64,000 nt of DNA, from assembly GCF_003721515.1 (NCBI RefSeq), contig NZ_RJJD01000002.1, positions 124,001 to 188,000 of the forward strand. The letters are read 5' to 3'. Below the pieces are notes generated by a model. It was given only the letters and a program-made list of their open reading frames with translations, was not told the DNA's origin and did not search any database. The stretch's first letter is position 1; each line of letters starts with the position of its first letter. The DNA comes from Rufibacter latericius (GTDB taxonomy: Bacteria; Bacteroidota; Bacteroidia; Cytophagales; Hymenobacteraceae). Of this stretch, positions 1 through 64,000 are shown piece after piece. Both the position numbers and the translations under genes were made by a program.

Positions 1-30
1 TGCATAAATTGCGGGTTCTAATCCTAACCC

Positions 31-624
31 ATGAAACCCTTTGTTACCAGAGTACCATTGCTGAAGGCAATGCCTTTCCTATTCCTGTCCTGTGAAGTTG
101 TAGATGAAGTTGTGGAGCCGAAAACCCCGGAAGTAGAAGAAGGAACAACCTACTCCATTGGTTCTGGAAACCATGAAACTACCAATCCGCTGAAGATTCT
201 AAGCACCAACACCCTCAAGTTTGAAGTCAGGTTCGATTCTACAGCCATTTACGCCACCAAGGACCCAAGCAACCAAGCTGATATCAACAAGCTTTACGGA
301 ATGTCAGATTGTGGCACGTTTCACCACGAAAACAGCGCCCGTTTTGGCTGGCGCTGGTACCAGAACAAACTTGAATTGCATGCCTATTCCTATAACGAAG
401 GCAAAAACACCTCTACCTTCATTACGGCCATTGACCTGAAGAAGAACTACACTTGCGAGCTCACCCTCACCGATACCAAGTACGTTTTCAAAGTGAGAGG
501 GAAGACAGTAGAACACGCCCGAGCCTGTACCGGCGAAGGAAAAGGATATCAGCTTTACCCTTATTTCGGAGGCGATGAAACCGCTCCCCATGAAATTAAG
601 ATCAAAATCAAAGCACTAAAGTAA
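31..624 (+). CDS. hypothetical protein, possible lipoprotein
   Basis: A 197-residue protein that I do not recognise. The N-terminus (MKPFVTRVPLLKAMPFLFLSC) has basic residues, a short hydrophobic stretch and a cysteine at residue 21, which could be a loose Bacteroidota lipobox, although phenylalanine and leucine at -3 and -2 are not canonical. The remainder is a soluble, beta-rich looking domain with four further cysteines (NKLYGMSDCGTF, NYTCELTL, HARACTGEG) and no transmembrane segment. It converges on groEL and shares the terminator between them. It may start at ATG 31 or at the internal ATG for residue 14. That it is a gene is likely; its function is unknown. Confidence 0.6.
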   Translation: MKPFVTRVPLLKAMPFLFLSCEVVDEVVEPKTPEVEEGTTYSIGSGNHETTNPLKILSTNTLKFEVRFDSTAIYATKDPSNQADINKLYGMSDCGTFHHENSARFGWRWYQNKLELHAYSYNEGKNTSTFITAIDLKKNYTCELTLTDTKYVFKVRGKTVEHARACTGEGKGYQLYPYFGGDETAPHEIKIKIKALK

Positions 625-629
625 GCTAC

Positions 630-666
630 CGTTTAGAGGCTGTTTTGAAGAAAAGGACTTTAAAAC
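630..666. repeat. dispersed intergenic palindrome, copy 1
   Basis: An imperfect palindrome with outer arms CGTTTA.../...TTTAAAAC around a central TTTT-GAAG-AAAA. It resembles the other intergenic copies listed in this window. It lies between the stop codon of the first gene and the groEL terminator. Confidence 0.4.
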
Positions 667-677
667 AGATCACAAAA

Positions 678-712
678 GAAAAGGCCCCGGTTCTGCACCG
701 GGGCCTTTTTAT
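678..712. terminator. bidirectional intrinsic terminator between the first gene and groEL
   Basis: A GC-rich hairpin with arms AAAAGGCCCCGG and CCGGGGCCTTTT and a 7-nt loop. It has an A-run on one side and a T-run on the other, so it can serve both converging genes. Confidence 0.85.
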
Positions 713-736
713 TATATCGGCAAACGCGGGGGCAGA

Positions 737-2380
737 TTACATCATGCCACCCATGCCGCCCATACCGCCTGGCATTCCGCCACCGGCTGCAGCACCACCT
801 TCTTCAGGCTCGTCAGCGATCACACACTCAGTAGTAAGCAACAGGGAAGCCACAGAAGCAGCGTTCTCCAGAGCAAGACGAGTTACTTTGGTTGGGTCAA
901 TGATACCAGCTGCGAACATGTTCTCGAACTTGTCGTCGCGGGCGTTGTAACCGAAGTCAGCTTTACCGGCACGAACTTCGTTCACGATCACTGAACCTTC
1001 GCCACCGGCGTTGGCTACGATTGTTCTCAATGGAGACTCCAAGGCAGTGCGGATGATCTGCACCCCGGTTTTCTCGTCTTCGTTACGGGTATCAACATCG
1101 TTCAAAGCATCAATAGCTCTGATCAAGGCAACACCACCACCAGCTACGATACCTTCTTCCACGGCAGCTCTTGTCGCATGCAGGGCATCATCAACGCGGT
1201 CTTTCTTCTCTTTCATCTCCACCTCAGTAGAAGCACCGATGTAAAGGATAGCAACCCCGCCAGACAGTTTAGCTAAACGCTCTTGCAACTTCTCTCTGTC
1301 ATAGTCAGAGGTGGTTTTCTCAATTTGAGACTTGATTTCATTTACACGGGCAGTGATGCCGTCTTTCTCACCTCTACCGTTTACGATAGTGGTGTTGTCT
1401 TTGTCAATGATGATACGCTCAGCCTGGCCTAAGTAGTCCAAGGTAGCGTTGTCCAGTTTGTAACCGCGCTCTTCAGAGATCACAGTACCTCCGGTTAGGA
1501 TTGCGATATCTTCCAGCATCGCTTTTCTGCGGTCACCGAAACCTGGCGCCTTCACAGCGGCAATTTTCAAGGAGCCACGCAGTTTGTTTACTACCAAAGT
1601 AGCAAGGGCTTCGCCGTCTACGTCTTCAGAAATGATCACCAGGGCTTTACCAGTTTGTACCACTTGCTCCAATACCGGAAGCAATTCTTTCATGGTAGAA
1701 ACTTTCTTGTCATAGATCAAAATGTAAGCGTTCTCAAACTCAGCTTCCATTTTCTCTGGGTTGGTCACGAAGTAAGGAGACAGGTAGCCACGGTCAAACT
1801 GCATACCTTCCACAGTCTTCACTTCGGTTTCAGTACCTTTAGCTTCCTCAACAGTGATGACACCGTCTTTACCAACTTTGTCCATCGCATCGGCGATCAT
1901 CTGCCCGATTTCGCTGTCGTTGTTGGCAGAGATGGTACCCACCTGAGCGATCTCAGAAGAGTTCTCGATTTTCTTTGATTGAGTTTTCAGGTTCTCAACC
2001 ACTTTATGAACGGCTTTGTCGATACCGCGCTTCAGGTCCATTGGGTTGGCACCGGCGGCTACGTTTTTAGAACCGGCAGTATAGATGGCCTGGGCCAGAA
2101 CGGTAGCGGTAGTAGTACCGTCACCAGCCATATCGGCGGTTTTAGACGCTACTTCTTTTACCAATTGAGCGCCCATGTTCTCCACGGCGTCTTTCAGTTC
2201 AATTTCTTTGGCAACAGTAACACCGTCTTTAGTGATGCTAGGCGCACCGAATTTCTTGTCGATGATTACGTTGCGGCCTTTAGGGCCTAATGTTACTTTC
2301 ACGGCATTAGCCAGAGTGTCCACGCCTTTTTTGATTTTATTGCGCGCGTCTACGTCGAAAGTGATGTTTTTAGATGCCAT
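737..2380 (-). CDS. groEL: chaperonin GroEL (60 kDa, Hsp60)
   Basis: ATP-driven folding chaperone that forms a double heptameric ring in the cytoplasm and works with GroES. The 547-residue length is normal for the family. The nucleotide-binding signatures GDGTTTAT (about residue 86) and VAGGGVAL (near 410) are present, and the C-terminus carries the GGM-rich tail ([14 protein letters not shown]) that lines the cavity. It starts at ATG 2380, 46 bp downstream of the groES stop, with no terminator between them, so groES-groEL should form one transcript. Family assignment is certain. Regulation is discussed at the groES upstream region. Confidence 0.99.
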
Positions 2381-2426
2381 AGTTTCTCTTAAAATAGATT
2401 ATGGTTGATGATAGGAATTTGTGAGA

Positions 2427-2714
2427 TTAAAGAACTGCCAGGATATCTGACTCTTTCATGATCAGGTAGTCTGATCCGTCCAGAGAGATCTCTGTTCCAG
2501 CATATTTACCATAAAGAACCTCGTCACCAGTTTTAACGGTTGGCTTCTTGCCTTCTCCGTCTTCCTCAGAAATAGCTACTACCGTACCTTTCTGTGGTTT
2601 CTCTTTGGCAGTATCTGGGATGTACAGGCCAGAAGCAGTTTTTTCTACCGCAGGAGCCGGTTCTACAATAACTCTGTTTGCAGTTCCAGCAATTGGTTTG
2701 ATGTTTAATGCCAT
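2427..2714 (-). CDS. groES: co-chaperonin GroES (10 kDa)
   Basis: Heptameric lid of the GroEL chamber. The 95 residues match the family length. It contains the mobile-loop region with [14 protein letters not shown] (residues 26-40 approx.) and the [14 protein letters not shown] motif. It is the first gene of the groES-groEL operon and starts at ATG 2714. No Shine-Dalgarno sequence is seen, as is usual in Bacteroidota. No CIRCE (HrcA) element is present upstream; a sigma-54-like promoter is seen instead. Confidence 0.98.
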
Positions 2715-2786
2715 AGGTTTGTTATGATATTAGGTTAAGTTAACGAATATGCCCGGCAGTTCTGGGCCGGTGACGCAATGCCTAAT

Positions 2787-2803
2787 AGCGATTCCTGTGC
2801 CAA
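2787..2803 (-). promoter_or_regulatory. candidate sigma-54 (-24/-12) promoter of groES
   Basis: Read on the minus strand the site is TTGGCACAGGAATCGCT. It has the -24 element TGGCAC and, at the exact GG-N10-GC spacing required by RpoN, TCGCT where the -12 consensus is TTGCW, a single mismatch. It lies about 75 bp upstream of the groES ATG. No convincing TAnnTTTG -7 box was seen for groES. A sigma-54 activator gene lies three genes away at 5647-6915. The promoter call is inference. Confidence 0.45.
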
Positions 2804-2814
2804 CTCCACTTTTC

Positions 2815-2904
2815 TGCCAAACTTGGCACATTTTGTCAGTTTTTGAGCGGTCAGAACAGGAGTGGGACTGACAACGTCAGTTGCCAAAGCTAAAATTTTG
2901 TCAG
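2815..2904. promoter_or_regulatory. cluster of inverted repeats and GTCAG boxes upstream of groES
   Basis: Directly upstream of the sigma-54-like site lie TGCCAA-AC-TTGGCA (2815-2828) and five GTCAG/CTGAC pentamers: 2835-2839, 2850-2854, 2868-2872, 2876-2880 and 2900-2904. Two of them form the perfect inverted repeat CTGAC-AAC-GTCAG (2868-2880). The density suggests binding sites for an activator of the groES promoter. This stretch lies in the 318-bp gap between groES and secG, which has no gene. Confidence 0.4.
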
Positions 2905-2976
2905 GTTTGAACCTGCCAAGGTTCTGCTTCCAGGTTGTTTTAAGGAAAACACCCATAAAACACCTGGTAAAAGAAA

Positions 2977-3004
2977 GAGCCCGAACCAGTGAAGGGTCGG
3001 GCTC
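2977..3004 (-). terminator. intrinsic terminator of secG
   Basis: Hairpin arms GAGCCCGA and TCGGGCTC with a 12-nt loop, followed on the minus strand by TTTCTTTT. It lies about 30 bp after the secG stop and separates secG transcription from groES. Confidence 0.75.
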
Positions 3005-3032
3005 CAATAAAGGGTTGTCAGTATCGGCTTTG

Positions 3033-3425
3033 TTACTGATTTGCTGAGTCGCCGGTAGCAGGTGTTGTAGCAGGAGCCGGAGTAGTAGCACCCGGCGTCG
3101 CATTCTGCTGTGGGATAGCCGGTGCTGCTGGGGCGGGGGCCGGAGCAGCCTGCCCAGCGCGTTGCTCGTTGATGGTACGGTTATCTGCACCAGAACCGTT
3201 GTTGACAATGGTATGGGAAGCCAGGGTTAAGACAATGATTCCGATCGCGAAACCCCAGGTTAGCTTTTCAAGAAGGTCACCGGTACGTTTAACGCCCATT
3301 AACTGGCTGGTGCCACCGCCCCCAAATTGGCTGGACAATCCGCCGCCTTTGGAGTTCTGGGATAATACCACCAACACCAACAGCACGCACAGGAAAATAA
3401 TAACGCTGATCAGAGCAATGTACAT
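3033..3425 (-). CDS. secG: preprotein translocase subunit SecG
   Basis: Small inner-membrane subunit of the SecYEG translocon, which assists SecA-driven export. Two membrane helices are visible: residues 1-20 (MYIALISVIIFLCVLLVLVV) and about 54-72 (LTWGFAIGIIVLTLAS). The conserved loop LSQNSKGGGLSSQFGG and GVKRTGDLLEKLTW lie between them. The C-terminus (residues 85-130) is a low-complexity Ala/Pro/Thr tail, longer than in E. coli but common in Bacteroidota. It is 7 bp downstream of the TPR-tail gene and followed by its own terminator. Start ATG 3425. Confidence 0.95.
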   Translation of the reverse strand: MYIALISVIIFLCVLLVLVVLSQNSKGGGLSSQFGGGGTSQLMGVKRTGDLLEKLTWGFAIGIIVLTLASHTIVNNGSGADNRTINEQRAGQAAPAPAPAAPAIPQQNATPGATTPAPATTPATGDSANQ

Positions 3426-3432
3426 AATTGGA

Positions 3433-5007
3433 CTATTCGTTTCTTAATTTATCAATTTGTTCAGCAAAGTAACTCTTTTTTTCGGGAAACTTCACTATAA
3501 GTTGTTCATAAATTTTGATGGCTTTTTTGCCTTTTCCCTGTTTAATGAAGATGAGGGCAAGGTTTTCAGACACAAGGGTTTTCTTAATCTTAGAACTCTT
3601 CGCCGATAGATCTTCCTGGGGCTCGTTGTTGAGTTGGGCGTTGGCCAAGGTTTTGCGCTTGGGCGTAGTCTTTAAAAACTGGTTTATGATATCCAACTGC
3701 ATGTCCAGCTTAGCCGCCGAACTTACTTCAGGTGCCACCACTGGGGCATTTTTCTCCTTTACGTGCTCAATGATAAGCTCGGGCTGGAAAAAGAAGGGGG
3801 TAGTGGTGGTGAGGTCGTCTTTCAGCTGAATGCTTTCGCCCAAACGGCTTGATCCCATCCAGTAGGCTAGGTTGTTCTGGGTGAAGATGGAAAGGTACGG
3901 ATCCTGCGCGGCCTCGTCTGATGAAGAGGTTCCCTGCACTACCTCAGGAAGCTTAAGGGTTGGGAATTCGTAACCCGAGGTGTCATACAAGGAATCAAGC
4001 TTGGCGATCTCCAGGTACGCACTCAAGCCCTCTTCCTCCATTTGGGGAGAAGTTTCTTGGTCTTCGACTTGAGCAGATAACCGCTCTGCCACCTTCTCAA
4101 AATCGATGGCAGGTTCCTCAAGGTCTTCAATCTCGCTAACCGAGGTTAGCTCCGCCATAATCTCCTCGTGGGAAAGGCTTACGCTAGGGATGGGGGCACT
4201 GAAGGAGGAAAGGCTACTAATCTGGATCAGTTCCAGCAGCTCATCCAAGTTGTCTTCTTCCTCAGAAAGGATAACTTCCGTCTCTGGTTCCTCTAGCTCT
4301 CCCTGAGATTCCTCGGTTTCTTCTTCCACAAAAGAAACGGGTACTTCATGAGAACCTATCGGTGTTTCTTCAGAGGCTTCTTCTCTTACGAGGGTGTCTT
4401 CTAATGATTTTATTTCTTCCCCAAATGGAATTTGGAAATCAACAGGAGGCTCTTCAGAGGTGATTTCTGAAAAAACAGGGTTTTCTTCCTCTTCTAAAGT
4501 AGGAACCTCTACAGAAGAAGAATCTTGTTCCTCTAAGTCGGTTTCTTCTAGATCAATTCCATCCGGTTCAAAAGATTCTTCGGGTTCGTCTGTAGAAGAA
4601 TGGAAATCCTCAGCAGTTGAGGCAAGAGATTCATCCAAATGAGTTGAAACCTGTTCTTCTTCAGGGACTACCTCATAGACTTCATTTTCGGGCTCGTTTT
4701 CGGAAAAAGACTCTAAAACGGTAGGTTCAACCTCTTGTTCTTCCTCTACAAGCGCAGGCATTTCCTCTACCGCAGGGGTGGCATACACCAATTGTTTAAG
4801 TAACTGCCGGTTTGATACATGGGCGGCGGCTCTTCTCAGCTTTTGAGTGGAGAGCATGCTGCCTCGGTCATAGGCGGCTTTTGCCAGGAGAACATGGGCA
4901 GTCTGGCAGTACGGGAAAGACACCACCAAGCGTTCCAGGTCGTCAACTTCCTGGTCCTGGATGGGGGCAACCTGCCGTACAATATTTAAGAATGCCGCTT
5001 TGTTCAT
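3433..5007 (-). CDS. acidic protein with C-terminal TPR-like helices, function unknown
   Basis: A 524-residue protein without signal peptide. Residues 1-75 are helical (MNKAAFLNIVRQVAPIQDQE, then HVLLAKAAYDRGSML). Residues 80-330 are an extreme Glu/Ser/Pro-rich acidic linker that is probably disordered. The last 60 residues (SENLALIFIKQGKGKKAIKI) form at least one TPR-like helix pair ending in KFPEKKSYFAEQIDKLR. It sits between lptE and secG, with a terminator separating it from lptE and only 7 bp to secG. Its neighbours suggest a link to the cell envelope or export, but I infer no specific function. Confidence 0.85.
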   Translation of the reverse strand: MNKAAFLNIVRQVAPIQDQEVDDLERLVVSFPYCQTAHVLLAKAAYDRGSMLSTQKLRRAAAHVSNRQLLKQLVYATPAVEEMPALVEEEQEVEPTVLESFSENEPENEVYEVVPEEEQVSTHLDESLASTAEDFHSSTDEPEESFEPDGIDLEETDLEEQDSSSVEVPTLEEEENPVFSEITSEEPPVDFQIPFGEEIKSLEDTLVREEASEETPIGSHEVPVSFVEEETEESQGELEEPETEVILSEEEDNLDELLELIQISSLSSFSAPIPSVSLSHEEIMAELTSVSEIEDLEEPAIDFEKVAERLSAQVEDQETSPQMEEEGLSAYLEIAKLDSLYDTSGYEFPTLKLPEVVQGTSSSDEAAQDPYLSIFTQNNLAYWMGSSRLGESIQLKDDLTTTTPFFFQPELIIEHVKEKNAPVVAPEVSSAAKLDMQLDIINQFLKTTPKRKTLANAQLNNEPQEDLSAKSSKIKKTLVSENLALIFIKQGKGKKAIKIYEQLIVKFPEKKSYFAEQIDKLRNE

Positions 5008-5073
5008 GGAACACCAATTACCTTGGGTTACCCAAGGTTAATCAAATTACTAGTTATTAGGGAAATACAGGAG

Positions 5074-5107
5074 AAAGGCACTGAAAAGTTTGTTTTCAGT
5101 GCCTTTT
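5074..5107 (-). terminator. intrinsic terminator after lptE
   Basis: Hairpin arms AAAGGCACTGAAAA and TTTTCAGTGCCTTT (14 bp) with a 5-nt loop, between lptE and the next minus-strand gene. The T-tract on the minus strand is short, so read-through is possible. Confidence 0.65.
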
Positions 5108-5123
5108 AGTTCTGCAAAGATAC

Positions 5124-5660
5124 TTACCAATTCGCTACCGTTTTGGTAAAAACGCTGTAAATAATGCGTTCTGTAATTTGCCTGATCTGCGCCTGGCTTA
5201 TCTGGTTGATATCCAGGGAAGGAGGAAAGTCTGCGAAGCCCGAGAAACTTTGGTCAAAGTTGTTTGTGGGATTCTTGGTATCTGTGTAGTTGATCTGAAT
5301 GACAATGGTAAGCCGATTAGCTCCGGCCTGGTCCAGCCCTATGTTACCTCCTGCTGGGGTAGTAGTACGTTGAATAGCCGCGGGGCTAAACGAGTAGCTC
5401 ATAATCTGGCCCTGTAACTGCAAATCACCGGCTTGGGGGAGTATGCGCAGCGTGGTATTACGTTGAAAGTAGTCCTTGAAGTCTTCGGTGACAAACTGCT
5501 GCAAGTTAGATGGTCCCTGGCCCGAAGCGTTGCTGAAGTTGGTGATGGAAATAGTCTTTACATCGGGGGAAAGGTTCACGCCTGAGAAAGAGTAACAACC
5601 GCCCAAAAACAGCGGAAGGCAGAGTAGGAGCAGGTACGTTAAGGGTTTACAGGTCTTCAA
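5124..5660 (-). CDS. lptE: LptE family lipopolysaccharide-assembly lipoprotein
   Basis: Outer-membrane lipoprotein that plugs the LptD barrel and helps insert LPS. The 178 residues include a type II signal peptide with lipobox FLGGC (Cys 22) and then a typical LptE fold start (YSFSGVNLSPDVKTISITNF). The only possible start is TTG 5660, because an in-frame TAA lies 18 nt upstream and the signal peptide needs this start. The TTG is inside the 3' end of the sigma-54 activator gene (14-nt overlap), which suggests translational coupling. A terminator follows. Confidence 0.88.
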   Translation of the reverse strand: MKTCKPLTYLLLLCLPLFLGGCYSFSGVNLSPDVKTISITNFSNASGQGPSNLQQFVTEDFKDYFQRNTTLRILPQAGDLQLQGQIMSYSFSPAAIQRTTTPAGGNIGLDQAGANRLTIVIQINYTDTKNPTNNFDQSFSGFADFPPSLDINQISQAQIRQITERIIYSVFTKTVANW

Positions 5661-6915
5661 GGTCGTATTGTTTTAGTTTGCGGTAAAGCGTGCGTTCAGA
5701 GATACCCAGGTCTTTGGCGGCATATTTCCGTTTGTTCCCATGCTTCTTTAACGCTTTAAGGATCATTTCCTTTTCCTTGTGCTCCAAAGAAAGACTTTCT
5801 TCCTCGGTTTCATGGGAAATGTCCTCCACTTTGTCCTCGTATTCTTCGGGTTCGTCTACGGTGAGCATGTAGCCATCGCGGCGTTCTGGGCTGCGGTAAA
5901 CGGGTTGCTCAATGGGACGCATTTCCTCAAACAAATGTCGGTTAGCCTTGAGAAGTTCCGCGTCTTCCTGCTGGTGCGACAACAAATCGAAAACCACCTG
6001 TTTCAGGTCGTTCATGTCTTTGCGCATGTCGAAGAGGACTTTGTACAGCAGGTCGCGTTCAGAGATCCCGTTGGCCCCGTCAGTTTGGGAGTTCGGGTGG
6101 AACAGGGCAGGTAGCTGGTTCTGCTGTTCGTGCGGCAGGTACTTCCGCAGAGTAGCCCCATTAATTTCCCGCTCGTATTCCAACACCGAGATCTGCTCCA
6201 CAATGTTCTTCAGCTGCCGGATGTTTCCTGGAAACCGGTACCTAAGTAACTCCTGCACTGCTTCTGGCTGAAGGGTAATGGGCTTCACGTGGTACCTTTC
6301 AGCGAAATCACTGGCGAACTTTCTGAATAAAAGGTGGGTATCCTCGCCGCGTTCCCGCAAGGGGGGCACACTGATAGGAACCGTGTTAAGCCGGTAATAT
6401 AGGTCTTCGCGGAACTGCCCGCGTTCTACCGCCTGCATCAGGTTCACATTGGTGGCGGCCACTACCCGCACATCGGTTTTCTGTACCTTAGAAGAACCTA
6501 CTTTGATGAATTCGCCGTTTTCTAGCACGCGCAGCAAACGGGCTTGCGTTCCGAGGGGCATTTCGCCAATCTCGTCCAAAAAGATGGTACCGCCGTTGGT
6601 GACCTCAAAATAACCTTTGCGGGCTTCGGCCGCCCCGGTAAAAGAGCCTTTTTCGTGCCCGAACAACTCTGAGTCGATCGTTCCCTCAGGAATAGCGCCG
6701 CAGTTGATAGCGATGAACTGTCCGTGTTTGCGAGGGCTCAGGTGGTGAATAATCTTAGAGAATGATTCCTTCCCGCTCCCGCTTTCGCCGGTGATGAGAA
6801 CGGTCATATCGGTAGGAGCCACTTGCACGGCCACCTGGATGGCATAGTTCAGCAAAGGTGAGTTCCCGATGATGCCGAACCGCTGCTTCACCGATTGTAT
6901 TTCAATATCACGCAT
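5647..6915 (-). CDS. sigma-54-dependent AAA+ transcriptional activator without receiver domain
   Basis: Bacterial enhancer-binding protein that uses ATP to open sigma-54 promoters. In order: AAA+ domain from about residue 13 with Walker A GESGSGKE (43-50), the sigma-54 contact loop GSFTGA (90-95, Ser where GAFTGA is usual), Walker B GGTIFLDEIGEM (108-119) and an RFPGNIRQLKN sensor II region. A linker rich in Asp/Glu follows, then a Fis-type helix-turn-helix at the C-terminus (AKDLGISERTLYRKLKQYDL). There is no receiver, PAS or GAF domain, so activity is probably controlled by expression or partner binding. The cluster miaB, activator, lptE, secG is, to my knowledge, often kept together in Bacteroidota. 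Confidence 0.95.
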   Translation of the reverse strand: MRDIEIQSVKQRFGIIGNSPLLNYAIQVAVQVAPTDMTVLITGESGSGKESFSKIIHHLSPRKHGQFIAINCGAIPEGTIDSELFGHEKGSFTGAAEARKGYFEVTNGGTIFLDEIGEMPLGTQARLLRVLENGEFIKVGSSKVQKTDVRVVAATNVNLMQAVERGQFREDLYYRLNTVPISVPPLRERGEDTHLLFRKFASDFAERYHVKPITLQPEAVQELLRYRFPGNIRQLKNIVEQISVLEYEREINGATLRKYLPHEQQNQLPALFHPNSQTDGANGISERDLLYKVLFDMRKDMNDLKQVVFDLLSHQQEDAELLKANRHLFEEMRPIEQPVYRSPERRDGYMLTVDEPEEYEDKVEDISHETEEESLSLEHKEKEMILKALKKHGNKRKYAAKDLGISERTLYRKLKQYDLEDL

Positions 6916-6997
6916 TCGTTAATGTGCTAATGGTTGAATGTGCTCATGTGCTATTCAGGTTGAGGAATGGCACATTAATAATTTAGTAATTAGCACA

Positions 6998-8431
6998 TTA
7001 TAAAATGGGTTCCCCGAACAAGGTGCCTACGGAGCAGTCTGTGATGAGCACGTCTACATAGTCGCCTTTCTTGAAGTTCATCTTGGGGAAGATGACCACT
7101 TTGTTCTGATCGTTGCGCCCGCTGAGCATGTCATCTGAGCGCTTGGAGAAGTTTTCTACCAAGACCTTAGATACTTTGCCTACATCCAGTTTGTTCCTCT
7201 CAAGGGAGTAGTGACGCTGCTTGTCAATGATTTCCTGAAGGCGACGCTTCTTCGTTTCAAGGGGAACATCGTCCTTTAGTTTGCGAGCCGCCAACGTGCC
7301 GGGGCGCTCAGAGTAGAAGAACATATAGGCGTAGTCATACTGCACGTAATCAATAAGCGACAACGTGTCCTGGTGCTCTTCCTCAGTCTCGGTGCAGAAA
7401 CCGGCGATCATGTCGGTGGAGATTCCGCATTCCACGCCCAAAATACGGCGGATGGCGTCTACGCGCTCCATGTACCAGGCACGGTCATAGGTGCGGTTCA
7501 TAAGGTCCAGCACGCGCGAGTTGCCGCTCTGGGCCGGCAAGTGGATGTATTTGCAGATGTTGTCGTACTTTTTCATGGTGTACAATACATCATCCGTGAT
7601 GTCTTTAGGATGAGAGGTGGAGAACCTTACGCGCAGCTCCGGACTTATCAAAGCCACCTTTTCCAGGAGTTGGGCAAAGTTTACTCTTTCTATTCCATCT
7701 TCTGAGGCCCACTTGTAGGAATCTACGTTTTGGCCAAGCAACGTCACTTCTTTGTAGCCTTGGGCTACCAGTTCCTGGGCTTCTCGCACGATAGAGTGAG
7801 CATCACGGCTGCGCTCACGGCCCCGGGTGAAGGGCACCACGCAGAAAGAACACATGTTGTCACAACCCCGCATGATGGACACGAAGGCACTTACCCCATT
7901 ATTGTTTAACCGAATAGGGTTAATATCAGCATAGGTTTCTTCGCGGGAGAGCAGCACGTTTACGGCTTTCTGGCCGCCGTCTACTTCATTGATGAGGGAA
8001 GGCAGATCACGGTAAGCGTCTGGGCCCACTACCAGATCCACCATTTTCTCTTCTTCCAGCAGGTTCTTCTTCAGACGTTCGGCCATGCAGCCCAATACAC
8101 CTACTACCAAGCCAGGTTTCTTTTTCTTCAGGTGCTGCAACTGGGTTAACCGATGACGCACGGTTTGTTCCGCCTTCTCCCTAATGGAGCAGGTGTTCAA
8201 CAATACCAGGTCAGCGTTGGTCACTTCTGAGGTGGTGTCAAATCCGGCTTCAAACAGGATAGACGAAACGATCTCGCTATCAGAGAAATTCATCTGGCAG
8301 CCGTAGCTCTCAATATAAAGTTTACGCTGGCGACCAGTGTTTGAATCAGTCGTAACTTTGGTATCACACGCAGCAGCTTGCTCCGGCGTGCGGTTGTCAA
8401 TGAAGTCTAAGTCCAGAATGGGTGCGTGCAT
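6998..8431 (-). CDS. miaB: tRNA-2-methylthio-N6-isopentenyladenosine synthase MiaB
   Basis: Radical-SAM methylthiotransferase that converts i6A37 to ms2i6A37 in tRNAs reading UNN codons. Visible are the MTTase cluster cysteines ([38 protein letters not shown]), the radical-SAM motif [20 protein letters not shown] and a C-terminal TRAM domain. ATG 8431 (477 residues) is chosen over TTG 8452 because an exact -7 box, TACCTTTG, covers 8449-8456, placing the transcript start downstream of TTG. miaE, whose enzyme acts on the MiaB product, is also in this window at 15207. An 82-bp gap separates miaB from the activator gene. Confidence 0.97.
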
Positions 8432-8448
8432 AAAGGGCAAATTAAAAC

Positions 8449-8456
8449 ACAAAGGT
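8449..8456 (-). promoter_or_regulatory. -7 box TACCTTTG of miaB
   Basis: Exact match to the Bacteroidota -7 consensus TAnnTTTG, on the minus strand. The expected transcript start is about 11 nt before the miaB ATG. No clear -33 TTTG was seen. Confidence 0.5.
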
Positions 8457-8584
8457 AAGCAAATTTGCGCGTTTGTGACAGAATGGCAGATGGTTTTTTA
8501 TGGTTAAGGTCCATCGTTTTAGCCCTCTTTTTTTGAAAAGAAGCTGATAACTCAACTGATGGAATAAAGGAGGAAGGGTAGGAA

Positions 8585-9883
8585 TTACCCGCCAATATTC
8601 TGCAAAACCTTGGTGATGGCTGCCGCTTTCAACAGGCATTCCTGGTATTCCTGCTCCGGATCTGAGTCATAGGTGATGGCGCTGCCTACTTCAAAGGAAA
8701 GGTATCCCGTTTGTGCGTTGTATTGGAGACTGCGGATAACCACGTTAAAATCGAAGTCACCATTGGGTAGAAAGTACCCGAAAGAACCGGAGTAAAGGCC
8801 CCTTTTGGTTTTTTCATACTTCTCAATCAGTTCCAAGGCCCTGATCTTGGGTGCACCCGTCATGCTGCCCATGGGAAAGGTTGCTTTTAGAACCTCAACC
8901 GAACTTATTGAATCAGATACTTGCCCAATAACCGTGGAGATCATCTGCCAGACATACCGGAACCCGTACAGACCGAAAAGTTCTTCGACCTGCACCGTGC
9001 CGGTAATGGCCACTCTGTTTAGGTCATTGCGCACCAGGTCCACGATCATCATGTTTTCGGCCTGCTCTTTCTCGCTGGACGCTAAAAGGTCCCGTTTGCG
9101 TTCATCCTCTTCTGGAGTAGCTCCGCGTCTGATGGTGCCTTTGATGGGTTGAGAAATAAGTAGATTGTCTTTCTTTTTTAAGAACCTTTCGGGGCTGGCA
9201 CACAGCAAAAAATGGTCTTCTACTTTAAGAAATCCTGCAAATGGGGTAGGGGAGGCTTGGTTCAATTTCCAGAAGAGCGGAAGCGGGTATAATCTGGCAT
9301 TTTCGGCATAAAACTCCTGGCAGTAATTCACTTCGTACACATCACCCTCCAGAATATGTTGGCGAAGTTGCTCTACCGTTTGCAAGTATTCCTCTTGGGT
9401 AATACGGGGCTGGGTTTCCACCCTCTTTTCTGAAAAGTGGCCCGAAAACGGAGTAGCTTGAATTACCCCAGCAATGTCTGCAGGATCCTCTGATTGGGAG
9501 TGGATGGTTACGGTATCTTCCGTCCAGACAAGCCAAACTTCGGGTCGGAAAAAGTACATTTCTGGAAAACCTACGAAATCAGGGTGGTAGCTTTGCAGGT
9601 CTTCAATCCCATTTTTCAGGTCATACGTCAGGAAACCGAGCAGGGGAAAACTCCCTTCTTCCTGGAGGCGTTTCTGAAGTTTTTTCCAGGAAGTTACGTC
9701 TTCCTCGCTTTTGTGCCGGCGAACTCCCAGCATGTTAACGAAAGCCCCATGCCGATAAGAAATCTGGTTCGGTTCATAGTAGGCCACTAGTTCGTTCCTT
9801 TCTGCCGCCCAAGCCAAAGCTTTCTGCTTCCATACCGAGACAGGAAAAGGCAATTGGGAAAGAAGCAGGGTTACAGATGGCAT
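8585..9883 (-). CDS. pabB: aminodeoxychorismate synthase component I (chorismate-binding)
   Basis: Converts chorismate to 4-amino-4-deoxychorismate for folate synthesis, using ammonia from a PabA-type subunit that is not encoded nearby. The 432 residues end in a full chorismate-binding domain: PIKGTIRRG (the Lys in PIKGT is typical of PabB; TrpE has PIAGT), ENMMIVDLVRNDL, FPMGSMTGAPKIRA and GLYSGSFGY. The N-terminal 150 residues are the weaker TrpE/PabB N-terminal domain. Start ATG 9883 with a short leader. Annotation as anthranilate synthase component I is possible but the PIKGT motif argues against it. Confidence 0.9.
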   Translation of the reverse strand: MPSVTLLLSQLPFPVSVWKQKALAWAAERNELVAYYEPNQISYRHGAFVNMLGVRRHKSEEDVTSWKKLQKRLQEEGSFPLLGFLTYDLKNGIEDLQSYHPDFVGFPEMYFFRPEVWLVWTEDTVTIHSQSEDPADIAGVIQATPFSGHFSEKRVETQPRITQEEYLQTVEQLRQHILEGDVYEVNYCQEFYAENARLYPLPLFWKLNQASPTPFAGFLKVEDHFLLCASPERFLKKKDNLLISQPIKGTIRRGATPEEDERKRDLLASSEKEQAENMMIVDLVRNDLNRVAITGTVQVEELFGLYGFRYVWQMISTVIGQVSDSISSVEVLKATFPMGSMTGAPKIRALELIEKYEKTKRGLYSGSFGYFLPNGDFDFNVVIRSLQYNAQTGYLSFEVGSAITYDSDPEQEYQECLLKAAAITKVLQNIGG

Positions 9884-9898
9884 GAAATAAATTGGATA

Positions 9899-9938
9899 AT
9901 ACCGAGCGACAAAGATAAAGAGATTCGGTATCCTTCAA
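9899..9938 (-). promoter_or_regulatory. promoter of pabB with flanking inverted repeat
   Basis: On the minus strand TTG (9938-9936), 18 bp, then the -7 box TATCTTTG (9917-9910). The -7 box lies inside an inverted repeat ATACCGA (9899-9905) and TCGGTAT (9925-9931), a possible operator. The leader would be about 20 nt. Confidence 0.5.
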
Positions 9939-10060
9939 GCGAGGAAACGGGTTAAATCAGAAGGGATAACTCTTTGGCTTTTGGCTTGGTTTAGCAAAAG
10001 AACCCTGAAACAGGCAAAAGTAAATTGGGGTTTTCGGGCCCAATCAGGAAAAAGAGCATA

Positions 10061-10090
10061 AAAAAAGGATGGTAGTCACACCATCCTTCT
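10061..10090 (-). terminator. terminator of the zinc-ribbon/Nif3 operon
   Basis: Hairpin AAGGATGG / CCATCCTT with an 8-nt loop and a T7 run on the minus strand, 23 bp beyond the stop of the zinc-ribbon gene. Confidence 0.85.
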
Positions 10091-10112
10091 CACTATATAA
10101 ACGGTTGTTTGT

Positions 10113-10847
10113 TTATACGATTGCTTTTTGCTCCACGTCTGCCAAAATGCGGCCACAGTGCTCACAAACGGTGATTTTTTTATGGGCGGCAATGTCTGAC
10201 TGACGTTGCGGAGGAACGGTGTTGAAGCATCCGCCGCAGGCATCGCGCTTCACGGTTACCACGGCCAGGCCGTTACGTACGTTCTTGCGGATACGGTTGT
10301 AAGCGAAAAGAAGGCGCTCTTCAATGTGTTTCATCGCCTCTTCTTTCTCGTCGTTCAGTTTGCGCTCATCTTCCTCGCTCTCGTTCACCATCACCTGCAA
10401 TTCTGCATTCTTAGTGTTCAAGTCTTTCTGGCGCTCTTCCAGACGGTTTTTGGTTTCCTGGATCTCCAGGTTCTTTTGCTCTATCTGGAAATTAGCCTCG
10501 CGGATTTTTTTCTCGTTGATCTGGATTTCCAGTTTCTGAAGCTCAACTTCTTTGGTGATGGCGTCAAACTCGCGGTTGTTGCGCACATTCTCCTGTTGCT
10601 CTTCGTATTTCTTGATCAGTTTCTCAGCGTCCTTGATGCCTTGTTTGCGGTTAGCAATGGATTGCTGCAGTTCCGCGATCTCATCATCAAATTTGCTTAC
10701 GCGTACTTGGTAGCCGGCAATCTCATCTTCCAGGTCACGAACCTCTTCCGGAAGGTCGCCTCTAATTTGTAGAATCTTGTCCAATTGAGAATCTAAGCTC
10801 TGAAGTCTTAGAAGTGCATCTAACTTACTTGCTACAGTACTTTCCAT
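10113..10847 (-). CDS. C4-type zinc-ribbon coiled-coil protein
   Basis: A 244-residue cytoplasmic protein. Residues 10-175 form a long antiparallel coiled coil rich in Glu, Lys, Gln and Asn. The C-terminus holds a four-cysteine zinc ribbon (CGGCFNTVPPQR and CEHCGRIL). This matches the CT398/C4-type zinc-ribbon family, whose exact role is unsettled; nucleic-acid binding has been proposed. It lies 7 bp downstream of the Nif3-like gene, an arrangement common in bacteria, and the two should be co-transcribed. Start ATG 10847; terminator downstream. Confidence 0.92.
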   Translation of the reverse strand: MESTVASKLDALLRLQSLDSQLDKILQIRGDLPEEVRDLEDEIAGYQVRVSKFDDEIAELQQSIANRKQGIKDAEKLIKKYEEQQENVRNNREFDAITKEVELQKLEIQINEKKIREANFQIEQKNLEIQETKNRLEERQKDLNTKNAELQVMVNESEEDERKLNDEKEEAMKHIEERLLFAYNRIRKNVRNGLAVVTVKRDACGGCFNTVPPQRQSDIAAHKKITVCEHCGRILADVEQKAIV

Positions 10848-10854
10848 GTATAAT

Positions 10855-11952
10855 TTAGCTGTGTCTTACGGGATTTGTAGGGGTATTTGACAAATCAACT
10901 GCAAAATTAGGAAAAGATTTTGTAAGTATATCATAAAAAAGCTCCTTCGTATAAACTTCGCTTTCATAGTGACCCACATCCACTAAGGTGAATTGCTCGG
11001 TGGCCTCAAAAAACTCGTGGTACTTTAAATCGGCGGTGATGAATACGTCCGCGTTGGCGGCTTTGGCATGCCGGGTCAGGAAACTGCCAGCCCCTCCACA
11101 GACCGCCACCCGTTTGATGGGTTTCTGGGGCCAGGCCGTATGCCGGAAGGTTTCAATCTGGAGTTTTTCCTTTACGTGCTTTACAAAAGTTTCGGGAGAA
11201 AGGGCTTCCTCCAACTCACCCACCATTCCGGCGCCCACTTCCTGGTCTTCGTTTTGCAGCGCCACCAAGTAGTGGGCCACTTCTTCATACGGATGCGCCT
11301 GCAGCAGGGCCCGCATGATCTGGTTTTGTTTGAACGTGGGGAAAATGACTTCAATCTTATTCTCGATGGTTTCCTCGGTTTTGCAGGGTTCCCCGATGTG
11401 CGGATTGGCTTGGGCTGATGGCGTGAACCGTCCAGTACCCGTGATCCGGAAACTGCAGTCAGAGTAATCCCCAATCTGCCCAGCCCCGGCCTGGTGCAAA
11501 GCCGCCAGCACTTTCTCCGTGTCCTCCAGCGGAACGTAGGTTTCCAGTTTAGTGAGCAGCTGGGTTTTGGGTGCCAGTACTTTGGGGTTCTTTATTTCAA
11601 GTTTCTCGCACAGTTTGGCATTGACGCCATTGTGAACATGGTCCAGATTGGTGTGACAAGCGAAAATTGCCACTTCGTTTTGAAGGGCTTTTAGCAAAAT
11701 GCGCTCTACCGGTGTTTTGCCGGTAAGGCTTTTCAGCGGTTTGAAGATAACCGGGTGGTGGGCTACAATCAGGTTACAACCTCGCTCAATTGCTTCCTCC
11801 ACCACTTCCAGGGTACAATCAAGGGTGACGAGCACACGGGTAACCGTGGTGTTGGGATCTCCTACCTGCAACAAAGCATTGTCATATGATTCCTGGTAGG
11901 CGGGAGGGGCATACCGTTCCAGCACCTTTACCACTTCTTTAATCTTGGTCAT
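10855..11952 (-). CDS. Nif3-like dinuclear metal centre protein (YqfO/YbgI type)
   Basis: Member of the Nif3/DUF34 family, a toroidal hexamer with two metal ions per subunit; proposed as a GTP cyclohydrolase-like enzyme or metal chaperone but without an agreed function. Metal-ligand motifs are visible: LIVAHHPVIFK, CHTNLDHV, TADLKYHEF and DVGHYESE. At 365 residues it is the long form, with a PII-like insert in the middle (KIEVIFPTFKQNQIMRALLQ and AHPYEEVAHYLV). It is divergent from lpxK with a 60-bp intergenic region and is followed after 7 bp by the zinc-ribbon gene. Confidence 0.93.
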   Translation of the reverse strand: MTKIKEVVKVLERYAPPAYQESYDNALLQVGDPNTTVTRVLVTLDCTLEVVEEAIERGCNLIVAHHPVIFKPLKSLTGKTPVERILLKALQNEVAIFACHTNLDHVHNGVNAKLCEKLEIKNPKVLAPKTQLLTKLETYVPLEDTEKVLAALHQAGAGQIGDYSDCSFRITGTGRFTPSAQANPHIGEPCKTEETIENKIEVIFPTFKQNQIMRALLQAHPYEEVAHYLVALQNEDQEVGAGMVGELEEALSPETFVKHVKEKLQIETFRHTAWPQKPIKRVAVCGGAGSFLTRHAKAANADVFITADLKYHEFFEATEQFTLVDVGHYESEVYTKELFYDILTKSFPNFAVDLSNTPTNPVRHS

Positions 11953-11998
11953 GCGATAGGTTTAAAGCCGTTGACGGCAAAGAAAGTTAAAATTCGTG

Positions 11999-12006
11999 TA
12001 CTTTTG
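11999..12006 (+). promoter_or_regulatory. -7 box TACTTTTG of lpxK
   Basis: Exact TAnnTTTG match ending 6 bp before the lpxK ATG, which would give an almost leaderless mRNA. A TTG at 11971 is 25 bp upstream, longer than the usual spacing. Confidence 0.45.
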
Positions 12007-12012
12007 CAGCTT

Positions 12013-13083
12013 ATGCCTGCTAAGCTGCCTGCCCTCCGTTATCTGCTGTATCCTTTCGCGCTGCTGTACGGGGGTATTATGCGTCTACGGAACCGCTTAT
12101 ACGATCTAGAGGTATTCCAGGTCTATAAGGCGCCCATTCCGGTAATCTGCGTTGGAAACCTGAGTGTGGGCGGAACCGGCAAAACTCCGCAGGTTGAGTA
12201 TTTGGCGCGCCTCCTTCAGTCCCACAAGGTAGCGGTGTTGAGCCGAGGGTATAAAAGGACTACCAAAGGCTTTGTCTTAGCCGATGAACACGCCTCCGCC
12301 GCCACCCTGGGCGATGAACCCTTTCAATACACCCAAAGCCTGCCCCAGGTACGGGTAGCGGTATGTGAGAAAAGAGCAGCGGGCATTCAGCGGTTGCTTC
12401 AACTTTTACCTGATTTGGAAGTGATCTTATTAGACGATGCCTTTCAGCACCAAGCGGTGAAAGCGTCACGGTACCTGCTGCTTTCTGATTATAACCGCTT
12501 GTTTACCCAGGATCACCTTTTGCCCATGGGCCTTTTGCGGGAGCCCAGGAGCGGAGCCAGACGGGCCCAGGCGGTAGTCATCACCAAGTGCCCGAATCTC
12601 CTTTCAGCAGACCAACAACAAACTATTAAAAACCAGGTGCAGCGGTATACTTCTCCTAACACCCCTGTTTTCTTCTCGCAAATTGTCTACGCAGCCGCTG
12701 TACCGGTTGGACCCGCAAAAACGTTAGGAAACAAACTGATTCTGGTGACCGGCATCGCCAACGCCCAGCCTTTAGTAAGCCACCTGCAAAACGAGGGCTT
12801 TGAGTTGGTGCGGCATTTTGACTGGCCAGATCATGCGGCGGTGACCAGGGAGCGGGTAGAGGAAGTGGTGGTTTTTTATTTCGGTTTGCAGGACCCCAGT
12901 GTAAGTATCCTGATGACGCAGAAAGATGCCGTAAAATGGCAGGAACCGGCTTTAAGGCTCCTTTGGGGAAAACTGCCTCTTTTCTACTTGCCTATTGCCA
13001 ATGCTTTTGCCCCGCAGGAACCTTCCTTTGATGAAACCATTAGAGGGTGGGTACCTTCAAAGGGTTCAGATTTAAATTCTTAA
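12013..13083 (+). CDS. lpxK: tetraacyldisaccharide 4'-kinase LpxK
   Basis: Phosphorylates the 4' position of tetraacyldisaccharide-1-phosphate to make lipid IVA at the inner membrane. It has an N-terminal membrane helix (residues 1-25), the P-loop region VGNLSVGGTGKTPQVEYLA and the motifs LSRGYKR, LGDEPFQ and LLDDAFQH. ATG 12013 (356 residues) is preferred to the upstream TTG 11971 because the -7 box lies between them. The putative porin follows 8 bp later, so they probably share a transcript. Confidence 0.95.
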   Translation: MPAKLPALRYLLYPFALLYGGIMRLRNRLYDLEVFQVYKAPIPVICVGNLSVGGTGKTPQVEYLARLLQSHKVAVLSRGYKRTTKGFVLADEHASAATLGDEPFQYTQSLPQVRVAVCEKRAAGIQRLLQLLPDLEVILLDDAFQHQAVKASRYLLLSDYNRLFTQDHLLPMGLLREPRSGARRAQAVVITKCPNLLSADQQQTIKNQVQRYTSPNTPVFFSQIVYAAAVPVGPAKTLGNKLILVTGIANAQPLVSHLQNEGFELVRHFDWPDHAAVTRERVEEVVVFYFGLQDPSVSILMTQKDAVKWQEPALRLLWGKLPLFYLPIANAFAPQEPSFDETIRGWVPSKGSDLNS

Positions 13084-13091
13084 TTTTGGAC

Positions 13092-15053
13092 GTGACTTAT
13101 AAGAAACTTTTAGCTGCGGCTATTTTGGTGTGGCTGGGTACTTTCCCCCAGGCGCATGCCCAGATCCTGAACGATTCCACCAAAGCCATCTATGGCTCGG
13201 CTACTACCCTTGTGCTTTATGAGGCAGATATCTTCAAAGGAAATCTCACTCCCTCGCGTATAGACACCTCCCTAACCCGGCTCCCCAACTTTCGGTACTG
13301 GTACTATGACACCACCTTGCAGCAGAACCTGGGCAACGTAGGCACGGCCTCCCAACCGCTGTTCTGGCGCATGCCCACGCAGTTAGGGAACCGGTTAGGT
13401 AGAAACGCCTTTGATCCCTATGCGGTGAATCCCTCAACTATTCCTTACTATGACACCAAGTCGCCCTACACGTTCCTGAACTTCACCCAGGGAAGTCTGG
13501 GCGAGCAGATTTTCAGGGCTAAGCATACCCGCAATGTTTCGGCCAACTGGAACGTGGGCATCGGGTACGAACGGGTGGGAGCTGAGCGCCAGATAGGAAG
13601 TATAGGCGCTGGTCGTGACGCGTTTGTGAGCCACTACGGATTACAGGCGTTTACCCATTACTACAGCAAAAACAATAGGTACCGGATCATGGCTAATTAC
13701 AGCCAGACCAGTCATGAGCAAATTGAGTTGGGAGGCATCCAGCCCGAGGGCGATGATCTAATTGACAGCCTTTTTGACTACAAAGACGAAGCCGTTTGGT
13801 TACAAAGAGCTTCCTCTGAGGAAAAGCGCCATAATTTCCATGCCACCCAATGGTACAAATTGCTGGGCCCAGGGCTGCAGTTGTACCACACCGTTGATGT
13901 GAACAGCCAAACCAATTCCTACTCAGACCAGCAATTACCCTATGAAAGTGCAGACGGAGGAAACGAAGAGCAACAGACCCTGAAGTTTTACCCGCGCGCG
14001 CGCCTGGACAACACCCGCACCTATGATGACTCCTACTTCAAGCAAGTGGAGAATACGTTTGGAGTGATGGGCAGCGGCAAGTTGTTCGTGTACCGTGCCT
14101 ATGCCAAAAGGAGGGATGGATCGTATGAAGTAACCGCTGAAGGTGTGAACCGGGTAAGACGTGTAGGGCAGGAAGATACGTTGGTGTATTATGTACAACG
14201 CCAGAAAAGAACCATCGCCGACAACTTCATAGGAGGCGAGGCCCAGTTCCGGCTCAAGAACGACATCTACGTCACCACTGATGCCGAGTTTCAGGTTGGC
14301 GGAGGTGATTACCGCATTAATGCCCAGGCACGGTACAGGTACCTTTCCCTACGGCAGACCCGGTCCTCGTATTCACCTACGCTGTTGCAGCGGGTTTTTA
14401 TCAGCAATCATTTTGAGTGGTACCGGGATTTTGAGAACATCCAGGCTAATCAAACGGCAGCTACTTTGGAGGCAGGTTACAAAAACCACTACCTGAACGG
14501 CCAGTTGCAGTTCACCAACCTGCGCAATTACGTGTATTACCAGGACTCCGTAAACAACGATGACTCTGAGTGGGCTACTCCGGCGCAAGTGGCAGGTAAT
14601 ACCAACCTGGTGCAAGCGAGTCTTCGGTACAAATTGAACGTGAAGTCCTTTGTTTTTGACAACACCGTCTATTACAACAAGGTCACCGGCGAAAACGTGA
14701 TCAGGATGCCTGAGTGGTACGTGAATTCCAAAGCCTATGTACAAGGGCCAATGTTCAAGAACGCCATTTACGTACAGACCGGCCTGGAAGTAAACTGGCA
14801 CTCTTCCTACTACGCAGATGGCTACATGCCCGTCACCCAGCAGTTCCACTTACAGAACAACTTCCTGGTAACAAGGTACCCTACCTTAGACGTCTTCCTG
14901 AACACCGACATTAAAACCGTTAACCTGTTCCTGAAGGCCAGCAATGTGAACACAGTGGTCAGAAGCTGGGAACAGGGCTACTTCGCTACTCCGTACTACG
15001 TGGCCAATCCGTTCAGCTTCATTTTCGGGTTGCATTGGAATTTCTATGATTAA
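13092..15053 (+). CDS. putative porin (Porin_10 family)
   Basis: Bacteroidota-specific outer-membrane beta-barrel. A signal peptide (MTYKKLLAAAILVWLGTFPQ, cleaved after AHA-Q) is followed by a 630-residue protein of alternating aromatic beta strands such as NVSANWNVGIGYERV and KNNRYRIMANYSQTS, ending in an aromatic-rich final strand FIFGLHWNFYD. Start GTG 13092 is chosen because it puts the basic n-region directly before the hydrophobic core; TTG 13086 is an alternative. The substrate is unknown. It is tightly linked to lpxK, consistent with an outer-membrane role. Confidence 0.85.
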   Translation: MTYKKLLAAAILVWLGTFPQAHAQILNDSTKAIYGSATTLVLYEADIFKGNLTPSRIDTSLTRLPNFRYWYYDTTLQQNLGNVGTASQPLFWRMPTQLGNRLGRNAFDPYAVNPSTIPYYDTKSPYTFLNFTQGSLGEQIFRAKHTRNVSANWNVGIGYERVGAERQIGSIGAGRDAFVSHYGLQAFTHYYSKNNRYRIMANYSQTSHEQIELGGIQPEGDDLIDSLFDYKDEAVWLQRASSEEKRHNFHATQWYKLLGPGLQLYHTVDVNSQTNSYSDQQLPYESADGGNEEQQTLKFYPRARLDNTRTYDDSYFKQVENTFGVMGSGKLFVYRAYAKRRDGSYEVTAEGVNRVRRVGQEDTLVYYVQRQKRTIADNFIGGEAQFRLKNDIYVTTDAEFQVGGGDYRINAQARYRYLSLRQTRSSYSPTLLQRVFISNHFEWYRDFENIQANQTAATLEAGYKNHYLNGQLQFTNLRNYVYYQDSVNNDDSEWATPAQVAGNTNLVQASLRYKLNVKSFVFDNTVYYNKVTGENVIRMPEWYVNSKAYVQGPMFKNAIYVQTGLEVNWHSSYYADGYMPVTQQFHLQNNFLVTRYPTLDVFLNTDIKTVNLFLKASNVNTVVRSWEQGYFATPYYVANPFSFIFGLHWNFYD

Positions 15054-15105
15054 ATAAGGGCAACTAAAGTAATGGATAGCTAGACCCTGCACCTTACTTT
15101 TGCAG

Positions 15106-15153
15106 AAAGCTGTTTTCTATGTGTTTTATCGAAAGCACCTTGAAAACAGCTTT
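15106..15153 (+). terminator. hairpin terminator after the porin gene
   Basis: Arms AAAGCTGTTTTC and GAAAACAGCTTT (12 bp) around a 24-nt loop that can itself fold (GTG-TTT / AAA-CAC). It is followed by TTTTGCATTTT. An exact TACTTTTG box at 15095-15102 just upstream could also be the -7 element of miaE. Confidence 0.6.
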
Positions 15154-15206
15154 TGCATTTTGGACTTCGGTCCATCCATCAAACGAACTTTTGAATATAA
15201 CCTCTC

Positions 15207-15800
15207 GTGGCAAAATCGATCTTAAAACTGCAGCTTCCCACTGATCCCCGCTGGGTGAACATCGCGGAAATGAACATTCAGGACATTCTGGTAGACCACG
15301 CTTATTGCGAGCAGAAAGCCGCCACCTCGGGCATTTCGCTCATTGTCAAGTATCCCGATAAAACCAAATTGGTGGAGGAAATGACCGCTTTGGTGGCTGA
15401 GGAGTGGAGTCACTTTGAACGGGTGCTGGACGAGCTGAAGAAGCGGGGTTTTGAACTGGGCCGTAACCGGCCGGATGAATACGTGGTACAGCTGAGCAAA
15501 CACATCCGGAAAGGCGACAGGCGCGAGCGCCAATTGATGGACCATTTACTGGTTAATGCCTTGATTGAAGCCCGGTCCTGCGAGCGTTTCAAGCTACTCT
15601 GGAAAAACCTTCAAGACGAAGGCCTGCAGAAGTTTTACTACGAACTCATGGTTTCAGAGGCTAGCCATTACGTGAGCTTCGTGAAACTGGCTAAAGAATA
15701 CATGCCCAAAGAAGTGGTGGATGCTCGCCTCCAGGAACTACTGCAGATTGAAGCTGAAATCATCGCCAAACTGGAGCACCGCCCAGACCGGATACATTGA
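15207..15800 (+). CDS. miaE: tRNA-(ms2io6A)-hydroxylase MiaE
   Basis: Non-heme diiron monooxygenase that hydroxylates the isopentenyl chain of ms2i6A37. The ferritin-like four-helix ligands are visible: Glu in DHAYCEQKAA, EEWSHFERV (E-x-x-H), ALIEARSCERF and VSEASHYVSF (E-x-x-H). 197 residues is the family length. It starts at GTG 15207. It acts after MiaB, encoded in the same window on the other strand. A very long hairpin terminator follows. Confidence 0.95.
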   Translation: MAKSILKLQLPTDPRWVNIAEMNIQDILVDHAYCEQKAATSGISLIVKYPDKTKLVEEMTALVAEEWSHFERVLDELKKRGFELGRNRPDEYVVQLSKHIRKGDRRERQLMDHLLVNALIEARSCERFKLLWKNLQDEGLQKFYYELMVSEASHYVSFVKLAKEYMPKEVVDARLQELLQIEAEIIAKLEHRPDRIH

Positions 15801-15834
15801 TTGTTCATTGTTAATTGCTGATGGGTCTAACCTA

Positions 15835-15900
15835 AAAGCCTGATGCCGTTTTGGGACTATTTTTGTAAATAGTCCCAAAACGGCATCAGGCTTTATTTAT
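15835..15900. terminator. bidirectional terminator with a 28-bp perfect stem
   Basis: The arms 15835-15862 and 15867-15894 are perfectly complementary over 28 bp with a 4-nt loop (TTGT). The core is CCTGATGCCGTTTTGGGAC. It lies between the converging miaE and the amidotransferase-like gene, with AAAA and TTTATTTAT flanks. The stem is far longer than an ordinary intrinsic terminator. Confidence 0.8.
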
Positions 15901-15954
15901 TTAAATTTGATGGTAAAACCACCTAAAACCAACAAAAAAACAATCAGCAATGAA

Positions 15955-17226
15955 TCACGTTTTCTGTTTCTTCTTCTTAGCGGCTGGAAACAGGATGTTA
16001 TTTAAGATCAACCGATATCCGGGAGAGTTGGGGTAGAGAGACAGATCGGTGGGTTCCTCCTCCACGAAGTGCTGGTAGTCCTCGGGGTCATGGCCTCCGT
16101 AGAAAGTCCAGGTTCCCTTCCCGAAGGTTCCGTGAATGTAACGGGCTTCGTCAATGGACTTGGTTTCGCCCATCACCACCACCTCAGACTTGATCAATTT
16201 TTTCTTAAAACCGGTAGTCAGGCCCATAAAGCCTTTGATGGTTTTGACGTGGTTCTGGGTAAGCATGGTAGGAATGGGGTCCCACTTGGCCGAATACGTG
16301 AAGAGCTGAAAGAAGTCATTGTTCTCCCGCAGGCCGCGCTCTAGTTGCGAGTTGTCAATGTTGGAAAACTCGGGGTGGTAAGGGTCTCTGATGAGGGTGA
16401 AGTCCTTGAAGGCAAAGGTGTTCCCGAAGTTCAGCTTCTGTTGGGCTTGAGGATCTGAGGCATCGCCGTCAAACATGCTCTCGGTGATGTCCAGGCCCAC
16501 AGCCGCCAGGGCAATGTCATAGGTGTCAGTGGCCGAACACATGGCAAACATAAAGCCTCCGCCGGCGCAGAAGTCTCTTACGCGTTGGGCCACGGCGCTT
16601 TTCAGTTGGGGTACCTTCGCATACCCGAAGCGCTTAGCGGTGGCTTCTGCCTCGCGTTTCTGCTCTATGTACCACGGGGCGTTCCGGAAGGCCGTATAGA
16701 ATTTTCCGTGCTGTCCGGTAAAGTCTTCGTGGTGCAGGTGCAGCCAATCGTATTTCGGCAGTTTGTCTTCCAGGATTTCAGGGTCATAGACAATGTCGTA
16801 GGGAATCTCGGCGTAGGTGAGCACCAAGGTCACGGCATCGTCCCAGGGCTGTTTTGACTTAGGGGAATACACCGCAATTTTGGGCGCCTTCTCCAGTTTC
16901 ATCACGTCCATGTTAGATTCAGGGGCCGCGATTTGGCTTAGGATCTGGCTGTACTGCGCATCAGAGATGGCCTGGTAGGTGATGCCGCGTACCACCAATT
17001 CGTTTTCAATAGGGTTTGCCTGTTTCATGGCAAAAGCGCCGCCCTTGTAATTCAACAGCCATTCTACCTCCACCTGCCGTTGGAGGGCCCAATATGCCAA
17101 CCCGTAGGCTTTCAGGTGGTTTTTCTGGGTTTCATCCATAGGCAGGAGCAGGTAAGAGGCCCAACTGGCCGTAGACACCAACTGCAAGACCAGCAGAAGA
17201 AATAAAATCCGGGGCAAATTCTTCAT
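15955..17226 (-). CDS. secreted protein of the family labelled 'asparagine synthetase B'
   Basis: A Bacteroidota protein family that databases often call asparagine synthetase B, although it lacks the AsnB glutaminase Cys2 and ATP pyrophosphatase domains. The 423 residues start with a signal peptide (MKNLPRILFLLLVLQLVSTA). The body resembles a class I amidotransferase-like fold (KAPKIAVYSPKSKQPWDDAV, YDWLHLHHEDFTGQHG, CAGGGFMFAMCSATDTYDIA, FGKGTWTFYGGHDPEDY). ATG 17226 is chosen because the upstream TTG-like extension would bury the signal peptide. Function unknown; I would not use the AsnB name. Confidence 0.82.
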   Translation of the reverse strand: MKNLPRILFLLLVLQLVSTASWASYLLLPMDETQKNHLKAYGLAYWALQRQVEVEWLLNYKGGAFAMKQANPIENELVVRGITYQAISDAQYSQILSQIAAPESNMDVMKLEKAPKIAVYSPKSKQPWDDAVTLVLTYAEIPYDIVYDPEILEDKLPKYDWLHLHHEDFTGQHGKFYTAFRNAPWYIEQKREAEATAKRFGYAKVPQLKSAVAQRVRDFCAGGGFMFAMCSATDTYDIALAAVGLDITESMFDGDASDPQAQQKLNFGNTFAFKDFTLIRDPYHPEFSNIDNSQLERGLRENNDFFQLFTYSAKWDPIPTMLTQNHVKTIKGFMGLTTGFKKKLIKSEVVVMGETKSIDEARYIHGTFGKGTWTFYGGHDPEDYQHFVEEEPTDLSLYPNSPGYRLILNNILFPAAKKKKQKT

Positions 17227-17354
17227 CAGGAATGGGTTTGGAACGAATTTAAGAAAAACGGGCAATAAACAGGAAAACCATTACTTTTATAAAAGTAAGA
17301 AAGAGCTCACTTGTACGACACATATAGGGTACCGGTACAGGCTTCAGAGATAAC

Positions 17355-18590
17355 ATGGATCTTTTAGAAAACACAAAGGAAGGTTTCCGCTCTATCAAGG
17401 GCAATTTGCTCCGTACGGTGCTCACGGCCCTTATCATCTCCATCGGGATTATGTCTTTGGTAGGTATTCTAACGGCAATTGAGGGCATCAAGTATTCCGT
17501 TTCCAGCACATTTTCTTCGTTAGGGGCTAATTCCTTTGACATTGAGAAGAAATGGGAGGGCGGCGGCATGCAGGGTGGTCGGCAAAACAAGGTGTACCCC
17601 AACATCACAGAGTTCCAGGCCCGCCAGTACAAAGAGCTTATGGCCGACAAAGCCCGGGTGAGTTTGTCTACCTGGGTCAGCGGAAACGTTTCTGTGAAAG
17701 CAGGCAGTATCAAGACCAACCCCAACATGGGTTTGATTGGCGGCGATGAGAATTACCTGGTGAACGAGAACTATGACCTGGAACTTGGCCGTCCTTTCTC
17801 CAACCTGGAGATTGAAAGTGGGGCACCGGTGGCTATCATTGGCGATGAAGTGGCTGAAAAGCTTTTCCCGAAACAAAGCCCCGAAGGCAAAAGCATGATC
17901 CTGATGGGCCGCAGGTTCAAAGTCATAGGGAAGATCAAAAGTACGGGCGGTGGTTTAGGCGGAGGCGGAAGTAACCGCCGCATCATCATCCCGCTGGAAA
18001 CAGCCACCCAAATTCCTACGCCAAATCCTTTGACCTTTGAGATTAAGTCCGCCATCCTGAATGAGTCCAGCCTGGCCTTTGCCATGGAGGAGGCAACCGG
18101 CATTATGCGTAAAGTGCGGCAAGACCAGTTAGGACAGGAAGATTCCTTTAAGATTACCCGCAGCGATTCAGTGGAACAAGAGTTAAACAACATCACCGGT
18201 TACCTTAAAACGGGTGGTTTTCTGGTAGGCTTTATCACCCTACTGGGCGCCTCCATCGGGTTGATGAACATCATGATGGTAAGCGTAACCGAACGTACCC
18301 GGGAGATAGGGATCAGAAAGGCCTTGGGGGCCACCATCAAGCAGATCAGGTTGCAGTTCCTGATTGAGGCTATTGTGATTTGCGTTCTGGGTGGAATAGT
18401 GGGTATTTTATTGGGTATCTTGATGGGCAACGGCATTGCCATGCTCATCGGGAAAGGGGAGTTCTTTGTTCCTTGGCTATGGATGATCGTGGGTATGCTC
18501 ATCTGTATAACCGTAGGGCTGGTTTCGGGCTACTATCCCGCCTACAAAGCCTCTAAACTTGATCCCATTGAGTCACTCCGCTATGAATAG
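17355..18590 (+). CDS. ABC transporter permease, MacB/FtsX type
   Basis: Inner-membrane permease with the MacB topology: an N-terminal helix (residues 20-45, [20 protein letters not shown]), a periplasmic MacB_PCD domain (about 50-280) and three C-terminal helices in the FtsX domain (from [20 protein letters not shown]). The motif [19 protein letters not shown] and the end [21 protein letters not shown] are typical. No ATPase gene is adjacent, so its partner is encoded elsewhere. The substrate is unknown; antimicrobial or lipoprotein export are family roles. Start ATG 17355. Confidence 0.92.
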
Positions 18591-18630
18591 GAGACCCATT
18601 CCAGTTCCTATTTTATTCTTTTAACCTTCG

Positions 18631-18680
18631 GCAATGTTTTCTTAGGTCTTTCATGGGCCAAAGAAAACATTGCTTTTTTA
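18631..18680 (+). terminator. terminator of the MacB-type permease gene
   Basis: Arms GCAATGTTTTCTT (18631-18643) and AAGAAAACATTGC (18661-18673) are perfect over 13 bp with a 17-nt loop and are followed by TTTTTTA. Confidence 0.85.
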
Positions 18681-18701
18681 CGAATTACCTACAGAACCAG
18701 C

Positions 18702-20027
18702 ATGACCCTGTTCAACAAGAAACTCTTCACTGGGGCTCTTTTTTCTAAAAGTTCTTTTCCGCTGGATTTTCTCCTGAACCTGAAGTACCTATTCCGTTGG
18801 TTAGGATTGGCTTTTCTGGTGGGCCTAATGGCAGGCAGCGCCTCGGCTTTGTTTCTCACGTGGTTGGATAAAGCCACCCTGTACCGCGAAACCCATCCCT
18901 GGATCATTGCATTTTTACCCTTAGGAGGTTTCCTGATTGGGTGGGCTTATCACCAATGGGGCAGAGAAGCCGAAGGAGGCAATAACCTGTTGTTGCAAAG
19001 CATTCAAATGCCTTCTTGTAAAAGAATTCCTTTGGTGATGGCACCCCTGGTACTTGGGGCCACCTTAATTACCCATTTGGTAGGAGGCTCGGCCGGACGC
19101 GAAGGAACCGCGGTACAAATGAGCGGGGCCCTCGCCGATCAATTACCGCCTTTCTTCAAATTACGACCCCGTGACCGGAAGATCATTCTGATCTGCGGGG
19201 TAAGTGCGGGATTCGCCTCGGTCTTCGGGACGCCCTTGGCCGGAGCGGTATTTGCCTTGGAGGTATTCCTGCTGGGGCACATGCGCTACAATGCCTTAAT
19301 TCCTTCTTTTCTTGCGGCTTTGATAGCGCATACTGTGACTACCGCCTGGGGCGTGGGTCATACTTTGTATCCGGTGGTAGAGGTGCCATCGCTATCGGTT
19401 TGGACTATGGGGGCCACCTTGTTGGCTGGTATTTGTTTCGGGATGGCTGCCCGGCTGTTTTCCTGGGCTTCCCATTGGATTGGTAACACCTTCAAAAAGA
19501 GCATTGGGTACGCCCCTTTGCGGCCATTGGTGGGCGGAGCAGTCTTGGCTATGATCATCTGGGGATTGGGAACCACCAAGTACATCGGGTTGGGCATTCC
19601 TACCATTGTGGCCTCTTTTTCTGAGCAATTGCCGTCCTATGACTTTTTACTTAAACTCGCTTTAACTGTTCTTACCTTGGGCTGTGGGTTCAAAGGGGGA
19701 GAGGTGACACCCTTGTTTTTCATAGGTGCTACTTTGGGAAATGCGCTGTTCCCCTGGCTTCCGTTGCCGCTAGAACTATTGGCTGCCATGGGTTTTGTGG
19801 CCGTTTTTGCGGCTGCCGCCAATACTCCATTGGCCTGCACGCTCATGGGCATGGAATTGTTTGGCACTGGCTGCGGCATTTACGTGGGGCTGGCGTGTGT
19901 AGTGGCGTACTTGTTTTCAGGGCACACAGGCATTTATGGAGCCCAGGTGGTGGAGAGCAGCAAGCACCCGCTTTATGCACGCGAGACGGGTTCTAGGCTT
20001 TCAGGGATCAGACGTAGGGTTTTTTGA
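18702..20027 (+). CDS. ClC-family chloride channel/antiporter
   Basis: Integral membrane protein of the ClC superfamily with about ten hydrophobic segments in 441 residues. The anion-selectivity motif is GREGT (residues 132-136); the gating Glu134 is conserved, while the usual Pro of GREGP is Thr. A second conserved motif is GVSAGFASVFGTPLAGAVFA, and the C-terminal filter region is KGGEVTPLFFIGATLGN. No CBS domains. It stands alone between two terminators. Chloride or fluoride transport cannot be told apart from this alone. Start ATG 18702. Confidence 0.9.
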   Translation: MTLFNKKLFTGALFSKSSFPLDFLLNLKYLFRWLGLAFLVGLMAGSASALFLTWLDKATLYRETHPWIIAFLPLGGFLIGWAYHQWGREAEGGNNLLLQSIQMPSCKRIPLVMAPLVLGATLITHLVGGSAGREGTAVQMSGALADQLPPFFKLRPRDRKIILICGVSAGFASVFGTPLAGAVFALEVFLLGHMRYNALIPSFLAALIAHTVTTAWGVGHTLYPVVEVPSLSVWTMGATLLAGICFGMAARLFSWASHWIGNTFKKSIGYAPLRPLVGGAVLAMIIWGLGTTKYIGLGIPTIVASFSEQLPSYDFLLKLALTVLTLGCGFKGGEVTPLFFIGATLGNALFPWLPLPLELLAAMGFVAVFAAAANTPLACTLMGMELFGTGCGIYVGLACVVAYLFSGHTGIYGAQVVESSKHPLYARETGSRLSGIRRRVF

Positions 20028-20053
20028 GGTGTTTTTCTAAAAAGGCCACAAAA

Positions 20054-20077
20054 AAAGCCTGACGTAAGTCAGGCTTT
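20054..20077. terminator. bidirectional terminator between the ClC and OmpH genes
   Basis: Arms AAAGCCTGAC and GTCAGGCTTT with a GTAA tetraloop between two converging genes, with A-rich and T-rich flanks. Confidence 0.85.
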
Positions 20078-20097
20078 CAAATTATCTCAAAAAGAAA

Positions 20098-20745
20098 TTA
20101 CTTCTTAGCAGCGGGTTTGTTTGCTTTGTATTCCTCGTTCAAGCCTTTTACGGCATCTTCGGTGATGTCCAGGGTAGCGTCTCCGTACAGGATGGCGCTG
20201 TTACCGCGGGTGTAGGTCAGGACCATTTTATAGCCTTTCTCCTTGCTTACTTTCTTGAGATGGGCCTCTACTCTTTCGTAGATCTTTTTCATCTCATCGT
20301 TCTCGTCTTTGGCTAACTGCTGACCAGAGCTCTGTTGCTGGGCGGCTAGTTGCTGCTCTTTCTGGGCCAGGCGTTGTTCCGTGGCGGCTCGTTGCTCCTG
20401 GGTCATGCCCGCACCGGCTTGTCTGTATTGCTCCACTTCTCTCTGGAAACCGGTGGCTTTGGTACGCAGGTCCGTCTCCATTCTTTTTCCTTTGGCTTCC
20501 AGACGGGCTTTTACGTCTTTGAAGTACTGGTAGCGGCTCAAAAGCGAATCAGAGTTCACGAAAACAATCTCGGGTACTTCAGGAGCAGCCTCGGTGGTTT
20601 CTTCATCAGCGGCGGCGGTACTTTCAGGGGCGGTAGTGGCCTCGGTTTTAGTGGCCGTGGTAGGAGTGGTTGCCTTATCTTTATTGCAGGCGGCAAAGGA
20701 AGCTGATAACACAGCCAATAAGAGAAGCTTTTTAGATACGCTCAC
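20098..20745 (-). CDS. OmpH/Skp-family lipoprotein
   Basis: A periplasmic Skp-like protein with a lipoprotein signal (MSVSKKLLLLAVLSASFAAC, Cys 20). An Ala/Thr/Glu-rich linker (residues 24-56) leads to the OmpH domain: IVFVNSDSLLSRYQYFKD, a long Gln/Glu coiled coil (about 85-155) and the end MVLTYTRGNSAILYGDATLD. OmpH members chaperone outer-membrane proteins; in Bacteroidota such lipid-anchored forms are common. GTG 20745 is preferred to TTG 20751 because it lies nearer the basic n-region. 215 residues. Confidence 0.9.
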   Translation of the reverse strand: MSVSKKLLLLAVLSASFAACNKDKATTPTTATKTEATTAPESTAAADEETTEAAPEVPEIVFVNSDSLLSRYQYFKDVKARLEAKGKRMETDLRTKATGFQREVEQYRQAGAGMTQEQRAATEQRLAQKEQQLAAQQQSSGQQLAKDENDEMKKIYERVEAHLKKVSKEKGYKMVLTYTRGNSAILYGDATLDITEDAVKGLNEEYKANKPAAKK

Positions 20746-20770
20746 AGTCAATTATTAAGGTTTTAAAATA

Positions 20771-20810
20771 TGATCAGGAGCCACGAAGATCTTTTCGTGG
20801 CTCCTGATCA
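20771..20810. terminator. 17-bp perfect palindrome after the TonB-receptor gene
   Basis: Arms TGATCAGGAGCCACGAA (20771-20787) and its exact complement (20794-20810) around GATCTT. It lies 60 bp beyond the receptor stop and just before the OmpH start. The T-tract on the minus strand is weak, so it may act as a terminator or as an mRNA-end stabiliser. Confidence 0.6.
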
Positions 20811-20871
20811 GGGATTAGGGACCCAATTTAAGAAAATTATCGTAAGCCCGGGAATGTAGGGGACAAGAAGA

Positions 20872-23313
20872 TTAATTTCCGCTGGCCCGGTTCACCTCAT
20901 CTAAACTGCCGTTACGACGCTTCATCTCAAATTTTTCGCCTTTGTTGAAGCGGTAGCGCAGGTTCAGGCGTACGCTTTGTCCGTGGTGGTACATGTCAAT
21001 CATGTTGGAGCTTCCATTCACGGTTGAGGTGCCTTTCATTACCTGGGTCCTGAAAATATCGGTCAAAGCCAGGTTCACTTCCAGTTGTTCTTTCAGGAAG
21101 GAGCGTTTCACCGCCACATCTACCCAGCCGGCTGGTTTGGTGGTGTACACGTTGAAGACTCCTTTGCCACGGTAGCTTCCGTTTACCTCCAGTTTGAAGT
21201 TTCTGGGCAGTAAGATGTTGTTGCTGATCTGGGCCATCAACATGGTTTGCGCGTTCCGTAGGGTTTTACCATCCACAAGGGTGTTGTATATCTGGTGAGC
21301 TACCGTGAAGTTGTTGTTCATGTTCCATTTAGAGGAGACCGTCACAGGAGCAACCAAGGTGGCGTTTACCGTTTCACTTTCAACGTTGCTCTGCTGGAAA
21401 ATCATTTTGTTTTCCTCTGGATAGAAAGTAGGAACCTCAGAGATATCGTCTTTGGTATGGGCGTAGCCGATGATCAGGTTGTAGTTCTTTCTAAAGGTCT
21501 GGGTCACCTGGAAAGAGTTGGTGTACTCAGGTCTTAGGTAAGGATTCCCCTCGGCGTAGGTGTTCGCGTCAATGTAGAACCGGAAAGGGTTCAGGTTGCT
21601 GTAGCGCGGACGGAAGATTCTGCGGCTGTAGTTGTAGCCAATGGTGTAGTTGTCTGAGACCTTCTGCTGCACAAACACGCTGGGGAACCAATCAAGGTAG
21701 GAGCGGGGAGTCACGCGCTGGTTCGGGATGGAATTCCCTTTAGAATCTGTGTATTCTGCCCGAAGCCCTGCTTGTAAGGTGAATCTTGAATTCAAAGTGG
21801 CGTTGAAGTTGGTGTACCCGGCATAGATGTTCTCGTCGTAGATGAAGTGATCTCCGGGGCGATTGGCATCAGGAACGCGCTGGGAACCTTCTTTAGCGAA
21901 GAAGTCAATCTGGTTGTCAGACTCCACGTAACTTACTTTTGCCCCAAGTTCCAGTTTGCCTTTGATGCTGGGGAAAGAACGGGCGTAATCTGCCTTGGCT
22001 GAGTAGATCTGGTAAGAAGTTGGGTTCACCGTTTCAAAAAAGTCTGTTTCAGTGTTGGGCTTATAGTCAAAGGTTCTGTTGTTGAGGTAGTCACTAGGGC
22101 TGGTGTCTGAGATGCGCGCCACGTCAATATCTCCCGAAAGGGTGGTGCCCAGGGTATCTAATTTTCCGGTGTAGTGCGCATTGAAAGAGATGCTGTTGAA
22201 CCTACCTCTGTTGTGGGTGGTAGTTTGGTTGAAGATGGCACCTTCTTCTTTGGGGTCTACAATGGTTGAGTTGGTGTTCACACCGGCGTTGGTGCGGGAG
22301 TGCGCAAGGTTGACGCTGGCGCCCAGGCTATGGTTTTTGTTTAGATCATAGTCGGTGCCAAAACGGGCCGATGGGGCAAAGGTGGTGCCTTCCTCTTTCC
22401 CGGAGGAAGTCAGGTAAGAGTTTTCGCCCTCCTGGTTGTAGATCCGGTTCATGGTGAACGTTCTTTTCTTTGGGCGCTGGGCCACATCTACGGTAGCGAA
22501 GGAGCTCCATTTACCTTGTTTCAGGTTGAGGTTCAGTCCGCCGTTCGCGCCGCTTTTGGTGTTGTTCTGGTAACCGCCGTATACGCTGCCGTTCAGGCCG
22601 GTCATGGTGTTTTTCTTCAGGTTGATGTTGATGATGCCCGCGGTACCTTCGGCATCAAACTTAGAAGACGGATTGGCGATGATCTCCAGGTTTTTAAGGT
22701 TATCGGCGGGCATGCCTTGCAGCATGGTTTGCAGTTGTTTTCCGTTCAGGTAGGTCAGCTTTCCGTCTATCATCAATTTCACCCCTTGCTTTCCGTTCAG
22801 TTGGATATTCCCGTCCTGGTCTACCCATACCCCCGGCGATTTGGTCAGCACATCATAGGCGGTGTTTCCGGCAGCCATAGCGGTTCCTTCCACACTCACC
22901 ACCATTTTATCGGCTTGCACGTCTACCGCCGGACGCAGGTTGTTTATGGTCACTTCCTTTAAAACCTTGGAATCCTGCTTTAAGGCCGTTTTCCCGAAAT
23001 CCTTGCTAAAGCCTGCACCGGTTACTTCAAAAGGTGCCAGGTCTTGGTTGGCAAAACCCATGGCACTGATGCGCAGAAGGTATTTACCGGGGGCGGGGGC
23101 TTTAAGGGTAAATTTTCCTTCCAGGTCAATGGCGGTGCCGGTGAGAAGAGAGGCATCTGAGGCCTTAAGCAAAGCCACGGTGCCGTAGCTGAGGGGAGCG
23201 CCTTTGTCATCTACCACCAGGCCGGTCAATGCGCCGGAAGTTTGGGCCAGGGCGGCCTGAGTCAGGAAAGCCAGAGCGGCTAATAAGAGCAGGAAATGAT
23301 AAAACTTTTTCAT
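20872..23313 (-). CDS. TonB-dependent receptor-like outer-membrane beta-barrel protein
   Basis: An 813-residue outer-membrane protein with a signal peptide (MKKFYHFLLLLAALAFLTQA), a carboxypeptidase-regulatory-like domain (about 28-112, GALTGLVVDDKGAPLSYGTV), a plug domain (about 115-235, TAYDVLTKSPGVWVDQDG and NPSSKFDAEGTAGIINI) and a beta-barrel of the OMP_b-brl_3 type to the C-terminus. No SusD partner is adjacent, so glycan uptake is not implied. A GTAC-type operator lies 37-57 bp upstream. The C-terminus continues past the barrel (GEKFEMKRRNGSLDEVNRAS). The ligand is unknown. Confidence 0.92.
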   Translation of the reverse strand: MKKFYHFLLLLAALAFLTQAALAQTSGALTGLVVDDKGAPLSYGTVALLKASDASLLTGTAIDLEGKFTLKAPAPGKYLLRISAMGFANQDLAPFEVTGAGFSKDFGKTALKQDSKVLKEVTINNLRPAVDVQADKMVVSVEGTAMAAGNTAYDVLTKSPGVWVDQDGNIQLNGKQGVKLMIDGKLTYLNGKQLQTMLQGMPADNLKNLEIIANPSSKFDAEGTAGIININLKKNTMTGLNGSVYGGYQNNTKSGANGGLNLNLKQGKWSSFATVDVAQRPKKRTFTMNRIYNQEGENSYLTSSGKEEGTTFAPSARFGTDYDLNKNHSLGASVNLAHSRTNAGVNTNSTIVDPKEEGAIFNQTTTHNRGRFNSISFNAHYTGKLDTLGTTLSGDIDVARISDTSPSDYLNNRTFDYKPNTETDFFETVNPTSYQIYSAKADYARSFPSIKGKLELGAKVSYVESDNQIDFFAKEGSQRVPDANRPGDHFIYDENIYAGYTNFNATLNSRFTLQAGLRAEYTDSKGNSIPNQRVTPRSYLDWFPSVFVQQKVSDNYTIGYNYSRRIFRPRYSNLNPFRFYIDANTYAEGNPYLRPEYTNSFQVTQTFRKNYNLIIGYAHTKDDISEVPTFYPEENKMIFQQSNVESETVNATLVAPVTVSSKWNMNNNFTVAHQIYNTLVDGKTLRNAQTMLMAQISNNILLPRNFKLEVNGSYRGKGVFNVYTTKPAGWVDVAVKRSFLKEQLEVNLALTDIFRTQVMKGTSTVNGSSNMIDMYHHGQSVRLNLRYRFNKGEKFEMKRRNGSLDEVNRASGN

Positions 23314-23349
23314 AACGGTATGGATTTTATGGGGTGGTGGTTATATACA

Positions 23350-23370
23350 GTACTAGGTTATGCAAGGTAC
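23350..23370 (-). promoter_or_regulatory. GTAC-type operator upstream of the TonB-receptor gene
   Basis: A 21-bp site reading GTACTAGGTTATG then CAAGGTAC on the plus strand, with GTAC at both ends. It is identical at 18 of 21 positions to the site at 23608-23628. It lies 37 bp upstream of the receptor ATG and carries the minus-strand TTG that would act as the -33 element. Confidence 0.55.
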
Positions 23371-23394
23371 ATGGGTAAAAAAAAAGCCAAAAGG

Positions 23395-23550
23395 CTACAG
23401 CAGAAGATGGTCTTGGCTGGTGAACAGCTTTTTAGAGTTCCCCGCACCATGGCCCGAGGTCAGGAACACATACCCGAAAACAACCGCTGTAAAGGAGCAC
23501 AGGAATAATAATACCTGAAATAAGAGCTGGAGAAGGGTTAGGTTTTCCAT
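23395..23550 (-). CDS. small single-helix membrane protein, 51 residues
   Basis: An open frame from ATG 23550 to TAG 23395 encodes MENLTLLQLLFQVLLFLCSF followed by TAVVFGYVFLTSGHGAG and a short polar tail. One strongly hydrophobic helix covers residues 4-30. A good promoter (TTG, 20 bp, TATCTTTG) lies 43 bp upstream, overlapped by the same operator that precedes the TonB-receptor gene. These two points make it more than a chance frame, but no homologue is recalled. It reads in the same direction as the receptor gene. Confidence 0.45.
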   Translation of the reverse strand: MENLTLLQLLFQVLLFLCSFTAVVFGYVFLTSGHGAGNSKKLFTSQDHLLL

Positions 23551-23592
23551 GGTTATAGATTGATTTAGTTGCATTTATTTCTAAGAATGAAA

Positions 23593-23628
23593 CAAAGATA
23601 TCAGAAGGTACTATGTAAAGCAAGGTAC
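23593..23628 (-). promoter_or_regulatory. promoter and operator of the 51-residue membrane protein
   Basis: On the minus strand TTG, 20 bp, TATCTTTG (-7 box at 23600-23593). The -33 TTG lies within the 21-bp operator 23608-23628 (GTACTATGTAAAG then CAAGGTAC on the plus strand). A factor bound there would compete with RNA polymerase. Confidence 0.55.
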
Positions 23629-24055
23629 TAGTGGAAATATTTTGAAAATATTTTGTTCCACTATATAAAAGCTGCCCTAAACCTGAATTAGGGGCCTTTT
23701 TTCCAAAATGGCCTTAAAAGAACAAGGCAAAAATTACTGTTGACTCCTTTTTCTTCCAGAATAGGACAGCTGATTAAACCTTAAAAGGCAAGAAGCCTAG
23801 AGCAGGGTACTTGTTCATTCTCTGAATTAAGTGGTGGCTTTGCCAACTAATATGACTGAAAGAAGGAACAGTTGGGCGCGGTGCTGCTTCAGAGAAATGA
23901 AGGAAAGACAAAAGGTAGAAACCCAAAAGAAAAGAGGCGGCTTGGTTCTAAAACTTTACTTAAAGAATACGTACTCCTATTTATAGGTCGATTTTACAAA
24001 AACGCGGCGAAAACGGAAGGGAGGATTCTTTCCCGTTGAAGCCTTACTTTATATT
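23629..24055. other. 427-bp gene-free interval with one dispersed palindrome
   Basis: Between the operator and the SBF-like transporter gene. It contains a short hairpin CCCTAA/TTAGGG (23675-23693) followed by a T6 run, and a copy of the dispersed palindrome at 23688-23720 (TTAGGGGCC ... GGCCTTAAAAG). Nothing else could be supported; the last 60 bp hold the transporter promoter. Confidence 0.4.
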
Positions 24056-25105
24056 TTGGAGACAGAAAGAAAAGGAGTGGCCCTGATTCCCGTGCACGAG
24101 CGGGTGCTTACCTTCACCAAACGGTTCGGATTAGACGGTTTCCTGTTGGCCTTGCTGACCATGATTCTGTTGGCCTATGCCTGGCCAGCAATAGGTGCCG
24201 AAGACGGTCCGCTGCCCCTTGAGGAAATTACTACCTGGGGCGTGTCTCTCATCTTCTTTTTTTATGGACTTCGGTTAAGCCCCACAAAGCTGAAGGCCGG
24301 TCTCAGCGATTGGCGCCTGCACCTGGTAGTACAGTTGAGTACGTTCCTGCTTTTTCCGTTGCTGGTGTACGTGGCTCACCTTCTTTGGCCTGGTAGTGAA
24401 CACCAACTTTTGTGGCTGGGCGTTTTCTATGTGGCGGCGCTTCCCTCCACGGTATCCTCTTCAGTGGTGATGGTATCCATTGCCGGGGGCAATATTCCGT
24501 CTGCTATCTTCAATGCCAGTATCTCCAGCCTCATCGGGGTTTTCATGACGCCCCTCTGGATGGGCTTATATATGAGCACCAGCTCTACCGCCGAGATGAA
24601 TCTGGGAAGCATCATTCTCAAGCTGATGGTGCAGGTACTTTTGCCGGTGACTTTGGGGGTTTTGCTGCACAAGCGCTTCGGGGCATTTGCCGAGAAACAG
24701 AAAAGCAGGCTTCGGTTGTTTGACCAAACCATCATCCTGCTCATTGTCTATTCCTCGTTCTGTGAGTCTTTTGCCCGCCAGATGTTCCAGGGTTTTAGTG
24801 CCGGACAACTTTTGCTGCTAGGGTTGGCCATGGTGGTTTTGTTTTTCCTTGTGTTCGGGCTCATCCACGTTTTAAGCTCCTTTTTAGGATTCAGCCGCGA
24901 AAACCGGATCACTGCCATCTTCTGCGGATCAAAAAAATCGTTGGTGCACGGAACGGTTATGTCTAAAGTAATCTTCCCCGATGTAAACATTGTGGGGATC
25001 GTTCTCCTGCCGCTCATGCTGTACCATGCCCTACAGTTGATTGCCGCCAGCGTTCTCGCCCAGCAGATGGCGCAAAAGGAAAATTCAGAAAGGAACGACG
25101 AGTAA
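24056..25105 (+). CDS. SBF-like (bile acid:sodium symporter family) transporter
   Basis: A 349-residue integral membrane protein with about ten helices, of the SBF_like/YfeH type. Typical segments are YGLRLSPTKLKAGLSDWRLH, VAALPSTVSSSVVMVSIAGG and the C-terminal GSKKSLVHGTVMSKVIFP. The family moves organic anions with sodium; the substrate is unknown. Both proposed starts are non-ATG: TTG 24056 or GTG 24077. The TTG overlaps a possible -7 box, which would favour GTG 24077 if that promoter is real. The gene stands alone and shares a bidirectional terminator with mtaB. Confidence 0.88.
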   Translation: METERKGVALIPVHERVLTFTKRFGLDGFLLALLTMILLAYAWPAIGAEDGPLPLEEITTWGVSLIFFFYGLRLSPTKLKAGLSDWRLHLVVQLSTFLLFPLLVYVAHLLWPGSEHQLLWLGVFYVAALPSTVSSSVVMVSIAGGNIPSAIFNASISSLIGVFMTPLWMGLYMSTSSTAEMNLGSIILKLMVQVLLPVTLGVLLHKRFGAFAEKQKSRLRLFDQTIILLIVYSSFCESFARQMFQGFSAGQLLLLGLAMVVLFFLVFGLIHVLSSFLGFSRENRITAIFCGSKKSLVHGTVMSKVIFPDVNIVGIVLLPLMLYHALQLIAASVLAQQMAQKENSERNDE

Positions 25106-25109
25106 AAAG

Positions 25110-25142
25110 AAGGCCCGGCAATAAGTACATTGCCGGGCTTTC
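25110..25142. terminator. bidirectional terminator between the SBF-like gene and mtaB
   Basis: Arms GCCCGGCAAT and ATTGCCGGGC with loop AAGTAC, flanked by AAAAAGAA and TTTCTTATTTCTTTT. It serves two converging genes. Confidence 0.9.
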
Positions 25143-25157
25143 TTATTTCTTTTGGGC

Positions 25158-26477
25158 TTAGTGAGCCAACAGTTCATGGTAGGTTTCCTCGGCTTCCATT
25201 AAACCAGCCGGGGTGATGTTGGTCAGGCGAACGTGTTTCTGCTCGTTCACCAGCACCGGATCATATTTAGCCACCACGCGCACGTAATTTTCGGTGAAAC
25301 CTTCCATAAAGCCATCGGTGATGTCGGCTTCAAACAGAACTTTCCCTTCGTACCCAATCTGGCTTTCGTAGAAAGCGCGTTTCTTCTTCTCGGATAAAAT
25401 ACGCAGCATGTCGGCGCGGCGGTTCCGTTCTTTCTGCGGCACCACGCCCGGCAACTCGATGGCCATGGTGTTGGCGCGCTCTGAGTAGGGGAACACGTGC
25501 AGGTAGCTGATGTCTAATCCGTTCAGGAAGTTGTAGGTCTCCAGGAAATCCTCCTCCGTTTCGCCCGGAAAACCCACGATCACATCAACCCCAATGCAGG
25601 CGTGCGGCATAGCGGCTTTGATCCATTCTACCCGTTGGGCATACAGTTCACGAAGGTAACGGCGACGCATCAGCTTCAGAATCTTGTTGCTGCCTGATTG
25701 CAGCGGAACGTGGAAGTGCGGCATAAAGCGCTGAGAACTTGCTACAAATCGGATGATCTCTTCACTTAAAAGATTAGGTTCAATGGACGAAATCCGGAAG
25801 CGGTTTACGTTCTGCACCTGGTCCAAAGCCTGCACCAACTGGAAGAAGTTTTCCTTGCGCACACCCTCCTGCAACCCGAAATCACCGGTATTAACGCCGG
25901 TAAGCACAATCTCCTTCACCCCGGATTCCCCGATTCTGCAGGCTTCGGCGACCACTTTCTCAATGGTGTTGCTGCGGCTCTTGCCGCGAGCCTGCGGAAT
26001 GGTGCAGAAGGTGCATGAATAGTCACAGCCATCCTGAACTTTCAGGAAAGTGCGGGTACGGTCCCCGAAGGAGTAGGCGTTCACGAAAGTATTGGCCTCT
26101 GAAACGGCGCTGGCATGAACCTGCGGTGCGTCTTTCTTCTCAAAACCGTCCAGAATGTCTACCAACTGAAATTTCTCGGCGGCGCCCAAAACAGCATCCA
26201 CACCTGGGATCTCGGAAATCTCCTTCGGTTTTAATTGAGCGTAGCAGCCCACAATGGTCACGAACGCGTTAGGCGAATGCTTGAGCGCTTCTTTCACCAC
26301 TTTGCGGCACTTCTTATCGGCGTTGTCGGTGACAGAGCACGTGTTGATGACGTAGATATCTGGGGTATCGGTAAACTCCACCTTCTCGTACCCACGTTCC
26401 TGGAAAATCCGGGAGAGGGTAGACGTCTCAGAGAAGTTGAGCTTACAGCCTAATGTATAAAATGCTACCTTTTTCAT
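25158..26477 (-). CDS. mtaB: tRNA (N6-L-threonylcarbamoyladenosine37-C2)-methylthiotransferase MtaB
   Basis: Radical-SAM methylthiotransferase that makes ms2t6A37 in tRNAs reading ANN codons. It has the MTTase N-terminal cysteines (FYTLGCKLNFSETS, VINTCSVTDNADKKC, IVGCYAQLKP), the radical-SAM motif QDGCDYSCTFCTIPQARGKSR and a C-terminal TRAM-like region. The motif CSVTDNADKKCR is typical of MtaB rather than MiaB. ATG 26477 is chosen over TTG 26483. An exact -7 box lies 11-18 bp upstream, so the mRNA is nearly leaderless. Confidence 0.95.
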   Translation of the reverse strand: MKKVAFYTLGCKLNFSETSTLSRIFQERGYEKVEFTDTPDIYVINTCSVTDNADKKCRKVVKEALKHSPNAFVTIVGCYAQLKPKEISEIPGVDAVLGAAEKFQLVDILDGFEKKDAPQVHASAVSEANTFVNAYSFGDRTRTFLKVQDGCDYSCTFCTIPQARGKSRSNTIEKVVAEACRIGESGVKEIVLTGVNTGDFGLQEGVRKENFFQLVQALDQVQNVNRFRISSIEPNLLSEEIIRFVASSQRFMPHFHVPLQSGSNKILKLMRRRYLRELYAQRVEWIKAAMPHACIGVDVIVGFPGETEEDFLETYNFLNGLDISYLHVFPYSERANTMAIELPGVVPQKERNRRADMLRILSEKKKRAFYESQIGYEGKVLFEADITDGFMEGFTENYVRVVAKYDPVLVNEQKHVRLTNITPAGLMEAEETYHELLAH

Positions 26478-26487
26478 AATCAAGCCA

Positions 26488-26495
26488 CAAAGGTA
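26488..26495 (-). promoter_or_regulatory. -7 box TACCTTTG of mtaB
   Basis: Exact TAnnTTTG on the minus strand, 10 bp before the mtaB ATG. No clear -33 element. Confidence 0.45.
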
Positions 26496-26650
26496 CGGAG
26501 AATAGGGAAATAGTTGATAGTGTTTGGTTCTTAGTGTTTCGTTGTGGCCTGTTCTGGGGAAATTTTAGGAAAATCGGGTTTAAAACAAATCAATTAATTG
26601 GTAAGAAGTTGGTGTTGTAGTCAGTTAAACTTTGATTTTAATTGCCAAAG

Positions 26651-26675
26651 AAAAAGGCACCCACAAGTGGTGCCC
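26651..26675 (-). terminator. terminator of the LtaS-family gene
   Basis: Stem GGCACC / GGTGCC followed on the minus strand by TTTTTCTTT. It lies 100 bp beyond the stop of the sulfatase gene. Confidence 0.65.
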
Positions 26676-26709
26676 CTACCATTATATCATCCCCTGTAAA
26701 GTTACGCTG

Positions 26710-26745
26710 CTTTAAAGCTGGTTTTTAGAAACAATGCCTAAAACA
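26710..26745. repeat. dispersed intergenic palindrome copy
   Basis: TTTAAAGC...GTTTTTAGAAAC...GCCTAAAAC, between the sulfatase stop and its terminator. Confidence 0.45.
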
Positions 26746-26774
26746 ATATTTCACTGTTTACCAGCCAACAGCAA

Positions 26775-28649
26775 CTACTTCTTAAGGAAGTCTCCGAAAC
26801 TGGTTTGCATGTAGGCTTTTCCTTGCTCTATTTGTTTGTCTGACACACCTTTTTCGCGCAGGATTGGCTTTTTAGAAACATTGTCAAAGGTCACAGCGCC
26901 CTGCGGTGAAACCATCCCGAAACCATCGTTGAAGACATAAAAGGCAAAGGAATTAGCCTTGGCATCAAAAAGGTTCTTGCTCCAGGCAAACTGGTGGGTG
27001 GGAATTCCCATCTGCTGCAAAAGCGTAGGAACCAGGTCAGTTTGGGAACCGATGTTGGAGACAACGGTATCTTTTACGGCTAAAGCACCCCCCGTGAGCA
27101 GCAACGGAATTCTGAATTTGCTTGGGGCATCGTTCTGGTCTCCGCCGGGGAAATGGTGTCCGTGATCTGCCACCAGCACTACAAGGGTGTTTTGCCACCA
27201 GGGCATTTTCTTGGCGGCTGAAATGAATCGGCCCAAAGCCCAGTCGGTGTAGTGGAAGGAGTTCTTGAAACGGGTTTCCTCATCGTTTCCCGGGAACTTG
27301 GCCTGAACCGGAATGTCGTAGGGTTCGTGGCTGCTTAGGGTGTACACCGTGGTCAGGAAAGGCTGCTGAGGGTTCTGATGATCGGCTAAGACTTTGTCAA
27401 AGAGGATGTGGTCATGCACGCCCCATTTGGAGTTGTAATCCTCGCTATTGAAATCAGATTTCTCCAGCAGTTGGTCATATTGCCCATTAATGAGATACGA
27501 CTTAATGTTGGCAAAGGCTAACTCGCCTCCATAGTAATAGCTGGTTTGGTACCCCCGGCGTTTCAACTCGGAAGCCAGTTGGGGCAACCGCTCCGTCTTT
27601 TTAGGGGTTTTGATGATGGAGGTGGTGGTTTGCACCGGGTACCCACTCAGGAGCGCTACCATGCCTTTCTCGCTTCGGTCGCCGGCGGCATAGATGTTCT
27701 GGAACAGAATACCCTCTATGGCCAGGGCATTGAAGTTGGGAGTAACCTCTGGTGGTCCGCCTAACACCCCGATGAACTTGGCGGTGTAGCTTTCCAGAAT
27801 GATGAATAGCACGTTTGGTTTCTTCACCTTCAGCAAAGAAGGAACAGAATCGCTTTTGGGCTGGTAGAGTTCCTGCACCAGGGCCTGAGCCTGTTTTTCG
27901 TCTAAATATTGATAAGGGTTTTGGGTGTTATGGTTCTTCTTGATCAGTGAATGCATTACGTTCCAGGGCACGTTGACACCCGCATGGTTCGCGAATAGCT
28001 TGGAAGAGAAATACACATCACTCTGGTTTAGGGGAATCTGCTGCCATCCGCCTCTGATAGGAAGTACCAACAAAGCCACCAGAAAAAAGCTCACCAGCAA
28101 CTCGGCGGCCAGATGTTTCATTCCACGTTTTGGTGAGTTCTCCCACTTGCTTTTGATGAACCGGAACCCCAAAATTCCCAAAACCAGCAACAGCAGGAAC
28201 ATAAGAGCCAATAACCAGACCGGGGCCGATGCGGTAGAGGCCAGCATTTCGGCGGGCGTGTTCAGGTACTGCAGGGGCGTGGAATCCAGCCTGAACCCCC
28301 AGGCGGAGTATAGTTCCAGGTCAATGGTGATCAGTAACACCACTACCGGCAGCAAAACATAGGTGAAAACTGAGGCTATTTTCAAAAAGACCTGCTTTCT
28401 GAAAGCCACCTCATTTAAAAAGAGCAGAAAGGGGATCACACTCAGGTAGGCAGCAAAAGAGAGGTCCATCCGGAGACCGTACCAGAAAACTTTGGCCAAT
28501 TCAGCCCCTGTGAGGGTAGTAGCTTTGGTGTGTTGGTAAAAAAGGAAAAAGGCCCGGCATATCTCAAAGAAGAGGGTCCAGAAGAGAAAGTAGCTGATAG
28601 ATCGTAGAAGGATTCTTTTCACCCGGCAAATATACCGCTTGTAGGGCAT
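26775..28649 (-). CDS. LTA synthase family alkaline-phosphatase-superfamily membrane enzyme
   Basis: A membrane phospho- or ethanolamine-transferase-like protein. Five N-terminal helices (about residues 10-185) precede an extracytoplasmic sulfatase domain (about 260-560): KPNVLFIILESYTAKFIG (metal Glu), AGDRSEKGMVALLSGYPVQT (the Ser in DRSEKG lies where the LtaS nucleophile Thr is expected), WGVHDHILFD and LVVLVADHGHHFPGGD (metal Asp/His). A Gram-negative cell has no lipoteichoic acid, so the likely role is transfer of a head group onto an envelope glycan or lipid. ATG 28649 (624 residues) is chosen over the upstream TTG. Confidence 0.9.
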   Translation of the reverse strand: MPYKRYICRVKRILLRSISYFLFWTLFFEICRAFFLFYQHTKATTLTGAELAKVFWYGLRMDLSFAAYLSVIPFLLFLNEVAFRKQVFLKIASVFTYVLLPVVVLLITIDLELYSAWGFRLDSTPLQYLNTPAEMLASTASAPVWLLALMFLLLLVLGILGFRFIKSKWENSPKRGMKHLAAELLVSFFLVALLVLPIRGGWQQIPLNQSDVYFSSKLFANHAGVNVPWNVMHSLIKKNHNTQNPYQYLDEKQAQALVQELYQPKSDSVPSLLKVKKPNVLFIILESYTAKFIGVLGGPPEVTPNFNALAIEGILFQNIYAAGDRSEKGMVALLSGYPVQTTTSIIKTPKKTERLPQLASELKRRGYQTSYYYGGELAFANIKSYLINGQYDQLLEKSDFNSEDYNSKWGVHDHILFDKVLADHQNPQQPFLTTVYTLSSHEPYDIPVQAKFPGNDEETRFKNSFHYTDWALGRFISAAKKMPWWQNTLVVLVADHGHHFPGGDQNDAPSKFRIPLLLTGGALAVKDTVVSNIGSQTDLVPTLLQQMGIPTHQFAWSKNLFDAKANSFAFYVFNDGFGMVSPQGAVTFDNVSKKPILREKGVSDKQIEQGKAYMQTSFGDFLKK

Positions 28650-28807
28650 CTGCAAAAAAGAGGTATTTTCTATAAAGGGGTTTCTTGTGAAAGGGGGCTA
28701 TTTGGTTTTATGAGCATCTATTCTGATAAACTACTTCAAAATGAAGGGTGGTTTCTGGTAGTTTTAGCTTTATTTTTCAAAAAGTACCTTAAAAATGAGA
28801 GTGACTA

Positions 28808-28838
28808 CTTGAAAGTTGTTTTTCTCTCTGTACATTTG
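28808..28838 (+). promoter_or_regulatory. promoter of glutamine synthetase III
   Basis: CTTG at 28808-28811, 19 bp, then TACATTTG (28831-28838): both elements and the spacing fit the Bacteroidota consensus. The leader is about 25 nt. Confidence 0.65.
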
Positions 28839-28867
28839 GAGCAGATTCATTAAACCCATAAAAATTC

Positions 28868-31060
28868 ATGGCCATTCTTCGTTTTAAGGCGCTGGAGTTG
28901 GTAAACCAACGCGAGCCAGTAGAGGTGAAGCTACCTTCTGACAAAATCTCTGATTACTATGGATGTAACGTTTTCGGTCTGGAGGCCATGCGTTCAACGT
29001 TGGCAGGGGACTATTTCAAACGTCTGCAGTTTGCCATCAGAACCGGCAGCAAAGTAGACCGTAACCTGGCCGATGCCGTGGCCGGGGCCATGAAAACCTG
29101 GGCGTTAAGCCGCGGAGCTACCCACTACACCCACTGGTTTCAGCCATTAACCGGTGAAACCGCCGAGAAACACGACTCATTCTTTGACCTAAGCTCAGAC
29201 GGACGTGCCCTGGAAGTTTTTAAAGGTAGCGCCCTGGTTCAGCAGGAGCCAGATGCTTCTTCCTTCCCGAGCGGCGGTATCCGGAATACGTTTGAGGCCC
29301 GTGGCTATACCGCCTGGGACCCAACCTCTCCGGCCTTTATTATTGAAAATGCGGGTGCTAAGACCCTTTGTATCCCTACCATCTTCGTTTCCTATACCGG
29401 TGAGGCTCTTGACTTTAAAGCACCTTTGCTGAAAAGCTTGAACCTGGTAGAGAGAGCCGCCCTGGATGTTTGTCAGTACTTTGACAAAGACGTAACCAAG
29501 GTGACTACTACCTTAGGTATTGAGCAGGAGTATTTCCTGGTAGACCGTGCTTTGTACGAAGCCCGTCCTGACCTGGTGATGACCGGCAGAACCGTGTTCG
29601 GTCATGAGCCAGCCAAAGGCCAGCAGTTGGAAGACCACTACTTCGGAGCAATTCCCTCAAGAGTGCACGCCTTCATGATTGACTTCGAGGCGGAGTCGCA
29701 CAAGCTGGGAATTCCTTTGCGTACTCGTCACAACGAGGTGGCGCCAAACCAGTTTGAGTGTGCTCCTACGTTTGAAGAAGCCAACCTGGCCGTAGACCAT
29801 AACCAGTTGTTAATGGATATCTTAGACCGTGTTGCCGAGAAGCATCACTTTAAGGTATTGCTACACGAGAAACCTTACAAAGGCGTAAACGGAAGCGGCA
29901 AGCACAACAACTGGGCCCTGAGCACCGACACCGGCGTGAACCTGTTCGCCCCGGGCCGTCGTCCGAAAGAAAACCTGCAGTTCCTGACGTTCTTTATTAC
30001 CACTGTAAAGGCGGTTCACCGCTACGCGGATCTGCTGCGCGCCAGCATCGCCTCGGCCAGCAACGACCACCGTCTGGGCGCCAACGAAGCTCCTCCGGCA
30101 ATCATGTCAGTATTCGTTGGGAAGAAATTGACTGAGGTGCTGGATGAACTGGAGCGTACCGCTAAATTGCCGCTTGACAAAGGCGATAACGTGTACCTTA
30201 AACTGGGCATCGATAAGATCCCCGAAATCCTGTTGGACAACACCGACCGTAACCGTACCTCGCCTTTTGCCTTCACCGGTAACAAGTTTGAGTTCCGCGC
30301 GGTAGGTTCATCAGCTAACAGCTCCAACGCCATGACCACCCTCAACGCCATTGTGGCTGATCAGTTGATCGACTTCAAAAACAGCGTGGATGAGATGATG
30401 GCCCAAGGCAAGAAAAAAGAAGTGGCAATCATTGACGTGTTGCGCGAGTACGTGATCTCTTCCAAAGCCGTTCGTTTTGAAGGAAACGGCTATTCCAAAG
30501 AGTGGGAAGAAGAAGCAGAACGCCGTGGGTTGAGCAACATCCGCAAGACCCCTCAGGCTCTGGACAAATTGGTAGATGAGGTCTCTATGGGCATCTTCAC
30601 CAAGCACAACATCTTCAGCACACGCGAGTTACACGCCCGTCATGACATTTTGCTGGAAGACTACATCAAGCGGGTGCAGATTGAGGCTCGCGTGATGGGT
30701 GACCTGGCCATGAACCACATCATTCCAACCGCCATTGCTTACCAGACCAAATTGGTGGAGAACATCAAAGGTCTGCGCGACATTGGGCTGGAAGACAACG
30801 AATACACGCAAACCACGCTTGAAACCATCAAAACCATCTCCGGTCACTTGACTACCATCAAGACGAACGTAGATGCCATGGTTGAGAAACGCAAAGTGGC
30901 CAATAAGATTGAAGACACCCGCGAGCGGGCCATCATGTACACCGATGAAGTGCTTCCTTTCTTTGAGACCATCCGGTACAGCGTAGACAAACTTGAACTG
31001 ATTGTTGCCGATGAGCAATGGCCATTGGTGAAATACCGTGAAATGATGTTCCGTCATTAA
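28868..31060 (+). CDS. glnA: glutamine synthetase type III
   Basis: ATP-dependent formation of glutamine from glutamate and ammonia. At 730 residues it is the large GSIII (GlnN) type typical of Bacteroidota, with N-terminal VKLPSDKISDYYGCNVFGLE, the catalytic core TTLGIEQEYFLVDRALYE, GVNGSGKHNNWALSTDTGVN and TSPFAFTGNKFEFRAVGSSA, and a long helical C-terminal domain. It is monocistronic: its own promoter upstream and a strong terminator downstream. No PII gene is adjacent. Start ATG 28868. Confidence 0.97.
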   Translation: MAILRFKALELVNQREPVEVKLPSDKISDYYGCNVFGLEAMRSTLAGDYFKRLQFAIRTGSKVDRNLADAVAGAMKTWALSRGATHYTHWFQPLTGETAEKHDSFFDLSSDGRALEVFKGSALVQQEPDASSFPSGGIRNTFEARGYTAWDPTSPAFIIENAGAKTLCIPTIFVSYTGEALDFKAPLLKSLNLVERAALDVCQYFDKDVTKVTTTLGIEQEYFLVDRALYEARPDLVMTGRTVFGHEPAKGQQLEDHYFGAIPSRVHAFMIDFEAESHKLGIPLRTRHNEVAPNQFECAPTFEEANLAVDHNQLLMDILDRVAEKHHFKVLLHEKPYKGVNGSGKHNNWALSTDTGVNLFAPGRRPKENLQFLTFFITTVKAVHRYADLLRASIASASNDHRLGANEAPPAIMSVFVGKKLTEVLDELERTAKLPLDKGDNVYLKLGIDKIPEILLDNTDRNRTSPFAFTGNKFEFRAVGSSANSSNAMTTLNAIVADQLIDFKNSVDEMMAQGKKKEVAIIDVLREYVISSKAVRFEGNGYSKEWEEEAERRGLSNIRKTPQALDKLVDEVSMGIFTKHNIFSTRELHARHDILLEDYIKRVQIEARVMGDLAMNHIIPTAIAYQTKLVENIKGLRDIGLEDNEYTQTTLETIKTISGHLTTIKTNVDAMVEKRKVANKIEDTRERAIMYTDEVLPFFETIRYSVDKLELIVADEQWPLVKYREMMFRH

Positions 31061-31070
31061 TCTTCATTAC

Positions 31071-31118
31071 TTATAAATAAAAAGCCCCTGCCGAAACGCA
31101 GGGGCTTTTTATTTATAA
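31071..31118. terminator. terminator of glnA with a 21-bp perfect stem
   Basis: The arms 31071-31091 and 31098-31118 are perfectly complementary (core AAAAAGCCCCTGC) with loop CGAAAC. It is usable in both directions and also serves the converging unknown gene. Confidence 0.9.
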
Positions 31119-31183
31119 TCTGTTTAGGGCTTGTTTACGCGAAACGCCTCCTAAAACATCATTTCAGTTTAGAACCAACAACT

Positions 31184-31675
31184 TTAGATAAACAAGGCCT
31201 GATCCCCATCGGGCTTTTGGAGACCGGGAGCAAAATTCTTTCCTGCCTGCTGAATTCTGGATTTAATCTTTTCAACTGAGGGAATCTGTTGCCGCCACTC
31301 CTGTTCTTGCCACCAGGCCTGCATCTTTGGATTTTGGCGGGCAAGGTCATACACACGCTTCAACACAAAAGGCAGGAGTAAGCCAACCACGTTTGTCGCC
31401 AGGGCACCTCTAATGCCGAGGTGCAACATGAGTCGCACCAACAACATGTCTTTTAATTTATTTAGTAGCAACTTAGGGGCTTTCTCCTGAACTTGTCCTT
31501 TAAGTACCAGAAGCACATGTTGGGCATTGCCAGATTCCAGTTCTTTTTGAATCCATTGCTCCACGGTGTCGCGGGTAACCTGAATTGCCTTTGGGATCTG
31601 ACTTAACTTCAACCCGGCTTTGCGCAGCACCTGAACGGCAAACACATGGCTTCTCTGTAGAAAGGGGACGGGCAT
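31184..31675 (-). CDS. protein of unknown family, paralogue 1
   Basis: A 163-residue protein that I do not recognise. It is clearly related to the product of 32264-32746: RKAGLKLSQIPKAIQVTRDT here corresponds to RKAGMDKINIPDTIQLTRET there, then VEQWIQKELESGN to AETWLHQEMEQGN; both end in LLPFVLK / ILPFILK, then NPK.QAWW / NPM.RMWW and IKSRI. No signal peptide; residues 88-115 are hydrophobic (LGIRGALATNVVGLLLPFVL) and could be one membrane or buried helix. Start ATG 31675. Converges on glnA. Confidence 0.8.
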   Translation of the reverse strand: MPVPFLQRSHVFAVQVLRKAGLKLSQIPKAIQVTRDTVEQWIQKELESGNAQHVLLVLKGQVQEKAPKLLLNKLKDMLLVRLMLHLGIRGALATNVVGLLLPFVLKRVYDLARQNPKMQAWWQEQEWRQQIPSVEKIKSRIQQAGKNFAPGLQKPDGDQALFI

Positions 31676-31797
31676 ATGAATCGGTTTTTTTTGATGCTAC
31701 GGGTAAATAGGGGCTTTGTTCAAGGGCTCTGGCTTAACTCCTTCCAAGAGAAAACGTATCGAGGAAACAATCTTGTACGTTTCCAACCTGTACCCCA

Positions 31798-32172
31798 ATG
31801 GACTTTGATATCCCGGAATTTAAAAAGCGCTTAGATGCTGAACGCTTGAAGGGCAGTACCCCAGCCTCGGTAATCCAAACGGAAATTAGGCAAGCCGAAG
31901 ATGTAAAAGCAGGCTTGTCTGAGGAAAATGACCACGCCAGTGAGTTTGTGTCCGAGGCTATCAACCGCATTGACACCTACATCTTCCAGCTGCATGAACT
32001 TGCCCAGGACTTCAACCCGGCAGATTTTGAACTTGACCAGCAAACTTACCTGAAAGATAATGGCATTCACCAACGGATTGCGAACCGGATTGATCGCCTG
32101 AAAGAGCAGGGGGAAGCAAACGCTTCCACCGAAGATTCCCTGTTAAGAGAAGGTAACGCAAACCAGGAGTAA
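31798..32172 (+). CDS. small acidic helical protein of unknown family
   Basis: A 124-residue protein with no recognised domain. It is highly charged and predicted all-helical (ERLKGSTPASVIQTEIRQAE, SEFVSEAINRIDTYIFQLHE, GIHQRIANRIDRLKEQGEAN) without cysteine, signal peptide or membrane segment. It is encoded on the opposite strand between the two paralogous genes. Start ATG 31798. Function unknown. Confidence 0.65.
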   Translation: MDFDIPEFKKRLDAERLKGSTPASVIQTEIRQAEDVKAGLSEENDHASEFVSEAINRIDTYIFQLHELAQDFNPADFELDQQTYLKDNGIHQRIANRIDRLKEQGEANASTEDSLLREGNANQE

Positions 32173-32263
32173 TCCCAGGGAATTCGGTAGTCTTGGTCTG
32201 CTATAAATTTAGGCTTTGGTTTAAAGCCCTTTACGTTTTAACAGGCCTAAAACAGAAAAGGAA

Positions 32264-32746
32264 TCAGGCGAAAGCCCCGTTCTCAGAAGAGGAATTACCG
32301 GTAAAAGACTTACCCACCGTCCTGATTTTTGACTTGATTTCTTCTTTGCTGGGCAGGTGCTTGCGCAAGTCCATGGTTTCCCACCACATCCTGAACATGG
32401 GGTTTTTCTGCATCAGTTCCACCAGTAATTTCAGGATAAATGGTAAAATCACCTCCGCAGTTTTAGAAGCGGTGTTGTAATCCATTCCCATGCGAATGAT
32501 GTACTTGGCAACCACCATGTCTTTCAGTTCATCGAAGAGAAAGTGGGAGTCCTTGCCCAGGCAGTTGTCTTTCACCATCTGGGAAACCAGGGGAAGGTTG
32601 CCTTGTTCCATTTCCTGGTGAAGCCAGGTTTCGGCGGTTTCACGGGTTAGTTGAATGGTGTCGGGGATGTTGATCTTGTCCATTCCTGCCTTCCGGAGCA
32701 AAGCAGTTACCTGGCGTTGACTTTGGGATAAAAACAGTAGAGACAT
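32264..32746 (-). CDS. protein of unknown family, paralogue 2
   Basis: A 160-residue homologue of the product of 31184-31675, about the same length and aligned over nearly the whole sequence. The middle hydrophobic stretch is TAEVILPFILKLLVELMQ. The C-terminal region MFRMWWETMDLRKHLPSKEE and KSKIRTVGKSF repeats the pattern of paralogue 1. Start ATG 32746; a perfect inverted repeat GTAACA-GGTG-TGTTAC lies 37-52 bp upstream. Function unknown. Confidence 0.8.
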   Translation of the reverse strand: MSLLFLSQSQRQVTALLRKAGMDKINIPDTIQLTRETAETWLHQEMEQGNLPLVSQMVKDNCLGKDSHFLFDELKDMVVAKYIIRMGMDYNTASKTAEVILPFILKLLVELMQKNPMFRMWWETMDLRKHLPSKEEIKSKIRTVGKSFTGNSSSENGAFA

Positions 32747-33113
32747 AGTTGGTGTTGGTTTAGGTAAAGTTTTACGCCTTAAGTAACAGGTGTGTTACCC
32801 CTTTTTCTGGTTTTTAATGGTGCAGGTAAGATGTAAAACCAACTGGCGGGTTCTAAATAAGGCAAAAACCTTGAACTTACCTATCTCTAAGGCTTGATAA
32901 TGAGCTAGGTATCCTTTCTGAACCATAGATTTACTTGTTTTCCCAAGGTTTTCAGAAAACAAGCCTAAAAAGGCACAATTCCTTTTTAGACCGGGTAAAA
33001 GCTACCTTTTGGGTGGTATGCTGGAGGCTAGGATAGCAGTGCAGCTCAGAAAAACGTTGTACTTTTACAGAAGAAGGGCTGAACAAACTGGTTTAGCCCT
33101 TGGTTAAAGAAGT
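32747..33113. other. 367-bp divergent intergenic region
   Basis: Between paralogue 2 and ispG. Besides the inverted repeat at 32783-32798, it has a copy of the dispersed palindrome at 32943-32972 (CCAAGGTTTTCAGAAAAC then AAGCCTAAAAAG) and a near -7 box TACTTTTA at 33060-33067 for ispG, 47 bp before its start. No gene is seen. Confidence 0.4.
32783..32798. promoter_or_regulatory. inverted repeat upstream of paralogue 2
   Basis: GTAACA-GGTG-TGTTAC, a perfect 6-bp inverted repeat 37 bp before the ATG of the gene; possible operator. Confidence 0.35.
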
Positions 33114-35123
33114 ATGGAAACATTATTTCCCATGAACTCAGAATTCCTTTCCCTGGGCGGAATCTATTGTCCAAGTCTCACGAATTATACCCGAAGAATT
33201 TCCCGCGAAGTGCGCATCGGGGAGGTTGCCATGGGTGGTGATAATCCCATCAGGGTTCAATCCATGACCACGGTAGACACCATGGACACGATGGGTTCTG
33301 TAGAACAGGTCATCCGGATGGTGGAGGCCGGTTGCGAGTACGTGCGCATTACCGCGCCCAGCGTGAAAGAGGCCGAGAACCTGGGCAACATCAAGAAAGA
33401 ACTCCGCGCCCGGGGCTATTCCGTTCCGCTCATCGCAGACATTCACTTCACGCCCAATGCCGCCGAACTGGCTGCCCGTCTGGTGGAGAAAGTGCGCGTG
33501 AACCCCGGAAATTACGCTGACAAAAAGAAATTTCAGACCATAGAATACACAGATGCCACGTATCAGGCCGAGCTGGACCGGATACGTGAACGCTTTACGC
33601 CGCTGGTGAACATCTGTAAAGAGTACGGTACCGCCATGCGCATTGGCACAAACCACGGTTCTTTGTCTGACCGCATTCTCAGCCGCTACGGCGACACCCC
33701 GCTGGGGATGGTGGAAAGCGCTTTGGAGTTCCTGCGTATCTGCGAGGACCTGAACTATTATGATGTGGTGCTTTCCATGAAAGCCAGCAATACCCAAGTG
33801 ATGGTGCAGGCTTACCGCTTGCTGGTGCAGAAATTGGAGGAGGAAGGCCTACAACCTTATCCGCTTCACTTGGGCGTGACGGAGGCCGGGGAGGGCGAAG
33901 ACGGAAGAATAAAATCTGCCGTGGGCATTGGTACGTTGCTGGAAGATGGGTTAGGGGACACCGTGCGCGTTTCATTGACCGAGGCTCCTGAGTTGGAAGC
34001 TCCGGTTGCTAAAATGTTGATTGACCGGTACGCCACTCGTGCCGGACATACCCCTATCAAACCCATTTGCAACTTACCTTATAATCCAATTCAGTACCAC
34101 CGGCGCGAAACGCGCGAGGTATTGAACCTGGGCGGCCATAACGTGCCCCGCGTAGTAGCAGATTTAAGCCGTTTGGAGGAAATCACTTACGAAGACCTTC
34201 GGCCGGTAGGCCATATTTATTCGGTGTCGCTAGACAAGTTCCACATGTCTGACCAGGGCGCTGATTACGTGTACACCGGCAGTTCACCCATTTCGTTTAT
34301 GTTGCCCAACGGCCTGAAGGAGATTGTGGATTATACCGCCTGGCTGGAGGCCGAACAGCGCGAAGACCGCTATCCGCTGTACACCACCGTGCAGTTTGAG
34401 ACCGCCGGAACCTGGCACCCGCAGCTGAACTTCATTCAGGTGTCCTTGGGCCAGTTAACGAACGATTTCATAGAAACGCTTCATAATCGGCCGGATGTGG
34501 TGTTGATCCTGGAAACGGAAAACGAGCACGCCATGCCCGAGCAGCGCAAAGCCTTCATCCGGCTCATGAACCAGCAGCAACCGGTACCGGTGATCGTGAA
34601 GCGTTCCTTCGAAGACCTCACCGATGAGCAAGTGCAGCTTTACGCCGCCACCGATGTAGGCGGGTTGCTCATTGACGGTTTCGGGGATGGCGTTCTGTTA
34701 AGCACCCAGGATCTGAGTTACCGTACCAAAGAAGAATGGGGTTATACCCTGGAAGGCCTGAACAAACTTGCCTTCGGGATTCTACAGGCGGCCCGCACGC
34801 GCATGAGCAAAACCGAGTACATCAGTTGCCCTAGCTGCGGACGTACCTTATTTGACCTTCAGGAAACTACAGCCATGATCCGCAAACGCACCGACCACTT
34901 AAAAGGCGTGAAGATAGGCATCATGGGCTGCATCGTGAACGGGCCCGGTGAAATGGCCGATGCCGATTATGGTTACGTGGGCGTGGGCAAAGGCAAAATT
35001 GCCTTGTACCGCGGACAAACGGTCATTAAGAAATCGGTTCCTGAGGAGCGGGCGGTAGATGAATTGATCGAGTTGATCCGGGAAGACGGGAATTGGAATG
35101 AGCCGGTAGGGGCAGAGATATAA
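33114..35123 (+). CDS. ispG: 4-hydroxy-3-methylbut-2-enyl-diphosphate synthase IspG, long form
   Basis: [4Fe-4S] enzyme of the MEP isoprenoid pathway that turns MEcPP into HMBPP. 669 residues is the long form with an insert between the TIM-barrel and the iron-sulfur domain, as in plants and Bacteroidota. The barrel begins with MGGDNPIRVQSMTTVDTMDT and includes VPLIADIHFTPNAAELAARL. The cluster domain has SCPSCGRTLFDL and KIGIMGCIVNGPGEMADADY. The pathway supplies precursors for carotenoids (compare the CrtA and CrtI-like genes). Start ATG 33114; the DUF6728-type gene follows 87 bp later. Confidence 0.96.
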   Translation: METLFPMNSEFLSLGGIYCPSLTNYTRRISREVRIGEVAMGGDNPIRVQSMTTVDTMDTMGSVEQVIRMVEAGCEYVRITAPSVKEAENLGNIKKELRARGYSVPLIADIHFTPNAAELAARLVEKVRVNPGNYADKKKFQTIEYTDATYQAELDRIRERFTPLVNICKEYGTAMRIGTNHGSLSDRILSRYGDTPLGMVESALEFLRICEDLNYYDVVLSMKASNTQVMVQAYRLLVQKLEEEGLQPYPLHLGVTEAGEGEDGRIKSAVGIGTLLEDGLGDTVRVSLTEAPELEAPVAKMLIDRYATRAGHTPIKPICNLPYNPIQYHRRETREVLNLGGHNVPRVVADLSRLEEITYEDLRPVGHIYSVSLDKFHMSDQGADYVYTGSSPISFMLPNGLKEIVDYTAWLEAEQREDRYPLYTTVQFETAGTWHPQLNFIQVSLGQLTNDFIETLHNRPDVVLILETENEHAMPEQRKAFIRLMNQQQPVPVIVKRSFEDLTDEQVQLYAATDVGGLLIDGFGDGVLLSTQDLSYRTKEEWGYTLEGLNKLAFGILQAARTRMSKTEYISCPSCGRTLFDLQETTAMIRKRTDHLKGVKIGIMGCIVNGPGEMADADYGYVGVGKGKIALYRGQTVIKKSVPEERAVDELIELIREDGNWNEPVGAEI

Positions 35124-35210
35124 GGAATATATTCGGTCTTGGGTAAATCATTCCGCTCTTAAGATTGTTCTCATACTATAAAGACGTTCACTAACCTGTA
35201 GATACAAGAT

Positions 35211-35381
35211 ATGAAAGGCCTTTTTGATTTCACTGAAGTGGCAACCTATTTCTTCCGGAAGAAAGACCCTAACCGTAAAACCAACTTCAACCTGCGCACC
35301 ATGCACACCATCAACAAGGTGTCTATGCTGATGTTCCTGTGCGGTCTGGTGTACCTGGTGATTAAACTGATGACGCGTTAA
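35211..35381 (+). CDS. small membrane protein, DUF6728-like
   Basis: A 56-residue protein: MKGLFDFTEVATYFFRKKDP, a basic stretch NRKTNFNLRTMHTINK, and a C-terminal membrane helix (VSMLMFLCGLVYLVIKLMTR). It resembles a small Bacteroidota family (DUF6728) from memory of its pattern. It begins at ATG 35211 and ends before a strong terminator; the gap to ispG is 87 bp, so co-transcription is possible. Function unknown. Confidence 0.8.
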   Translation: MKGLFDFTEVATYFFRKKDPNRKTNFNLRTMHTINKVSMLMFLCGLVYLVIKLMTR

Positions 35382-35406
35382 TCTTCTCCTGAAGATTTTT
35401 GATACA

Positions 35407-35447
35407 AAAGAGCCATCTGCCTTTCTTGGGCAGGTGGCTCTTTTTCT
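35407..35447 (+). terminator. terminator after the small membrane protein gene
   Basis: Arms AAAGAGCCATCTGCC and GGCAGGTGGCTCTTT, with one G-T pair and a 7-nt loop, followed by TTTC. Confidence 0.85.
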
Positions 35448-35461
35448 TTACCTTCCCACCC

Positions 35462-35815
35462 ATGAACATAGAGGAATTAAGAGAGTATTGCCTCAGCAAA
35501 CCACACGTAGAAGAAACCCTTCCTTTTGACCAGGATACGCTGGTCTTCAAAGTGGCTGGTAAAATGTTTGCCCTGTGCAGTTTGTCTAATTACGCCGGCG
35601 GAGTGGCGCTTAAATGCGACCCAGAGCGAGCCGTTGAGCTTAGAGAGCAATATCCGGCCATTCAGGAAGGTTACCACATGAGCAAAAAACATTGGAATAC
35701 CATTTTGCCGGAGGCTTTTCTGCCCATGGGACTGATGACCGAACTCATTGACCATTCCTATGACTTGGTAGTGGCCGGTTTGCCGAAGAAGGTAAAGCTG
35801 GAGTTAGTTTTTTAA
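35462..35815 (+). CDS. MmcQ/YjbR family DNA-binding-fold protein
   Basis: A 117-residue protein of the MmcQ/YjbR family (CyaY-like fold). Motifs: MNIEELREYCLSKPHVEETL, PFDQDTLVFKVAGKMFAL, GGVALKCDPERAVELRE and YHMSKKHWNTI. A DNA-binding role is suggested for the fold but not shown for this group. ATG 35462 is chosen; upstream codons would read through the terminator hairpin. It lies between two terminators and is probably monocistronic. Confidence 0.9.
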   Translation: MNIEELREYCLSKPHVEETLPFDQDTLVFKVAGKMFALCSLSNYAGGVALKCDPERAVELREQYPAIQEGYHMSKKHWNTILPEAFLPMGLMTELIDHSYDLVVAGLPKKVKLELVF

Positions 35816-35821
35816 GGAAAA

Positions 35822-36106
35822 CTAATCAACTAGCTTAACGGGTAGCTTTTTTTTGCGGCTTCTTCCTACCAACCCGAAAAAAACCAAACCAAGGCCCAAG
35901 GTAGCCAAACCAGCCGTGAAGCCAGCTTCATAGTTAAAGTGCCATTCTTCCCGCCATTTAGTTTTGTTTTCCAGGCCCTTGTAAACGGTGCGGCTTATTT
36001 CCTCTCCAGTGGTGGCGTGAAAGTACTGGTTTTTGTTAAAGAAATAACCCGTAGTCACTGCCAGTAACAAGGCAAAGCCCAGGAGAAGATCGTATCGTTT
36101 GTTCAT
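35822..36106 (-). CDS. small two-helix membrane protein, unknown function
   Basis: A 94-residue protein with hydrophobic helices at about 7-24 (LLLGFALLLAVTTGYFF) and 62-83 (GFTAGLATLGLGLVFFGLVG), a polar loop between them and a basic C-terminus RSRKKKLPVKLVD. Its stop is 7 bp from the end of the converging yjbR gene. Start ATG 36106. The family is not recognised. Confidence 0.7.
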   Translation of the reverse strand: MNKRYDLLLGFALLLAVTTGYFFNKNQYFHATTGEEISRTVYKGLENKTKWREEWHFNYEAGFTAGLATLGLGLVFFGLVGRSRKKKLPVKLVD

Positions 36107-36150
36107 GAAGGTAAGATAGGAAAAAGTACGATTCCTGTAAATCCCTTAAA

Positions 36151-36187
36151 AGAAATCGCCCGGCTCAAGAAGAACCGGGCGATTTCT
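36151..36187 (-). terminator. terminator of leuS
   Basis: Arms AGAAATCGCCCGG and CCGGGCGATTTCT, 13 bp, 11-nt loop; followed on the minus strand by TTTAAGGG. It also faces the small membrane protein gene downstream. Confidence 0.85.
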
Positions 36188-36191
36188 TTCC

Positions 36192-36228
36192 CTTTTAGGC
36201 CTGTTTTCCAGAAATAGGGCCTGAAACG
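36192..36228. repeat. dispersed intergenic palindrome copy
   Basis: CTTTTAGGCCTG, TTTTCCAGAAA, TAGGGCCTGAAACG: arms GGCCTG/GGGCCT around the TTTT..AAA centre, exactly filling the space between the leuS stop codon and its terminator. Confidence 0.55.
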
Positions 36229-39000
36229 TTAGATCACTACGTTTACAATTTTACCAGGCACCACAATCACTTTCTTAACCGGTTTGCCTTCCAGGAGTTT
36301 CTGCACCTGCTCTGAAGCCAGCACCTCTCTCTCTACATCTTCTTTAGAAGTTTTCAGGTCGAAGGTCAGTTTGGTTTTTACTTTTCCGTTCACCGAGATT
36401 GGGTAATCAAAGGTGCTTTCGGTCAGGTATTCCTCTTTCCATTCAGGGAAGGCAGCGTAGGTGATGCTTTCTGAATGACCCAAACGGCTCCAAAGTTCTT
36501 CGGAAATGTGCGGGGCGTAAGGCGCCAAAGCGATAGTCAACGGTTCCAGAATAGCCTGTTTTTTCGTTTTCAAAGCGGTAAGCTCATTCACGCAGATCAT
36601 GAACTGGCTCACGCTGGTCCCGAAGGAGAACCGCTCAATGTCTTCCTCCACTTTCTTGATGGTCTTGTGCAGTGACTTCAGTTCGGCTGGGGTTGGCTGC
36701 TCGTCCGTAACCGCCCAGTTTCCTTGTTCGTCAAAGAAAAGTTTCCAGAAACGGCGCAGGAACTTGTACACGCCGTCCATTCCGTTGGTGTTCCAAGGTT
36801 TAAACTGCTCCAAAGGTCCCAGGAACATCTCGTACATGCGTAGGGAATCGGCGCCGTATTCCTCCACCAGTACATCGGGGTTCACCACGTTGTGCTTGGA
36901 TTTGGACATCTTCTCGATTTCAACGCCCACTACATATTTTCCATCCTCCAGAAGGAATTCTGCATCTGCAAAATCTGGTCGCCAGGCTTTGAATTTCTCC
37001 AAATCCAGAACATCGTTCTCCACGATGTTCACGTCTACGTGCAGGGCAGTTACTTCGTGTTGGTCCTTCAGCCCCAAGGAAACAAAGGTATTTGAGTCTT
37101 TGATGCGGTACACAAAATTAGACCGTCCCTGAATCATTCCCTGGTTGATCAGCTTTTTGAACGGCTCTTCCTGGTTCACTAACCCCAGGTCAAACAAGAA
37201 TTTGTTCCAGAAGCGGGAGTAGAGGAGGTGACCTGTAGCGTGCTCTGAACCACCAATGTATAGATCCACGTTCTGCCAGTAATCAATGGCTTTTTTGCTG
37301 GCGAACTCCTGGTCATTCTGGGCATCCATGTAGCGGTACCAGTACCAGCTGGAACCCGCCCAACCGGGCATGGTGCTCAGTTCATACTCGAATTCTCCAC
37401 GGTATTTCCAATCATGGGCACGGCCCAACGGAGGCTCACCGGTTTCGGTAGGAAGGTAGGCATCTACCTCAGGCAACACCAACGGAAGCTCGCTTTCTTC
37501 CAACAGGGCCGGAATGCCGTCTTTGTAATACACGGGCACAGGCTCTCCCCAATAGCGCTGACGTCCGAACACGGCATCGCGCATGCGGTAGTTGATGCGG
37601 GCTTTGCCTACACCCAGTTCTTCGGCACGCTGAATACCTGCTTTAATGGCGTCCTTTACTTCTAAACCGTTGAGGAAATCAGAGTTGATGATTTTTCCTT
37701 CTTTGGCGGCGAAGGCTTCTTTGCTTAAGTCACCACCGGCTACTACTTCCGGAATGGGTAGGTTGAATTTCTTAGCAAAGGCGTAGTCACGGGTGTCGTG
37801 GCCCGGTACAGCCATTACAGCGCCGGTTCCGTAACCTGCCAGCACGTAATCAGCGATCCAAACCGGGATTTTCTCCCCCGAGATTGGGTTGATGGCGTAA
37901 GAACCGGTGAAGGTTCCGGTGACGTGCTTTACGTCAGACATGCGGTCGCGCTCAGAGCGGTTCTTGGCCCAGGATACGTATTCCTCTACCTCGGTGCGTT
38001 GCTCTGGGGTGGTGAGTTCCTCCACGTATTCGTGTTCCGGGGCCAAAACCACGAAACTAGCCCCAAAGATGGTGTCAATGCGGGTGGTGAAAACTGTGAT
38101 GTGTTTGTTCCCGTGGCCATCAAGAGCGAAATGCAGTTCCGCCCCAACCGATTTCCCGATCCAGTTGCGCTGCATCTCTTTCACCGGCTCGGGCCAGTCA
38201 ATGGTTTCCAGACCCTGCAACAGGCGCTCTGCATAGGCAGTGATGCGCATCATCCATTGTTTCATGAGCTTCCGCTCTACCGGGTACCCCCCACGCTCCG
38301 AAACGCCGTCTTTTACCTCGTCATTCGCTAAAACGGTACCCAACTGCGGACACCAGTTCACCACGGCCTCGGACAGGAAAGTCAGGCGGTATTTCAGCAG
38401 GAAGTCTTGTTGCTCTTTCTCAGACAGACGAGCCCAGGCATCGGCAGTCACGTGTGGGGTGTCTTCGTCGCAGGCGGCGTTCACCTGGGTGTTGCCGCGC
38501 ATCTTCAGCTCAGAAATTAGCGTGTCAATGGGCTCGGCTTTGTCTGTGGCGTAGTTGTACCAACTGTTGAAGAGCTGCATGAAGATCCACTGGGTCCACT
38601 TGTAGTAGCTGGGATCTGAGGTGCGTACCTCGCGGTCCCAGTCGAAGGAGAAGCCCAGGTTGTTCAGCTGTTCAATGTAGCGCTCAATGTTCTGCTTAGT
38701 GGTCACCGCTGGGTGCTGTCCGGTCTGAATGGCGTACTGCTCAGCGGGCAAGCCAAACGAATCGAAACCCATTGGATGCAGCACGTTGAAGCCTTTTAAG
38801 CGCTTGTAACGGCTCACGATGTCAGAGGCGATGTACCCCAGCGGGTGCCCTACGTGCAGACCGGCCCCCGACGGATACGGGAACATGTCAAGCGAATAGA
38901 ACTTCGGTTTAGAGGTATCTATCTCGGTTTTGAAGGTTTTGTTTTCGCTCCAGAAGCGCTGCCACTTCTGCTCAATGGATCGGTAGTCGTACTCTGACAT
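36229..39000 (-). CDS. leuS: leucyl-tRNA synthetase
   Basis: Class I aminoacyl-tRNA synthetase that charges tRNA-Leu. 923 residues. HIGH-type motif [20 protein letters not shown] (about 41-60), the editing-domain insertion in the middle ([20 protein letters not shown] follows the catalytic domain), and the KMSKS loop [11 protein letters not shown]. Tryptophan-rich anticodon-binding region [11 protein letters not shown] near the C-terminus. Start ATG 39000. The leader contains a hairpin (39048-39084). Single gene with its own terminator. Confidence 0.98.
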
Positions 39001-39047
39001 GGATTTTCGTATTGTTTGCGTCGTATGCGCAGGTTAGGTTCTTTATA

Positions 39048-39095
39048 GTAACAATGAAGGGTACCGGGTACCAGAAATTGTTACCTGCAAAAGTA
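39048..39095 (-). promoter_or_regulatory. -7 box and symmetric hairpin in the leuS leader
   Basis: The -7 box TACTTTTG (39088-39095, minus strand) would start the transcript about 81 nt before the ATG. Immediately after it the RNA can fold as GTAACAAT, a 4-nt internal loop, GGTAC, loop CCG, GTACC, a 4-nt internal loop, ATTGTTAC: 13 base pairs in two perfect blocks. No T-box features are seen. Confidence 0.5.
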
Positions 39096-39297
39096 GGGAA
39101 TTTCTCTTAAGCCTTACCTACAGAGAAGGAATTGGTGTTTGAAGCCCGTTTTTATGAAAACAGGTCAAAAGCGGGAGATAATTTAATTGACATAGACGCT
39201 GGCAGGAGCTGCGCACACTACCAGGTCTTTTGAGCAGGGGTCTGCTGCGAAGTGGGTGGCTAAACCTTTGAAGATTCCAAAAGCTCACAGGATTTTG

Positions 39298-39335
39298 CGT
39301 TTAAGGCCTATTTTCTGAAAAGCAGGTTTAAAACG
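39298..39335. repeat. dispersed intergenic palindrome copy
   Basis: CGTTTAAGGCCTA, TTTTCTGAAAA, GCAGGTTTAAAACG: one of the clearest copies, with CGTTT at one end and AAACG at the other. A weaker copy lies at 39137-39173. Confidence 0.6.
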
Positions 39336-39404
39336 AAGTTTCTGGCATGGGTGCTGATCCCATGCCCCCGTAGCGTCTGGAGGACCTGCGAGCCTTTCCT
39401 CCAA

Positions 39405-40130
39405 CTATAGCAAACCCGCCAGCGGATCTACTCCGTTCCAGGTGCCTTTACTGGAAAGAGGCGTAAAACGGGCAAACAATTCCTCAGAATACCAGCCTTG
39501 TGAGCGGGTGCGTTTAATGACCTCACGGTGCGCGGCTTGTCGGTATGCGTACGCCTTCATGCTGGTTTCGTCCCGCCATAGGCTGAAGGTGGCTTGCCTG
39601 ATGAATGGCGCTTCGCCCAACCCAATGGAAGCAAGTAGTCCTTCGGCATGGTCCAGGCTTTTGCTGGCTTTCGGCACGTTTTTCCAAAAGTCGATGGCTT
39701 TCGTCAGTCGGATGGAGGCGCGGGTAAGCACGGCAATAGGAGCATTGGCCGGAGATGGTTGTGTTTCTTGGGTGAAGGGATTCTGGCCGCTCCACAACCC
39801 ATGCGCTTGCAAAGGCTGCAGGGCCAGGGTGTACTGCTCTTCGGTATGCTGCCTGTAGTCCTCTAAAAGCGGGTGGCCCTGAAAGAAATCCTCGGCGGCA
39901 AATGGGCTTTCCCAAGTGGCCATGAGCCCGTACCGGTACCAGTTGGGAGATAGGCTGAAACCACGGCCCTTTCCACTGCCTAGCAACTTGAAAAACTTCA
40001 GGCCTTTAACTTTCTGCAACGGCCGTACTGAGGTGCCCATCTGGGCCAGTCCCCAGCGCCAGTGACCAGATTTTATGCCAAAAAGGGTTAAGGTGGTATG
40101 GACAGGGGAGGAAGGAGTGGTTGGTGTCAA
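39405..40130 (-). CDS. CrtA-like carotenoid oxygenase (spheroidene monooxygenase family)
   Basis: Member of the family of CrtA, which introduces keto groups into acyclic carotenoids. The core is well conserved: HWRWGLAQMGTSVRPLQKVK, KFFKLLGSGKGRGFSLSPNW, ASIGLGEAPFIRQATFSLWR and DETSMKAYAYRQAAHREVIK, ending in GWYSEELFARF. No ATG precedes the domain; TTG 40130 (241 residues, MTPTTPSSPVHTTLTLFG) is the best start, with TTG 40196 an alternative. In pigmented Cytophagales such a protein could ketolate a myxol-type carotenoid. No other crt gene is adjacent, and the exact substrate is inferred. Confidence 0.82.
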   Translation of the reverse strand: MTPTTPSSPVHTTLTLFGIKSGHWRWGLAQMGTSVRPLQKVKGLKFFKLLGSGKGRGFSLSPNWYRYGLMATWESPFAAEDFFQGHPLLEDYRQHTEEQYTLALQPLQAHGLWSGQNPFTQETQPSPANAPIAVLTRASIRLTKAIDFWKNVPKASKSLDHAEGLLASIGLGEAPFIRQATFSLWRDETSMKAYAYRQAAHREVIKRTRSQGWYSEELFARFTPLSSKGTWNGVDPLAGLL

Positions 40131-40146
40131 GCCGTGTGAGATGATT

Positions 40147-40183
40147 TGTTTAGAGTCTGTTTTTCTAAAAGTAGCCCAAAAGT
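40147..40183. repeat. dispersed intergenic palindrome copy
   Basis: GTTTAGAGTCTG, TTTTTCTAAAA, GTAGCCCAAAAGTGGG. It overlaps a near -7 box TACTTTTA (minus strand, 40173-40166) of the crtA-like gene. Confidence 0.45.
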
Positions 40184-40200
40184 GGGAGCGGAACAAACTA

Positions 40201-40241
40201 CCGAAAGGGCAAGAAAAAAGGGAGCCGAAACTCCCTTTCGG
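40201..40241 (-). terminator. terminator of the PNPOx-family gene
   Basis: CCGAAAGGG ... CCCTTTCGG with an alternative inner stem AAAGGGAG/CTCCCTTT; T-rich on the minus strand. Confidence 0.7.
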
Positions 40242-40250
40242 ATCTAAGAA

Positions 40251-40754
40251 CTATAAATTGATCTTTTTGTTTTCCCCGGGTTTGGCGGGCTCTCCGGTCA
40301 GGGCTGCCTTAACCACTCCGTAGAGGTGCACTACGGCACTATTGGGGGTATCCCAGTACTCGGCCTGGTCAATGGTAACTTTTATCAGGCCGATATTCGG
40401 GTCTTCTTTCCCATCGGGGAACCAGGCTTTCAGGGCAGGATTCCACAGCTCGTCTATTTTCTGTTGATCCCGAAGGATCTGTGCGTGGCCAGACACCGAT
40501 ACATACAAGGTATCATTGGGTTTGGCGTAGCTCAGGTTCACGTGGCTGTCTTGTTTGATCTCATGTGACTTGCCCGACTCGTATCCGGTGAAGAACCAGA
40601 TGGTACCGTCTTCCTGAACGGTCATGTGGCGCATGGGCCGTGACCGGATGGTGCCATCGGGCTCCACGGTGCTGAACATGGCGGTATCTATGTCTTTGAT
40701 TTTGCTTATCAGGGCTTGCAGGTCTCCCTGTTTCTGGCTTTGTTGGTTTTCCAT
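40251..40754 (-). CDS. pyridoxamine 5'-phosphate oxidase-like stress protein
   Basis: A 167-residue FMN-binding split-barrel protein of the general stress protein 26 type. Motifs: IKDIDTAMFSTVEPDGTIRS, RPMRHMTVQEDGTIWFFTGY, SHVNLSYAKPNDTLYVSVSG and IGLIKVTIDQAEYWDTPNSA. These proteins bind FMN or F420-like cofactors; true PNPOx activity is unlikely. Start ATG 40754, monocistronic. Confidence 0.9.
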   Translation of the reverse strand: MENQQSQKQGDLQALISKIKDIDTAMFSTVEPDGTIRSRPMRHMTVQEDGTIWFFTGYESGKSHEIKQDSHVNLSYAKPNDTLYVSVSGHAQILRDQQKIDELWNPALKAWFPDGKEDPNIGLIKVTIDQAEYWDTPNSAVVHLYGVVKAALTGEPAKPGENKKINL

Positions 40755-40824
40755 AGTTAGATTAGGTCATTAAATGCTTTAAAAGAATACGGGCGGTCCT
40801 TTGCTAGGGTTCCTTTTGCCGCCC

Positions 40825-40857
40825 TTTGATCCTTCATAACCAGAATCCGTACCTTTG
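40825..40857 (+). promoter_or_regulatory. promoter of acpH
   Basis: TTTG (40825-40828), 21 bp, TACCTTTG (40850-40857): both elements match the Bacteroidota consensus. The TTG start codon follows only 16 bp later. Confidence 0.7.
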
Positions 40858-40872
40858 GTTTAAACGTTTACT

Positions 40873-41466
40873 TTGAACTACCTCGCCCACTTATTTCTTT
40901 CCGGTAATGATGAAGACCTGCGTCTGGGAAACTTCATTGCCGACAGCGTGCGCGGGGCCCAGATTTTGCTTTACCCATCGCGGGTGCAACAAGGAATCAA
41001 ACTCCACCGCCAAATAGATGCCTTCACCGATTCGCACCCGGTGGTGGCCCAAACCAAGGACCGACTTCGCCCCAAATTCAGGAAGTACGCCGGGGTAGTC
41101 GCCGATGTTTTCTATGATCATTTTCTGGCTTCGGGGTTCCTCCAATACAGTTCTGTTCCCCTTAATTCCTTTGCCGCTGAGGCTTATCACCAGATTTTGA
41201 ATAGGGACGACTTGCTTCCAGAGCGCGTGCAGCATTTTCTTCCGTACATGGTCAACCAGAACTGGCTGGTGTCTTACGCTCAGATTACCGGTATCACCAG
41301 AGCATTAACTGGTTTGAGCCGACGAACGACTTTTGAATCAAACATGGAAAGTGCAGGAGAGGAACTCGAGGTGAATTACCCTTTATACCAGCAAGAATTC
41401 GATCGGTTTTTTCCAGAACTGCAAGAGTATGTACGCCAGGAGATTCTTCTTATCAGTGATAGATAG
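40873..41466 (+). CDS. acpH: acyl carrier protein phosphodiesterase family protein
   Basis: Family of AcpH, which removes phosphopantetheine from holo-ACP. Conserved motifs: MNYLAHLFLSGNDEDLRLGN, FIADSVRG, GIKLHRQIDAFTDSHPVV, AGVVADVFYDHFLA and TTFESNMESAGEEL, with the metal-binding His/Asp residues typical of HD-like enzymes. 197 residues, full length. The start is TTG 40873, which gives the canonical MNYLAHL N-terminus and sits right after the promoter. Confidence 0.9.
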   Translation: MNYLAHLFLSGNDEDLRLGNFIADSVRGAQILLYPSRVQQGIKLHRQIDAFTDSHPVVAQTKDRLRPKFRKYAGVVADVFYDHFLASGFLQYSSVPLNSFAAEAYHQILNRDDLLPERVQHFLPYMVNQNWLVSYAQITGITRALTGLSRRTTFESNMESAGEELEVNYPLYQQEFDRFFPELQEYVRQEILLISDR

Positions 41467-41477
41467 AACTGAAGGAT

Positions 41478-41515
41478 CGTTTTAGGGGTGTTTTTCAGAA
41501 AACAAGGTATAAACG
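41478..41515. repeat. dispersed intergenic palindrome copy
   Basis: CGTTTTAGGGGTG, TTTTTCAGAAAA, CAAGGTATAAACG, adjoining the acpH/slyD terminator. Confidence 0.6.
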
Positions 41516-41516
41516 A

Positions 41517-41546
41517 AAAAGGCGAACCTATATGGGTTCGCCTTTT
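41517..41546. terminator. bidirectional terminator between acpH and slyD
   Basis: Arms AAAAGGCGAACC and GGTTCGCCTTTT with a 6-nt loop; A- and T-rich flanks. Confidence 0.9.
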
Positions 41547-41602
41547 ATATTCCAAGATCAGGAAGTCAAGGGAGAAGACTACCTAAATTTTTTTTCTTTC
41601 GA

Positions 41603-42115
41603 TTAATGATGATGGCCGCCTTCGCCGTGCACGTGGCCGTGGGAGATTTCCTCTTTAGTGGCTTCGCGTACGCTGATCACTTTTCCTTCAAAGTGCATGT
41701 CCATGCCGGCAAGCGGGTGGTTGAAGTCCATGAGTACGTGGTCTTGCTCTACGCTCACAATGCGGCCCTGCATGTGGTTTCCTTCGTTGTCAGACATAGG
41801 AATGTAGTTGCCTACCTGTACCATGTCTTCGTCTATTTTTCCTTCTACCTCAAACACATTCTTCGGAACGGGAACAATGGCAGACTCATCTAAATCGCCG
41901 TAACCTTCATCAGAAGCTACCGTGAATTTAAAGGAATCGCCGGCTGATTTCCCTTCCAGTTCCTGCTCAAATTTCTCCGGCAGGCCGCTTACACCAAACA
42001 AAAAGACCATTGGATTTTCTTCGTCGGCGGTCTCCACCAGGGTGTCTTCGCCTTCTTCGTTGGTAACGCGTAGCTCGTAGGTGAGCGACACCACTTTGTT
42101 CTCTTCTATTTTCAT
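41603..42115 (-). CDS. slyD: FKBP-type peptidyl-prolyl isomerase, SlyD family
   Basis: Cytoplasmic prolyl isomerase and chaperone. FKBP domain starts with VSLTYELRVTNEEGEDTLVE, contains GVSGLPEKFEQELEGKSAGD and the insert-in-flap domain (IVPVPKNVFEVEGKIDEDM to MQGRIVSVEQDHVLMDFNHP), and ends in the metal-binding tail HGHVHGEGGHHH, which may bind nickel. 170 residues. Start ATG 42115; near -7 box TACCTTTA at 42147-42154. Confidence 0.95.
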   Translation of the reverse strand: MKIEENKVVSLTYELRVTNEEGEDTLVETADEENPMVFLFGVSGLPEKFEQELEGKSAGDSFKFTVASDEGYGDLDESAIVPVPKNVFEVEGKIDEDMVQVGNYIPMSDNEGNHMQGRIVSVEQDHVLMDFNHPLAGMDMHFEGKVISVREATKEEISHGHVHGEGGHHH

Positions 42116-42225
42116 TTGGTGATAGGTTTATAAATGATAGAATGTAAAGGTAAATATTCAGTGGTAAGTACCATGCCTTAAAGCAAATTGTTACGAAGAA
42201 CCAGTTGAAAGAAACCTGTCTGTTC

Positions 42226-42264
42226 TGTTTTTTAGCGGTTTTTGTAAATTAAAGCCGGAAACAG
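42226..42264. repeat. dispersed intergenic palindrome copy
   Basis: CTGTTTTTTAGCGG, TTTTTGTAAATTAAA, GCCGGAAACAGG: outer arms CTGTTT/AAACAG, inner CGG/CCG. Confidence 0.5.
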
Positions 42265-42365
42265 GAAGCCCATTACCTTATTTGAGATCAGGTCAGCTTT
42301 TCATAAAAAACCGTCAAACCACGTCTACTTATAATGCCTCTAACGAAACGGTTGCGGCAAAGGAT

Positions 42366-44330
42366 TTATTCGAGGTCGGTGGAGATCAGTTCCCAGGCGC
42401 TTCGGTAGGCTCCAATGTTTTCGGCGTAAGTCAGGAATTCCTGGTAAAAAGGATGTTGCCCCAACGTGGCGCTGTCACCTACAATTACCATTTTCTTTTT
42501 GCCCCTAGTCATGGCTACGTTCATCCGCCGGATATCCGCCAGGAACCCTATTTCACCTTCTGGGTTGCTGCGCACCATACTGATGTAAATGATGTCGCGT
42601 TCCTGACCCTGGAAGGAGTCTACCGTACCCACTGAAAGTTGTCTTCTTGCCTGCATGGCCGCTAATTTGGGCTGATGCTCTACCTGGTCGTTCAGGTAAT
42701 TGATCTGGGCGCGGTAGGGCGAGATAATGCCTATACGAAGGGGTTTCTCGAGTAACTCTTCGTCTTTGCCTACAGGCTCGTACGGCATGAGCAGGTTTAG
42801 CAAATGCTTGATCAGGACATCAGCCTCCTCTGGGTTTGCCGTACTGCTGCCTTCGCCAATGGTTTGGTCGTTGAAGCCGCAACCAGCCGTATCAATAAAT
42901 TCTACAATTAGGCCGGGTTCAAACACCGGGTGCACATCTGGGAGGGTGGCGGTGCGCACACTTTCGTGGGCCTGCAACTCACCGCGGTAGAACTGACCGT
43001 TTGAAAAGCCCATGATGTGTTCGTGCATGCGGTACTGAGTGGTGAGCATCACGGCGGTCTCGGGTTGGCGTTCAATGCACTTCTCAAACAGGGTCCGGGC
43101 CAAGCCGCCCCGCTCAGCGGCAATGGATTTCACCGTGGGCGGTAACTGATGATGGTCACCGGCCAGTACCACCCGGTTGGCACGGGTAATAGGAATCCAG
43201 CAGGCTGGTTCCAGGGCCTGGGCGGCTTCATCGATGAATACGGTATCATACTGCAAGTGCCGGATAGCACGGTTAGCCGAACCCACCAGGGTACAGGTAA
43301 TCACCTCCACGTGGTCCAGTAGATCCTCGGTGATGTAGTCTTCAATGTCGTCTGCTTGGTCCAGGATGCGTTTGCTTTCCTCTTTCATGAACTGACGCTG
43401 CTGCCGCTCTTCGTGTCCGAAGTTACGCTTGAACTGCCCCGCCATGGCCTTGTATTCCTGAGCCGTTTTCCGAAGTTTCTTCAGTTGCTTGTAGTCTCGG
43501 TGGTGCATGATCTGGGAATCGAGGGTATGCTCCAACAGCACCTCCGATACCCGTGATGGATTTCCGATGCGAATCACATTGACTCCTTGTTCGGCCAGCT
43601 TTTCGGTGAGTAAATCCACGGCGGTGTTGCTAGGGGCTGTAACCAAAAGTTTTTTCTCTCCGGCTGCCAAAGTCTGTAGAATTGCCTGTACCAGCGTGGT
43701 GGTTTTTCCGGTGCCAGGGGGGCCATGGATGATGGCCACATCTTTGGCTTGCATGATGTTGCGCACGGCTGCATTCTGCGAATCATTCAAAGCAGGGATA
43801 GGAGAGAAGTCGCGCTCGCGGCGGAAGATGGCAGGTTCGGCTCCTAAAATAATATCGCGCAGTTGAGCCAGACGGGTCTTCTGGGCTTCCATCACCTTCA
43901 TGAGGGCAAACTCCATCTCGCGGTAGCTCACCTCGTCAAAGGTCAATTCCACGCCCATGCGGGAGCCGCCTTCAATCCAATCGGGGAGGTCTTCGCGGGA
44001 GGTAGCCAGGCGCAGTTTGTTCCGTTTTACTTCCAGCACCACGCCGTTGAGGGTTCCGCCCTCGCCGTTGGTAAACAACGCCGCCGAAGAACCGGCCTGG
44101 AACATGTGCAATTGGTCTCGGCCGGAGATGCGCTCCAGTTCCACCACCATCTTGTTGCCAAATCCCACCTGTTGTTTGATCACGTTCACCGGGTACCAGC
44201 AGATGCCCAGGCGTTTGCGTTCGGTGATGCTGGTTTGGGCGTTTTTGAGTTGATACTGCTTGCGGTCTTCGTCCTGCTCCAGTTTCAGGAGCGCCCGCAC
44301 GTCTAGTAATTCGTTTAAAATTTTATCCAT
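42366..44330 (-). CDS. SF1B helicase, IGHMBP2/SMUBP-2-like
   Basis: ATP-dependent DNA/RNA helicase of the UPF1-like group. 654 residues with Walker A IIHGPPGTGKTTTLVQAIL, Walker B VFIDEAAQALEPACWIP, motif III VVLAGDHHQLPPTVKS, motif IV/V QYRMHEHIMGFSNG and TVDSFQGQERDIIYISMVRS, motif VI RRMNVAMTRGKKKMVIVGD. The N-terminal 150 residues form the beta-barrel/stalk region. ATG 44330 is chosen; the ORF upstream of it is not homologous. Role in repair or RNA metabolism unknown. Confidence 0.93.
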   Translation of the reverse strand: MDKILNELLDVRALLKLEQDEDRKQYQLKNAQTSITERKRLGICWYPVNVIKQQVGFGNKMVVELERISGRDQLHMFQAGSSAALFTNGEGGTLNGVVLEVKRNKLRLATSREDLPDWIEGGSRMGVELTFDEVSYREMEFALMKVMEAQKTRLAQLRDIILGAEPAIFRRERDFSPIPALNDSQNAAVRNIMQAKDVAIIHGPPGTGKTTTLVQAILQTLAAGEKKLLVTAPSNTAVDLLTEKLAEQGVNVIRIGNPSRVSEVLLEHTLDSQIMHHRDYKQLKKLRKTAQEYKAMAGQFKRNFGHEERQQRQFMKEESKRILDQADDIEDYITEDLLDHVEVITCTLVGSANRAIRHLQYDTVFIDEAAQALEPACWIPITRANRVVLAGDHHQLPPTVKSIAAERGGLARTLFEKCIERQPETAVMLTTQYRMHEHIMGFSNGQFYRGELQAHESVRTATLPDVHPVFEPGLIVEFIDTAGCGFNDQTIGEGSSTANPEEADVLIKHLLNLLMPYEPVGKDEELLEKPLRIGIISPYRAQINYLNDQVEHQPKLAAMQARRQLSVGTVDSFQGQERDIIYISMVRSNPEGEIGFLADIRRMNVAMTRGKKKMVIVGDSATLGQHPFYQEFLTYAENIGAYRSAWELISTDLE

Positions 44331-44427
44331 TGTTGTTGTGGTGTCACGTAGCACACATCGGTATCAGGAATAACAAAGTACATGAGCCTATCTCTTGAAC
44401 TGTGCTTCCTGCTTCTAAATACGATTG

Positions 44428-44793
44428 CTACGCAAAGAATGAATGGCCGCAGTCCTGGCATTTATACACGGTAGTGCCCGCGTAGATTACCTTTTTCCAC
44501 CAGGGCAATTTGCCTTCAGGCCATACGTATACGGAGCCGCACCTAGGGCAGGTTTGCGCCTCATTTTTGATTTGGGCTTGTTTCTGGGAAAACTCCTCTA
44601 AAACAGGTTGGGCCGCGGCTAGGTCTTTTTTCTGAAGCTGAAGTTGGTAATACAGACCATCTCCGAAGGGAAGGCTGGGAGGACCGCAGGTTTTGACTAA
44701 TGCCATTACGCCTACAAGGGTAAGAGCATTGTACAGCCCGATAGCCTCGGTATAGGTCAGGTACTTGGCGGCCGGTACCAGGCGTTCACTCAT
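44428..44793 (-). CDS. DUF2007-like protein with C-terminal zinc ribbon
   Basis: A 121-residue protein. Residues 1-65 resemble the DUF2007 (putative signal-transducing) domain (TEAIGLYNALTLVGVMALVK and LQLQKKDLAAAQPVLEEF). Residues 79-121 carry a zinc ribbon CPRCGSVYVWPEG ... KCQDCGHSFFA. Its ATG overlaps the stop of the upstream gene in an ATGA (44790-44793), so translation is coupled. Function unknown. Confidence 0.82.
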   Translation of the reverse strand: MSERLVPAAKYLTYTEAIGLYNALTLVGVMALVKTCGPPSLPFGDGLYYQLQLQKKDLAAAQPVLEEFSQKQAQIKNEAQTCPRCGSVYVWPEGKLPWWKKVIYAGTTVYKCQDCGHSFFA

Positions 44794-45608
44794 GCCTTCA
44801 CGTGATTCTCATCACGGATGCTGGACAATTGGTTTCTCAGCCGTACAATATAGACCACCAAACCTATGCATAGGAAAGCGAAGAAAGCGGCAATGGCATC
44901 GTGCTCGAATTTGGCGTCTTTTGAGGTTTGCAGTTCCTCTTCCAGATCCTTTACCTTGCGGTCTTTGTTTCTAAGCAGATTTTGGGCATTGGACAACGAG
45001 GACTTCAGGTCATAGATATTATCGGTGATTACCCGTTTATCGCCTTGTACCTGACTGTTCAGTTTCTTTGATTCGGCTTCCAACTCGGCGGCACGCTTGG
45101 CTACAGCCCTACGGGTTTCCAGGTTAGCTTGCTCAACCGCCTGAATGATCTGCTCATCTTTCTGCAGTACTTCTTTCAAGGCTTCCACCACAGCCAGCAA
45201 GTCTTCTTTGGATGCTTTGCCCCAAAAGTTGTTTCCCTGGGTTTTTAGGTAGTCATACTTCAATACCAATTGCTCCCGCTCGGTGATGAGCCGATCAACC
45301 TTAGATAGTCTTTGCGTTACCTGAGAAGGCTTTTGCCGGGTAGTATCGGCCTTTGCTGGGGTTGGCTGAGTAGTTTCCTGGTTTGCCTGAGCCGCCGTGG
45401 TCTTAGCCGGTGCTGGTGAAGGACTAGGAGTGGCAGGTTTCTGCTTTTTTATGAGGGCATTCACCTTCGCGCCCATGTTGGAATCTTGTTTCTTCACAAC
45501 CGGGGCCGCCTGACTGCCAGCCGGAGGTGTCGCCAAGGTTTGGGCCATTGTTGTCCCATAAGGTAACAGCATACTAAAAGTGAGCAGGGCAGGGAAAACG
45601 ATCTTCAT
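44790..45608 (-). CDS. secreted or membrane-anchored coiled-coil protein
   Basis: A 272-residue protein: signal peptide (MKIVFPALLTFSMLLPYGTT), a Pro/Ala/Thr-rich linker (about 35-90), a charged coiled coil (about 95-230) and one C-terminal membrane helix (AIAAFFAFLCIGLVVYIVRL). ATG 45608 is chosen to give a standard signal peptide. It is translationally coupled to the DUF2007-zinc-ribbon gene, which suggests joint function, but I do not recognise the family. Confidence 0.75.
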   Translation of the reverse strand: MKIVFPALLTFSMLLPYGTTMAQTLATPPAGSQAAPVVKKQDSNMGAKVNALIKKQKPATPSPSPAPAKTTAAQANQETTQPTPAKADTTRQKPSQVTQRLSKVDRLITEREQLVLKYDYLKTQGNNFWGKASKEDLLAVVEALKEVLQKDEQIIQAVEQANLETRRAVAKRAAELEAESKKLNSQVQGDKRVITDNIYDLKSSLSNAQNLLRNKDRKVKDLEEELQTSKDAKFEHDAIAAFFAFLCIGLVVYIVRLRNQLSSIRDENHVKA

Positions 45609-46135
45609 AAATTTAATAGGCAACTAATAAAACTCAAACAGGATTCTACCCCTATGGCAAACTTCGTACTAAAGAATTAAGTTTTGTAAAATTACGCCAA
45701 AAAACGACAGAAGCCTTCCTTTCTTCTTCCAGGTCTACTTCCTTAAGCTTGTTTCTCATGACAGGTACAAAGGTATCTAAAACCTTACACCATCAGCAAA
45801 CAGGAGGATTGTAGGTAAATAACACTAAGATATGAAAATATTTCAATTTCATGTCTGGTTGATGCGTGTAGTATGGGGTTTACGAAGAAGAAATTTTATC
45901 AATAAAGGTTCAGAAATTCTAATTGGGCAAACGCAATAATTTATAAAAAGTAAGGTTGGTTGCTTTTGATTTAGGTTTATAAAAGAAGGTCCAAAAAGCA
46001 AATGAGTTAGGACAAAGATTTCGCAGACTAATCAGTTATCCACCATGCACTTAAAGGTTTAACTAGGCAGCCGGCCTCTTTTTTGGCAACCAAAATAAAA
46101 AGCCCCAGAAGAATTTCTGAGGCTTTTTATTTTAA
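45609..46135. other. 527-bp intergenic interval, AT-rich
   Basis: Between the minus-strand coiled-coil gene and mqo. It contains the mqo terminator at 46092-46133. The rest is AT-rich with a 35-codon open frame at 45832-45939 on the plus strand that has no supporting signal. Nothing further is seen. Confidence 0.4.
46092..46133 (-). terminator. terminator of mqo
   Basis: Long stem AAAATAAAAAGCC with its complement GGCTTTTTATTTT and an inner CAGAA/TTCTG stem; immediately after the mqo stop. Confidence 0.8.
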
Positions 46136-47644
46136 TTATCGTTGAACCGGATGCGGCTCCTGTAACTGAAGGACCCGGCTGGTGTGGGCCCTTAACTCTT
46201 CACATAGCTGAGGATTGTCGTCCAAGTGAACCCCGAAAGAAGGAATCATTTCCTTTATCTTGTTCTGCCACTCAGGAGATTTCGCTTTCTGAGGGAAACA
46301 CTTGTTGATGAGGTTCACCATGATGGACACCGCGGTGGAAGCCCCGGGAGAAGCCCCCAACAAAGCGGCAATAGAGCCATCGGCCGCACTCACCACCTCG
46401 GTTCCAAATTCTAAGACGCCACCGCGTTTCGGGTCTTTCTTGATTACCTGTACGCGTTGACCGGCAACTTCTAGTTCCCAATCCTCTGCCCGGGCAGTTG
46501 GCACGTATTCCCGAAGGGCCTCTAAACGATCCTCCGGCGATTGCCTTACCTGATTGATGAGGTATTTGGTAAGCGGAATATTGGTATACCCGGCGGCCAA
46601 CATCGGCCGGAGGTTGTTCATTTTGATAGAGAAAGGCAAATCAAAGAAAGAGCCTTTTTTCAGGAATTTGGTCGTAAAACCAGCGTAAGGTCCGAAAAGA
46701 AGGGCTTTTTCTCCATTGATCACCCGGGTGTCTAAGTGGGGTACAGACATGGGCGGAGAGCCCACGGCTGCTTTTCCGTAGACCTTAGCCTGGTGTTGCG
46801 CAATGACTTCTGGGTTGGTGCATTTAAGCCACTGGCCACTCACGGGGAAACCTCCGAAGCCTTTTCCTTCGGGAATTCCTGAAGCCAGCAGAAGGGGCAA
46901 TGAGCCACCACCAGCGCCAATGAACACGAATTTTGTACGGGCACGGCGTTTTTGGCCGGTAGTCAGGTCTTTGATTCTCACGCGCCACAAGCCATCGTCT
47001 TTGTGCCGGAAGGAACGAACCTCATGGTTGCGGTACAGCTCAACGCCGCCCATTTCTTTCAGGTGCTTGAACAGTTGACGGGTCAGGCAGCCGAAGTTCA
47101 CATCAGTACCCACTTCCATGCGGGTAGCGGCCACTTTCTCCTTGGGATTGCGGCCTTTCATGATGAGAGGCATCCACTCGGTGAGTTGGTCATAATCCTC
47201 TGAGTATTGCATCCCCTGGAAGAGGGGAGATGTGGTCATGGCCTGGTAGCGTTTGCGCAGGAAAGACACGTTCTTTTCACCCCAGACAAAGCTCATGTGC
47301 GGCACGCTTCTGATGAACATCTTAGGGTCGGCTAGAATGCCTCTTTCAACCAGGTACGCCCAAAACTGGCGAGACTGCTCAAACCACTCGGCAATGACAT
47401 CGGCTTTAGAGATATCAATAGAACCATCTGCCTTTTCGGGGGTATAATTCAGCTCGCAGAAGGCCGAGTGACCGGTACCTGCGTTGTTCCAGGCATCTGA
47501 ACTCTCAGAGGCAACCTCGTCTAAGCGCTCGTATATTTCTATTGTCAGATCCGGTTGCAGTTGCTTCAGCATCACGCCTAAAGTGGCGCTCATAATACCA
47601 GCGCCAATCAACACTACATCTGGTTCGGTTACTATTTTGTCCAT
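46136..47644 (-). CDS. mqo: malate:quinone oxidoreductase
   Basis: Membrane-associated FAD enzyme that oxidises malate to oxaloacetate and reduces the quinone pool, an alternative to malate dehydrogenase. 502 residues with the Rossmann fingerprint [20 protein letters not shown], the substrate region [20 protein letters not shown], and the C-terminal [20 protein letters not shown]. Start ATG 47644. Upstream lies the inverted repeat GTACT..AGTAC (47656-47671). Confidence 0.97.
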
Positions 47645-48106
47645 GATTTCCTTTTATGTACTTCCTAGAGTACGAAGAAACCAACAGAAAGTGTTTTGCC
47701 CAAAAAGGAAGTTGTAAAATGAACGGAACTTCTGATAATGAACTCCCCTGGGAAGACTAAGAATGATTTTAGCCTTTGACTATTACTTTGATAGGTACAC
47801 TAGATTAAGATGAGTGGTATACCGCCTGAAAGTTGCTATCTATTTGACTGTGCCTCCGAAAATCCCTTCTTAATGAAAGGCATTAAAACAATTAAAATTG
47901 GTTTTGCTTGAAGATGTTTTTAAGATCTAAAGAATGGCCGATTTAATATAGTATTGGCTTAATATTTGTGGTTTATGCAGGTACCCGTTTCTTCAATTTT
48001 TAAGGCTGTTTTCTTAAAAACAGCCTTAAAAATGAATTCTGGAAGGGGCCTTATACTTATTGTTCAGTTCAATCCTTCTATTCTCCTCACCTTAAAACCA
48101 CCTACT
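47645..48106. other. 462-bp divergent intergenic region with a 17-bp perfect palindrome
   Basis: Between mqo and the small secreted protein gene. It contains the inverted repeat GTACTTCCTAGAGTAC (47656-47671), and a copy of the dispersed palindrome at 47996-48033. The start of the next gene is at 48107. No other gene is seen. Confidence 0.4.
47996..48033. repeat. dispersed palindrome, most perfect copy
   Basis: ATTTTTAAGGCTGTTTT (47996-48012) and its exact complement (48017-48033) around loop CTTA: 17 bp with no mismatch. It is the best defined member of the family. Confidence 0.75.
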
Positions 48107-48454
48107 ATGAAAAAAGTACTGATGGCGCTCTTATTCATCTTCTGGCTGTCTAACATTTCTTTTGCCCAGGATCAACCCGCTAAAAGAACCGAAGAGTATT
48201 GCGATGCCTTTATGTGGGAAAAGACCTTCGGGAAGCAGTTTTACATGTCCGTTGACTTTGGCAATGCACAACAGAAACGCGGGGAAAAATTGCTGGACAC
48301 CTCCGGTAACCCCTTGGAATTTATCTCGCCTATTGATGCTTTGAATTATCTAAACCGACAGGGCTGGGAATTGGTGCACGTCTACGTTCTGCGCGAGGAC
48401 AAAACAGATTACCGCCACTATGTAATGAAGCGGAAAGTGAGCGTGCAGAATTAA
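48107..48454 (+). CDS. small secreted protein of unknown family
   Basis: A 115-residue protein with a signal peptide (MKKVLMALLFIFWLSNISFA, cleaved before QDQPAK). The mature part contains GWELVHVYVLREDKTDYRHY, a pattern reminiscent of DUF4177-like small beta folds, but I would not assign it. ATG 48107 is chosen because it gives the signal peptide. Monocistronic between two palindromic structures. Confidence 0.72.
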   Translation: MKKVLMALLFIFWLSNISFAQDQPAKRTEEYCDAFMWEKTFGKQFYMSVDFGNAQQKRGEKLLDTSGNPLEFISPIDALNYLNRQGWELVHVYVLREDKTDYRHYVMKRKVSVQN

Positions 48455-48462
48455 ATTATTGT

Positions 48463-48528
48463 AATAACCTCCTCTTAGTTTTTAGCTTGTTTTTTGAATT
48501 TCGGGCGGAAAACCAGGAGGAGGTTATT
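48463..48528 (+). terminator. stem 12 bp with a dispersed palindrome in its loop
   Basis: Arms AATAACCTCCTC (48463-48474) and GAGGAGGTTATT (48517-48528), perfect over 12 bp. The 42-nt loop is a diverged copy of the dispersed palindrome (GTTTTTAGC ... GGAAAAC, 48479-48512). It follows the stop of the small secreted protein gene by 8 bp. Confidence 0.6.
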
Positions 48529-48594
48529 TACCCTCTTCTATTTCTTGTCTTCTCCATACCTAATGCTTTCTGCAGGGAAGGGGCTTCTTGGCTT

Positions 48595-51500
48595 TTAATC
48601 AGCCACTTCCTCTACAAACTCCCATTCCTCCACACGTTCCTCCTCGAAATAATACACTACGCAGGTGATTTTACTAAAAACTAATTCCCGGAATAAGGCC
48701 GCATAGGAGTTTAGGTTGTTCATGTATTCATCTTTAGCAGGTGGTAGTTTGTAGTCAATAAGCGTTACGTCACCGTTCTCCCCGAAGACAATGCGGTCTG
48801 GTTTGTAGCGGTTGGTGCGCACATCCAGGACTTCGCGCTCGTTCTCTACCGTCATAGCGCGGCTGAAATACCGTTTCATTTGGGGGTGTTCGAGCACGTG
48901 CTGCACCATCTGGGTGAGGGTAGGCAGTTCGCGCTGTGAAATAATGCCCTGGTGCACCAACTGCCGAAGGGCTTTGGGCGCTTCCTCGGCGTAGGTGATG
49001 CGGGCGAGGGCGTAATGAAGTTTCCGGTTCCAGCGGCGGTGCTCCTGCTGGGTCTCGAAATCGAAGACGTTGTTGGCGTGCTGCTTCAGTTTCAGGTTCT
49101 GAGCCCAATCAGCGGAAGTGAACTTGTCCAGCACGTAAACTTCCTCGGTAATTGGTTTGTGGCTTACGGCTTGCTGCGCGCCTTTGGCCAGCTGATAGCA
49201 GAACTGACTTTCCTGCCAAAGTTCCTTGCTTTCCAGGTACCGGTACAACCAATAGCTTACGTTCTTCTGGGCGTTGGCTTTCTTGAAATCCTGGGCCTTG
49301 CCAATGAGGTAAAGCCGGTCCACGGGGCGGGTAAGGGCCACGTAGAGCATGTTCAGGTTTTCAATGAAGGTTTTTTCCAACTTTTGGGCGTACTGCTCGT
49401 GTAAGGCTGTCTGCTCCAGTTTTTTGTTAAGGGTTACCACTGCCGTCCGGAGTTTTCCGCCTGCAGCCACACTCTCGGGCAGCGTACCCCAGAGCAAGGA
49501 AGAGGTTTGCGGTTCCAGGCTCCAGTCACAGAACGGCACAATTACCACGGGGTAGTCCAGGCCCTTGCTTTTGTGGATGCTGGTAATGGTGATGGCGTCG
49601 CGGTCTTTGGGTGTATTGATGCTTAAGTTCTCCTTGTGCAAATCCCAATACTGAAGAAAGTTATTGAGGTTGTTGCTGTACTTGAGCGTATATTCCAATA
49701 TCAGATCCAGGAACCGGAACAGGTACTCGCACTCGTTGTTCTTGCCTAACAGATCAAACACCCTGATCAGCTTTTCGGTGAGTTCATAAATGGACAGGTT
49801 CCCTGCATCGCGGTAGGCCAAATCAAAACCCTGTTTCTGCAGAAACCGGAAGAAAGGGTCAATGCTGGGTTCAATGGCCAGCTCCGCAATTTTACCCGTT
49901 GTAGCATTATCTGGTAGTTCCTGATGCACCACTTTGTAGACCAGGTACAAGGCCTGAGACCTTGCCAAACTGTTGGCGGGTTGGTTCAGAATCCTGAAGA
50001 AGGCAATGATCAGGTTAATTACCTCGGCAAACTGCAGGGAAAGCGAATCCTGAGAGATGATGTCGTACTTTTTTTGTTTCAGGAAGTTGGCTACCAATTT
50101 GCTGTTGCGGTTGGTGCGGCTCAAGATGGCAATGTCCCGCGGCGCATAGCCTTCGGATTGGGCCTGTTGCACCATCTGCAGCACCAGTTGCAAGGTGCTT
50201 TCCTGGTAGGTGAGGAGGTCATCTTCGGCGTAGCCTTCGTAGATTTCCTCTGTTGGTCTGCAGGTGTCTAAATCATGTTTGTAGGGCGGTACTTCGTCCT
50301 TCGTAAACAATACCTGCAGATGGGCCTTGCCTGTTTCTTTTCCTTCCGGCGACTTTTGCCCGAACTGTTCATCATAAATGGCCTGCAACAACGGAAACTG
50401 CGGATTGCTCTGGCTAATAAACCCGAACAGTTCGTTGTTAAAGGTGATGATCTCCGGGGCGCTTCTATAGTTGGTGTTCAGGTGGTCTGGGGTGAGGGTC
50501 CAACGCAGGGTGTCGTACCGGGGAGCCACGTTTTCCTCGAAGCGCGAGTTCTGGTACAAGTGGTGAGTCTGGTTGCGGTGCAGGTGCAGGATCTGTTCCA
50601 TCTCGCCCCCGCGCCACCCGTAAATGGCCTGTTTGGCATCGCCCACCACCATGTTGAAATTATCGCCCGCAAGAGCGTTCTCCACTAGCGGCAGCAAGTT
50701 GTTCCATTGCAAAACGGAGGTATCCTGAAACTCGTCAATGAGAATGTGCTGGTACCGCTCACCCAACCGCTCATAGATAAACGGAATAGGTTCCTGTAAC
50801 ACTATCTCGGTGATGCGCTTGTTGAATTCGGAAATGTGCACCAAGTTCTTGTCCAGCTTTATTTCCTGGATGCAACGGTCCAGCTCACTCAGCACACTTA
50901 GTTTATACAGGTGCGGCAGCATGGCAGAGATGAGGATGTGGTTCTGCGTCTCGCGCTCTTGCAGTTCCTCAATCCCGCGGTAGAGTTCAGCCAGCCGAGG
51001 CTTAATTTGATCCAAGGCTACCTTTGCTCCGGTACTGGCTTTGGCACTGGCCCACTTATCATCGTTCACGGTTTTAGCGGCGTTGCTGTTGGCAATGGTA
51101 ATGTCAAAGCCGCTGTTCCATTTTCTGAAGTAAGAATAGATACCGTTCTTGCCGTAAGACATTTCCTCGGGCATGATGCCGTGGCGGTCAATTAAGTCTG
51201 AGGCTTCCTGCGCCAGCGTCTGGATTCGTTTCTCTACTTCTACTTTTTGCGTGTACAGCTCGCTGCGTATCTTCTTGAAATCTTGAAGGGTAAGCTGGCC
51301 TATATCAAGCAGATGTTCATAGGTCTGTTCGTTCAACAAGTTACGGGCGAAATCGGCTAGTTCATCGGGGAGAACGTTCCAGCTACGGCCTTCCTCGGCT
51401 TTTTCTAAGGCGTACTGTTGCAAGGTCTCGGCGAGCAGGCGGTTCTCTTTTTGGGTATTTACTTTGTTCAGGAGCAAACTAACGGCGGTACTCAAAAGTG

Positions 51501-51960
51501 TTTGGGCGTCCATGTCCACCTCAAAGTTGTGGGGCAGCTTCAGCTCGGTGGTAAACGCGCTCACTACACGGTTCACAAACGAGTCTATAGTGCTTACCGC
51601 AAACTCAGAGTAATGGAAGAGGAGGTGGTCAAACACCCGTGCCGCCCGTCCACGTAGTTGTGCTTCGGTCAGAAAAGGTTGGTCATAAATGCCTTGTATC
51701 CCTTTTAATATGTTTAGTAGAAGGTCGTCACTTTCGACTTTAGCCTTTCCAGTTAGGTGGCTTTCGTTGAAGCTGCGCAAAGCACCCAGGATGCGGTTCT
51801 TCATTTCCTGGGCCGCGTCGTTGGTGAACGTAATGGCCAAGATGTTCTTGTAATAGGAGGGATCTTCGCTCTGCAAGGCCAACTTCAGGTACTCTTTGGT
51901 AAGCTGGTAGGTTTTGCCGGACCCGGCCGAGGAGGAATATATCTTAAAGGTTGAAGGCAC
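48595..51960 (-). CDS. UvrD/RecB-like helicase with C-terminal PD-(D/E)XK nuclease
   Basis: A 1121-residue SF1A helicase for double-strand-break processing, like AddA/RecB. Motif I SSSAGSGKTYQLTKEYL (residues 9-25), motif Ia ILAITFTNDAAQEM, motif II HILIDEFQDTSVLQWNNLLP, motif III VVGDAKQAIYGWRGGEM, motif IV DHLNTNYRSA, motif V TITSIHKSKGLDYPVVIVPF, VI LYVALTRPVDRLYL. The C-terminal nuclease shows PDRIVFGENGDVTLIDYK. The start is GTG 51960 because an in-frame TAA is 12 bp upstream. A partner AddB-like gene is not adjacent. Confidence 0.93.
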   Translation of the reverse strand: MPSTFKIYSSSAGSGKTYQLTKEYLKLALQSEDPSYYKNILAITFTNDAAQEMKNRILGALRSFNESHLTGKAKVESDDLLLNILKGIQGIYDQPFLTEAQLRGRAARVFDHLLFHYSEFAVSTIDSFVNRVVSAFTTELKLPHNFEVDMDAQTLLSTAVSLLLNKVNTQKENRLLAETLQQYALEKAEEGRSWNVLPDELADFARNLLNEQTYEHLLDIGQLTLQDFKKIRSELYTQKVEVEKRIQTLAQEASDLIDRHGIMPEEMSYGKNGIYSYFRKWNSGFDITIANSNAAKTVNDDKWASAKASTGAKVALDQIKPRLAELYRGIEELQERETQNHILISAMLPHLYKLSVLSELDRCIQEIKLDKNLVHISEFNKRITEIVLQEPIPFIYERLGERYQHILIDEFQDTSVLQWNNLLPLVENALAGDNFNMVVGDAKQAIYGWRGGEMEQILHLHRNQTHHLYQNSRFEENVAPRYDTLRWTLTPDHLNTNYRSAPEIITFNNELFGFISQSNPQFPLLQAIYDEQFGQKSPEGKETGKAHLQVLFTKDEVPPYKHDLDTCRPTEEIYEGYAEDDLLTYQESTLQLVLQMVQQAQSEGYAPRDIAILSRTNRNSKLVANFLKQKKYDIISQDSLSLQFAEVINLIIAFFRILNQPANSLARSQALYLVYKVVHQELPDNATTGKIAELAIEPSIDPFFRFLQKQGFDLAYRDAGNLSIYELTEKLIRVFDLLGKNNECEYLFRFLDLILEYTLKYSNNLNNFLQYWDLHKENLSINTPKDRDAITITSIHKSKGLDYPVVIVPFCDWSLEPQTSSLLWGTLPESVAAGGKLRTAVVTLNKKLEQTALHEQYAQKLEKTFIENLNMLYVALTRPVDRLYLIGKAQDFKKANAQKNVSYWLYRYLESKELWQESQFCYQLAKGAQQAVSHKPITEEVYVLDKFTSADWAQNLKLKQHANNVFDFETQQEHRRWNRKLHYALARITYAEEAPKALRQLVHQGIISQRELPTLTQMVQHVLEHPQMKRYFSRAMTVENEREVLDVRTNRYKPDRIVFGENGDVTLIDYKLPPAKDEYMNNLNSYAALFRELVFSKITCVVYYFEEERVEEWEFVEEVAD

Positions 51961-52155
51961 TTTATGGAATTAAGATTTGGGAATTAGGAATAAAGAATTT
52001 CAGCTGCCCCGAAGGAAATTTGCCGCTTTCAAACTGTTTTGACGAAAATAGGGAAAAAAGAGGAGAGCAGGGGTGAAATGTTCTTTCTGTAGTTTGTGGT
52101 TGGTTTCAGGTAGTTGCCTTGGCTTTTTTGTTATTACTTGAGTGTATGCAGTTTA

Positions 52156-52351
52156 CTATTCCCTGGGCTTGTGGCTTTTTGCGTAGGTGCAGGTGCTGGG
52201 TTGTTCCATCTTTTCTGGTAAGCGCTCACGGCCGCGAGGCCCCGCCTTTCGCCCTAGCCCTGTGATTTATCCTCGTCCACTTCGCTGTCTCTCAGGGACG
52301 GTCAAACTCTAGGCGCTCAGGCGAAAGGCTTGGATTTGTGCGTTGGGGTAG
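52156..52351 (-). repeat. inverted repeat pair, element A
   Basis: On the minus strand it begins CTACCCCAACGCA, continues with GCCTTTCGCCTGAGCGCCT, then a variable middle, GGCGAAAGGC, GGCCTCGCGGCCGTGAGCG and CTTACC, and ends with GATGGAACAACCCAGCACCT and CGCAAAAAGC. GCCTTTCGCC and GGCGAAAGGC form a 10-bp stem. Compare element B. Confidence 0.65.
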
Positions 52352-52382
52352 GTCTTTGTGCATGGTACGGCGAAGGAGTCGT

Positions 52383-52414
52383 GCGGCAGTGAATCTTACA
52401 CGATCCACTGCCGC
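52383..52414. repeat. 9-bp inverted repeat near element A
   Basis: GCGGCAGTG (52383-52391) and CACTGCCGC (52406-52414), perfect, with a 14-nt loop. Purpose unknown. Confidence 0.45.
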
Positions 52415-52759
52415 GGGGCTCCGGCTCTTGGCCAGAGGTATTGCTGGGAATTTGGATTGGTCTAAAGAAGAGGATCAGAAATGCGTTGAGAAAAAGCAGC
52501 GTTAAGTAGATGCTTTTCGATAGTATGCAAACAACTATGCTTCAAGTTTGCAACTTGGAGCTTCACATGCCGAAAGTCAGCAACTTGCGTGTTTACCAAA
52601 CTGCACAGAACTAAGAATCAACGTAAGTTACAAACTTCCGGTAAAGGCCACAATTTATAAACTTGCGGCATGATCTGTTGAGACAAGTTGTTCGGTAAGC
52701 TTTTAGGCAGTCTTGTTTTTAAAATAATCTATAAACCTATAAAACCCAACCAAAGCATC

Positions 52760-52970
52760 AAACTTCCCCCACGCATTGCCATTTCTAGTCTTTCCCGAGC
52801 GCCTCGCTTTTGGCCCTGGAAAGGCAAAACTAAGCGCATGGTACACTTCAGGCCGAAAGGGCAGTGCGCGAGGGGAAGACGAGGCCTCGCGGCCGCGAGC
52901 GTTTACCGTTAACGATGAAACAACACAGCACTTGCACCCATGCAAAAAGCAGATAGGCCAAGGGAACATC
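52760..52970 (+). repeat. inverted repeat pair, element B
   Basis: Same order of blocks as element A, in plus orientation: CTTCCCCCACGCA, GTCTTTCCCGAGCGCCT, variable middle, GGGGAAGAC, GGCCTCGCGGCCGCGAGCG and TTTACC, ending GATGAAACAACACAGCACTT and TGCAAAAAGC. The last 55 bases match A at about four of five positions. GTCTTTCCC/GGGGAAGAC replaces the stem of A with different bases but keeps the pairing. Confidence 0.65.
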
Positions 52971-53103
52971 TTAAGCAAGCGCCTGCCAAGCGAACTACCA
53001 TCAGCACACCCAAATCTCACAAGCATACACGCTCATGCATGAAGCCTCTATAAACCAGATACTAAAGCGCAGCACAGAACCATCTTGAATTTTACTAGAA
53101 AAA

Positions 53104-53140
53104 AACTATTCAAGCATTATTAAACTATTCAAGCATTATT
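53104..53140 (+). repeat. tandem duplication of 19 bp
   Basis: AACTATTCAAGCATTATT occurs twice with a period of 19 bp, in AT-rich sequence upstream of the DEAD-box helicase promoter. Confidence 0.6.
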
Positions 53141-53187
53141 ATAAAGTTAGTTACTTTTCTATATTAGGAAGCTGCTATTTTTTTGCG

Positions 53188-53195
53188 TACCTTTG
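53188..53195 (+). promoter_or_regulatory. -7 box TACCTTTG of the DEAD-box helicase gene
   Basis: Exact TAnnTTTG match; predicted transcript start near 53202. No -33 TTTG at the expected distance. Confidence 0.5.
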
Positions 53196-53199
53196 CACC

Positions 53200-53349
53200 A
53201 CAATACACGCCGAGACTTCGTTGGTCTCAATTTTTGGCAATAAGGCACTTCTCAAGCAAACCTCTGTGCGAATTCTCGCAACGAAATCTTGATAAATGAC
53301 GAATACCCTAGGGCAGGTGTATTGTCTTTAATCACACTATCAAAAATTA
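53200..53349 (+). ncRNA. candidate structured 5' leader of the DEAD-box helicase mRNA
   Basis: About 150 nt from the predicted transcript start to the ATG. The first bases ACAATACAC (53200-53208) are perfectly complementary to GTGTATTGT (53317-53325), closing the leader. Inside are hairpins GAGAC-TTCGTTG-GTCTC (53212-53228) and TGCGA-ATTC-TCGCA (53267-53280). RNA-helicase genes in other bacteria have cold-responsive leaders; that role is inference. Confidence 0.45.
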
Positions 53350-55263
53350 ATGGAAAGAATTAAATTCCAGGAGCTTCCGTTGTCGGAAGAAATCCAGCGC
53401 GCTATCGTGGACTTAGGCTACGAAGAGGCTTCCCCTATTCAGACCGCCGCTATTCCGATTTTGCTGGAAGGCCGCGACGTAATCGGACAAGCCCAAACCG
53501 GTACCGGCAAGACTGCCGCCTTCGCGATCCCTACTATTGAAGGTATTGACCCCAACAACCGCGAGGTGCAGGCGTTGATCCTTTGCCCAACCCGTGAGTT
53601 GGCCATTCAGGTATCAGAAGAGATTCAAAAACTAGTTAAATATAAAAGAGGCATCAGCGTAGTGCCTATCTATGGTGGTCAGCCCTATGAGCGCCAGTTA
53701 CGCGCCCTCAGACAAGGGGTACAGATCGTGATCGGGACACCTGGCCGCGTAATGGACCATATTGAAAGAGGAACCCTTAATCTGGAAACCACCAAAACCA
53801 TCATCCTGGATGAGGCCGACGAAATGTTGGACATGGGTTTCAGAGAAGACATTGAGTTTGTTCTGACCAAAATGCCTGCAGAGCGCCAGACGGTATTCTT
53901 CTCGGCTACCATGAGCAAACCCATCATGGACCTGACGCGCAAGTACCAAACCAATCCTGAGATTGTGAAGGTAACGCAGCAGCAGCTGACCGTGACCAAC
54001 ATTGAGCAGGTTTACTTTGAAGTACGCAGCGGTGGCAAGATGGAAGTAACCACTCGCCTCATTGACATGTACAATTTCAAGGTGGTCATCATTTTCTGTA
54101 ACACCAAACGCATGGTGGACGAGTTGGTGAGCAACCTACAGGCCCGCGGCTATTTCGCCGATGGTTTGCACGGTGACCTGAACCAAAACCAGCGTTCCAA
54201 TGTGATGGGCAAGTTTAAAGCCGGTACCCTGGAGATTCTGGTGGCTACTGACGTGGCAGCCCGTGGTATTGACGTAGACAACGTAGAGGCGGTAATCAAC
54301 TATGACCTTCCGCAGGACGATGAAAGCTACGTACACCGTATCGGTCGTACAGGCCGGGCCGGTAAATCTGGAAAGGCTTTCTCTTTCGTGGCCGGACGTG
54401 ACCTGTACAAACTGCGTGACATTGAGCGCTTCACCAAAGCGAAAATCATCCGTCAGAACGTACCAACCTATGAAGACGTAGCCGAAGTTCGTACCACCTT
54501 GGTATTGGATCAGGTGAAAGAGGTAATTCAGAAAGGTGGATTAGCCAAGCACATTCTCAAGATTGAGCGTCTGGTGGACCAGGATTTCACTACCATGGAC
54601 ATTGCCGCGGCTTTGCTTAAAATGGTAATGAAAGACACCAAAGCCAAAGAGAAAAGCGCCGAGGCTGGTGAAGCCAAAGGTGGCCCGAAAGAAGGTTTCG
54701 ACCGTCTTTTCGTGACTTTAGGCAAAAAAGACCGTCTGCACCCTAAAGATCTGGTTGATATCTTAACCAATAGCACCAGCATCCCAGGAAACAAAGTGGG
54801 CGACATTGACTTGTATGACCGCTTCAGCTTTATTGAAGTGCCCACAGAGTACACTGCTGAAATCCTGAAGGAACTTGCTGTAACGGAAATCAACGGCATG
54901 ACCGTGAAATTCCAAAAAGCCGAGAAGAAAAACATGGACCCAGCCGAAGGTGGCCGTGAACTGCAGGAGTTGGAAGATCGTCCTAGAAAGAAATTCTACG
55001 ATGGACCTTTCAACAACAACCGTGGTGGCGGAGACCGTGACAGAGGCGGCGACCGGGGTGGCAGCAGAGGCGGCTATGGCGGAGACCGTGGCGGTGACAG
55101 AGGTGGCCGTTCTTACGGCGGTGGCGACAGAGACCGTGGCGGTGACCGCGGTGGCAGAAGCTTCGGCGGCGGCGATCGTGGAGGCAGAAGCTTCGGCGGA
55201 GGAGACCGTGACCGTGGAAATAGCGGCGGCGGTTTCCGGGAAAGAAAAAGAAGAGATTTCTAA
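53350..55263 (+). CDS. DEAD-box ATP-dependent RNA helicase with RGG-rich tail
   Basis: CsdA/DeaD-like RNA helicase for RNA unwinding, ribosome assembly or cold adaptation. 637 residues: Q motif and motif I AQTGTGKT (48-55), motif II DEAD (about 153-156, ILDEADEMLDMGF), SAT motif, motif VI HRIGRTGRAGKSGKAFSF, a DbpA-type RNA-binding domain (about 460-540) and a Gly/Arg/Asp-rich tail (about 560-637) with repeats of RGG, GGDRD and RSFGGG. Start ATG 53350. Its leader is described separately. Confidence 0.96.
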   Translation: MERIKFQELPLSEEIQRAIVDLGYEEASPIQTAAIPILLEGRDVIGQAQTGTGKTAAFAIPTIEGIDPNNREVQALILCPTRELAIQVSEEIQKLVKYKRGISVVPIYGGQPYERQLRALRQGVQIVIGTPGRVMDHIERGTLNLETTKTIILDEADEMLDMGFREDIEFVLTKMPAERQTVFFSATMSKPIMDLTRKYQTNPEIVKVTQQQLTVTNIEQVYFEVRSGGKMEVTTRLIDMYNFKVVIIFCNTKRMVDELVSNLQARGYFADGLHGDLNQNQRSNVMGKFKAGTLEILVATDVAARGIDVDNVEAVINYDLPQDDESYVHRIGRTGRAGKSGKAFSFVAGRDLYKLRDIERFTKAKIIRQNVPTYEDVAEVRTTLVLDQVKEVIQKGGLAKHILKIERLVDQDFTTMDIAAALLKMVMKDTKAKEKSAEAGEAKGGPKEGFDRLFVTLGKKDRLHPKDLVDILTNSTSIPGNKVGDIDLYDRFSFIEVPTEYTAEILKELAVTEINGMTVKFQKAEKKNMDPAEGGRELQELEDRPRKKFYDGPFNNNRGGGDRDRGGDRGGSRGGYGGDRGGDRGGRSYGGGDRDRGGDRGGRSFGGGDRGGRSFGGGDRDRGNSGGGFRERKRRDF

Positions 55264-55353
55264 AAATATTTTTCAAGGACTGTAACCCTAGCTACAAACC
55301 TCCCGTTTAAATGAGGGACAGAGCTTAAAAGTTAATAAAGGGTTTAGTATCTG

Positions 55354-55396
55354 TTTTAAAAAAATCGCGGTCCAGAAGAGACCGCGATTTTTTTTT
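55354..55396 (+). terminator. terminator of the DEAD-box helicase gene
   Basis: Arms AAAATCGCGGTC and GACCGCGATTTT (12 bp), loop of 7, followed by a T-run. Confidence 0.9.
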
Positions 55397-55411
55397 GTGC
55401 CTACCTCCAGG

Positions 55412-55449
55412 GATTAGGGCCTATTTTTAGGAAAATGGCCGTGAACTAA
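55412..55449. repeat. dispersed intergenic palindrome copy
   Basis: GATTAGGGCC, TATTTTTAGGAAAAT, GGCCGTGAAC: arms GGCC/GGCC around TTTTTAGGAAAA. Confidence 0.5.
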
Positions 55450-55639
55450 AATGGAGTTTGTTTCTAAAGATGAGGTAAAATTTAAGTCGATGATCTAATA
55501 CGCCGGTCAGGTGGATTGTTGTAGGAAAACTTCAAGGTGATAAACCCTATTATGGGGCCTTCCAATGCAGGTGGAGAAGGTAGGTCCGTTCCTGTTGGTG
55601 TCCTTCAGGTAAAAGCCGTTTGATGTGGAGGACCCGTTG

Positions 55640-55661
55640 GAGACAAGGCGTGCCTTGTCTC
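55640..55661. repeat. GAGACAAGGC-GT-GCCTTGTCTC inverted repeat
   Basis: A perfect 10-bp inverted repeat with a 2-nt centre. Sequences of the type GTAGAGAC(A/G)..., GTCTCTAC are known as dispersed short palindromes in several phyla; this resembles one, with GGAGAC at one end and GTCTCTAC at the other. Confidence 0.55.
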
Positions 55662-55799
55662 TACATTATTACTATAAAATTAGGTGAAGCAAGGGCAGGT
55701 GGTGTACACCATTTATATCCTAAAAGAAGGACCTCTGCTTTGTAGAAGTTTTTGAAGGAAACATTAGTTTTACAAGCAGGAAGAATTGCAAAAACGGAA

Positions 55800-57041
55800 T
55801 CAAGCCTTCTCAGCCATAGCTTTTCCTGCCAAATACCCACCTGTCCAGGCGGCCTGGAAGTTGAACCCTCCAGTGATTCCGTCAATGTCAATTACTTCTC
55901 CCGCAAAGAATAGACCGGGCACAATTCTACTTTCCATCCGTTCCAAGTGAAGTTCTTCTAATTTGATGCCGCCACAGGTCACGAATTCTTCTTTGAACGT
56001 AGTTTTTCCTTTGACTTCGAATGGAGTCCTAATGAGCAGTTCAATGAGCTTGTTCTGAGCTTTTCCGGCCAATTCAGACCATTTCACGGCTTCAGGCACC
56101 TCGGCCAGTTCGCAGAGCCTTTGCCATAAACGGCCCGGAAGCTGAAAGAGGGCGTTGGTGAGAACAGTTTTCCGGGGAGAGGTCTGGCGTTGCTGTATGA
56201 TCTGCTGACGAACCTGCTCTTCAGATACGTCTGGCACCCAGTTCACCAAAGCAGTGCCGGTATACTCCAAGCCATTCATCAGACGGGCACCCCAAGCCGA
56301 AAACCGTAGTACGGCAGGCCCGCTCAATCCCCAATGGGTAATCAGCAGGGGACCTTCGGTTTCAAGCTTTTGACCGGTGAGCTTTACTTTTGCTTTGGGC
56401 ACCGAAACGCCTTGCAAGTCCTTAAAAGGCGAGGAAGGAACGTTCAAGGTAAACAAAGAAGGAACGGGCAGTTCAATGGAGTGCCCAAGTTTCTTAAGCC
56501 AGGCGTAGTTCTCGGGCTTCGGGTTTCCTCCAGTAGCTATAAGTACCTTAGCCGCATGCAATTGCTCTCCATTGCTGAGGTGCAGTTGAAAATGCTCCTT
56601 TGGTGATGCGTGACCCTTATAGCTGATTTCATTGACACCCAAACCTGTCTTTACATCAACTCCAGCTTTCCGGGCAGCTTGTAGCAAACAATCTACAATG
56701 GTTTCAGAGGAGTTTGATTGCGGAAACATCCGTCCATCAGCCTCGGTTTTCAGGGGAACGCCGCGTTTTTCAAACCAGGCAACGGTGTCATCGGCTCCAA
56801 AGAAAGGCAATAGTTTTTTTAGGGCTTTCTGCCCTCTTGGGTAGTGCTGGGAAAAAGCAGATGGTTGAAAACAGGCATGGGTCACGTTGCAGCGCCCTCC
56901 GCCGGATACCCGTACTTTGGAAAGCAATTTCGTTGTCTTCTCCAGTAAAATAACCCGTAACCCGGGATTGGTTTCAGCACAGGTAATGGCCCCGAAGAAA
57001 CCCGCTGCGCCTCCTCCAATAATGATTACTGTCTCTTGCAT
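55800..57041 (-). CDS. FAD-dependent oxidoreductase, HI0933/YhiN family
   Basis: A 413-residue flavoprotein. FAD-binding fingerprint ETVIIIGGGAAGFFGAITCA (4-22), the family motif LLSKVRVSGGGRCNVTHACF, GLSGPAVLRFSAWGARL and the C-terminal GGFNFQAAWTGGYLAGKAMA. The substrate is unknown. ATG 57041 is chosen because upstream codons lack homology. Ends next to the converging DEAD-box gene region. Confidence 0.92.
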   Translation of the reverse strand: MQETVIIIGGGAAGFFGAITCAETNPGLRVILLEKTTKLLSKVRVSGGGRCNVTHACFQPSAFSQHYPRGQKALKKLLPFFGADDTVAWFEKRGVPLKTEADGRMFPQSNSSETIVDCLLQAARKAGVDVKTGLGVNEISYKGHASPKEHFQLHLSNGEQLHAAKVLIATGGNPKPENYAWLKKLGHSIELPVPSLFTLNVPSSPFKDLQGVSVPKAKVKLTGQKLETEGPLLITHWGLSGPAVLRFSAWGARLMNGLEYTGTALVNWVPDVSEEQVRQQIIQQRQTSPRKTVLTNALFQLPGRLWQRLCELAEVPEAVKWSELAGKAQNKLIELLIRTPFEVKGKTTFKEEFVTCGGIKLEELHLERMESRIVPGLFFAGEVIDIDGITGGFNFQAAWTGGYLAGKAMAEKA

Positions 57042-57112
57042 CTGATTTCTGCTTTCTTTTACAAAATTAAGCAAAAAAAGGAGCAACCGGCCCATGTGTC
57101 CTATGAAGAATC

Positions 57113-57937
57113 CTAGAAGTCTGGGGAGGAAAGACAAAGCAGTGGATCAGGGAACCGGAAAGTGTACCTCAATTCTCGTTGAAGGAGGTCACTGTTGATT
57201 TTTTTGAATTGAAGTTCTTGCTGAAGGGCGAAAGAAGGCGGAGTCATTTCCAATTGCAAGGCCGCTTTCGTGTAAAAGTCTTCCCTGGAAGGATGCTCTG
57301 GGGCACAGGCGTTAAACGTCATTCCCCATTTCTCCTGTCGAATTATTTCTGTCATTATCCCCACGCAATCTGCCAGATGGATCATGTTAACGGGAGCCTT
57401 GGGTTGGGGCACATTTGTCTTACCGGCCAGAAACCTTCCTGGGTGTCGGGTTCCGCCCATCAACCCGCCAAACCGTACGATGGTGGCTTTCTCCCGGGCT
57501 TGCTGCACCAGAACCTCAGACCGTAACATCAGGGAGGAAGCCTCTGCTGCGGAAGTCGCATCAACTTCGTACACTTCTCGGTTCAGGTCGGGGTAAACCG
57601 AGGTAGAGGATACGAATAAGATGGCCTTCATTGAAGCTGGGGCGGCTGAAAGTACCAATTGAAGTAATTGTTCATAAGTACCAGCTTCGTTGCTTGATCT
57701 GGAGGGCGGAAGGTTGAACACCAGCACATCTGCGTCTAAGAAATCTGCCAGTTGAGCTTTAGAACTGTTTTCCGGAAAAGACAGTAAAAACGGCTCTATC
57801 CCAGCTTGCTGTAGAAGATTGAGTTTCGCGGAGGTAGTGGTAGAGCCTTTCACCCGGTAGCCAAGTTTCACAAGTTCCTGGGCCAGCGGCAATCCCAGCC
57901 AGCCACACCCCAGCACACTGATTGTTTTCTGATGCAT
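57113..57937 (-). CDS. NAD(P)-dependent epimerase/reductase-like protein (YeeZ-like)
   Basis: A 274-residue extended-SDR-type Rossmann protein. N-terminal KTISVLGCGWLGLPLAQELV carries the dinucleotide-binding motif GCGWLG; a STSVYP motif (FVSSTSVYPDLNREVYEVDA) matches the catalytic Ser/Tyr of the family, and PVNMIHLADCVGI the C-terminal helix. Substrate unknown. Start ATG 57937, divergent from the CrtI-like gene by 68 bp. Confidence 0.87.
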   Translation of the reverse strand: MHQKTISVLGCGWLGLPLAQELVKLGYRVKGSTTTSAKLNLLQQAGIEPFLLSFPENSSKAQLADFLDADVLVFNLPPSRSSNEAGTYEQLLQLVLSAAPASMKAILFVSSTSVYPDLNREVYEVDATSAAEASSLMLRSEVLVQQAREKATIVRFGGLMGGTRHPGRFLAGKTNVPQPKAPVNMIHLADCVGIMTEIIRQEKWGMTFNACAPEHPSREDFYTKAALQLEMTPPSFALQQELQFKKINSDLLQRELRYTFRFPDPLLCLSSPDF

Positions 57938-58005
57938 ACCGCAAAGAACGTGTGAATAAGCCAGCACCGCAACAAAACAGGGCAGATTCGGTTCATGCTG
58001 TACAT

Positions 58006-59502
58006 ATGGAAACACAACAGGTACAGGTGGCGGTAATTGGTTCGGGGTTTGGTGGGTTGACTGCGGCGGCTCTACTCGCCAAGGCTGGTTTGCAGGTGGC
58101 CGTACTGGAGCAAAACAATTACCCAGGTGGCTGCGCCTCTTCATACAAACGGAAAGGCTACTGGTTTGAAACCGGTGCTACCACGGTGGTGGGCCTTGAC
58201 GAACATATGCCTTTGTGGTACCTGCAAGATCAATTGGAACAACCTTTGCCAGTAATAAAGCTTGAGACTCCCATGCAGGTGCGGCTTCCTGATGGCACAC
58301 TCATCACGCGCTATCCCCATTTAGAGGAATGGATTCAGGAAGCAGAGCGGGTGTTTGGGGTACAGGGGCAGCGCGGTTTTTGGGAAACCTGTTATGGCAT
58401 CAGCCAAAAGGTGTGGCGGACCTCTTTGCGGCAACTAAGCTTTCCGTTTAGCTCCTTGTCAGATTTGGGTAAAGCCCTAAAGGCAGTTCGGTGGGAACAG
58501 GTGGTGCTGGTGCCCCTGGCCTTTCAGAACATGAGAGACCTTTTAAAGCGCTTCGGATTATTAGATAATGAGGCTTTTGTGTCCTTTATAGACCAGCAGC
58601 TTCTGATCACGGCCCAGAATCTCCACCCCGAAGTAAATGTGCTCTTCGGGGCTACCGCTTTGTGTTACACTTTGTATGGCAATTATTACGTGCCGGGTGG
58701 TTTACGCCAACTAAATGAACGGGTAGTGCAATCCTTAGAGCAGCGAGGCGGGCAGATGCTGTACCGGCGGGAAGTCAAACAGATTACGCCTCAACCTACC
58801 GGTGGCTATAGGATAGATACAGACAAAGGTCCTGTTGTGGCGAAACTGGTTATCTGTAACCTTCCTTTGAATAATATTTCCTCTCTCTTCAACAGCGAAA
58901 AAGTCAGGCAGAAACTGAAAAGGTATTTGCTCCCTGCGGAAGAAGTAAACGGAGCCGTTACCTGGGGGATTGTTTTTGAGCGAAACGCCAAAACGCCTCA
59001 GGTCCTGCACCATCAACTACATGTTCCCGGTGGGGTTCCTTACCTCAATAGCCAGAGTATTTTTGTGAGTTTAAGCCACACACAGGATTTTCAACGGGCC
59101 CCTGAAGGCATATGCGTGGCTTCGGTGAGTACGCACGTGCATCATCCGGCTGAAAATTGGGTGAATCAGAAGAAAGAGCTGGAGACTTGGGTGGTGCAGT
59201 TTCTGGTTCAGCAAGGATTCCTGGAAGAACAAGCCGTCAGGTTTGTGCAGGCCGCTACGCCGGGCGCCTGGATTGAATGGACCGGACGGGAGTGGGGACA
59301 GGTAGGCGGATACCCGCAGTACCAGCGCATCAAACCCTGGCAAATGAAAGATGCCCGTTTGGATGGAGAAAAAGCCTACGTCTGCGGAGATACGGTGTAC
59401 CCGGGACAAGGATTACCCGGAGTTTGCCTCAGCGGAATTATCGCCGCGCATAAACTATTGCGCGACCACTTTCCAAGGTTGGTAGATTGTTTACACCAGT
59501 GA
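58006..59502 (+). CDS. phytoene desaturase-like (CrtI/CrtD/CrtO family) flavoprotein
   Basis: A 498-residue FAD enzyme of the carotenoid desaturase superfamily. FAD motif VAVIGSGFGGLTAAALLAKA (about 9-28), NYPGGCASSYKRKGYWFETG, and the C-terminal signature AYVCGDTVYPGQGLPGVCLS with the conserved G-x-G-x-x-G and Pro-Gly. It could desaturate, hydroxylate-couple or isomerise a carotenoid; the exact reaction cannot be read. Start ATG 58006. Its 3' end overlaps the histidine-kinase gene by 12 bp on the other strand. Confidence 0.85.
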   Translation: METQQVQVAVIGSGFGGLTAAALLAKAGLQVAVLEQNNYPGGCASSYKRKGYWFETGATTVVGLDEHMPLWYLQDQLEQPLPVIKLETPMQVRLPDGTLITRYPHLEEWIQEAERVFGVQGQRGFWETCYGISQKVWRTSLRQLSFPFSSLSDLGKALKAVRWEQVVLVPLAFQNMRDLLKRFGLLDNEAFVSFIDQQLLITAQNLHPEVNVLFGATALCYTLYGNYYVPGGLRQLNERVVQSLEQRGGQMLYRREVKQITPQPTGGYRIDTDKGPVVAKLVICNLPLNNISSLFNSEKVRQKLKRYLLPAEEVNGAVTWGIVFERNAKTPQVLHHQLHVPGGVPYLNSQSIFVSLSHTQDFQRAPEGICVASVSTHVHHPAENWVNQKKELETWVVQFLVQQGFLEEQAVRFVQAATPGAWIEWTGREWGQVGGYPQYQRIKPWQMKDARLDGEKAYVCGDTVYPGQGLPGVCLSGIIAAHKLLRDHFPRLVDCLHQ

Positions 59503-61467
59503 TTCCTGTTCTTCGGGGGAAGGGGTAAAGTTGTCGTCTTGTTCCAGAACCTGGCAGGAAGGAACGGTGAAATGAAAGCGGGTCCCAATGCCTACTTCGC
59601 TTTCCACCCAGATGTCGCCGCCGTTCTTTTCAATGAATTCCTTGCAGAGCATCAGCCCCAGTCCGTTGCCTTTTTCGTTGGCTGTGCCTTTCTCCTTGAA
59701 GTTATTGGCCCCAAACAGCTTCAACTGGTTTTCAGGACTTATGCCCACGCCGCAGTCTTTTACGGTGACCACCAACTGGTTTTCGTCCAGAGGCTCGGCC
59801 ATGATCTCAACCACGGCACCTTCGTGACAAAACTTAATGGAATTGGAGATCAGGTTCCGAAATACCAGTTTAAGGGTTTCTTCATCAACCAAGGCCCAAA
59901 GCTCCTCAGAAACATTGTTCTGTAAAGAGATTCCTTTTTTCTGGGCCTGCGGCTGAAGCAACCTGAAATTCTGTTCCACCAATTCCCGTAGTTGCAAAGG
60001 CTCTGGCTCCAGGCTCACACCCTTCATCTGTATTTTAGCCCAAACCAAAAGGTTGTCCAGCAAGCTAATAGTATTCTGTTGTTGGGTATCCAGTTCCTTG
60101 ACAAATCGGTCAAGTTTTTCCTGCGGAAGTTTCCCCATGGCTAACAACTGCAGCAAAGATTGAAGCGAGATCAACGGGCTACGCAAATCATGGGCGATGA
60201 TAGAGAAGAGAAGGTCTTTCTGGTGGTTCAGTTTTTCCAGTTCCTCTTTCTGCTGGTGGATGTCCTGGTTTTTCTCCAAGATGACCAGGTTGAAATCTGA
60301 AAGCTGCTTGTTCGTGATTTTTGCTCTTCGGCGGCCTTTAAAGAAAACGTAGGCTAAAACCAGTGACATCAGAAGCAACACTCCGGTGGCGTACTGGATC
60401 AGTTCTTTCTGGTGCAGTTTTTCTTCCTGCAGTTCCTGTTCTACCCGCAGGCGGTGGTTCTCGGCATCTTTTTTCTCCAGTTCGTATTTTGCGTGCATTT
60501 CTGCCTGAGCCTCGCTCTGCAGCCGGTTCTGCAGGCTGTCTTTGTAGGCAGTGTGCAGCATGAGGTAATGGTGAGCTGCCTGGTAATTCTTCTGGGCCAG
60601 GTAAATCTCATTCAGCAGCATAGACGCTTCCTTTACCCCTTCGGGCGAGGGTACCTGCCGGGAGATCTCAAGGCTTTTCTTGGCTTGGTTGGCCGCTTTG
60701 GCGTATTCTTTCTCTGATAAATGAATCTGCGCCAAGGCCCGATAGATGTAGAGTTTGTTTATCTCGTTACGTATATCCTCACTAATAGCCAGAGAGTTAT
60801 ACAAATGGGCAAAGGCCTTATCTTTTTTACCCAGCAGAAAATAAATATTACCCAAATTCAGGTCGCTCAAGGCCTGGTCGTATTGATCCCCATCTTTGGC
60901 ATTGATCTCCTTCACTTGTAGATAATAGTCCAGAGCCTTCTGAGGCTGCTTCATCAATTCATAGGTAGCACCCAGGTTGTTGAGCGACGTGCTGATGGTT
61001 TTCTTGCGGTTGATGCGCTGCCCAATGTTCAGGGCCTTCTGGAAAAAGGCAAGCGACTTCTCGTAGTTCTCCTGCCCCCGGTGGATGTTGCCCAAGGCAT
61101 TGTAGCTTGAGGCCATACCAATAGAATCATGCAGTTCCTCTCTTATCCGGAGGGCCTTGTAGGTGTATTCCGAAGCCTGAATTAGGTTGTTGAGCCAGTA
61201 GTGCCCAATACTGATGTTGTTGTAGGCTGAGCCCAGCTGCTTTTTATTGTTGATCTTTTGGGCAAGTTCGGCGGCCTTTTGCCCGTACAGCACGGTTTGT
61301 TTAGGATCTACCTCACGGTAATATTCACTGATGAGGTTGTAAAGCTCTAGCTTGCGCTGGGGAGAAGTGGCCCGTTCCAGTTCCTTCATTAAAACCACGG
61401 GAGACCGACCCAGAAGGGGGAATGCTGCCAGGCTGAACCAGAAAAAAAGAAAGTATAATTTTTTCAT
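59491..61467 (-). CDS. TPR-repeat sensor histidine kinase
   Basis: A 658-residue membrane kinase: signal peptide (residues 1-20), at least five TPR-type repeats (about 60-305, e.g. ASSYNALGNIHRGQENYEKS and SDLNLGNIYFLLGKKDKAFA), a coiled-coil/helix (320-355), one membrane helix (358-377), a second coiled coil, HisKA with phosphorylatable His426 in IIAHDLRSPL, and HATPase with the N box NLISNSIKF, G1 DCGVGISP and G2 GNGLGLMLCK. The sensor part faces the periplasm. No response-regulator gene is adjacent, so it is an orphan kinase. Confidence 0.94.
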   Translation of the reverse strand: MKKLYFLFFWFSLAAFPLLGRSPVVLMKELERATSPQRKLELYNLISEYYREVDPKQTVLYGQKAAELAQKINNKKQLGSAYNNISIGHYWLNNLIQASEYTYKALRIREELHDSIGMASSYNALGNIHRGQENYEKSLAFFQKALNIGQRINRKKTISTSLNNLGATYELMKQPQKALDYYLQVKEINAKDGDQYDQALSDLNLGNIYFLLGKKDKAFAHLYNSLAISEDIRNEINKLYIYRALAQIHLSEKEYAKAANQAKKSLEISRQVPSPEGVKEASMLLNEIYLAQKNYQAAHHYLMLHTAYKDSLQNRLQSEAQAEMHAKYELEKKDAENHRLRVEQELQEEKLHQKELIQYATGVLLLMSLVLAYVFFKGRRRAKITNKQLSDFNLVILEKNQDIHQQKEELEKLNHQKDLLFSIIAHDLRSPLISLQSLLQLLAMGKLPQEKLDRFVKELDTQQQNTISLLDNLLVWAKIQMKGVSLEPEPLQLRELVEQNFRLLQPQAQKKGISLQNNVSEELWALVDEETLKLVFRNLISNSIKFCHEGAVVEIMAEPLDENQLVVTVKDCGVGISPENQLKLFGANNFKEKGTANEKGNGLGLMLCKEFIEKNGGDIWVESEVGIGTRFHFTVPSCQVLEQDDNFTPSPEEQESLV

Positions 61468-61673
61468 AGCAACGCTGATGGCAAATACACTCAGAAATTT
61501 TTTCCAGACAGTTTATGTAAACTGTGATTCTTTTGAAATACTTAGTTGTAAGTATTTTGGAGCCGATCCGGGCACAATTTCAGTGCAATTTCTTCTTTTG
61601 ATAAAGATATTGTTTTTCGGGGTAATTCTAAAACAAGGCAGAACTATTATCTTTCCCGCAAAGAATTAAAACT

Positions 61674-62564
61674 ATGGCAAGATACACCGAACCAATGCTG
61701 CGCGACGGGGCGCTGAACGGGAAAACCATCATCATCACCGGAGGCGGAACCGGCCTGGGGAAATCCATGGGAATTTACTTCCTGCAACTGGGTGCCAACC
61801 TGGTAATCACCAGCCGAAAGATGGAGGTTCTGGAGAAAACGGCCCAGGAAATGGCAGAGCAAACCGGCGGCCAGGTATTGCCTGTTGCCTGCGACGTTAG
61901 AAAGCCCCTGGAAGTGGAAGCCATGCTGAAAGCCACCCTGGAAAAGTTTGGTTCAGTACACGGCTTGTTGAACAATGCCGCGGGAAACTTCATCAGCCCC
62001 ACCGAAAGATTGTCTCCCAAAGCGTTTGACGTGATCGTGGATATCGTCCTGAAAGGCAGCTACAACTGCACGCTTACCTTAGGAAAACATTGGATTGACC
62101 TTCAGCAGCCTGGTACCATTCTGAACATAGTGACCACCTACGCCTGGACGGGTTCAGGGTACGTAGTTCCCTCGGCCACTGCCAAAGCAGGTGTATTGGC
62201 CATGACGCGTTCGCTCGCCGCGGAGTGGGCCAAATACGGCATCCGGTCAAACGCTATTGCACCAGGGCCTTTTCCTACAGAAGGAGCCTGGAGCCGCTTG
62301 TTCCCCGAGGCACTGGCCAAGAAACTGGATCCCTTGAACCGAATCCCGGTGAAACGCTACGGTGAGCACCAGGAACTTGCCAATCTGGCCGCATACCTTA
62401 TTTCAGATTACTCTGCCTACGTGAACGGCGAGGTGGTAACCATTGACGGCGGCGAATGGCTGTATGGTGGTGGAGAGTTCAATTATCTTGACCAGGTGCC
62501 GCACGAAATGTGGGATACCATTGAACAGATGGTACGAGGCAAGAAAAGAGAAAACAAGGAATAG
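61674..62564 (+). CDS. 2,4-dienoyl-CoA reductase-type SDR
   Basis: A 296-residue short-chain dehydrogenase. NADP-binding motif ITGGGTGLGKSMGIYF (residues 18-33) and NNAAGNF. The catalytic set matches mitochondrial DECR1 rather than ordinary SDRs: Tyr, 11 residues before Ser, and Lys four after Ser, in TTYAWTGSGYVVPSATAKAG. It should reduce 2,4-dienoyl-CoA in unsaturated fatty acid breakdown, using NADPH. Start ATG 61674; near -7 box TATCTTTC at 61649-61656. Bidirectional terminator downstream. Confidence 0.9.
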   Translation: MARYTEPMLRDGALNGKTIIITGGGTGLGKSMGIYFLQLGANLVITSRKMEVLEKTAQEMAEQTGGQVLPVACDVRKPLEVEAMLKATLEKFGSVHGLLNNAAGNFISPTERLSPKAFDVIVDIVLKGSYNCTLTLGKHWIDLQQPGTILNIVTTYAWTGSGYVVPSATAKAGVLAMTRSLAAEWAKYGIRSNAIAPGPFPTEGAWSRLFPEALAKKLDPLNRIPVKRYGEHQELANLAAYLISDYSAYVNGEVVTIDGGEWLYGGGEFNYLDQVPHEMWDTIEQMVRGKKRENKE

Positions 62565-62607
62565 ACTCCGGTACTTTAAATGAGCCGTAGGGAACGGTAC
62601 TATATAA

Positions 62608-62644
62608 AACAAAATAGCCCGGATCGTTTCCGGGCTATTTTGTT
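62608..62644. terminator. bidirectional terminator between the DECR gene and the S46 peptidase
   Basis: Arms AACAAAATAGCCCGG and CCGGGCTATTTTGTT (15 bp perfect) with loop ATCGTTT. Confidence 0.9.
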
Positions 62645-62665
62645 AAAAAGGGGTTCAAAACAGCA

Positions 62666-64000
62666 TCAATCTGCCTTAACCTTCATTTTGGCTTTCTTCT
62701 TTGTCTGCTTCACTTTTACCTCTGCTTTAGCTTTGGGAGCTGAAGCAGAAGGTTTTTGCGGGCCATTGTTCACCAAGGTCATTTCTTTTACCAGGTGACC
62801 GGCTCCCGCGAATTTTTCCACGATGAACAGGAAGTAACGGGCATCCATGCTGATGTTACGTACCCGATCAGGGTCATACATGATGTCTGACATGGTGCCT
62901 TCCCAGTTCCGGTCAAAGTTGGTCCCGATGAGCTCGCCACGGGCATTGATCACCGGAGATCCTGAATTCCCGCCTGTGGTATGGTTGGAAGCAATGAAAG
63001 CCACAGGCATTTGTCCGTTGAGGGCGTAAGGTCCGTAATCCTTTTTCTGGTAAAGCTCTTTCAGTTTGGCGGGCACCTTGTAATCGGCCACAGCTGGGTC
63101 TTCCTTCTCCATGATGCCTTCCAGGGTGGTGTAATAGTCATACGTCACGCCATCGGCGGGTTTGTAGGTGTCAACCTGTCCGTAGGAAACCCGCAGGGTG
63201 AGATTGGCATCTGGGTAGAACTTGCGGTCTTTCTGCATCTCGCGAAGTCCTTGCAGGTAAGTACGGTTTAGCAAAGTGTTCTGATCGTTGAGGGCAGTGT
63301 AGGTAGGGAGTACTTTGGTCTGGTAAACCGAGGCAAACCCATGCAGCAACTGAATGGCAGGGTCAGCAAGCAGCTTGGTTAATTGCTGCGCCGGGGGCAG
63401 TTGAAGCAAGCCTTGAACTTTCTCCAGCGAGGTGAGTTGGCTGTTAGCATACACCTGATCGGCGTAGGCGTTCCAGTCCCCTTTGTATTGTTTAGCAACT
63501 ACCTGTAAAACCGATGGTTGAAAAGCAGCATCTAAATCCTTGCTGTAGAGCTGGAGCAACGCCGAAAACACCTTTTTATCGGTCGCCAGGTTGTAGTTCT
63601 TAAAGAAACCGGCCGCCGATTTCTGCAGCTTGTCCACCTGCTCCTGGGCGGTTCCCTTGCCGGTTGCTGCCGGGTCATTTTGCTGAAGGGTGGAAGCCAG
63701 GTTCAGGAAGTTTTGGGCATAGTTTAGCAATTCTACCCCTAAAACGGCTTCGTTGAAATAGTCCCGGGCTAAGGTAATTCCTTTGGCCAGGGTGCCGTAG
63801 TTCTGCTCAAACTGCGGCAATACCTGGCTGTACGTAGCCTTGCGGCCGGTTTCCTGGGCCACCCATTGGGCGAACTGCTGTTCCAGAGCCTGCTTTTTGG
63901 CAATGGCATCCAACTTGCGGAGGCCGCGCATTTCACCAATCCATTTTTTGTGGGCATTGCTCACGCTGGCGTACTTGGCTGCGTACTGAATCCGCACCTT
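62666..64000 (-). CDS. S46 family dipeptidyl-peptidase, DPP11 type (C-terminal part)
   Basis: The gene runs off the window, so the N-terminus, signal peptide and the catalytic His/Asp of the first half are not seen. The visible 443 codons include the helical cap domain and the catalytic Ser in HTTGGNSGSPVINARG. Eighteen residues after that Ser is Arg (in GTNFDRNWEGTMSDIMYDPD); DPP11 enzymes, specific for Asp/Glu at P1, have Arg here (R673) while DPP7 has Gly. A basic C-terminal extension AKAEVKVKQTKKKAKMKVKA is unusual. Periplasmic peptide breakdown is inferred. Confidence 0.9.
   Translation of the reverse strand, partial: KVRIQYAAKYASVSNAHKKWIGEMRGLRKLDAIAKKQALEQQFAQWVAQETGRKATYSQVLPQFEQNYGTLAKGITLARDYFNEAVLGVELLNYAQNFLNLASTLQQNDPAATGKGTAQEQVDKLQKSAAGFFKNYNLATDKKVFSALLQLYSKDLDAAFQPSVLQVVAKQYKGDWNAYADQVYANSQLTSLEKVQGLLQLPPAQQLTKLLADPAIQLLHGFASVYQTKVLPTYTALNDQNTLLNRTYLQGLREMQKDRKFYPDANLTLRVSYGQVDTYKPADGVTYDYYTTLEGIMEKEDPAVADYKVPAKLKELYQKKDYGPYALNGQMPVAFIASNHTTGGNSGSPVINARGELIGTNFDRNWEGTMSDIMYDPDRVRNISMDARYFLFIVEKFAGAGHLVKEMTLVNNGPQKPSASAPKAKAEVKVKQTKKKAKMKVKAD

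Follow-up and report, generated by a model that had tools for sequence, protein, structure and literature searches.

Gene organization of the groES locus

The window, that is, the whole 64-kb stretch of DNA that was analysed, carries groES and groEL, several conserved neighbouring genes and a gene for a sigma-54 enhancer-binding protein, at the following positions.

737 to 2380, minus strand: groEL, an open reading frame that follows groES in the proposed operon
2427 to 2714, minus strand: groES (PF00166, 1.2e-28)
3033 to 3425, minus strand: secG, conserved neighbour (PF03840)
3433 to 5007, minus strand: conserved neighbour with no Pfam or NCBIfam match at E ≤ 0.001, presumably encoding a TPR protein
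5124 to 5660, minus strand: lptE, conserved neighbour (PF04390)
5647 to 6915, minus strand: proposed heat-shock activator, a sigma-54 enhancer-binding protein of 422 aa (PF00158 core, 2.5e-68)
6998 to 8452, minus strand: miaB, conserved neighbour (TIGR01574)

In tblastn searches, groEL showed 67-98% identity to the groEL genes located beside groES in relatives. The original prediction of an intact AAA+ core in the protein encoded at 5647-6915 was borne out by a profile search, which identified an AAA+ lid and a Fis-type helix-turn-helix (HTH) domain besides the PF00158 core. No N-terminal receiver or sensor domain was found in the Pfam search or in the predicted structure, the sigma-54 domain starting from residue 15. 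The predicted structure (mean pLDDT 82) comprised an AAA+ region from the N terminus, a linker helix (residues 286-314) and the HTH (residues 377-416), with low-confidence stretches at residues 264-283 and 333-375. The loop motif read GSFTGA for GAFTGA, and most aligned orthologs had one of these two forms; many columns of the HTH were invariant among them.

Against the PspF equivalog model TIGR02974, the activator scored 261.9 bits, below the curated cut-off of 443.55. The structure comparison of the AAA+ core matched PspF structures such as 2bjw, and FleQ and NtrC chains scored higher. The protein resembles PspF of the phage-shock system in being an AAA+ sigma-54 activator that has a Fis-type HTH, lacks an N-terminal sensor and is linked to a stress response. 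It differs in that its family has a longer linker and the conserved helix at 286-314, and is proposed to serve cytoplasmic chaperones, whereas PspF responds to envelope stress and is inhibited by PspA.

The groES promoter and its upstream region

A predicted sigma-54 promoter was located upstream of groES, and short boxes and repeats were found behind it; distances are given from the start of the -24 element.

2787 to 2803, minus strand: putative sigma-54 -24/-12 promoter of groES, TTGGCACAGGAATCGCT, identified from the sequence and conserved in relatives
2787 to 2791, minus strand: -12 element of the groES promoter, TCGCT
2797 to 2803, minus strand: -24 element of the groES promoter, TTGGCAC
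2814 to 2819, minus strand: half-site TGGCAG, beginning at a distance of exactly 16 bp upstream
2815 to 2828: inverted repeat TGCCAA-N2-TTGGCA, read from the sequence letters
2834 to 2839, minus strand: half-site CTGACA, 36 bp upstream (distance from coordinates), on a 10.6-bp grid
2850 to 2854, minus strand: box of the GTCAG type, reading CTGAC on this strand
2867 to 2881, no strand assigned: inverted repeat ACTGAC-N3-GTCAGT, containing the half-site TGTCAG (2868-2873), 70 bp upstream and near the grid
2885 to 2892, minus strand: exact TAnnTTTG housekeeping box, TAGCTTTG
2899 to 2904, minus strand: half-site CTGACA, close to the grid at 101 bp upstream
2902 to 2915: inverted repeat CAGGTT-N2-AACCTG, read from the sequence letters
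2913 to 2918, minus strand: half-site TGGCAG at 115 bp upstream, not on the grid

The site TTGGCACAGGAATCGCT, described beforehand as TTGGCAC...TCGCT with GG-N10-GC spacing, was present and begins 89 bp ahead of the groES start codon (ATG at 2714); from its position, the transcription start is predicted at approximately 2776. The 17-base sigma-54 consensus is YTGGCACGNNNNTTGCW. Comparison of the two sequences gave agreement at 11 of the 13 specified bases, so that there are two mismatches and not one as originally counted. All five of the reported GTCAG/CTGAC boxes were found within 2835-2904, forming the densest cluster of the 64-kb window; the window as a whole averages 0.157 boxes per 118 bp, and no other separate cluster held more than 2. 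The two inverted repeats noticed earlier are real, and three short ones were located.

No CIRCE element was present upstream of groES, as had been stated (best match 10/18 arm bases), whereas the claim that a TAnnTTTG box was lacking was incorrect in view of the exact match at 2885-2892. CIRCE and housekeeping boxes were rejected as the main groES control after this motif check of the upstream region. A housekeeping promoter such as TAGCTTTG could in principle be the main one for groES, the sigma-54 site being minor, and the exactness of the box speaks for it. However, no TAnnTTTG was seen by eye at the equivalent place in the groES upstream sequences of relatives, the sigma-54 site is conserved there, and the part of PMC9723704 (which we take to be Guerin et al., 2021) used here lists a groESL start with a sigma-54 site in Flavobacterium psychrophilum. 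We therefore hold this explanation to be very improbable.

The stricter pattern YTGGCACANRAANNGNW occurred a single time in the 5.67-Mb genome, at the groES site, and this first consensus was thus too narrow. A looser -24/-12 pattern gave 8 sites genome-wide versus 6 in the control, with dnaK as the sole clear chaperone among the downstream open reading frames that were read; the -24/-12 motif alone therefore does not define the regulon in this genome. A rate so close to the control would be compatible with a chance match at groES, but the conservation, operator and phasing results given below argue against it, leaving this reading hardly credible. The rpoN gene was present in the genome, as in all 118 of the 118 genomes sampled from the phylum.

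Two other -24/-12 sites in the genome (the pair L163 and L169) lay 46 bp before an efflux adaptor gene and 17 bp before a gene with a weak glycine-zipper/OmpA lipoprotein match, with no operator in the 60 bp shown upstream of either. These sites are possibly served by other activators.

Conservation of the promoter at groES and dnaK

With a scanning consensus that was tuned after inspection of the groES and dnaK sites, the best sigma-54-like site was better than shuffled sequences (p ≤ 0.05) in 32/38 groES and 43/43 dnaK upstream regions. The same scan on the reverse strand gave 2/38 and 2/43, respectively, and of 90 further upstream regions taken from these loci, 5 passed p ≤ 0.05. The groES set comprised 38 of 40 fetched stretches (L081 and L082 were dropped). 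When only the literature consensus was applied, 25/43 dnaK and 11/38 groES regions were recovered, compared with 0/43 and 0/38 on the reverse strands. The p-values for the promoter, and those for the operator described below, are not corrected for relatedness. Many of the same sequences had already been seen when the consensus and the operator pattern were picked; loci from named organisms (80 named loci) served as the independent set.

Many relatives had GA or GT instead of GC in the -12 element. The six groES regions that missed p ≤ 0.05 included that of G143 (p 0.10), a genome in which the activator described here is the sole protein of its type (see below). Lack of a conserved GG-N10-GC site upstream of groES in relatives had been named at the outset as evidence against sigma-54 control; the counts obtained favour the claim, and a conserved sigma-54 promoter at groES holds up computationally.

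Candidate operator and helical phasing

A candidate operator, TGNCA-N3-TGNCA, was found upstream of the dnaK site in 30/43 regions versus 0.3 expected from shuffles, the pattern having first been noticed in 30 of these same dnaK sequences. Its occurrences at dnaK spanned 24/36 genera and 15/26 families, and in a scan of half-site spacings from 0 to 12, a spacing of 3 stood out. The N3 operator was found in 11/38 groES regions, and a spacing of 4 in 10/38. The exact N3 form was thus absent from 13/43 dnaK and 27/38 groES regions, although operator half-sites amounted to 2.66 per groES region versus 0.26 in shuffled sequences. A TGNCAG beginning precisely 16 bp before the -24 start was present in the window, in 15/24 groES regions of the named set and in 11/38 of the first set.

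The 25 operator distances at dnaK (24 genera, one of which contributed two values) were phased with R 0.886 at 10.65 bp, a value matched by 0 of 5000 random sets in a comparison that ignores relatedness. After removal of the cluster at 28 bp (n=14), 0 of 20000 random sets were as high. The half-site phases of groES and dnaK were alike (4.1 to 5.7 bp).

In several Flavobacterium-type loci, the N3 operator at groES was seen to overlap what by eye resembles the secG terminator hairpin, and upstream of groES in L087, L091, L092, L094 and L096 such a hairpin overlapped operator-like repeats. The terminator and the operator may share DNA at groES. Because of this coincidence, the half-site at 16 bp is the safer evidence at groES than the N3 operator.

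Joint occurrence of operator and promoter

A joint search required a promoter-like site with the exact operator no more than 115 bp upstream of it; no prior knowledge of grpE and clpB was used, while matches at dnaK and groES were anticipated. The searched part of the window's own genome (1.16 Mb, about a fifth of it) gave four matches including dnaK and grpE, versus 0 in the reversed and 0 in the complemented sequence. A looser anchor gave five matches: dnaK, grpE, an opposite-strand match next to the grpE site, and two more. At grpE, the identity of which was assigned by NCBIfam, the operator was 17.5 bp upstream of a site with GG-N10-GC spacing.

The 80 named loci (1.13 Mb) yielded 25 matches versus 0 in the reversed sequence. 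Twenty-one were beside groES across 18 loci, one of them on the opposite strand, and another preceded a ClpB gene in L254 (1118 bits, below the curated cut-off of 1232), the one locus on which the membership of clpB is based. The remaining matches were found in L222 (one) and in L276 (two; outside the ortholog group).

Distribution of the activator and genomes with a single activator

The best match to the activator reached E ≤ 1e-98 in 385/396 genomes of the class; the others were G188, G195, G228, G398, G402, G429, G463, G478, G494, G503, and G509. As this survey scored four candidates per genome, activators were counted by a PF00158 search instead. The gene was linked to groES in 25/40 stretches and located elsewhere in 14 of the 15 other genomes, that is, in all but G025.

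The PF00158 search (E ≤ 1e-10) covered 18 genomes, most of them chosen for few activators. This activator was the sole PF00158 protein in nine (G143, G166, G240, G335, G348, G424, G434, G484, and G504); two such proteins were detected in five and none in G025 and G509. In G188 and G402, the single match was a different activator with a receiver-like start and no HTH at its end. Activators of 388-389 aa that have a receiver-like start, lack an HTH and stop directly behind the AAA+ lid were observed in three genomes (L172, L174, and L175).

The dnaK start was readable in eight of the sole-activator genomes (G240 was unreadable), and the dnaK site was present in all eight; in G348, it was just 28 bp from the ATG. 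The exact dnaK operator was found in two of them (G434 and G504), and the other six had copies with one mismatch (7/8 fixed bases). The low count of exact operators lowers the confidence that the activator binds the operator. In addition, G025 (93% complete) and G509 (92%) kept the dnaK promoter and operator with no PF00158 protein detected, and G402 (100% complete, 280 contigs) kept the dnaK site although its only PF00158 protein was not the ortholog. All three are multi-contig assemblies, and lost contigs could explain the absence of the activator.

These results bear on an alternative in which the sigma-54 promoters are real and some other regulator, either a repressor or a co-activator, occupies the operator, with the activator acting as one of several or from solution. 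In most sigma-54 systems, the operators of the activator lie farther from the promoter than here. The unusual closeness of the operators, which begin just 16 bp upstream of the -24 box, means that another protein could bind them, and the scarcity of exact dnaK operators in sole-activator genomes, the dnaK site of G402 and four further activator matches at E ≤ 1e-60 in the window's own genome point the same way. Opposed to this are the nine genomes in which this activator alone was detected, the helical phasing across several spacings, which suits a polymerase-facing protein, and the invariant HTH columns in aligned orthologs. On balance we consider binding by another regulator unlikely.

The strongest case among the sole-activator genomes was G166 (489,825 bp; 21.8% GC in the first 400 kb; loci L289-L313). 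It had one rpoN match (43% identity) and exactly one detected sigma-54 activator (49%), and the top three promoter scores among its 332 upstream regions were those of dnaK, groES, and lon. The joint search gave no exact match of operator plus promoter in this genome, and no clear -24 box was seen at its grpE.

Proposed mechanism

From the promoter, operator, phasing, shared motifs and co-occurrence, all evidence at the sequence level, we propose that groESL would be transcribed from the sigma-54 promoter at 2787-2803. The activator encoded at 5647-6915 would act on TGNCA-type half-sites, with TGNCA-N3-TGNCA as the full operator. These half-sites would occupy one side of the DNA helix at distances between 16 and about 100 bp ahead of the -24 box, and the AAA+ ATPase of the activator would open the sigma-54 polymerase. 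Expression of dnaK, grpE, and clpB would be driven by this activator and operator as well, giving the class a heat-shock regulon (for protein-folding stress) that would substitute for sigma-32 or HrcA. Since the activator has no receiver, ligand or sensor domain, control in trans is proposed: it is probably kept inactive by a partner, perhaps a chaperone such as DnaK or GroEL that is freed by misfolded protein. Binding of the predicted operator by the activator, induction by heat and misfolded protein as the signal are expected under this scheme.

The case for the nearby activator as the best candidate driver of the groES promoter holds up computationally. To the scheme in which the sigma-54 groESL promoter and this activator on TGNCA half-sites form the class heat-shock regulon we assign a probability of roughly three in four. 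The wider proposition, to which we lean by a modest degree, is that the whole cytoplasmic heat-shock regulon of the class is run by sigma-54 and one sensorless activator on phased, promoter-close operators, and is of such age that rpoN and the activator persist in a 0.49-Mb genome chiefly for dnaK, groES, and lon.

If true, it would be a third main bacterial solution to heat shock beside sigma-32 and the repressor schemes, in a phylum whose chaperone control is poorly described in the literature found. One named activator and one operator would make the scheme testable by removal of a single gene. It would also explain the survival of rpoN and one activator in a strongly reduced genome, and would provide a case of sigma-54 enhancers acting directly beside the promoter.

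Relation to known systems

Bradyrhizobium groESL3, which is controlled by NifA, is an older special case of a sigma-54 chaperonin operon. It shares the dependence on sigma-54 with the operon proposed here but is an extra copy for nitrogen fixation, not the main chaperonin; a groESL copy co-regulated with nitrogen fixation genes is mentioned in the excerpt of PMC6604987 consulted.

Closer parallels come from the same phylum. Mapped starts with sigma-54 (SM4) sites in F. psychrophilum include those of groESL, lon, dnaK, grpE-dnaJ, htpG, and clpB (PMC9723704, Table 2A). An activator gene of that species adjoins lptE, with a locus tag four from groES, and the chaperone activator was left among three candidates in the portion of the paper drawn on here (PMC9723704). 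According to the excerpt available from a 2025 survey, sigma-54 promoters are over-represented at GroEL, GroES, GrpE, DnaJ, and DnaK in classes of Bacteroidota; the survey also describes the grpE and groES genes of Bacteroides thetaiotaomicron as dependent on sigma-54 (PMC12316311). Among the papers listed by the literature searches, these two were the only direct precedents recognized, and excerpts of PMC3162934, PMC12596196 and PMC6604987 contributed nothing direct.

Sigma-54 control of groES is thus already published and not new. The original prediction of sigma-54-driven groES with its activator in the same cluster gained computational support, and its claim to novelty as written did not survive these reports (PMC9723704; PMC12316311). 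The SM4 promoters are alike in gene set and -24/-12 sites, the activator and operator being proposed, and traced across the class, here only; the computed regulons of the survey contain the same chaperones, with no tie to a single activator and no enhancer motif in the excerpt. Neither an operator nor a single named activator for the chaperones appears in the sections of PMC9723704 and PMC12316311 considered, and the supplements of the former may hold more. Judged against these sections, the choice of activator, the operator with its phasing, and the argument from the reduced genome look new.

Promoters and activators outside the class

Outside the class of the window, the form TTGGTAY-N5-TTGC, read off these same sequences, was present at groES in 12/12 fetched loci of family f31. 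No TTGGYA-N6-WTG was found within 300 bp of groES in the other 18 fetched loci from outside the class. In the f31-type loci, which belong to another class of the phylum (L034, L035, L038-L040, L042-L045, and L048-L050), half-sites were mostly located farther upstream. Named full-length relatives of the activator were identified in Balneolales (42-44%), KSB1 (43%), and Gemmatimonadota (35-41%); these correspond to loci L264, L265, L267, L269-L271, L273, and L274.
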